From the IMG/VR virus record IMGVR_UViG_3300037805_000380, positions 1 to 21,873 of that record: 21,873 bases of DNA. One strand, given 5' to 3'. Position numbers and translations under genes: made by a program. This stretch comes from a virus. Below are positions 1 to 21,873 of this stretch, piece after piece. The number at the start of each line of letters is the position of its first letter. Within the stretch, counting starts at the first letter, position 1. The notes below the pieces were generated by a model. That model saw nothing but the letters and a program-made list of their open reading frames with translations, was not told the DNA's origin and ran no database searches.

Positions 1-233
1 ACCATCCGCCACATGGATTCGGTGCAATACTGGATTTGCACGACCACAACTAGATCGTAATCAGCGCCCTTAAAACGCGAACCCTGGTGAACATCACAGT
101 AAGAAACAGCCGTGATGTTATCATCGGGCCAGATGCCCACCAGGATGGAAGGACACAACACAAGCACCCTCCGATCCTCTGGCAGCGGAACACTCCACAC
201 ATCACCGTGTATAATCATAGTGGTATCAGTCAT
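1..233 (-). CDS. Unknown protein, 3' part cut off by the window edge
   Basis: The frame opens with ATG at 233 and stays open for 77 codons to the left edge, so the C-terminus lies outside the window. The start overlaps the stop of the upstream 45-residue gene by 8 bases, which fits translational coupling and supports this start. The visible protein begins MTDTTMIIHGDVWSVPLPED and contains a hydrophobic stretch LVLCPS and later a GADYDLVVVV segment, both resembling beta-strands of a small globular fold. No catalytic motif is recognised and no function is assigned. It is the last visible member of the leftward accessory operon. Confidence 0.7.
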   Translation of the reverse strand, partial: MTDTTMIIHGDVWSVPLPEDRRVLVLCPSILVGIWPDDNITAVSYCDVHQGSRFKGADYDLVVVVQIQYCTESMWRM

Positions 234-363
234 CGGGATAACTACAAGCCGCTAACATACCGACACCAGCGCCCATACAAACGCCAATCAGTGACCAGTA
301 GTGAAATGAAAACCCAGCACCGACCAACGTAAACCCTATAAATAGGTAGTATTTATCACTCAT
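226..363 (-). CDS. Small two-helix membrane protein (45 aa)
   Basis: A 45-codon ORF begins at an ATGA overlap with the stop of the DUF6378-like gene (360-363) and ends TGA at 226-228. The product starts MSDKYYLFIGFTLVGAG. It has two hydrophobic, glycine-rich segments at about residues 6-20 and 24-41, separated by a short HYWS turn, and an acidic PDD C-terminus. This suggests a small inner-membrane hairpin protein. There is no signal-peptidase or lipobox motif clear enough to call. Its place among accessory genes, far from the endolysin, argues against its being the main holin. Function is unknown. Confidence 0.65.
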   Translation of the reverse strand: MSDKYYLFIGFTLVGAGFSFHYWSLIGVCMGAGVGMLAACSYPDD

Positions 364-734
364 AACGACACCTCTTCAAGTAATAACGCCGTGTAAGATA
401 TTAAATCGATGTAATCATCACCATGAAAAACTCCCTGTGAAGCCCTGGCTAATTTAACGGCCATCAATGTTTGAATCACGATGTTAGCGTCAATCTGAAC
501 AGTACCTGGATACATCAGATTAAATATGGCTGCCGCTTTCTCAAACGAACGCTCGCCATCTTCTTGATCACGCATCTTGCCCCGTTCTGTGATGATGTCC
601 GCTGCATCCCGCAAATGTTGATCTGCTGTAACTGGTACTGCAGGCTGACCAGTCCAGTTACCACCACTGATGCACATGCCGCATTCATCAGCATCACTCT
701 CACACGTGCCACACTGGCTATATCGTTTATTCAT
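360..734 (-). CDS. DUF6378-like phage protein with N-terminal four-cysteine motif
   Basis: The 124-residue product has two parts. Residues 8-21 hold two CxxC pairs (CGTC and CGMC), a likely small zinc site. From about residue 40 to the end there is a helical domain with motifs HLRDAADIITERG, RSFEKAAAIFNLM, VIQTLMAVKLARASQG and DDYIDLISYTALLLEE. From memory this matches the pattern of the phage DUF6378 family, whose biochemical function is not known to me. Start at 734 overlaps the upstream stop by 4 bases (ATGA), and a strong GGAGGTGG site lies just upstream inside a duplicated 36-bp cassette. The N-terminal Cys extension is the unusual part. Confidence 0.75.
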   Translation of the reverse strand: MNKRYSQCGTCESDADECGMCISGGNWTGQPAVPVTADQHLRDAADIITERGKMRDQEDGERSFEKAAAIFNLMYPGTVQIDANIVIQTLMAVKLARASQGVFHGDDYIDLISYTALLLEEVSL

Positions 735-759
735 TCTTCCACCTCCACTTCGATTTCAG
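724..759. repeat. 36-bp direct repeat, copy B (translation-start cassette)
   Basis: This segment is identical to 1059-1094 except for one base. On the minus strand it spans the last codons of one gene (ending EIEVEVEE), the ribosome binding site GGAGGTGG, the ATGA overlap and the first codons (MNKR) of the next gene. Confidence 0.85.
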
Positions 760-1069
760 TCCAGTCAGCTTTAAATACAACACCACATCCAGTAACCCTT
801 TCCGCCGCCTCAGCGTCACGATAAAATAATTCTGTCATGGCGACGTCTTTGCCATCAACAACCACAAACTGCCACATTTTCACCTTCTGCTTGGGTTCTT
901 TGTAGATTTCCCATTTACCATCTTTCCCTAGCGTTAAATTCGATTGACTGCCATCTTGGTATTTAAAATAACCATCGACAGTGCAATAATATATAAATTC
1001 ACCCGACATTTTTTCTAATTTAACCTTATCACCACTAATCATTGCCTGTATTGCTTCACGTTTATTCAT
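731..1069 (-). CDS. Hypothetical phage protein (112 aa)
   Basis: The product begins MNKREAIQAMISGDKV, followed by a probable small beta-rich domain containing GKWEIYKE and MWQFVVVDGKD. It ends in the acidic tail EIEVEVEE. The N-terminal pattern (MNKxxAIxAMxxGxKV) is seen in uncharacterised phage proteins, from memory; I assign no function. ATG at 1069 overlaps the stop of the upstream 30-codon gene by 4 bases and is preceded by GGAGGTGGA, so the start is well supported. The acidic tail is shared with that 30-residue product through the duplicated cassette. Confidence 0.75.
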   Translation of the reverse strand: MNKREAIQAMISGDKVKLEKMSGEFIYYCTVDGYFKYQDGSQSNLTLGKDGKWEIYKEPKQKVKMWQFVVVDGKDVAMTELFYRDAEAAERVTGCGVVFKADWTEIEVEVEE

Positions 1070-1094
1070 TCATCCACCTCCACTTCGATTTCAG
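1059..1094. repeat. 36-bp direct repeat, copy A (translation-start cassette)
   Basis: Partner of 724-759 with 35 of 36 bases identical. It covers the end of a 30-codon ORF (EIEVEVDE), the ribosome binding site and the start codon of the 112-residue gene. It is an apparent tandem-type duplication of a gene junction. Confidence 0.85.
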
Positions 1095-1158
1095 AGCCTT
1101 CGACTTTTCGCCATTTAGTCACATTTACCGCCATAATGTAATTCATTGAATAGCTCAT
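1066..1158 (-). CDS. Tiny ORF (30 aa), possibly a remnant of a duplicated gene end
   Basis: A 30-codon ORF (MSYSMNYIMAVNVTKWRKVE, then an acidic tail EIEVEVDE) starts by an ATGA overlap with the MazG-like gene stop (1155-1158) and ends by an ATGA overlap with the next gene. The perfect tiling favours translation. Its last residues duplicate the C-terminus of the neighbouring 112-residue protein, so it may be the shortened leftover of a tandem duplication, kept because it carries the next gene's ribosome binding site. An internal ATG (residue 10) could also be used. Function is unknown. Confidence 0.5.
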   Translation of the reverse strand: MSYSMNYIMAVNVTKWRKVEGSEIEVEVDE

Positions 1159-1461
1159 AACCGCCACACCTTCTCAACGTTAGCAGGATTATAATTCTCG
1201 CCCTTGGTAACTTTCCCATCAGCCCGCTTTTTAGCGCCTATTTTAGAATTGTTTGAGACCATCACCTCATTGAAAGTGGCACCCAAATCAAAGCCGTAGG
1301 CGTTTGCTGTGCCGTAAGCAAGGACTAGAATATCCGCCAGCTCTTTAGCGACATTTGGCAGGTCACTTTTAAGCTCGCCTTGTAAATATTCAGCAAACTC
1401 TTCCCTTAATAAGCTGACTCTTAACTCTAGCTTCAGTAAAATCATGCCATTCTTGGTTCAT
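1155..1461 (-). CDS. MazG-like nucleotide pyrophosphohydrolase, split by an apparent +1 frameshift
   Basis: MazG-type enzymes hydrolyse nucleoside triphosphates to monophosphates and pyrophosphate; phage copies are thought to adjust nucleotide or alarmone pools. The body carries the metal-site pattern LREEFAEYLQ...VAKELADILVL (ExxE, then ExxD) and the family-like tail DGKVTKGENYNPANV. The best start is ATG 1461, 3 bases after the upstream stop and preceded by GAAGGG. It encodes MNQEWHDFTEARVKSQLI, a typical MazG first helix, but that frame stops at 1390-1392. The rest lies one base forward, entered near 1404-1416. An ATG at 1445 opens the second frame but gives an unnatural N-terminus and lacks a good ribosome site. 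The cause may be programmed +1 shifting, an inactivating indel or a sequence error. Confidence 0.75.
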
Positions 1462-1464
1462 AAT

Positions 1465-1665
1465 TTAATACCCTTCATCTAATATTCGTTTTAGTTCTAA
1501 CTCTTCCAGTTTATCTTCAATGGCTGTTCTACGTTCCGCTGCTTCAGTATCAACAGGCGCACGTCTTTTAACACCACGGCATCTGGCATCTAAATCATTC
1601 TCAACATACGCATTACCAAAGTGGCCGTTCTTCCAAGCTATTGAATTGTCTTTCTCATCACTCAT
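1465..1665 (-). CDS. Hypothetical charged protein (66 aa)
   Basis: The product starts MSDEKDNSIAWKNGHFGNAY and ends with a highly charged helix (about residues 40-66, rich in Glu, Arg and Lys) that could form a short coiled coil. ATG at 1665 has an AGAAGG ribosome site, and the perfect 10-bp palindrome GGGTATACCC (1666-1675) sits between that site and the start. The stop at 1465-1467 lies 3 bases before the MazG-like start, so the two are probably coupled. I do not recognise a family. Confidence 0.65.
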   Translation of the reverse strand: MSDEKDNSIAWKNGHFGNAYVENDLDARCRGVKRRAPVDTEAAERRTAIEDKLEELELKRILDEGY

Positions 1666-1680
1666 GGGTATACCCTTCTT

Positions 1681-1692
1681 ATTATAGGTTTA
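1681..1692 (-). promoter_or_regulatory. 12-bp motif with perfect TATAAT, copy 1
   Basis: The minus strand reads TAAACCTATAAT just after the PAPS-reductase-like gene and before the 66-residue gene. The same 12 bases occur at 2461-2472. The hexamer matches a sigma-70 minus-10 element, but the minus-35 region is poor (TTGGAT at 18 bp). A promoter is possible, not shown. Confidence 0.35.
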
Positions 1693-1693
1693 G

Positions 1694-2449
1694 TTAAAGT
1701 CTGCATCCAAAAGGCGAACCACAACCTTCATCAGCTAGTAAATCAGGATATTCAGAATTTACACGTTTGTTCTTATGTCCATACTTAGCCCAGGCCATAA
1801 CACCGTATATACCCATTGCGCCAAATCTTTTAGGGCGATACATGGTTTTACCAATCTCGACTTCCAAGCTGTTTACCCGCTCAATCTGTTCTTTTGTTAA
1901 TAAGTTGAAGTCAGCACGATTGGCATTTACGCAAGGGCTACACTCTTGTGACCTATGAGCTAATAGCTCAAGCCCTGAACGCTTACATAAAACGTCTCTG
2001 GCTTCGTTAGTATGTTTGTAAAGTGGGTGCCATATAGTTCTGCCACCGTGATAGTCAGAGTTTTCAATAAACTCAGGTGTCTCAGCTCTAGCTCTTGATT
2101 CTGCTCGACGCTTACCAATTAACACAACTGCGCGACATTCTGTGTCGTAGTCATCAAGCCAGGTTAAAAATGGGATTCCTTTTAAATGCGCTGTGCAGAA
2201 CTGCTGGGCGTTTCCTGGGAACCCCATTTTCATTCTACACAATTCCTCCATGCCCATTGACTGAATGCGTACAACAGTGAAGCCATACTTTCTTGCCAGT
2301 GCTTCCCCTTTTTCCACACGTTCATGCCAGTTAGGTGCAGACCAACCAGTATCGCAGTATGCAACTACAACGTTTTTCATTCCGCATTCATATGCGTATT
2401 GAATTAATGCAATTGAATCGTTTCCGTAGCTTGAGCTGATTACGTTCAT
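1694..2449 (-). CDS. PAPS-reductase-family (adenine nucleotide alpha hydrolase) protein
   Basis: The 251-residue product starts MNVISSSYGNDSIALIQYAY. The SxGxDS loop at residues 5-11 is the ATP-pyrophosphatase signature of the PAPS reductase/DndC/ThiI-like superfamily, with Tyr-Gly-Asn in place of the usual Gly-Gly-Lys. Further marks are AYCDTGW (about 29-35), QFCTAHLKGIP (about 82-92) and a cysteine motif ECSPC near 169, with a final CGSPFGC. Such enzymes activate a substrate with ATP or reduce PAPS; phage members are uncharacterised to my knowledge. I choose ATG 2449 because GGAG lies 6 bases upstream; an in-frame TTG at 2461 is less likely. The substrate cannot be inferred. Confidence 0.8.
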   Translation of the reverse strand: MNVISSSYGNDSIALIQYAYECGMKNVVVAYCDTGWSAPNWHERVEKGEALARKYGFTVVRIQSMGMEELCRMKMGFPGNAQQFCTAHLKGIPFLTWLDDYDTECRAVVLIGKRRAESRARAETPEFIENSDYHGGRTIWHPLYKHTNEARDVLCKRSGLELLAHRSQECSPCVNANRADFNLLTKEQIERVNSLEVEIGKTMYRPKRFGAMGIYGVMAWAKYGHKNKRVNSEYPDLLADEGCGSPFGCRL

Positions 2450-2460
2450 TTGATTCTCCA

Positions 2461-2472
2461 ATTATAGGTTTA
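2461..2472 (-). promoter_or_regulatory. 12-bp motif with perfect TATAAT, copy 2
   Basis: TAAACCTATAAT recurs here, 11 bases before the PAPS-reductase-like start codon and overlapping the stop of the 39-codon ORF. No good minus-35 box is seen 16-18 bp upstream, so it may be an activator-dependent or phage-specific site, or chance reuse of an A+T-rich spacer. Confidence 0.3.
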
Positions 2473-2581
2473 TTTGACTTAGCAGTGTTAAAGCCTCGCC
2501 AGGTTGCAGTTGTAACAAACAACAAACAATCACGAAAGAAATCGGTGACAATGCCAGAACACATAACATTACGTCTTTCAT
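2462..2581 (-). CDS. Tiny single-span membrane ORF (39 aa)
   Basis: The product starts MKDVMLCVLALSPISFVIVC. It has one hydrophobic span at about residues 4-23 and a soluble C-terminal helix ending LLSQINL. ATG 2581 overlaps the upstream ORF's stop (ATGA), with a GGGGG ribosome site 7 bases before it; an in-frame ATG at 2587 is also possible. The tiled arrangement supports translation. It resembles a small membrane-anchored peptide of unknown role; it is not near the lysis genes. Confidence 0.55.
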   Translation of the reverse strand: MKDVMLCVLALSPISFVIVCCLLQLQPGEALTLLSQINL

Positions 2582-2664
2582 GTCCATGCCCCCATTATCA
2601 TTTGTGTTGCGGTTAGTAACATTGTTACAAGCGAGCAGTGCAGGGCTATTATTATCAGCTTCAT
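2578..2664 (-). CDS. Tiny hydrophobic ORF (28 aa)
   Basis: A 28-codon ORF (MKLIIIALHCSLVTMLLTAT...) begins with an ATGA overlap at the stop of the zinc-knuckle gene and ends with an ATGA overlap at the 39-codon ORF. Most of it is one hydrophobic helix. Exact tiling on both sides is the evidence for translation; the sequence itself shows no family. Confidence 0.45.
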   Translation of the reverse strand: MKLIIIALHCSLVTMLLTATQMIMGAWT

Positions 2665-2897
2665 TTTACAGCCCTCAATCGTTCAGGCATCGGTCGATAA
2701 TCACCATATTCAAGATGGCCAGTTCCACAACACCACGGACAGGTTTTAACACTGACCTTAAGTTTTTTGGTTTTATGATCACGCTTATCACGCACCAGAA
2801 TCCCATGACCGTTACACGCCCCGCATTCTCCGAAAATAGAAGTGTGCATGACGAAATGACTCAAGCCGGATTTAATCGTTTTTGTTATCTTAAGCAT
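2661..2897 (-). CDS. Small DnaJ-type zinc-knuckle protein (78 aa)
   Basis: The protein carries two cysteine knuckles in the CxxCxGxG style: CGACNGHG (about residue 24) and CPWCCGTGH (about residue 51), joined by a lysine-rich linker. Together they form one probable four-cysteine zinc site like those of the DnaJ cysteine-rich domain. No J domain or substrate-binding domain is present, so it is not a chaperone homologue over its length. Small phage proteins of this kind are common and unassigned. ATG 2897 has GAGG 9 bases upstream. Confidence 0.7.
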   Translation of the reverse strand: MLKITKTIKSGLSHFVMHTSIFGECGACNGHGILVRDKRDHKTKKLKVSVKTCPWCCGTGHLEYGDYRPMPERLRAVK

Positions 2898-2925
2898 CTT
2901 ACTGTGCCTCTTTTATTGTTGTTGG

Positions 2926-3489
2926 TTAATCGCAGTCCGCAAACGCTAAAACAGCGTTCTTATAGTTCCCCCACCATTGCAGTGCGTCGTGGTCCATTTC
3001 GTTAATATCATGGTCAGTGAACGATTGCCATTCGTGCACCCTATGACCTTGGCATCCAATTTGTATAAAATCATCACAGCAAACCACATGGTGTGTTTCA
3101 AATTGAGCCGACCTAATAACCGACCCATCACCAATGGCACCATATAAATAGGCACCACGTAAATCGGCACCACGTAAATCGGCATCAGTTAAATTGGCAC
3201 CACGTAAATTGGCACCATATAAATAGGCACCACGTAAATCGGCACCACGTAAATCGGCATCAGTTAAATTGGCACCACGTAAATTGGCACCATATAAATC
3301 GGCACCACGTAAATAGGCATCAGTTAAATTGGCACCACGTAAATTGGCATCAGTTAAATTGGCACCACGTAAATTGGCACCATATAAATTGGCATCAGTT
3401 AAATTGGCACCACGTAAATCGGCACGAGTCCCACCTTCTTCGTTACTTAACCACTTAAGGTGCAGTTGTAAAATGGATTCAATACCCAT
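2926..3489 (-). CDS. Pentapeptide-repeat protein
   Basis: The 187-residue product begins [20 protein letters not shown], followed by about 20 consecutive pentapeptides of the A(D/N/Y)LXX type, with only three repeat variants (RGA, TDA, YGA). These should fold as a right-handed quadrilateral beta-helix of about five coils. A C-terminal domain of about 70 residues ([12 protein letters not shown]...CQGHRVHEW...WWGNYKNAV) resembles the cap of other phage pentapeptide proteins. The start is ATG 3489, with GGGAGA upstream; an in-frame ATG at 3552 lies inside the primase end and upstream of the promoter and is rejected. Known family members act as DNA mimics of gyrase substrates or as scaffolds; the role here is unknown. 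Confidence 0.85.
3136..3420. repeat. 19 x 15-bp tandem repeats encoding the pentapeptides
   Basis: Nineteen units of exactly 15 bp run without interruption, each of the plus-strand form ggca, five variable bases, taaat and one variable base. The variable centre is one of only three words (ccacg, tcagt, ccata). Units 1-5 (3136-3210) and 6-10 (3211-3285) are identical, a perfect 75-bp tandem duplication. The near absence of synonymous change points to recent expansion or ongoing homogenisation. Confidence 0.95.
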
Positions 3490-3516
3490 GTTTGTCTCCC
3501 GTTGTTGTTGGTTACT

Positions 3517-3552
3517 GTAATAAAGAATAGAACACCTTGACCGTTTCGTCAA
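3517..3552 (-). promoter_or_regulatory. Sigma-70-like promoter for the pentapeptide operon
   Basis: The minus strand reads TTGACG (3552-3547), a 17-base spacer, then TATTCT (3529-3524), giving a likely start near 3517 and a leader of about 28 bases to ATG 3489. The minus-35 box overlaps the primase stop codon TGA (3549-3551). It is part of an inverted repeat TTGAC-GAAACG-GTCAA that could be an operator. Confidence 0.6.
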
Positions 3553-5723
3553 GTACTAAATACATCGTAATTTGGAACTCTATACCCTCGTTTACCACAA
3601 GACTTACAAGGCTTGTAACCCAACCCTCGTAGATAGCTGCCAGCTTTGTTTAATGTGCTTTTGTTCAGGCGGTCTATGCCTGCTCTGGTACATATCTCGC
3701 TGACCGTTAAGTGAACCTCTCCAACCACGGCATCATTGGCAAAGTAGCTATCTAACGCATCGTTCACAGGATCAACAGCTTTAAAGTTTTTGTTGTATTC
3801 AATGACTCTTCTGTTTTCCATTCGATCAAGCCAATGGTTTTCCTCAAGACCGTCCACCTCGGCCCACAATTGCTGCATGTCTATATCGTGATTGTAGTCC
3901 AGCGCGGTAACTGATATTGGCCAGAATCGACGATCACCAGAATCATCCTGGAGGAAATTGCTACTATTGACCGATGCACCGTGGCTTGTCCGTCTTGCGA
4001 AAATGCTAGCAAGTCTAGCGTAAGGTAGTCTGATTTCGTCGCGGCCGTTGGATAAATACGCCATCAGACGTTTAACATCAGCGGCTTTAAACGTGCTGTC
4101 TAACTCTCCTAGCTCAACTATCCAGTAACTGAGTGCTTTTTTAATGCTGTCTTTGTCTGCTGTATCTAAAATGTGACCATCTAAAATCCAATCGCTTGGG
4201 CATAGTGATTTAAACCAGGATGTTTTACCCTCACCACCCGCTTCAGACTGCAGAACCAGCACGTATTCAAACCGTTCTATTTTCTCCTGCACAATGCTGA
4301 CAGTGCCAATCAGCCATTTGCGGAACATCATGCATGCGGTTTCTCGGTTCTGGTCAGGCGCTAGGGTTAGCGTGTTGAATAACTGTTCGATCCTAGACAC
4401 GCCATCCCATTCAACGCTGTGAATCCACTGAGCAACGGGGTTAAACTGGTGTCTGTCAGCCTGTGAAGTCACACCATGTTCTATGAATCCAGTGGCGAAG
4501 TCGTTAAGACCGCATATACTGTGAATGGTGCTTAAATTAGCGTTACCACTGTTGTCAGTGCCTTGATTCATGCCAGCACCCGCTATGATTACGTCTTTTG
4601 CGACCACGTTGTACGCTATGTGGATGTCATACCGGTGCATTAGAACATCGAAATTGGCTTGCGTGGCCTTCGGTTTACTGGTGGTTTTTAAATGTTGAGG
4701 ATCAAATTCGGTGAATGCTAGTGGTTGTGAAATCTTATATTTTACTGTGTCGTTCGATGGCCCGTGAGCGTTGCTCATGTGTTCAATTGTCACAGGTTCG
4801 CGGCTTGCGCCCACTGGTAAATCAGCACTACCAAACCCAACTGTAGCGGGGTGTCCTTCGCCTTGCCCTGCCTGTGTGTTGCCACGGTAAACTGAATTCA
4901 CAACAGCGGTAATTTCTTTAGCATCTAACCCAGCGTAACCGGTCATTAAACTAGCGCAAACGGTTTGACTCAGTGCGTGGTATTGCCGCAGATGTGCAAC
5001 TATTTTATAACACGAGTCGTTACGATGACCGTTAAGTGCTGCTGGCTGGTCTGTAATGTATTGCGATGCAGCGGTTATATTCACCACGCTATCATCTGTG
5101 TGTATTACCAACTGACCACCATCACTGTTAGGTGTACTAGCACCGCCACCGGTCAGTTTGGTAACTCGACCGCCTAACCCTTGAATTAATCGCTTCCATA
5201 TATCATCTAATTGAGCAACCGTGACGGTAGTGATTTCACCACTCACCGACTGGTCTGCACCACTGGGATGCTTGCCAGACACAACCACTTGCTGACCGTC
5301 TCCAAGCAGCTCAATAGCACCGTGGTCTAGTATGATCTTACGCTTTGACTGTAACAGTTCACCCTCTGCAAGCTTGGTGATCAACACTATTCTTGGTGAG
5401 TTGTTACGACTGCGTGTAGCGGTGGGGCCAATTACTGACCTAACCACATCACCAACCCACTTCGCTAACGCTGGATCATCAATATCTACGTCAATGCTTG
5501 GATGATAGCGTGTCCTAAGACCGATATTATGTTCGGGCCATTGCGACCATGTTTGAATATTAGGCTTTAAATCGCCCCAACCATGTACTGCAGTCCAATC
5601 CCCTGTGGACTGACAACAAGCGGGCTGTTTCCCTGGTGAATTCAGATTTAACGCGGTCGCTGGTGCAACAGGTATGACTTCGCCAGCGACCCCCATGTCT
5701 ATAAAACTCTGGTAATCTGTCAT
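3549..5723 (-). CDS. Primase-polymerase / VirE-type helicase
   Basis: The 724-residue product joins two modules. The N-terminal region (about 1-165) resembles a bifunctional primase-polymerase domain: IDVDIDDP at 77-84 supplies the acidic metal site, and [10 protein letters not shown] at 146-155 the conserved histidine. The C-terminal region (about 430-620) is a VirE/D5-like superfamily 3 ATPase. It has a Walker A motif GGEGKTS at 496-502, an acidic VELGELD at 536-542, and the typical [10 protein letters not shown] at 594-603. A small winged-helix-like tail follows (ending [13 protein letters not shown]). It would prime and unwind DNA at the fork. ATG 5723 lies 5 bases after the TetR-like gene stop. 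Confidence 0.85.
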
Positions 5724-5728
5724 TATTA

Positions 5729-6019
5729 TTATACCCAGTATTGTTTAAATGCTTTCTCTTTTAGTTGTGCTGTCGCCGTTAATGCTACTGGATGATTATC
5801 TACTAGACCCTCAGCAATGACTGTTAATATTTCATTTTCAACAGCGTGTTTCATAACCTCAGATTTAAGACCTGTAACAGTACCGAAGTGGTAATTCACA
5901 GCACCGTTGGCTACCTTAGCTAAACTTGCAACTGCATCGCGCGTGATTGCTTTAAAGTTTTGAGAACTTGCGATCTTAATTGCAGCTTTTAGAATTCTCT
6001 GTTTCGTTAAATCTTTCAT
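5729..6019 (-). CDS. TetR-type helix-turn-helix protein, N-terminal domain only
   Basis: The 96-residue product aligns by eye with the TetR/AcrR DNA-binding domain: LTKQRILKAAIKIASSQNF, ITRDAVASLAKVANGAVNYHFG and TGLKSEVMKHAV (about residues 4-57), including the recognition-helix pattern VxNGAVNYHF. A usual TetR protein is about 200 residues with a ligand-binding domain; here only about 35 residues follow, so dimerisation and ligand sensing would have to differ. It probably binds DNA as a regulator of phage or host genes; the nearby promoter at 3517-3552 is a possible target. ATGA overlap with the 62-residue gene supports the start. Confidence 0.75.
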   Translation of the reverse strand: MKDLTKQRILKAAIKIASSQNFKAITRDAVASLAKVANGAVNYHFGTVTGLKSEVMKHAVENEILTVIAEGLVDNHPVALTATAQLKEKAFKQYWV

Positions 6020-6204
6020 GTGCTAGCCTTCGTAGTTTTACTGTTCATCACAATACGCATCACGACATAAGAATCACCGTCTGAACTTGCACCAATGTCC
6101 GCCGCTTCAGTGCAAGTCGTAACACCATGAACTGTTTTCATCTTTGACCCAAATTCATCAAATATATGAATGATGTATTTACCTCGTGCGTATTTGTTAT
6201 TCAT
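6016..6204 (-). CDS. Hypothetical protein (62 aa)
   Basis: The product starts MNNKYARGKYIIHIFDEFGS. It looks like a small alpha/beta fold with alternating hydrophobic strands (YIIHIFDEF, DSYVVMRIVM). Start and stop are both ATGA overlaps with the flanking genes (6201-6204 and 6016-6019), which makes it a genuine member of the helicase-to-primase operon. I do not recognise a family. Confidence 0.7.
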   Translation of the reverse strand: MNNKYARGKYIIHIFDEFGSKMKTVHGVTTCTEAADIGASSDGDSYVVMRIVMNSKTTKAST

Positions 6205-6575
6205 GACCCGAATTCCCCAGTGTTGTTAAACTCAGCATAACCACCCAGACGGGTAACTAAATTCAGAAACGCTAGCTGTGCCTTTTCCCTCGGCGTGTCC
6301 GTATAACCCCAGGCTTCTTTTTTACACTCAACAGCGACAAATTGACCAATAACTGTACCGACCATTTCCTGCGTTATATGAATTGGTCTGATACCGATCA
6401 AGTCACTGGATTTTAATTTCCGGTTCATTTTCTTAGATTCATTACACAACCCGTAGCGAATATGGCGACCGTCTGTTGTTTCTGCTGCACCTACATTGTT
6501 ACGCCACAAACGCCACCCACCATTGCTTGCGGCTTCCCTGCATTGCTCTTGTACTTCTGATTCTCTTTTACTCAT
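6201..6575 (-). CDS. VRR-NUC domain nuclease
   Basis: The 124-residue protein fits the stand-alone virus-type VRR-NUC nuclease family, a PD-(D/E)XK fold. Visible marks are ESEVQEQC near the N-terminus, SDLIGI (D58), VAVECKKE (E83 and K85 of the ExK core) and REKAQLAFLNLVTRLGGYA (Q100). Family members act on branched or flap DNA and are usually next to SF2 helicases in phages, as here, where the gene overlaps the helicase stop by 4 bases. A role in recombination or repair of replication intermediates is likely. The length is normal for the family. Confidence 0.85.
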   Translation of the reverse strand: MSKRESEVQEQCREAASNGGWRLWRNNVGAAETTDGRHIRYGLCNESKKMNRKLKSSDLIGIRPIHITQEMVGTVIGQFVAVECKKEAWGYTDTPREKAQLAFLNLVTRLGGYAEFNNTGEFGS

Positions 6576-8236
6576 ATTTTAATTCTCTCGTTTAATGCAC
6601 TGGCATCATCACAACCTAACGCTTGTGCGCTCAGCCAATCGATGTCAAATGTTATGTAAAATATTTTGAAAATCTCGTCATTGCTGCGACCCTCAGCCCG
6701 TTGGTTGCCACCCCACTGTGCCATGTTGTCGCGCAATACCTTTTGTGATTGTTGTGTAGCGATCACTTCTTTGTGCTTCCTGCGACAATGTGCGTCGTTC
6801 CATTTACCACCCTGGTATAGTCCAGCTCTATATTCTTCAACCTGCACCTCTACACTACGATTAACAGCGTCAACTTCTCCGCGCATTGTCGCTAGTGTGT
6901 CCTTATGTAACTCAGTTAAATCACCATCAACGTGTTCTAATGATCGTCGCTCCACTGGCTCAGGATAATACCCACAATCAGGACATTCGCGTTTGAAACG
7001 CGGATATACAAACGTACAAGCGGGGCATGATTTAACAGTTGTTGGCACTGATTGTTGTTTTTTGGTCTTCCGTTCTAGTGTCCACTGTCGCGGTGCATCT
7101 GGTAGTCCATGCTTAGCAACGTTACCGACGTGATCGATGATCAATCCATGCTTCTTACCTTGCATTAAACGTAGCACTCTACCGAACATTTGCACGAATA
7201 AACCATAACTAGCCGTTGGTCTGGCCATGCTCAAACACTCAATGGCTGGTAAGTCGAAACCCTCCCCGAATAAATCCACATTGATCAACTGCATGTATTC
7301 TTTAGTTGCAAATTTACGCAATATAGCTGCTCGTTGATCACAAGGTGTTTTCGCATTGACCAGGACAGCCGGAACACCAACGCTATTAAATTGCGCCTCG
7401 ATCTCGCGCCCTGTTTCCATATCCGGCACGAATGTAATCCCCAATTTACCCGGTGCAATACGTTGATAATGGGATACAACATCACCCACCACAGTTGATT
7501 TTTCATGCACAACCAATCCCGAATTAGCGACCGCTTCTGATATGCCTTTTTTGCTGTAATCACCTGATGCAGTGAGTTTCACCTCAGTTAAATCTAGGTC
7601 AGTGGTGACAGGTGCGAATATTCGATACTCTGTTAGATGACCATCGTTGATTAATTGGCGCATACTGCTACCAACGATCATTACATCCATGACACCATCG
7701 AACTCACGACCAAGACCGCGACCATCTGCTCTAAGTGGTGTGGCTGTAACACCCAACCCCTTTGCATTCGGAAACATTGAGACAGCTTTTCCCCACTTAT
7801 TTTCCTTAGTCAGATGGTGGGCTTCATCTGTCACCCATAATTTAACAGTGGGCAACCAGTTTTTTAACTCATCACCACGTCGTATCAATGTATCAACACC
7901 AGCGACCGCTGTTTTAGCCTGGTGATTATAATAAGATCGACCGAATTGCAGCATGTGCATGCCAACGATCATTTTAATCACCTTCTGGCTACCGATGATT
8001 CTATGTGTGATTCCGTTTTTAGCCAATGCCAGTGATATTTGACTCACTAACTCTTGTCTATGTGCAATCACACACGACACAATCCCCTCAACTAATGATG
8101 ATATGCATACCGTCTTACCTCCTCCCGTTGGTAAAACGGCAAGTATATTAGAAGCTCCATTAAGCCACGCATCGTTAATGCGTTGGTTTAACACCGTTTG
8201 ATATTTTCTTAGTTTTATTGTTGACATGCCGGTCAT
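6572..8236 (-). CDS. Superfamily 2 DEAH helicase
   Basis: The 554-residue protein has the SF2 motifs in order: LRKYQ (Q motif, about 9-13), PTGGGKT Walker A (36-42), DEAH (137-140), TATP (164-167) and the motif VI stretch QMFGRVLRL (about 345-353). A four-cysteine zinc ribbon (CPAC and CPDC about 15 residues apart) follows near residues 400-425, as in many phage RecQ/UvsW-like DEAD/DEAH helicases. It would unwind or remodel branched DNA together with the overlapping VRR-NUC gene. Two in-frame starts are possible, ATG 8236 and ATG 8227 (MSTIKLRKYQ); neither has a clear ribosome site, and an in-frame stop lies upstream. It heads the leftward operon. Confidence 0.85.
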   Translation of the reverse strand: MTGMSTIKLRKYQTVLNQRINDAWLNGASNILAVLPTGGGKTVCISSLVEGIVSCVIAHRQELVSQISLALAKNGITHRIIGSQKVIKMIVGMHMLQFGRSYYNHQAKTAVAGVDTLIRRGDELKNWLPTVKLWVTDEAHHLTKENKWGKAVSMFPNAKGLGVTATPLRADGRGLGREFDGVMDVMIVGSSMRQLINDGHLTEYRIFAPVTTDLDLTEVKLTASGDYSKKGISEAVANSGLVVHEKSTVVGDVVSHYQRIAPGKLGITFVPDMETGREIEAQFNSVGVPAVLVNAKTPCDQRAAILRKFATKEYMQLINVDLFGEGFDLPAIECLSMARPTASYGLFVQMFGRVLRLMQGKKHGLIIDHVGNVAKHGLPDAPRQWTLERKTKKQQSVPTTVKSCPACTFVYPRFKRECPDCGYYPEPVERRSLEHVDGDLTELHKDTLATMRGEVDAVNRSVEVQVEEYRAGLYQGGKWNDAHCRRKHKEVIATQQSQKVLRDNMAQWGGNQRAEGRSNDEIFKIFYITFDIDWLSAQALGCDDASALNERIKI

Positions 8237-8249
8237 GGTCGCATAACAT
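8221..8249 (+). promoter_or_regulatory. Sigma-70-like promoter for the rightward replication operon
   Basis: TTGACA (8221-8226), a 17-base spacer and TAACAT (8244-8249) form a good consensus pair, with the minus-35 box perfect and the minus-10 matching 4 of 6. Transcription would start near 8256, about 30 bases before ATG 8286. The site overlaps the start codons of the divergent helicase gene. Confidence 0.6.
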
Positions 8250-8285
8250 GGCTACTCCGTCAAGTTCAAAACAAGGTTTAAATAA

Positions 8286-8888
8286 ATGACTATTAAGATA
8301 GAAGTGGAAGATATTAGTGAGCTGTATCAGTTGTTAAGTTCAATGTCAGTTGCACCTGAACCAGTGGTTGTAGAGCCACCTGTTTCAGAATACCCACAGG
8401 GTACGTTCACAAGTCCTGAATGCCCTGGTGTCACCATAGATTTTGAGAAGACTGATGCGTTCGTCGTCACACCACCAGAACCAGAGGGATTCGATGTACA
8501 ACCAGAATTATCAGGTCCAACAGTGGATAAAAACGGTGACGAGTGGGACGAGCGCATTCACTCACGTGGAAAAACGTTCAACCAGGATGGCACGTGGCGC
8601 ATCAAACGTAAGCCTAATGACATAGACGAGTCGGAATGGCAAACGTATATCGATCAAATTAGACAGCCTAACTCGGTGCCTGAACATGAAATATTAAAAC
8701 CAATTGACGAAGAAATAACATTTCCTCAGTTAATGGCAGTGATCACCGAAAAAATAACATCGGGCAGCGCAAGTACTGAAGAAATCGATTCAATGATCTA
8801 TAAGCACGATATAAATAACGTTGCTGAATTGCTGAATAGCGATAAAACCCATTTGATACCTGTCATCTATGCGGAATTATCACAATGA
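8286..8888 (+). CDS. Acidic conserved phage protein of unknown function (200 aa)
   Basis: The protein opens with a short helix, then a long Pro/Glu-rich acidic linker (about residues 25-80). The motif DKNGDEWDERIHSRGKTF...DGTWRIKRK follows (about 81-112), which I know from phage proteins encoded beside SSB and nuclease genes. A helical C-terminus (about 145-198, TFPQLMAVITEKI...) completes it. The linker suggests a flexible adaptor between two binding modules. It is first in the rightward operon, overlapping the DUF2800 gene by ATGA, so it probably works in replication or recombination. The WDERIH core also occurs in the polymerase C-terminus. The start follows a weak AAGG site. Confidence 0.7.
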   Translation: MTIKIEVEDISELYQLLSSMSVAPEPVVVEPPVSEYPQGTFTSPECPGVTIDFEKTDAFVVTPPEPEGFDVQPELSGPTVDKNGDEWDERIHSRGKTFNQDGTWRIKRKPNDIDESEWQTYIDQIRQPNSVPEHEILKPIDEEITFPQLMAVITEKITSGSASTEEIDSMIYKHDINNVAELLNSDKTHLIPVIYAELSQ

Positions 8889-10024
8889 ACCCACCTCGCC
8901 CATCAGGCGCACACCAGTGGAGTGTGTGCCACGGCTCGCATCGTATGCAAGTCAACGCGCCAGAGCAGGAACCAAGCGAAGCAGCCGAAGAAGGAACGGC
9001 CGCCCACTGGTTAGCTGAACAGGTTCTAGACCACTGGTCAAAGCTAGCACCTATTGCACCTCTTAAGCAGGAATATGTCGGTTCAATGGCTGAAAACGAT
9101 GTGCTGATAACTGATGAAATGTGGGACGGTGTCGATACATACGTTACAGATGTTTTAAAATCTGTAAGAGGAGGTGCCACATTGCCAGCGTTGCAAATTG
9201 AGCAGCGTGTTGACCTTGAGTTGATTTACCCTGGTATGTCAGGCACACCGGATGCTTATATATATGATGCTCAAGCTAATCATTTAACGGTCTGGGATTT
9301 AAAATTCGGTCATGGCTTAGTTGAGGTGATTAAGAATCCTCAGCTTATGATTTACGCTGCAGGGATAGTTTCGGCTTTGGGTCTGAGTGAAGTCAATATT
9401 ACACTGAAAATCGTACAACCACGAGCCAGCCATCCACTTGGCTCAGTGCGAAAATGGCAGATTACCAGCAAACATTTAAACCCGTTGATTGCCGATCTTA
9501 GTGTTGCTGCACACCTTGCCATGGGTGAACAACCTAATTGCGTAAGTGGTACTCACTGTAGATATTGTTCAGCACGTCACCTGTGTCGATCACTATCAAG
9601 CACTGTTTATAACGCCATCGATGTGATAACAGAGTCTGTACCTATGACTCTTGATGAACAAGGTCTTTCTACCGAGCTGAAGTTGCTACGTCGAATGGAG
9701 CAGTTGTTTAAATACAGGCTGACTGCTATTGAATCGGAAATTGAGTCTAAATTACGCGGTGGTAGTGCGATACCAGGGTTCTCAGCAAAACAGAAACATG
9801 GACGTAAACGATGGAAGGCTGGCACAGATTTAAACACCGTTGCTATGGTTGGAGATTTAACGGGTGTTCAGTTACGCAAGGATATGCAACTTCTAACACC
9901 ATCACAAGCGAAGAAATTAGGTATTGACGATGCGGTCATATCTTTGTATAGTGAGACTCCTGTTACAGGTTTTAACGTTGTCGAAGATGACACATTACAA
10001 GCACAAGAGGCATTTAAAAAATGA
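8885..10024 (+). CDS. DUF2800 family RecB/Cas4-like nuclease
   Basis: The 379-residue protein has the DUF2800 layout with a PD-(D/E)XK core: EEGTAAHWLAE (H41), GTPDAYIYD (D123), VWDLKFG (D138 and K140) and PQLMIYAAG (Q153). Cysteines C15, C224, C227 and C233 are placed one near the N-terminus and three in a C-terminal cluster, as in Cas4/AddB nucleases that hold a 4Fe-4S cluster. I infer an iron-sulfur exonuclease acting in recombination or end processing. Start and stop are ATGA overlaps with both neighbours; the next gene encodes the SSB-like protein, a common partnership. Confidence 0.85.
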   Translation: MNPPRPSGAHQWSVCHGSHRMQVNAPEQEPSEAAEEGTAAHWLAEQVLDHWSKLAPIAPLKQEYVGSMAENDVLITDEMWDGVDTYVTDVLKSVRGGATLPALQIEQRVDLELIYPGMSGTPDAYIYDAQANHLTVWDLKFGHGLVEVIKNPQLMIYAAGIVSALGLSEVNITLKIVQPRASHPLGSVRKWQITSKHLNPLIADLSVAAHLAMGEQPNCVSGTHCRYCSARHLCRSLSSTVYNAIDVITESVPMTLDEQGLSTELKLLRRMEQLFKYRLTAIESEIESKLRGGSAIPGFSAKQKHGRKRWKAGTDLNTVAMVGDLTGVQLRKDMQLLTPSQAKKLGIDDAVISLYSETPVTGFNVVEDDTLQAQEAFKK

Positions 10025-10914
10025 CAGATTTAATTACATTTACAACACCCGTTGGTCGTATTGTTTCAGGCGATGTTTACAAAGGTAACGATAAGGACGC
10101 GAGTGGTGCGCCAAGGCTTATTAAGTCAGGCCCCAACGCTGGTCAACCAACAGTGCAGTTTTACATTGGTCTAGCGGTTGCTAAAACACCAAACGTGCCG
10201 TGGGAGCAGGAAGAATGGGGTGCTAAGATCATGCAAGTGGCCAGGGGTGGTTGCCCTGCGTTATTTGATCCGGCCACAGGTCAATTACTTCAAGGTCGAA
10301 ACTTCGCGTTTAAGGTTTCGGATGGCGATAGTCAGATTCCCAACACCGTTGGTAAGAAGCCTTGTGATAACGAGGGCTGGGCTGGTCATTGGGTTCTGCA
10401 CTTCTCGAACGGTTTTGCTCCGTCATGTTTCAATAATGATGGTACAGCACCACTATTAGAACCGATGATTAAACGTGGTTATTTCGTGCAAGTGAATGGT
10501 AGCGTTAATGCCAACACGAACATGCAAAACCCTGGTGTTTTTCTGAACCACAACATGATTGCGTTTAGTGGTTATGGTGATGAAATCAAAGGTGGTGCCG
10601 ATCCTCGTGCCGCAGGCTTTGGGGCAGCACCAGCACCAGCAGGAATGAGCGCAACACCTCCGGCTGGTATGGCACCGCCTGCAGCACCGATGGCACCGAT
10701 GGCACCGATGGCACCGATGGCACCGATGGCACCGCCTGCAGCACCGATGGCACCGATGGCACCGATGGCACCGATGGCACCGCCTGCGACAGACCTGATA
10801 CAACCACCCGCTGAAGATCAATATGAATTGCAAGGTCGGGTGTTCAGTCGTTCTGAACTGTTGAGCATGCCTGGTTGGACTGAAGCGGCATTGGCTGGCT
10901 TGACCAAGGTCTGA
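10021..10914 (+). CDS. Single-stranded-DNA-binding-like protein with Met-Ala-Pro repeat linker
   Basis: Residues 1-190 resemble the phage SSB-like (DUF2815-type) OB-fold family: GRIVSGDVYKGNDKD, IKSGPNAGQPTVQFYIGLA, FAFKVSDGDSQIPN, GHWVLHFSNGFAP, KRGYFVQVNGSV and PGVFLNHNMIAFSGYG. It would coat single strands during replication by the polymerase encoded 3 bases downstream. After the core comes a low-complexity linker built of MAP/APP units (about residues 215-255), then a conserved-looking tail, FSRSELLSMPGWTEAALAGL. The usual acidic DDDIPF-type SSB tip is absent. The start overlaps the nuclease stop by ATGA. Confidence 0.8.
   Translation: MTDLITFTTPVGRIVSGDVYKGNDKDASGAPRLIKSGPNAGQPTVQFYIGLAVAKTPNVPWEQEEWGAKIMQVARGGCPALFDPATGQLLQGRNFAFKVSDGDSQIPNTVGKKPCDNEGWAGHWVLHFSNGFAPSCFNNDGTAPLLEPMIKRGYFVQVNGSVNANTNMQNPGVFLNHNMIAFSGYGDEIKGGADPRAAGFGAAPAPAGMSATPPAGMAPPAAPMAPMAPMAPMAPMAPPAAPMAPMAPMAPMAPPATDLIQPPAEDQYELQGRVFSRSELLSMPGWTEAALAGLTKV
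10672..10785. repeat. 9-bp tandem repeats (Ala-Pro-Met) in the SSB-like gene
   Basis: The unit gcaccgatg occurs five times (10684-10728) and then four times (10741-10776). Both runs are preceded by gcaccgcctgca, giving a nested higher-order duplication, and a third gcaccgcct closes the array at 10777-10785. The DNA is almost perfectly identical between units, as expected of a slippage-prone minisatellite. Confidence 0.95.
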
Positions 10915-10917
10915 TAA

Positions 10918-12867
10918 ATGAATATCTACGCTTATGACATTGAAACTTACCCTAACATTTTTACGTGTGCCATTGAGCATATTGCTACTGGCACGCATTG
11001 GATGTTTGAAATTTCTGACCGCCGCGATGACACACTTTCGTTTAAGTCGTTTATAGCAGACTTGCAAAAGTGTGGCGCTCAAATGGTGGGTTTTAATAAC
11101 GTGGGCTTTGATTACCCCGTAATACATGCGATTTTAACCGGTGCATGTATTACGGTGGCTGATATTTATAACAAAGCTATGGCAATCATTAAAGGTGATT
11201 CATTTGCCCACGCAGTTTGGCCAGACGACAGGGCTGTAACGCAAATTGACTTGTTTGAAATCCATCATTTCGATAACAAAGCGCGCTCAACATCATTAAA
11301 GGCGCTTGAATTTGCGATGAGGATGGATGATATACAAGACCTACCGTTCCCCGTTGGCGTAGCGTTAAATGACGAACAGAAGGACGTGCTGATTAGTTAT
11401 AACTGGCACGATATTAAAGCCACTGTTGAGTTTTATGAATTAACGTTGCATATGATTCAGTTCAGGGAGGTGCTATCAAAACGATACAACCGTGATTTTA
11501 CAAACCATAACGATACTAAAATCGGCAAAGATTTTTTTGTCATGGAGCTGGAACGCAAGGGGATTGAATGCTTCAGTCGTGTGGGTGGTAAAAAACAACC
11601 CAAGCAAACACTAAGGTCATCGATTCACTTAAAAGATTTGATTTTTAATTATGTCGAATTCGTTAATCCTGAGTTCAATCGCATTCTAGATTACTTCAAA
11701 GGCAAAACAATCACTGAAACCAAAGGAGTGTTTAATGATTTAACCGCAACTATCGATGGTCTAGATTATGTGTTTGGCGCTGGTGGACTACATGCCAGCG
11801 TTGACCGTCAATTAGTGGTAAGCAACGAAACGCATACCGTTATTGACGTGGACGTTGCCAGTTACTATCCAAATCTAGCCATACAAAATGGTATGTATCC
11901 CAAGCATCTTGGGCGTGAATTCTGTGATATTTACCTGGATGTTTACCAGCAACGTAAGACTCACGCAAAAGGAACGCCTGAAAACGAATCGTTAAAACTG
12001 GCACTTAACGGTGTGTACGGTGATTCAAATAATAAGTACTCACCGTTCTACGATCCAGCGTATACCATGATGACCACCATCAATGGTCAGTTGTTGTTGT
12101 GTATGTTAGTTGAGGAATTGTTACGCATACCAGGCATGGAAATAATCCAGTGCAACACGGATGGCGTAACGTACCGTTGCCCGAATGCTCGCATCGCTCA
12201 ATCAAGGGTGATCTGTAAGAAATGGGAGCAACTGACACAACTAGAACTAGAAGAAGCACAATATTCTAGGTTCTGGATTCGAGACGTTAATAATTACATT
12301 GCAGAGTACGCTGGTTCCGGTGATCTGAAACGCAAAGGAGCATACGAGTACGACAGGGAGCATCACCAGAATCAATCAGCAATGGTGGTTGCCAAAGCGG
12401 TAGAGCAACACATGGTGCATGGTGTGGATGTTCGTGAATTTATCACATGCCACACCAACGCTTATGATTTTTGCTTACGCGCTAAAGTGCCACGTTCTAA
12501 CCGTCTAGTGCTGCGTTGGGCGCAATGGGGTGTGGATATGCCACAGCAAACATTGACTAGATACCACGTTGCAAAACAGGGTGGGTCACTGGTGAAGATA
12601 GCACCCAGTCGTGGTGTGGTTGGTCATTATAAACGGGCCAATAAATTAACCGATTCTTATTATAACGAGGTGTTACAGACCATAGGTGTTGGCGTATGGG
12701 ATGAGCGCATACACACGAAAAATAAAGCAAAGTACGAAGGAGATGTGGAAACGGGAATTTCCACAGGTCACAGCGTTGCAGAGTGTAATCGCATGAGCGC
12801 GTTTGATTGGAATAATTTGAACTACGAATATTACATTAACGAAGCAAACAAACTAATAATAAAATGA
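10918..12867 (+). CDS. Family B DNA polymerase
   Basis: The 649-residue enzyme has a 3'-5' exonuclease domain: Exo I DIET at 7-10, Exo II GFNNVGFDYP at 58-67, and Exo III YNWHD at 161-165. The palm motifs follow: A DVDVASYYPN (catalytic D312), B KLALNGVYG (K360, N364, Y367) and C NTDG at 413-416 in place of DTDS. Motifs A and B are only about 48 residues apart, too close for the TPR2 insertion of protein-primed enzymes. With a primase-helicase nearby, RNA-primed synthesis is expected. The C-terminus carries WDERIHTKNKAKYEG, a feature I associate with this phage polymerase group. ATG 10918 follows the SSB stop closely. Confidence 0.9.
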   Translation: MNIYAYDIETYPNIFTCAIEHIATGTHWMFEISDRRDDTLSFKSFIADLQKCGAQMVGFNNVGFDYPVIHAILTGACITVADIYNKAMAIIKGDSFAHAVWPDDRAVTQIDLFEIHHFDNKARSTSLKALEFAMRMDDIQDLPFPVGVALNDEQKDVLISYNWHDIKATVEFYELTLHMIQFREVLSKRYNRDFTNHNDTKIGKDFFVMELERKGIECFSRVGGKKQPKQTLRSSIHLKDLIFNYVEFVNPEFNRILDYFKGKTITETKGVFNDLTATIDGLDYVFGAGGLHASVDRQLVVSNETHTVIDVDVASYYPNLAIQNGMYPKHLGREFCDIYLDVYQQRKTHAKGTPENESLKLALNGVYGDSNNKYSPFYDPAYTMMTTINGQLLLCMLVEELLRIPGMEIIQCNTDGVTYRCPNARIAQSRVICKKWEQLTQLELEEAQYSRFWIRDVNNYIAEYAGSGDLKRKGAYEYDREHHQNQSAMVVAKAVEQHMVHGVDVREFITCHTNAYDFCLRAKVPRSNRLVLRWAQWGVDMPQQTLTRYHVAKQGGSLVKIAPSRGVVGHYKRANKLTDSYYNEVLQTIGVGVWDERIHTKNKAKYEGDVETGISTGHSVAECNRMSAFDWNNLNYEYYINEANKLIIK

Positions 12868-12877
12868 GAGTAAACTA

Positions 12878-13084
12878 ATGGGTGATCCGAAAATATTAAA
12901 TCATGAAAATAAAGAAGCGGTCGCGTATGCCAGAGACGCGCTTAAGCCTGGCGAATCGATTAAAGATTACGTGAATATATCAGTTCAACGAATAGATATG
13001 GTCATTTCACGATGCGATAACCGGTTTCCATATTGGCGAGAGATGAGAAAAAACGTTCTACGTAACGGGGGCATGATTGTCTAA
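12878..13084 (+). CDS. Hypothetical protein (68 aa) at the end of the polymerase operon
   Basis: The product starts MGDPKILNHENKEAVAYARD and appears all-helical, ending WREMRKNVLRNGGMIV. A GAGAG ribosome site lies 8 bases before ATG 12878, 10 bases after the polymerase stop. Its last 83 bases run antiparallel to the small minus-strand gene at 13002-13205. I do not recognise a family. Confidence 0.6.
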   Translation: MGDPKILNHENKEAVAYARDALKPGESIKDYVNISVQRIDMVISRCDNRFPYWREMRKNVLRNGGMIV

Positions 13085-13205
13085 GACATTCCCCGACCCA
13101 TCTGGCGCATAAATCGTTTACCTTTGTTGCGTCTGGTGACTTACCAGCAAAGCTACCATAAGGCATTCGGATACAAGCGTACAAACCTAGTCTAGTTCTA
13201 GCCAT
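13002..13205 (-). CDS. Small phage protein with RLGLY...YGSFAGK motif (67 aa)
   Basis: The N-terminus MARTRLGLYACIRMPYGSFA, followed by GKS, matches a short motif (RLGLYxxPRxxYGSFAGK) that I recall from small unassigned phage proteins near virion genes. That is the main reason for calling it. The ATG follows directly on a TAA (13206-13208) that ends the 29-codon stretch upstream. The C-terminal part (beyond about residue 40) overlaps the convergent 68-residue gene and is Cys/Arg-rich, so the meaningful portion may be only the N-terminal half. Function is unknown. Confidence 0.5.
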   Translation of the reverse strand: MARTRLGLYACIRMPYGSFAGKSPDATKVNDLCARWVGECLRQSCPRYVERFFSSLANMETGYRIVK

Positions 13206-13295
13206 TTACACAATCACTATGTTGTTGCCACTTGGGGTTGCGGCTTCCCACTCAATGACACCAGCATACGCACGATTAGCGCCTGTAATTTCTAT
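13206..13295 (-). other. 29-codon coding-like stretch without a start codon
   Basis: In this frame the minus strand reads IEITGANRAYAGVIEWEAAT and then PSGNNIVIV before TAA. It looks like the end of a small structural phage protein. No ATG, GTG or TTG lies in the frame after an upstream TAG (13296-13298). It overlaps the end of the holin candidate in the +1 frame, and its stop touches the next ATG. It could be a +1 frameshift extension, a degraded gene, or translated from a rare start. Confidence 0.35.
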
Positions 13296-13545
13296 CTAAC
13301 TTCTGATTAACCAGTATAAAATCTTGCTTGCTTTCAGCTCTCAGCGATTTAATTTCTTGCTTAACTTCAGTAAGTGACGCAGCTTCAAGGCGTTTATGCT
13401 CTACTAAATCCCCAGCCACTGTATCAACAGATTGCTTATTTAAATCAACTCGACCGCTGATATTGAACATTAAACTAATCGATGTTCCACCGATTATAAG
13501 AACTGTCAATATGTCGCTGACAGTGATTGATTTATCAAGTCTCAT
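13276..13545 (-). CDS. Holin-like membrane protein with coiled-coil tail
   Basis: From ATG 13545 the protein has 89 residues: MRLDKSITVSDILTVLIIGG leads into a single hydrophobic span (about residues 8-28). A charged helix of about 55 residues with heptad character follows (VDTVAGDLVEHKRL...VKQEIKSLRAESKQ), ending DRNYRR. One span plus a coiled coil is common among small phage holins and spanin-like accessory proteins, and its place downstream of the endolysin and DUF1353 genes fits lysis. GTG 13551 is an alternative start. The ATG shares one base with the preceding TGA. The holin assignment is inference. Confidence 0.6.
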   Translation of the reverse strand: MRLDKSITVSDILTVLIIGGTSISLMFNISGRVDLNKQSVDTVAGDLVEHKRLEAASLTEVKQEIKSLRAESKQDFILVNQKLDRNYRR

Positions 13546-13895
13546 CACCACATGCCATTCTTACGTGCTTCACCACCGCCGCGTGCCCAGGTTGCAACCC
13601 ACCATGTAACACGTCGAACCCATCGTCCCTCTTCGCTCAAAATATCTGAAAGAACGGTTGATGCCTGCCAGTTGTTACATTCAGAGTTATCGCTCCATTT
13701 GCCTGTATTGCAGAGTTGATCATGCACCCACCAGCCAAGTGAGTTAATATCAAAGGCGCCGGTTGCGCCGTCTGAAAAATCACCACGTTTCATGTAAACG
13801 GTTTTATTATAACGAGGACTATAATACGATACATTCTGATCAAGTATGTAACCACGCCGCTCATCATCCCAATGGTACGCAGGAATTCTATTCAT
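13545..13895 (-). CDS. DUF1353-like phage protein (116 aa)
   Basis: The sequence YMKRGDFSDGATGAFDINS followed by WWVHDQLCNTGKW resembles the DUF1353 pattern (a GFxSDGAT turn followed by an HD-containing helix). The Trp-rich tail VRRVTWWVATWARGGGEARK is typical of a short phage subfamily I recall. The conserved D, H and D could bind a metal, but no activity is established to my knowledge. The gene lies between a coiled-coil gene and the holin candidate; ATGA and one-base overlaps tie it to both. Confidence 0.7.
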   Translation of the reverse strand: MNRIPAYHWDDERRGYILDQNVSYYSPRYNKTVYMKRGDFSDGATGAFDINSLGWWVHDQLCNTGKWSDNSECNNWQASTVLSDILSEEGRWVRRVTWWVATWARGGGEARKNGMW

Positions 13896-14392
13896 CCTGT
13901 TATGGCTTTAAGTTTAGCCATCTTCTCTGCAAGGTCTGCTTCCATCTTACCAACTGCAGCCTCACGTTTCTCAACAGCTACAAGCATGTTTCTAGCCAGG
14001 CTTGCGTCTTCCGAGGCTTTCTTTTTAGACACACCGAAAGCTTTCAATTCAGCAGTGCGATGAGTAGTGAACTCCTCCACATCCTTGTCTAATTGAGACC
14101 TGTCGTTATCCACAGCCATTCTATCGATCCTTGCTGTTTCAGCCATCTCTTTTGCATAGGCTAATTCGCTAGCCGCTGCCAAGTCCTTCTCATCGGCTTC
14201 AGCAATTCGATTGTTTGCAATTGATACAATCTCCTCATACTCTTTTACGAGTTTAGCGATTCGTGTACTTTCAGCCTTTTGAGCTTTTAGATTCTTTTTA
14301 GAATCAGAATTAGTAAGCGCGGCAACCAATTCATCAGCAACCAATTCAACAAGCCAGTCCAACGTGTTTAATGTTCTGGGATCAATAGCCAT
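13892..14392 (-). CDS. Coiled-coil hypothetical protein (166 aa)
   Basis: After MAIDPRTLNTLDWLVELVAD the protein is a long, Ala/Glu/Lys-rich helix from about residue 30 to 162 with heptad-like spacing, interrupted near residue 118 (FGVSKKKA). It has no cysteines or membrane span. Such proteins in phage virion operons are often minor structural or scaffold components; nothing more specific can be said. The start shares the final base of the upstream TAA; the stop overlaps the DUF1353-like start. Confidence 0.7.
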   Translation of the reverse strand: MAIDPRTLNTLDWLVELVADELVAALTNSDSKKNLKAQKAESTRIAKLVKEYEEIVSIANNRIAEADEKDLAAASELAYAKEMAETARIDRMAVDNDRSQLDKDVEEFTTHRTAELKAFGVSKKKASEDASLARNMLVAVEKREAAVGKMEADLAEKMAKLKAITG

Positions 14393-14697
14393 TATGCGTC
14401 CTTCACTGCGATTTTAAGTGATTGATTAGGTCTAACTGAAAAGGACTCACTGGATTCTAATGCTATTCGAGTGCTAGACCCGTCCGCTATTGGCGCAGTA
14501 CCAAACTCAATACGTGCAGCAGTTGTGGATATTACTCGAACGAATGTTGTCTTAGCGTTGAGTTCCGCACTGGCAACCGATGTGGTGGTGCCTGTAATTT
14601 CCTGAACGGCTAAGGGCGGCATGACCCCTGTGGGTGTAACTCTGTTGGCAACGTCTTTTCCCTGTTCCGCAAATTCCGTGATATTCAATACAGCCAT
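14392..14697 (-). CDS. Small beta-rich structural-type protein (101 aa)
   Basis: The product starts MAVLNITEFAEQGKDVANRV and then consists of predicted beta-strands (QEITGTTTSVASAELN, TTFVRVISTTAARIEFG, SESFSVRPNQSLKIAVKD). The pattern of a small beta-sandwich resembles proteins found after fibre genes in many phages, possibly a virion decoration. No ribosome site is obvious; the ATG lies 5 bases after the endolysin stop. Confidence 0.65.
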   Translation of the reverse strand: MAVLNITEFAEQGKDVANRVTPTGVMPPLAVQEITGTTTSVASAELNAKTTFVRVISTTAARIEFGTAPIADGSSTRIALESSESFSVRPNQSLKIAVKDA

Positions 14698-14702
14698 AAT
14701 TA

Positions 14703-15179
14703 TTATCTCGCGTAAGTTTCATAAATTTCGACGAAACTCAAAGGATCGCCTTTGCCCAAGTATGTATTATAATGTTTCTTCCAATACTGGGCTAGTCCTG
14801 GAATATCAGTGCTTTCCGGTAATGCTCGTGGTATACGATAGTATACCAGCCTCGCAATGGCGGTGGAATACGGTAAGTTACCGACTAAATCTGAACATTT
14901 ATCTTCTCGCATAGTGGCGCGATGACTTAAAAGCTCCACTGTTTTATCTCTCAGATGAGGGCTGAATGTTAGAAAGCTGCGCCATATATCATCGTGCGTG
15001 GTGGGTTCAATCTGATATACACTGAGTGCTGGGCCGCCTCGCAACTGCTTCAAGTACTCAAGACGTGATTCAACCAACGCGGTACCAACTAACAGGTTTT
15101 CAGCAGAGCGACTATATAAGCCCATGTGTTCTAGAGTGGGTTTTATAATTAATTCTCTGAACTGCTGGACATGGATCAT
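14703..15179 (-). CDS. Lysozyme-like transglycosylase, candidate endolysin
   Basis: The 158-residue protein shows NLLVGTALVESRLEYL, placing a probable catalytic Glu at residue 37 in the GxxxxES setting of goose-type/Slt lytic transglycosylases. Then comes GGPALSVYQIEPTTHDDIW (about 48-66), equivalent to the family's GxGxxQIxPxT substrate loop. Such enzymes cleave the glycan strand of peptidoglycan. There is no signal peptide, so export would depend on a holin. It fits either the endolysin or a virion-associated wall-degrading protein. The start is an ATGA overlap with the upstream gene. Confidence 0.65.
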   Translation of the reverse strand: MIHVQQFRELIIKPTLEHMGLYSRSAENLLVGTALVESRLEYLKQLRGGPALSVYQIEPTTHDDIWRSFLTFSPHLRDKTVELLSHRATMREDKCSDLVGNLPYSTAIARLVYYRIPRALPESTDIPGLAQYWKKHYNTYLGKGDPLSFVEIYETYAR

Positions 15180-15571
15180 AAGGCTGCTATGTCCAGTGCT
15201 GCTTGATCACGGATAGCTTTGATTGCACCAAGGTCAGCTTTCAATGATGTCTCCTTGCCCGGATCATCAGGTCGCCCATTGTTCTTACCATCCAGTAAAT
15301 CAACTGCATCAGCCAAGGCTTGAATACGTTCATCTAAAGTAAGAATGTCATTAATATCCGACTCAGCTTGGCCCTTGATTGCGGCGGTTTGTTGAGCAAG
15401 TACCTGTGCGTCAGTGGGTTCAGGTCTAGGAGGTGCAATATATTCACTAATACCATCAGCTAATGCGGACGCTAATTCATCACTAGGAAGATTCTTAAGG
15501 TTTCCGTAAGTCATACCGGAAGTACCTATCAGCATCTTATAGCCAGTCTTGCCATTACTATCTCTGTACAT
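15176..15571 (-). CDS. Hypothetical protein following the fibre gene (131 aa)
   Basis: The N-terminus MYRDSNGKTGYKMLIGTSGM looks compact. A proline break (APPRPEPTDAQ, about 45-55) follows, then a helical Ala/Asp-rich C-terminal half (about 55-131) that may form a coiled coil. AGGAT precedes ATG 15571. A fibre chaperone or small virion protein would fit the position, but I recognise no family. Confidence 0.65.
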   Translation of the reverse strand: MYRDSNGKTGYKMLIGTSGMTYGNLKNLPSDELASALADGISEYIAPPRPEPTDAQVLAQQTAAIKGQAESDINDILTLDERIQALADAVDLLDGKNNGRPDDPGKETSLKADLGAIKAIRDQAALDIAAL

Positions 15572-15584
15572 AATCTATATCCTA

Positions 15585-17924
15585 TTATCGTGCGAATGGG
15601 TTGCAGGCGAATGCTAGATATGTGTAGACTCTGCCTGACCCGTTATGGGTAGTGATCGTCCCTCTGACCTTGAACCCGTTACTCAAGAAGTCTACGTCTG
15701 AGGTAGATCCTGTAGTTTCAATAGCTGACGAGTTGGTAACTAAACGAGTACTGTTAGGGTTTACTGGTTGACGGGTACCGTCCAGTACGCTCCAGCTTTC
15801 TAAACCCGTTGTTGACTTAATAAGTATATAACTAGGTCCAAAGCCAGTGTAAACAAATGGACCATCTGCCGAACCATTACCGGTATATGTGGAGGCTTTA
15901 CTGAAACCTTCAATGTCTGTGAAGCAATAGGCAACATAAGTCCCGCCACTGGCATTAACATCTGTGCTAGTACCAAGACTAAATACTGATGGGGTTGGTG
16001 CAGTATCATTCCAGAAGGTTGTTGAAGTTGACGGGGCTGCAGTAGTGTTAAGTACCCCTGCTTTAGTAGCACCAAGTCCTGTATGGAATACTTTCCATGA
16101 TCCGGTAGTATCAAGTCTCTTAACCATCCAGAATGTAGGCGTTGCACCAAGCCCATGACCTACAGTAGCACCACCCGTACCATTACCTGTGTACGTAACA
16201 ACAGACATGCCATTAGAAGTATTTGCTGATGTAGTGGAGGTTATAGTACCATTAGTATTTGAAGCACTGGAGTTGTTAAATCTGAATAACCATGCAACAT
16301 AATCCTCAGTATTAGTATTAACCTTTACGTCAGCACCTACTGTTATACCATCAGTATCAAATGATAGTACTGTGTCTGCATCAGTTACTTCAGCACCCGA
16401 AGTATCAGAAGATATGATCTCTCCTACACCCCGTACAGAGTCAGTAAGTACGTGACTGTCAGTAGCATCCCTGTTCTTAATCCATGCTAAGTCTGGTTGG
16501 AATCCAGCACCTGTGATTGCTAGTGAGGCAGAACCATCACCAGTGTACAGAACAGGTGTCATGTGTTCCTGTGGGTTAACGTCTGCTGCTGCAAGAGTAG
16601 TACTGTCTAACTCAACGAACCCTGTTGGTGGTGTATGAGTAAAGCTTTCTTCTGTTAGTTGTGCGGTTACTGTGTTACTGAATAACCCAAGTGCTAAAGC
16701 ATAACCTTTGAAGTCTGTTGTTGATACAGGGTTAGCACCAGTAGAAGGGTTACCTGTTGTGGTTCCACCACTGTCAAAGTAGGTGTCATTGATACCAAAC
16801 CACATCTTATTGTTGTCTAAGTCTATTGCCACTTGCATGACATCACCGGCAGTGAATGTACCAAACGTGAATAGTGTTGATGCCCCCTCACTGACACTAC
16901 CAGAAACACTTGAGTACATGATGATACCATCAGCAAATTGAGTGACGGCAGTGAGATTAGCAGGTGTTGCTGCTGAGGCTATACCAATGCTGGTTGCTGA
17001 TGATCCGTTGGTTGTTGTTAGCACCACGCCCTCAAAGTAATACTTCCCTGAGTTAGGTAAGCCTACTGTACCCATAGCTTTCTGGTGTGCTGCACCACCA
17101 GCCATAACTGTGTTACCAACTGATAAGGTCAGACTTGCGTTAGCCTCCAGTGGGTTGATGGTTGCATTGTTAGCAGTAGGGGAATCAGTTGATTGTGTTA
17201 CACCAGTGTTAGTCCAGTCATTGTTATTACCAGACACATCTTTACCAAGGTCAGCACCATCCTGGAAGTCAAGGTAGAAACCATTGTTCCCAAAGGTCAG
17301 ACCACTCACATCAATAGGTCGCCATCTACCTGATGCAGAGAACTCACCGAAATCAGAAGGTGATAATGCTTGACCGTCGACGAAGCTCATCTCAGCAACG
17401 TAACCTTTCATATTCACAGCACCAGAGAACCTTTTACCTAGATTTGCTGTTAATGCTGAATTGAAAAACGTTGAAGTATTTAAACCTAACCCACTACCTG
17501 AGAAATTAGTAGAATTTACCAACTGCCCATCTATGAACACTTTATACCTATCAATCGAGTTAGCTTGGGTGGTATCAAGAACAGTTAAATAATGTACCCA
17601 GTCACTTAAGTCTCGTTGTAGTGCATCAGATAACAAGAACGCTTTGTCAGTCAAGGCATTCAATCTGAACCTACTCCCGAATTTTGCCGATGATGCAAAG
17701 TGGATATCAGCAAATGCTGCGGATGAAGTACCGAACGTTATTATGTTAGACGTGCCTAATTCGGTTTGCTTGACCCAGCAACTAAACGACCATACCTTAT
17801 TATCAGTGGGCGTGGCGAAGCTGCGAGTCATAAACTCTGCACCATCAAACAAACCAGAGTTAGTTACTGCGAACCCCGCGTCACCCCCAGCAGCACTTGG
17901 TAATAATGAAGGTTTGAGTATCAT
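15585..17924 (-). CDS. Tail fibre/adhesin with LamG, SPRY and three repeat domains
   Basis: The 779-residue protein is modular. Residues about 30-205 form a LamG/concanavalin-like jelly roll (FSCWVKQTELGTS, RYKVFIDGQLV, GYVAEMSFVDGQAL), and residues about 285-420 a SPRY-like domain (GKYYFEGVVLTT, VAIDLDNNKMWFGIND). From about 455 to the end there are three tandem copies of a 90-120-residue beta domain. Each copy opens with YTG(D/N)G(S/T) and has a YV/YT-A terminal strand; the last ends YLAFACNPF. These resemble carbohydrate-binding fibre parts of marine phages. It probably binds the host surface. The ATG overlaps the stop of the fibre adaptor by 4 bases. Confidence 0.75.
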   Translation of the reverse strand: MILKPSLLPSAAGGDAGFAVTNSGLFDGAEFMTRSFATPTDNKVWSFSCWVKQTELGTSNIITFGTSSAAFADIHFASSAKFGSRFRLNALTDKAFLLSDALQRDLSDWVHYLTVLDTTQANSIDRYKVFIDGQLVNSTNFSGSGLGLNTSTFFNSALTANLGKRFSGAVNMKGYVAEMSFVDGQALSPSDFGEFSASGRWRPIDVSGLTFGNNGFYLDFQDGADLGKDVSGNNNDWTNTGVTQSTDSPTANNATINPLEANASLTLSVGNTVMAGGAAHQKAMGTVGLPNSGKYYFEGVVLTTTNGSSATSIGIASAATPANLTAVTQFADGIIMYSSVSGSVSEGASTLFTFGTFTAGDVMQVAIDLDNNKMWFGINDTYFDSGGTTTGNPSTGANPVSTTDFKGYALALGLFSNTVTAQLTEESFTHTPPTGFVELDSTTLAAADVNPQEHMTPVLYTGDGSASLAITGAGFQPDLAWIKNRDATDSHVLTDSVRGVGEIISSDTSGAEVTDADTVLSFDTDGITVGADVKVNTNTEDYVAWLFRFNNSSASNTNGTITSTTSANTSNGMSVVTYTGNGTGGATVGHGLGATPTFWMVKRLDTTGSWKVFHTGLGATKAGVLNTTAAPSTSTTFWNDTAPTPSVFSLGTSTDVNASGGTYVAYCFTDIEGFSKASTYTGNGSADGPFVYTGFGPSYILIKSTTGLESWSVLDGTRQPVNPNSTRLVTNSSAIETTGSTSDVDFLSNGFKVRGTITTHNGSGRVYTYLAFACNPFAR

Positions 17925-18907
17925 GCAGCCACCGCTTCAATTTGCACTGTTGCCAGTGCTGCCGTATGCCTCACTACAACTGCCATGTAGGTTGTAGATG
18001 CTGCTAATGTTGGTAGCGTACCAATGGCTTTAACGCCTGTACCTAAATTAACTGCATAGCCGCCTGTAGCATCAACGGTCAATACGATGTAGCAGACACC
18101 TTGACCATTAGTTGGTAGATTAATTTGTACAGTACCGACAACAGCTCTAGTCTTAATAGCTTCAAGCGCCATGTCTGGTGCTATAGTGTCACTTGCTAAT
18201 ACCTCAACGTCTGTAGTGAAACCTACTGTTAAGTTGTCAGTCACCGCAGGTTTAAGTACTGTAACGTTTTCAATATCAGTGCCTAGCGCGTTCCATGCTA
18301 AGCCCTTATTAGCAGACGCTGCAGGCATAGTGAATTTAAATTCAATGGCAGTTGCTGCAGCGTTGACACCGAGTACCTGGTTGGCGACCAGGGTGGGTAA
18401 CAGTGTTGTGTCCAGTGCCGTTTGACTGTAATTCTGTAACGCGGTGCCTGCAGAATTCCATCCCAGTAACTGGTCTGCGACGGTGGTCGGTAAACTATTG
18501 CTGGTAGTCGTATCACCCGCAGATAACGTTAGCGCCCGTTCATTGTTAGAGGCATTGTCTTGTGCGATTAACGTTAATTTATCTAAAGCGCCCTCGTGTG
18601 TTTCAGCAGGGAACGTATCGTTAGATTGATAATCAACAGCTTGGTCTAATGTGGTGGCTCTGGATATTACTAAAGTCTCACCAGTTGCAGGGGCTACCAG
18701 CATGGTAACGGTGCCGCCGCCCGCGTCACCTTCGCCCGTGGTTGTGTAATTAGTGGTTAGCACCTGGGTGGTTTCAACCCCTGTTGCATCGACTACTAAT
18801 ATAACCACTAGGTGAGCTTCACTTAGAAATAAATAAGGATATGAGAACGCTGTTGTTGAACCATTACCATCATGGCTTATTCTGCTTTCTGTCGTTGATA
18901 CTGTCAT
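17921..18907 (-). CDS. T7-type tail fibre N-terminal adaptor protein
   Basis: Residues 1-125 resemble the N-terminal attachment domain of T7-like tail fibres and tailspikes: GNGSTTAFSYPYLFLSEAHL, TTNYTTTGEGDAGGGTVTM, GETLVISRATTLDQ and NDTFPAETHEGALDKLT. This domain anchors fibres to the virion. Three degenerate repeats with the core LGWNSAGTALQN follow (about 147-160, 178-190 and 202-215), then a beta-rich end (about 220-328). At 328 residues it lacks a receptor-binding distal part, so it probably serves as a connector for the LamG/SPRY protein encoded immediately downstream. Confidence 0.75.
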   Translation of the reverse strand: MTVSTTESRISHDGNGSTTAFSYPYLFLSEAHLVVILVVDATGVETTQVLTTNYTTTGEGDAGGGTVTMLVAPATGETLVISRATTLDQAVDYQSNDTFPAETHEGALDKLTLIAQDNASNNERALTLSAGDTTTSNSLPTTVADQLLGWNSAGTALQNYSQTALDTTLLPTLVANQVLGVNAAATAIEFKFTMPAASANKGLAWNALGTDIENVTVLKPAVTDNLTVGFTTDVEVLASDTIAPDMALEAIKTRAVVGTVQINLPTNGQGVCYIVLTVDATGGYAVNLGTGVKAIGTLPTLAASTTYMAVVVRHTAALATVQIEAVAA

Positions 18908-21873
18908 TTTGTGTTAATCCCTAAGCTTTTATTAACCGAACCCTCTACGGCATTAATGCCTTGTTCAAACCATTGCAGATTTTGAAGCCACATTAACCGC
19001 CGCCCTGCGTGTACTTGGGACTTGCTCATATCTTCTTGCCCTGTCAAGTGACCGAACACCCCATTACTGAAACTAAAAGTATCATTTATTATACCAGCAG
19101 AAGGCCCTAAAAGAGCACCAGCAGTATTACGAATTGACATTCTAGATAATGGTTTTCCACCAACCAGTGCGTCAGTAGATAATGTGCCATGTGTCAATCT
19201 AGACATTGCACCATCTAACTCAAAGAACCAACCAGTTACACCCGATCTATCAACACCCTCACGAATCCATATTCTTGGATCATCACTAGGTTCTTTGCCT
19301 GCTTCTTTAGTCTTAACGTAATATATCATCATGCCAAGTGACACCATAGTCCATAGCCCATTCACGGCTGCAAGATCGTGCTCTTGTGCACCGCGCACTA
19401 AAGTCCTCTGAACACTGGCAAACCCGAAACTATCAAATTGTCCCGCCATTTTTCCGAATTCACCGTGCTTACCTTTAACCCACAAGGGTTGATCAAGCCC
19501 AGGCGTAACAATGGTACTATCCACGTCCTTGTTTAATGCCGAACGGTATATCTCAGATAAGAACGAATATTCTGAGTCCCACTTGCTTACGTTTGGTAAG
19601 TGTTGAGCTCCTTCCTTACCTCCATGTTTCTCTATCTGTGCTGCTATTGCCCTTGCTGTACCACCATCTATACCCAAGTGATTCAACCATGTTGCATCAC
19701 GGTTGGTAATCTTTCCTGTGACATGACCCTTTAAGGCTCTATCTAAACGATTCATTGTCAGCATCCCTGCTGATGTTTTCATTATGGTATTCCATGCGGC
19801 CATACCTGTGACTAATCCAAACCTATCGGATACAGCACCTAACGCCCTCTCGTACTTTGAACTTCTAAGGAAATCATCTTGAATGTTCGCAACGGCCCTG
19901 GCTTTGGTGTTCAAGATCATGTCCAACCCTACACCCAACTCTCTAAGTTGAGATTTAGACATATTGATCGCTTTCCAATTGCTCATTAAATCCACAACTA
20001 AATCTTTATAAATTCTGGTATATCCATTCTTCATCACTAGACCGCCCATATCAGTCAGAGAAGATGCAACCATTTTGCCCAACTTAGTCACATAGCTATG
20101 CTGCCTTAACGCTCTACCAACTCTAGGGACAATATCCGCTGGATTATCAGGCATGCCATAAGTACCACGGAGCTGACCAACCATAGCCTCAATATCTTCT
20201 AAACTGCTAGCACGTTGCTTTTCCAAAGTTTGCAATCGACCGGGTTTATCAGCAATCTTACTCATCTGCTTGTAAGACACACCCAACTCATCTTCCAGTA
20301 ATTCAAAGTGTTCCCTATTTCCAGAGTCCTTGAGTTGCTTCAACTGCTTATATGTTTTATCAAAATCTCGAATATAGTCGTGCCATATTCGAGCGGCTTT
20401 ATCAAACAACTTAGCACCTGTCGGATCACCTTCAAACATAGAGTTCCCAGAGAGTGTCACATCAGGAACAACTGACCTATGATAAGCATTTAATATCTGA
20501 TCAATATCATTCACCAAGAATTTCTCGACATCAGCGTCTTGAAGTAAATCAGACCTTCGCTTTAAGAATCCACTAGGCCCCATTCCTTTAGGTGCAGAAG
20601 GCATCATTTCCTCATGGGCAGCATAAGGTATTCTACCCCTAGGAGTAGATACAATATGATTCATAAACACGTCAGCTTGATCTTTCAAACCTTGGTCTTG
20701 AATACTCGCTGCGAATTCATCAATTATTTTACCTTTCCTGACTGCCGCCAACTCATCTAACGCATCATCCATTTCTTTACGTAAAGTTTCAGTAGCTTGT
20801 GCAATAGACTTCTTGATGGCTTTGCTAGCCGCCCTCTTAGCCTCTCTACGAATCTCCCTTTCCATCTCTTTAGCTGCAATATCGGGAGCACCGCCTGATG
20901 TAATAGCCGCAATTCTTTTCTGCAATGCTTTACGCTGACTGCCCATGCTCTTTTTAAACGATTCTTTAAAAGTGGCTGAAGCAGTGGCATTTATACCGGC
21001 TTGCGCGGCTGCAATTTTAGTGGCAATTTTATTAGCCATTTGAGGTGACATTTCACCCTCCGTGGCTTCAGCAATAAGTTTGATGATGTCGTCTCTTGAA
21101 AAGTCTGCAATATCATCAGTGAGCTTATCGGACATATTATTTAAAAAATCATCATCGAACAGTTTACTAATATCATCTGCTGATGTTTTTAAAACATTAG
21201 AAATCTCTGCCTGTCTAGCAGCATTGGCAGCGGCCTGAGCATCCTTACCCGCCTTAACTTGCATTTGGTGTGGAGTCTTTAACTTTACACTTCGACCTGT
21301 AACCAATGCCTCGCTCAATGATGCTACAGCCTGTTCAAACTCATCCTGAACAACCTTCGGAAGTGTATTTTCAATAGCTTTTGTAGTGGCCATTACCTCG
21401 GCGCGTCTTGCTTTGATAGTGCGTTTTAGAGCCGCTTCCTTCTTGGGAACACTCTTCAATCGTTTTACAGCCTTGGCTTGTTCACTACTCAATGCCCCGA
21501 TTACTATCTTTCTCAACTCTTCACGCATGTCAGAGTCATTCAATTTCTCAGGATCCCACATTCGAGTCAAATACCGCATTGCAGTTTTAGTGTCAGGTTT
21601 GGATTTGAACAACCCTGAATCGACAGCTAATTGAGCGAAGTGGTCGAAGTACTTACCTGATATAGTGTCCGCCGCCTCTTTGGCAAACTGATTGCCAGTT
21701 GTACCAGGATTTCTAACTTCCTGACTAACCATTTCCCTAAATTCAGCAGGTGATTTTAATTGTCGATCCTTCTGAGTCATTCGAGTTAGTGAATTTCTAG
21801 CCCAGTCGCCCATCTTCTTACCACGACCCTGAACATACTGAGAATACATGTCATCGACTTTACCCAATGATGC
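18904..21873 (-). CDS. Giant internal virion/ejection-type protein, 5' end beyond the window
   Basis: The frame is open to the right edge, so the 990 visible residues are the C-terminal part of a larger protein; a TTG at 21867 is not a real start. The first half is a helical, Lys/Ala-rich region with long coiled-coil stretches (about residues 110-400). The second half contains NRLDRALKGH, GQFDSFGFASVQRTLVRGAQ, a hydrophobic LWTMVSLGMMIYYV segment and WIREGVDRSGVTGWFFELDG, features I recall from podophage internal virion proteins. Position directly before the fibre adaptor agrees. It is expected to be ejected into the host with the DNA. No enzyme motif is seen in this part. Confidence 0.7.
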   Translation of the reverse strand, partial: ASLGKVDDMYSQYVQGRGKKMGDWARNSLTRMTQKDRQLKSPAEFREMVSQEVRNPGTTGNQFAKEAADTISGKYFDHFAQLAVDSGLFKSKPDTKTAMRYLTRMWDPEKLNDSDMREELRKIVIGALSSEQAKAVKRLKSVPKKEAALKRTIKARRAEVMATTKAIENTLPKVVQDEFEQAVASLSEALVTGRSVKLKTPHQMQVKAGKDAQAAANAARQAEISNVLKTSADDISKLFDDDFLNNMSDKLTDDIADFSRDDIIKLIAEATEGEMSPQMANKIATKIAAAQAGINATASATFKESFKKSMGSQRKALQKRIAAITSGGAPDIAAKEMEREIRREAKRAASKAIKKSIAQATETLRKEMDDALDELAAVRKGKIIDEFAASIQDQGLKDQADVFMNHIVSTPRGRIPYAAHEEMMPSAPKGMGPSGFLKRRSDLLQDADVEKFLVNDIDQILNAYHRSVVPDVTLSGNSMFEGDPTGAKLFDKAARIWHDYIRDFDKTYKQLKQLKDSGNREHFELLEDELGVSYKQMSKIADKPGRLQTLEKQRASSLEDIEAMVGQLRGTYGMPDNPADIVPRVGRALRQHSYVTKLGKMVASSLTDMGGLVMKNGYTRIYKDLVVDLMSNWKAINMSKSQLRELGVGLDMILNTKARAVANIQDDFLRSSKYERALGAVSDRFGLVTGMAAWNTIMKTSAGMLTMNRLDRALKGHVTGKITNRDATWLNHLGIDGGTARAIAAQIEKHGGKEGAQHLPNVSKWDSEYSFLSEIYRSALNKDVDSTIVTPGLDQPLWVKGKHGEFGKMAGQFDSFGFASVQRTLVRGAQEHDLAAVNGLWTMVSLGMMIYYVKTKEAGKEPSDDPRIWIREGVDRSGVTGWFFELDGAMSRLTHGTLSTDALVGGKPLSRMSIRNTAGALLGPSAGIINDTFSFSNGVFGHLTGQEDMSKSQVHAGRRLMWLQNLQWFEQGINAVEGSVNKSLGINTK

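What the first reader, a model, noticed from the sequence alone, without database searches (positions are those of the whole stretch)
1389..1461. MazG-like gene requires a +1 frameshift
Seen: ATG 1461, coupled to the upstream gene and preceded by GAAGGG, encodes MNQEWHDFTEARVKSQLI and stops at 1390-1392. The remaining MazG body (LREEFAEYLQ...) lies one base forward, joined near 1404-1416 at the codons CTT ATT AAG GGA. Known: MazG proteins have a helix of this kind directly before the EExxE motif. Inference: programmed +1 frameshift, an indel inactivating the enzyme, or an assembly error. A programmed shift in a MazG-like gene would be unusual.
Basis: partly seen in the sequence, partly recalled or inferred. 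Interest (0 to 1): 0.6.

Follow-up and report, generated by a model that had tools for sequence, protein, structure and literature searches.

The report
Phage MazG gene broken at start
A small phage gene for a nucleotide-cleaning enzyme (MazG-like) has lost about 59 bases near its start, so its start codon and the enzyme body lie in different reading frames; this looks like an ordinary deletion or an assembly fault, not a programmed frameshift.

Summary
The two-frame arrangement is real as sequence. On the minus strand, ATG 1461 opens a 23-codon frame ending at TGA 1392-1390, and the MazG body lies in the +1 frame. The programmed-frameshift reading is not supported. The only close relative found (L002, a viral contig whose nearby genes are mostly 91-99.6% identical) starts its MazG at the same ATG, after an identical ATGAACCA. 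It reads a 121-residue protein in one frame, and the window lacks a net 59 bases of it between the start and the EExxE motif. Homologues at 163 loci showed no split gene. The frame-0 peptide does not match the family N-terminus (0.8 bits, against 11.2 for L002's under the same model). What is missing is helix 1 and the loop after it, so a one-base slip or error cannot explain it. The neighbourhood differs from L002 by other gene-sized indels and a truncated neighbour. Best reading: an out-of-frame 5' deletion or replacement, leaving a pseudogene or a weakly started 96-aa protein from ATG 1445. An assembly chimera remains possible; reads were unavailable.

The parts
1390..1461 (-). Frame-0 stub: ancestral mazG start ATG 1461 leading into 23 codons and TGA
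   Evidence: Sequence; start homologous to L002 ATG 2137; peptide without family homology
1471..1476 (-). GAAGGG, Shine-Dalgarno-like site of ATG 1461
   Evidence: Sequence; anti-SD pairing -4.6 kcal/mol
1155..1445 (-). MazG body ORF, 96 aa from ATG 1445, in the +1 frame relative to ATG 1461
   Evidence: Pfam PRA-PH and PHROG 671; family homology from about 1430 onward
1431..1457 (-). Zone in which the ancestral N-terminus (helix 1 and loop) is lost; exact breakpoints not resolvable
   Evidence: 58 nt here against 117 nt in L002 between ATG and the EE codons; no alignable DNA or protein in between
1465..1665 (-). Upstream 66-aa ORF, stop 3 nt before ATG 1461
   Evidence: 91% identical to the L002 counterpart
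1066..1158 (-). 30-aa remnant of a neighbour ORF (117 aa in L002), sign of further deletion next to mazG

Best explanation
A phage MazG-like (DR2231-type, all-alpha NTP pyrophosphohydrolase) gene has suffered an out-of-frame 5' deletion or replacement, about 59 bases net relative to its closest relative. The ancestral start at 1461 and its ribosome site survive but now lead into a 23-codon stub. The enzyme body survives in the +1 frame without helix 1 and the following loop. Shown: the frame split, the shared ancestral start, the missing segment, and the absence of the split in relatives. Inferred: that it happened in the phage and not in the assembly, and that the full enzyme is no longer made. 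A 96-aa helix 2-4 protein could at most be made from ATG 1445, which has a very weak ribosome site.
For: L002 (nearby genes mostly 91-99.6% aa) starts mazG at the homologous ATG after an identical ATGAACCA and reads 121 aa in one frame. From ATG to the EExxE codons is 117 nt in L002 and 58 nt in the window. Homologues at 163 viral and bacterial/archaeal loci show no split N-terminus; Arg34 and Glu41/44 are invariant and Pro23 is nearly invariant, and in the window Arg is in the +1 frame while Pro is missing. Body profile 98.1 bits versus L002 body 96.6 with L002 left out of the model. Frame-0 peptide 0.8 bits, placed at the wrong profile position, versus 11.2 bits for L002's N-terminus; 495 of 1584 scored shuffles do as well or better on an N-terminal profile. 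The same neighbourhood shows other indels: a 573-nt and a 765-nt segment present only in the window, with 13- and 15-nt overlaps at the L002 junctions, a missing 96-aa ORF and a 117-aa ORF cut to a 30-aa remnant.
Against: Body sequence shows no decay: no in-frame stops, no indels versus L002 after EExxE, dN/dS about 0.23, so the event is recent, the truncated protein is still used, or the break is an assembly artefact. No second contig with the same junction was found, and reads were unavailable.
Confidence: 0.66

Rival explanations
1. Assembly artefact: two strain variants of this block were joined, so the gene is intact in each real phage.
For: The window is a linear virus record of 21,873 bases, classed as often a fragment; relatives of this block differ sharply right here; no independent contig carries the junction; the body shows no decay.
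Against: The rest of the contig compared with L002 shows intact genes; the same region shows other biological indels; no long homopolymer at the site (longest run 4).
Confidence: 0.22
2. Functional truncation: the phage makes a 96-aa MazG of helices 2-4 from ATG 1445, and the overlapping stub is irrelevant or tunes expression.
For: Body under constraint; metal-binding residues kept; predicted to fold well (pLDDT 92) and still matches DR2231; in Sulfolobus MazG the bundle is made of two helices from each monomer, described as appearing to be a minimal functional unit (PMC2954211).
Against: ATG 1445 has almost no Shine-Dalgarno pairing (-0.7 kcal/mol against -4.6 for ATG 1461) and lies inside a frame translated from 1461; no relative found starts there.
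Confidence: 0.1
3. Programmed +1 frameshift joins the 23-codon frame to the body.
For: Correct +1 geometry; CTT A at 1413-1410 resembles the P-site part of the Ty1 site (own knowledge).
Against: Not conserved; none of the listed known motifs; the product would lack the conserved loop and carry an unrelated N-terminus; unclustered frame transitions are mostly sequencing errors or indels (PMC3711429).
Confidence: 0.02

Closest known systems
DR2231-type MazG-like NTP pyrophosphohydrolase (dUTPase; PDB 5hva, 2yeu) within the all-alpha NTP-PPase superfamily
   Same: Body sequence, EExxE and ExxD residues and fold: L002's full-length model matches 5hva_B with TM 0.90 on the query, and the window's 96-aa model matches DR2231 with TM about 0.76 on the query.
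   Different: The window copy lacks helix 1 and the 13-residue loop; activity unknown.
MazG-like gene of viral contig IMGVR_UViG_3300024324_000965 (L002/L006)
   Same: Similar gene order around it, same start codon context, body 76% identical.
   Different: L002 is intact, 121 aa in one frame; the window is net 59 nt shorter at the 5' end and split.
Programmed +1 frameshifting (prfB, antizyme, Ty1)
   Same: Only the geometric +1 relation of two frames.
   Different: No slippery or stop motif of the known types checked, no conservation, and a conserved segment is missing.

Membership tests
MazG-like / PRA-PH all-alpha NTP pyrophosphohydrolase | Profile match of the catalytic body | tested here: met
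   Pfam PRA-PH 31 bits, cut-off 21.3; PHROG 671 E 8.2e-24
MazG-like / PRA-PH all-alpha NTP pyrophosphohydrolase | EExxE and ExxD metal-binding residues | tested here: met
   E16, E19 and D38 of the 96-aa body are invariant columns and E15 nearly invariant; the ExxD glutamate (E35) is present in AKELAD
MazG-like / PRA-PH all-alpha NTP pyrophosphohydrolase | Complete fold, including N-terminal helix 1 and loop as in relatives | tested here: not met
   Helix 3-14 and loop 15-27 of the L002 model have no counterpart in the window's open body frame
MazG-like / PRA-PH all-alpha NTP pyrophosphohydrolase | dNTP or NTP pyrophosphohydrolase activity | not testable with these tools
   Needs purified protein
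Programmed +1 ribosomal frameshifting | Two-frame arrangement conserved in relatives | tested here: not met
   Homologues at 163 loci show no split N-terminus
Programmed +1 ribosomal frameshifting | Known type of shift site (stop or slow codon with slippery P-site codon) | tested here: not met
   None of the listed motifs in 1461-1390; other site types not excluded
Programmed +1 ribosomal frameshifting | Shift product gives the complete family protein | tested here: not met
   Net 59 nt missing; frame-0 peptide unrelated to the family N-terminus
Programmed +1 ribosomal frameshifting | Trans-frame protein detected | not testable with these tools
   Needs a reporter or mass spectrometry

The most novel reading that the evidence does not exclude
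The most novel reading not excluded is that the truncated gene is used on purpose: a minimal MazG of helices 2-4 starts inside a 23-codon leader whose frame overlaps it, giving low or regulated expression.
Probability: 0.06. Interest if true: 0.3.

Novelty: new member of a known kind. Interest (0 to 1): 0.1.

Why it matters
It matters little beyond annotation: it removes a false lead for programmed frameshifting and shows a phage accessory-gene block in which mazG, a PAPS-reductase-like gene and a pentapeptide-repeat gene come and go. If the truncated MazG were active, it would inform the minimal fold of this enzyme family.

Tried and rejected
Junction at 1404-1416: rejected, because family homology in the +1 frame starts at about 1430. 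Frame-0 peptide as family helix 1 ('EWHDFTEA' resembles 'DFHxAFG' by eye): no support from profiles. Single-base miscount in the A/G run at 1403-1407: rejected as sufficient, since 59 nt are missing net against L002. Homologues that begin naturally with MILLKLEL: none found. Searches for another contig with the same junction or the same flanking genes gave only L002/L006; no DNA match in the phage collection; plasmid hits only distant. Direct repeats near the site (an 18-nt 78% pair 1430-1447/1541-1558) look like chance and were not used. NCBIfam gave no equivalog. The DR2231 primary paper is not held.

Full report
What is there. On the minus strand the 66-aa ORF 1665-1465 ends with TAA, and 3 nt later ATG 1461 opens a frame preceded by GAAGGG (1476-1471). 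That frame reads MNQEWHDFTEARVKSQLIKGRVC and stops at TGA 1392-1390. The next frame (+1) is open from 1457 to the stop at 1157-1155 and encodes a MazG/PRA-PH body; the only ATG before its EExxE motif is at 1445. The body passes Pfam's gathering score for PRA-PH and matches PHROG 671, nucleotide pyrophosphohydrolase.

The closest relative is intact. The viral contig IMGVR_UViG_3300024324_000965 (L002/L006) carries the same neighbourhood: VapE-like protein 99.6% over the 474 residues shared, 78-aa ORF 98.7%, upstream ORF 91%, 125-aa ORF 99%; a 112-aa ORF between them is only 37% identical. Its mazG starts at the homologous ATG after the same TTATGAACCA and runs 121 codons in one frame. From ATG to the EE codons is 117 nt in L002 and 58 nt in the window: a net loss of 59 nt, which puts the body in the +1 frame. 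DNA similarity collapses between the start and EExxE and returns after it at 81%.

The arrangement is not conserved. Scans of viral and genome contigs gave homologues at 163 loci; the distinct sequences carry the N-terminal segment in the same frame as the body. Invariant Arg34 (L002 numbering) corresponds to window codon 1421-1419 in the +1 frame, and near-invariant Pro23 has no counterpart. The family profile aligns to the +1 frame from about 1430. The junction proposed at 1404-1416 therefore lies inside conserved +1 sequence, and the frame-0 residues RVKSQLI are not the helix before EExxE. With L002 left out of the profile, L002's N-terminus scores 11.2 bits and the frame-0 peptide 0.8 bits; the full profile places the frame-0 peptide at the wrong position. 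On an N-terminal profile 495 of 1584 scored shuffles equal or exceed it.

What is missing. L002's predicted structure (pLDDT 96) has helix 3-14, loop 15-27, then helices 28-50, 54-75 and 79-91; it matches DR2231, a Deinococcus MazG-like dUTPase, with TM 0.90 on the query. The window's open frame begins at about the start of helix 2; the 96-aa protein is predicted to keep helices 2-4 (pLDDT 92) and still finds DR2231. In Sulfolobus MazG the bundle is formed by two helices from each monomer, an arrangement described as appearing to be a minimal functional unit (PMC2954211), so residual function is conceivable. But ATG 1445 has almost no Shine-Dalgarno pairing (-0.7 kcal/mol against -4.6 for ATG 1461).

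Neighbourhood. Compared with L002 the window has two extra segments, about 2929-3501 (pentapeptide-repeat-like ORF) and about 1696-2460 (PAPS-reductase-like ORF), with 13- and 15-nt overlaps at the L002 junctions. It lacks a 96-aa ORF found after mazG in L002 and keeps only about the last 17 residues of a 117-aa ORF. A damaged mazG 5' end fits a block that evolves by deletion and exchange.

Programmed frameshift. There is no conservation, none of the listed shift motifs, and a missing conserved segment that no one-base slip supplies. A survey of prokaryotic frame transitions treats unclustered cases as mostly sequencing errors or indels (PMC3711429). I put this reading at about 2%.

Limits. 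Reads were not available and no second contig with the junction was found, so a mis-assembly cannot be excluded. The body shows purifying selection against L002 (dN 0.15, dS 0.66), but this pools both branches and does not prove the window copy is active. The functional-truncation rival overlaps with the best explanation (both accept the deletion), so the confidences are not strictly exclusive.

Noticed in passing
window 1696-2460: A PAPS-reductase-like gene (ORF 1694-2461, PF01507 5.5e-09) is present in the window and absent from L002 as an almost exact single-gene insertion or deletion, with a 15-nt overlap at the L002 junction.
   Followed up: partly
window 2929-3501: A pentapeptide-repeat-like protein ([13 protein letters not shown]..., ORF 2926-3552) is absent from L002, with a 13-nt overlap at the junction.
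   Followed up: partly
window 1066-1158: A 30-aa ORF overlapping the mazG stop codon is the C-terminal remnant of a 117-aa ORF of L002.
   Followed up: partly
window 738-754 and 1073-1089 (minus strand): The same 17-nt sequence ATCGAAGTGGAGGTGGA ends two adjacent ORFs and provides the Shine-Dalgarno of the next gene in each case, suggesting duplication of gene tails.
   Followed up: no
window 10021-10914: An ORF just upstream of the DNA-polymerase-like gene carries a long APMAPMAP repeat tract near its C-terminus.
   Followed up: no
window 5729-6019: A 96-aa ORF matches only the N-terminal DNA-binding part of TetR regulators (PF00440, 1.5e-05).
   Followed up: no
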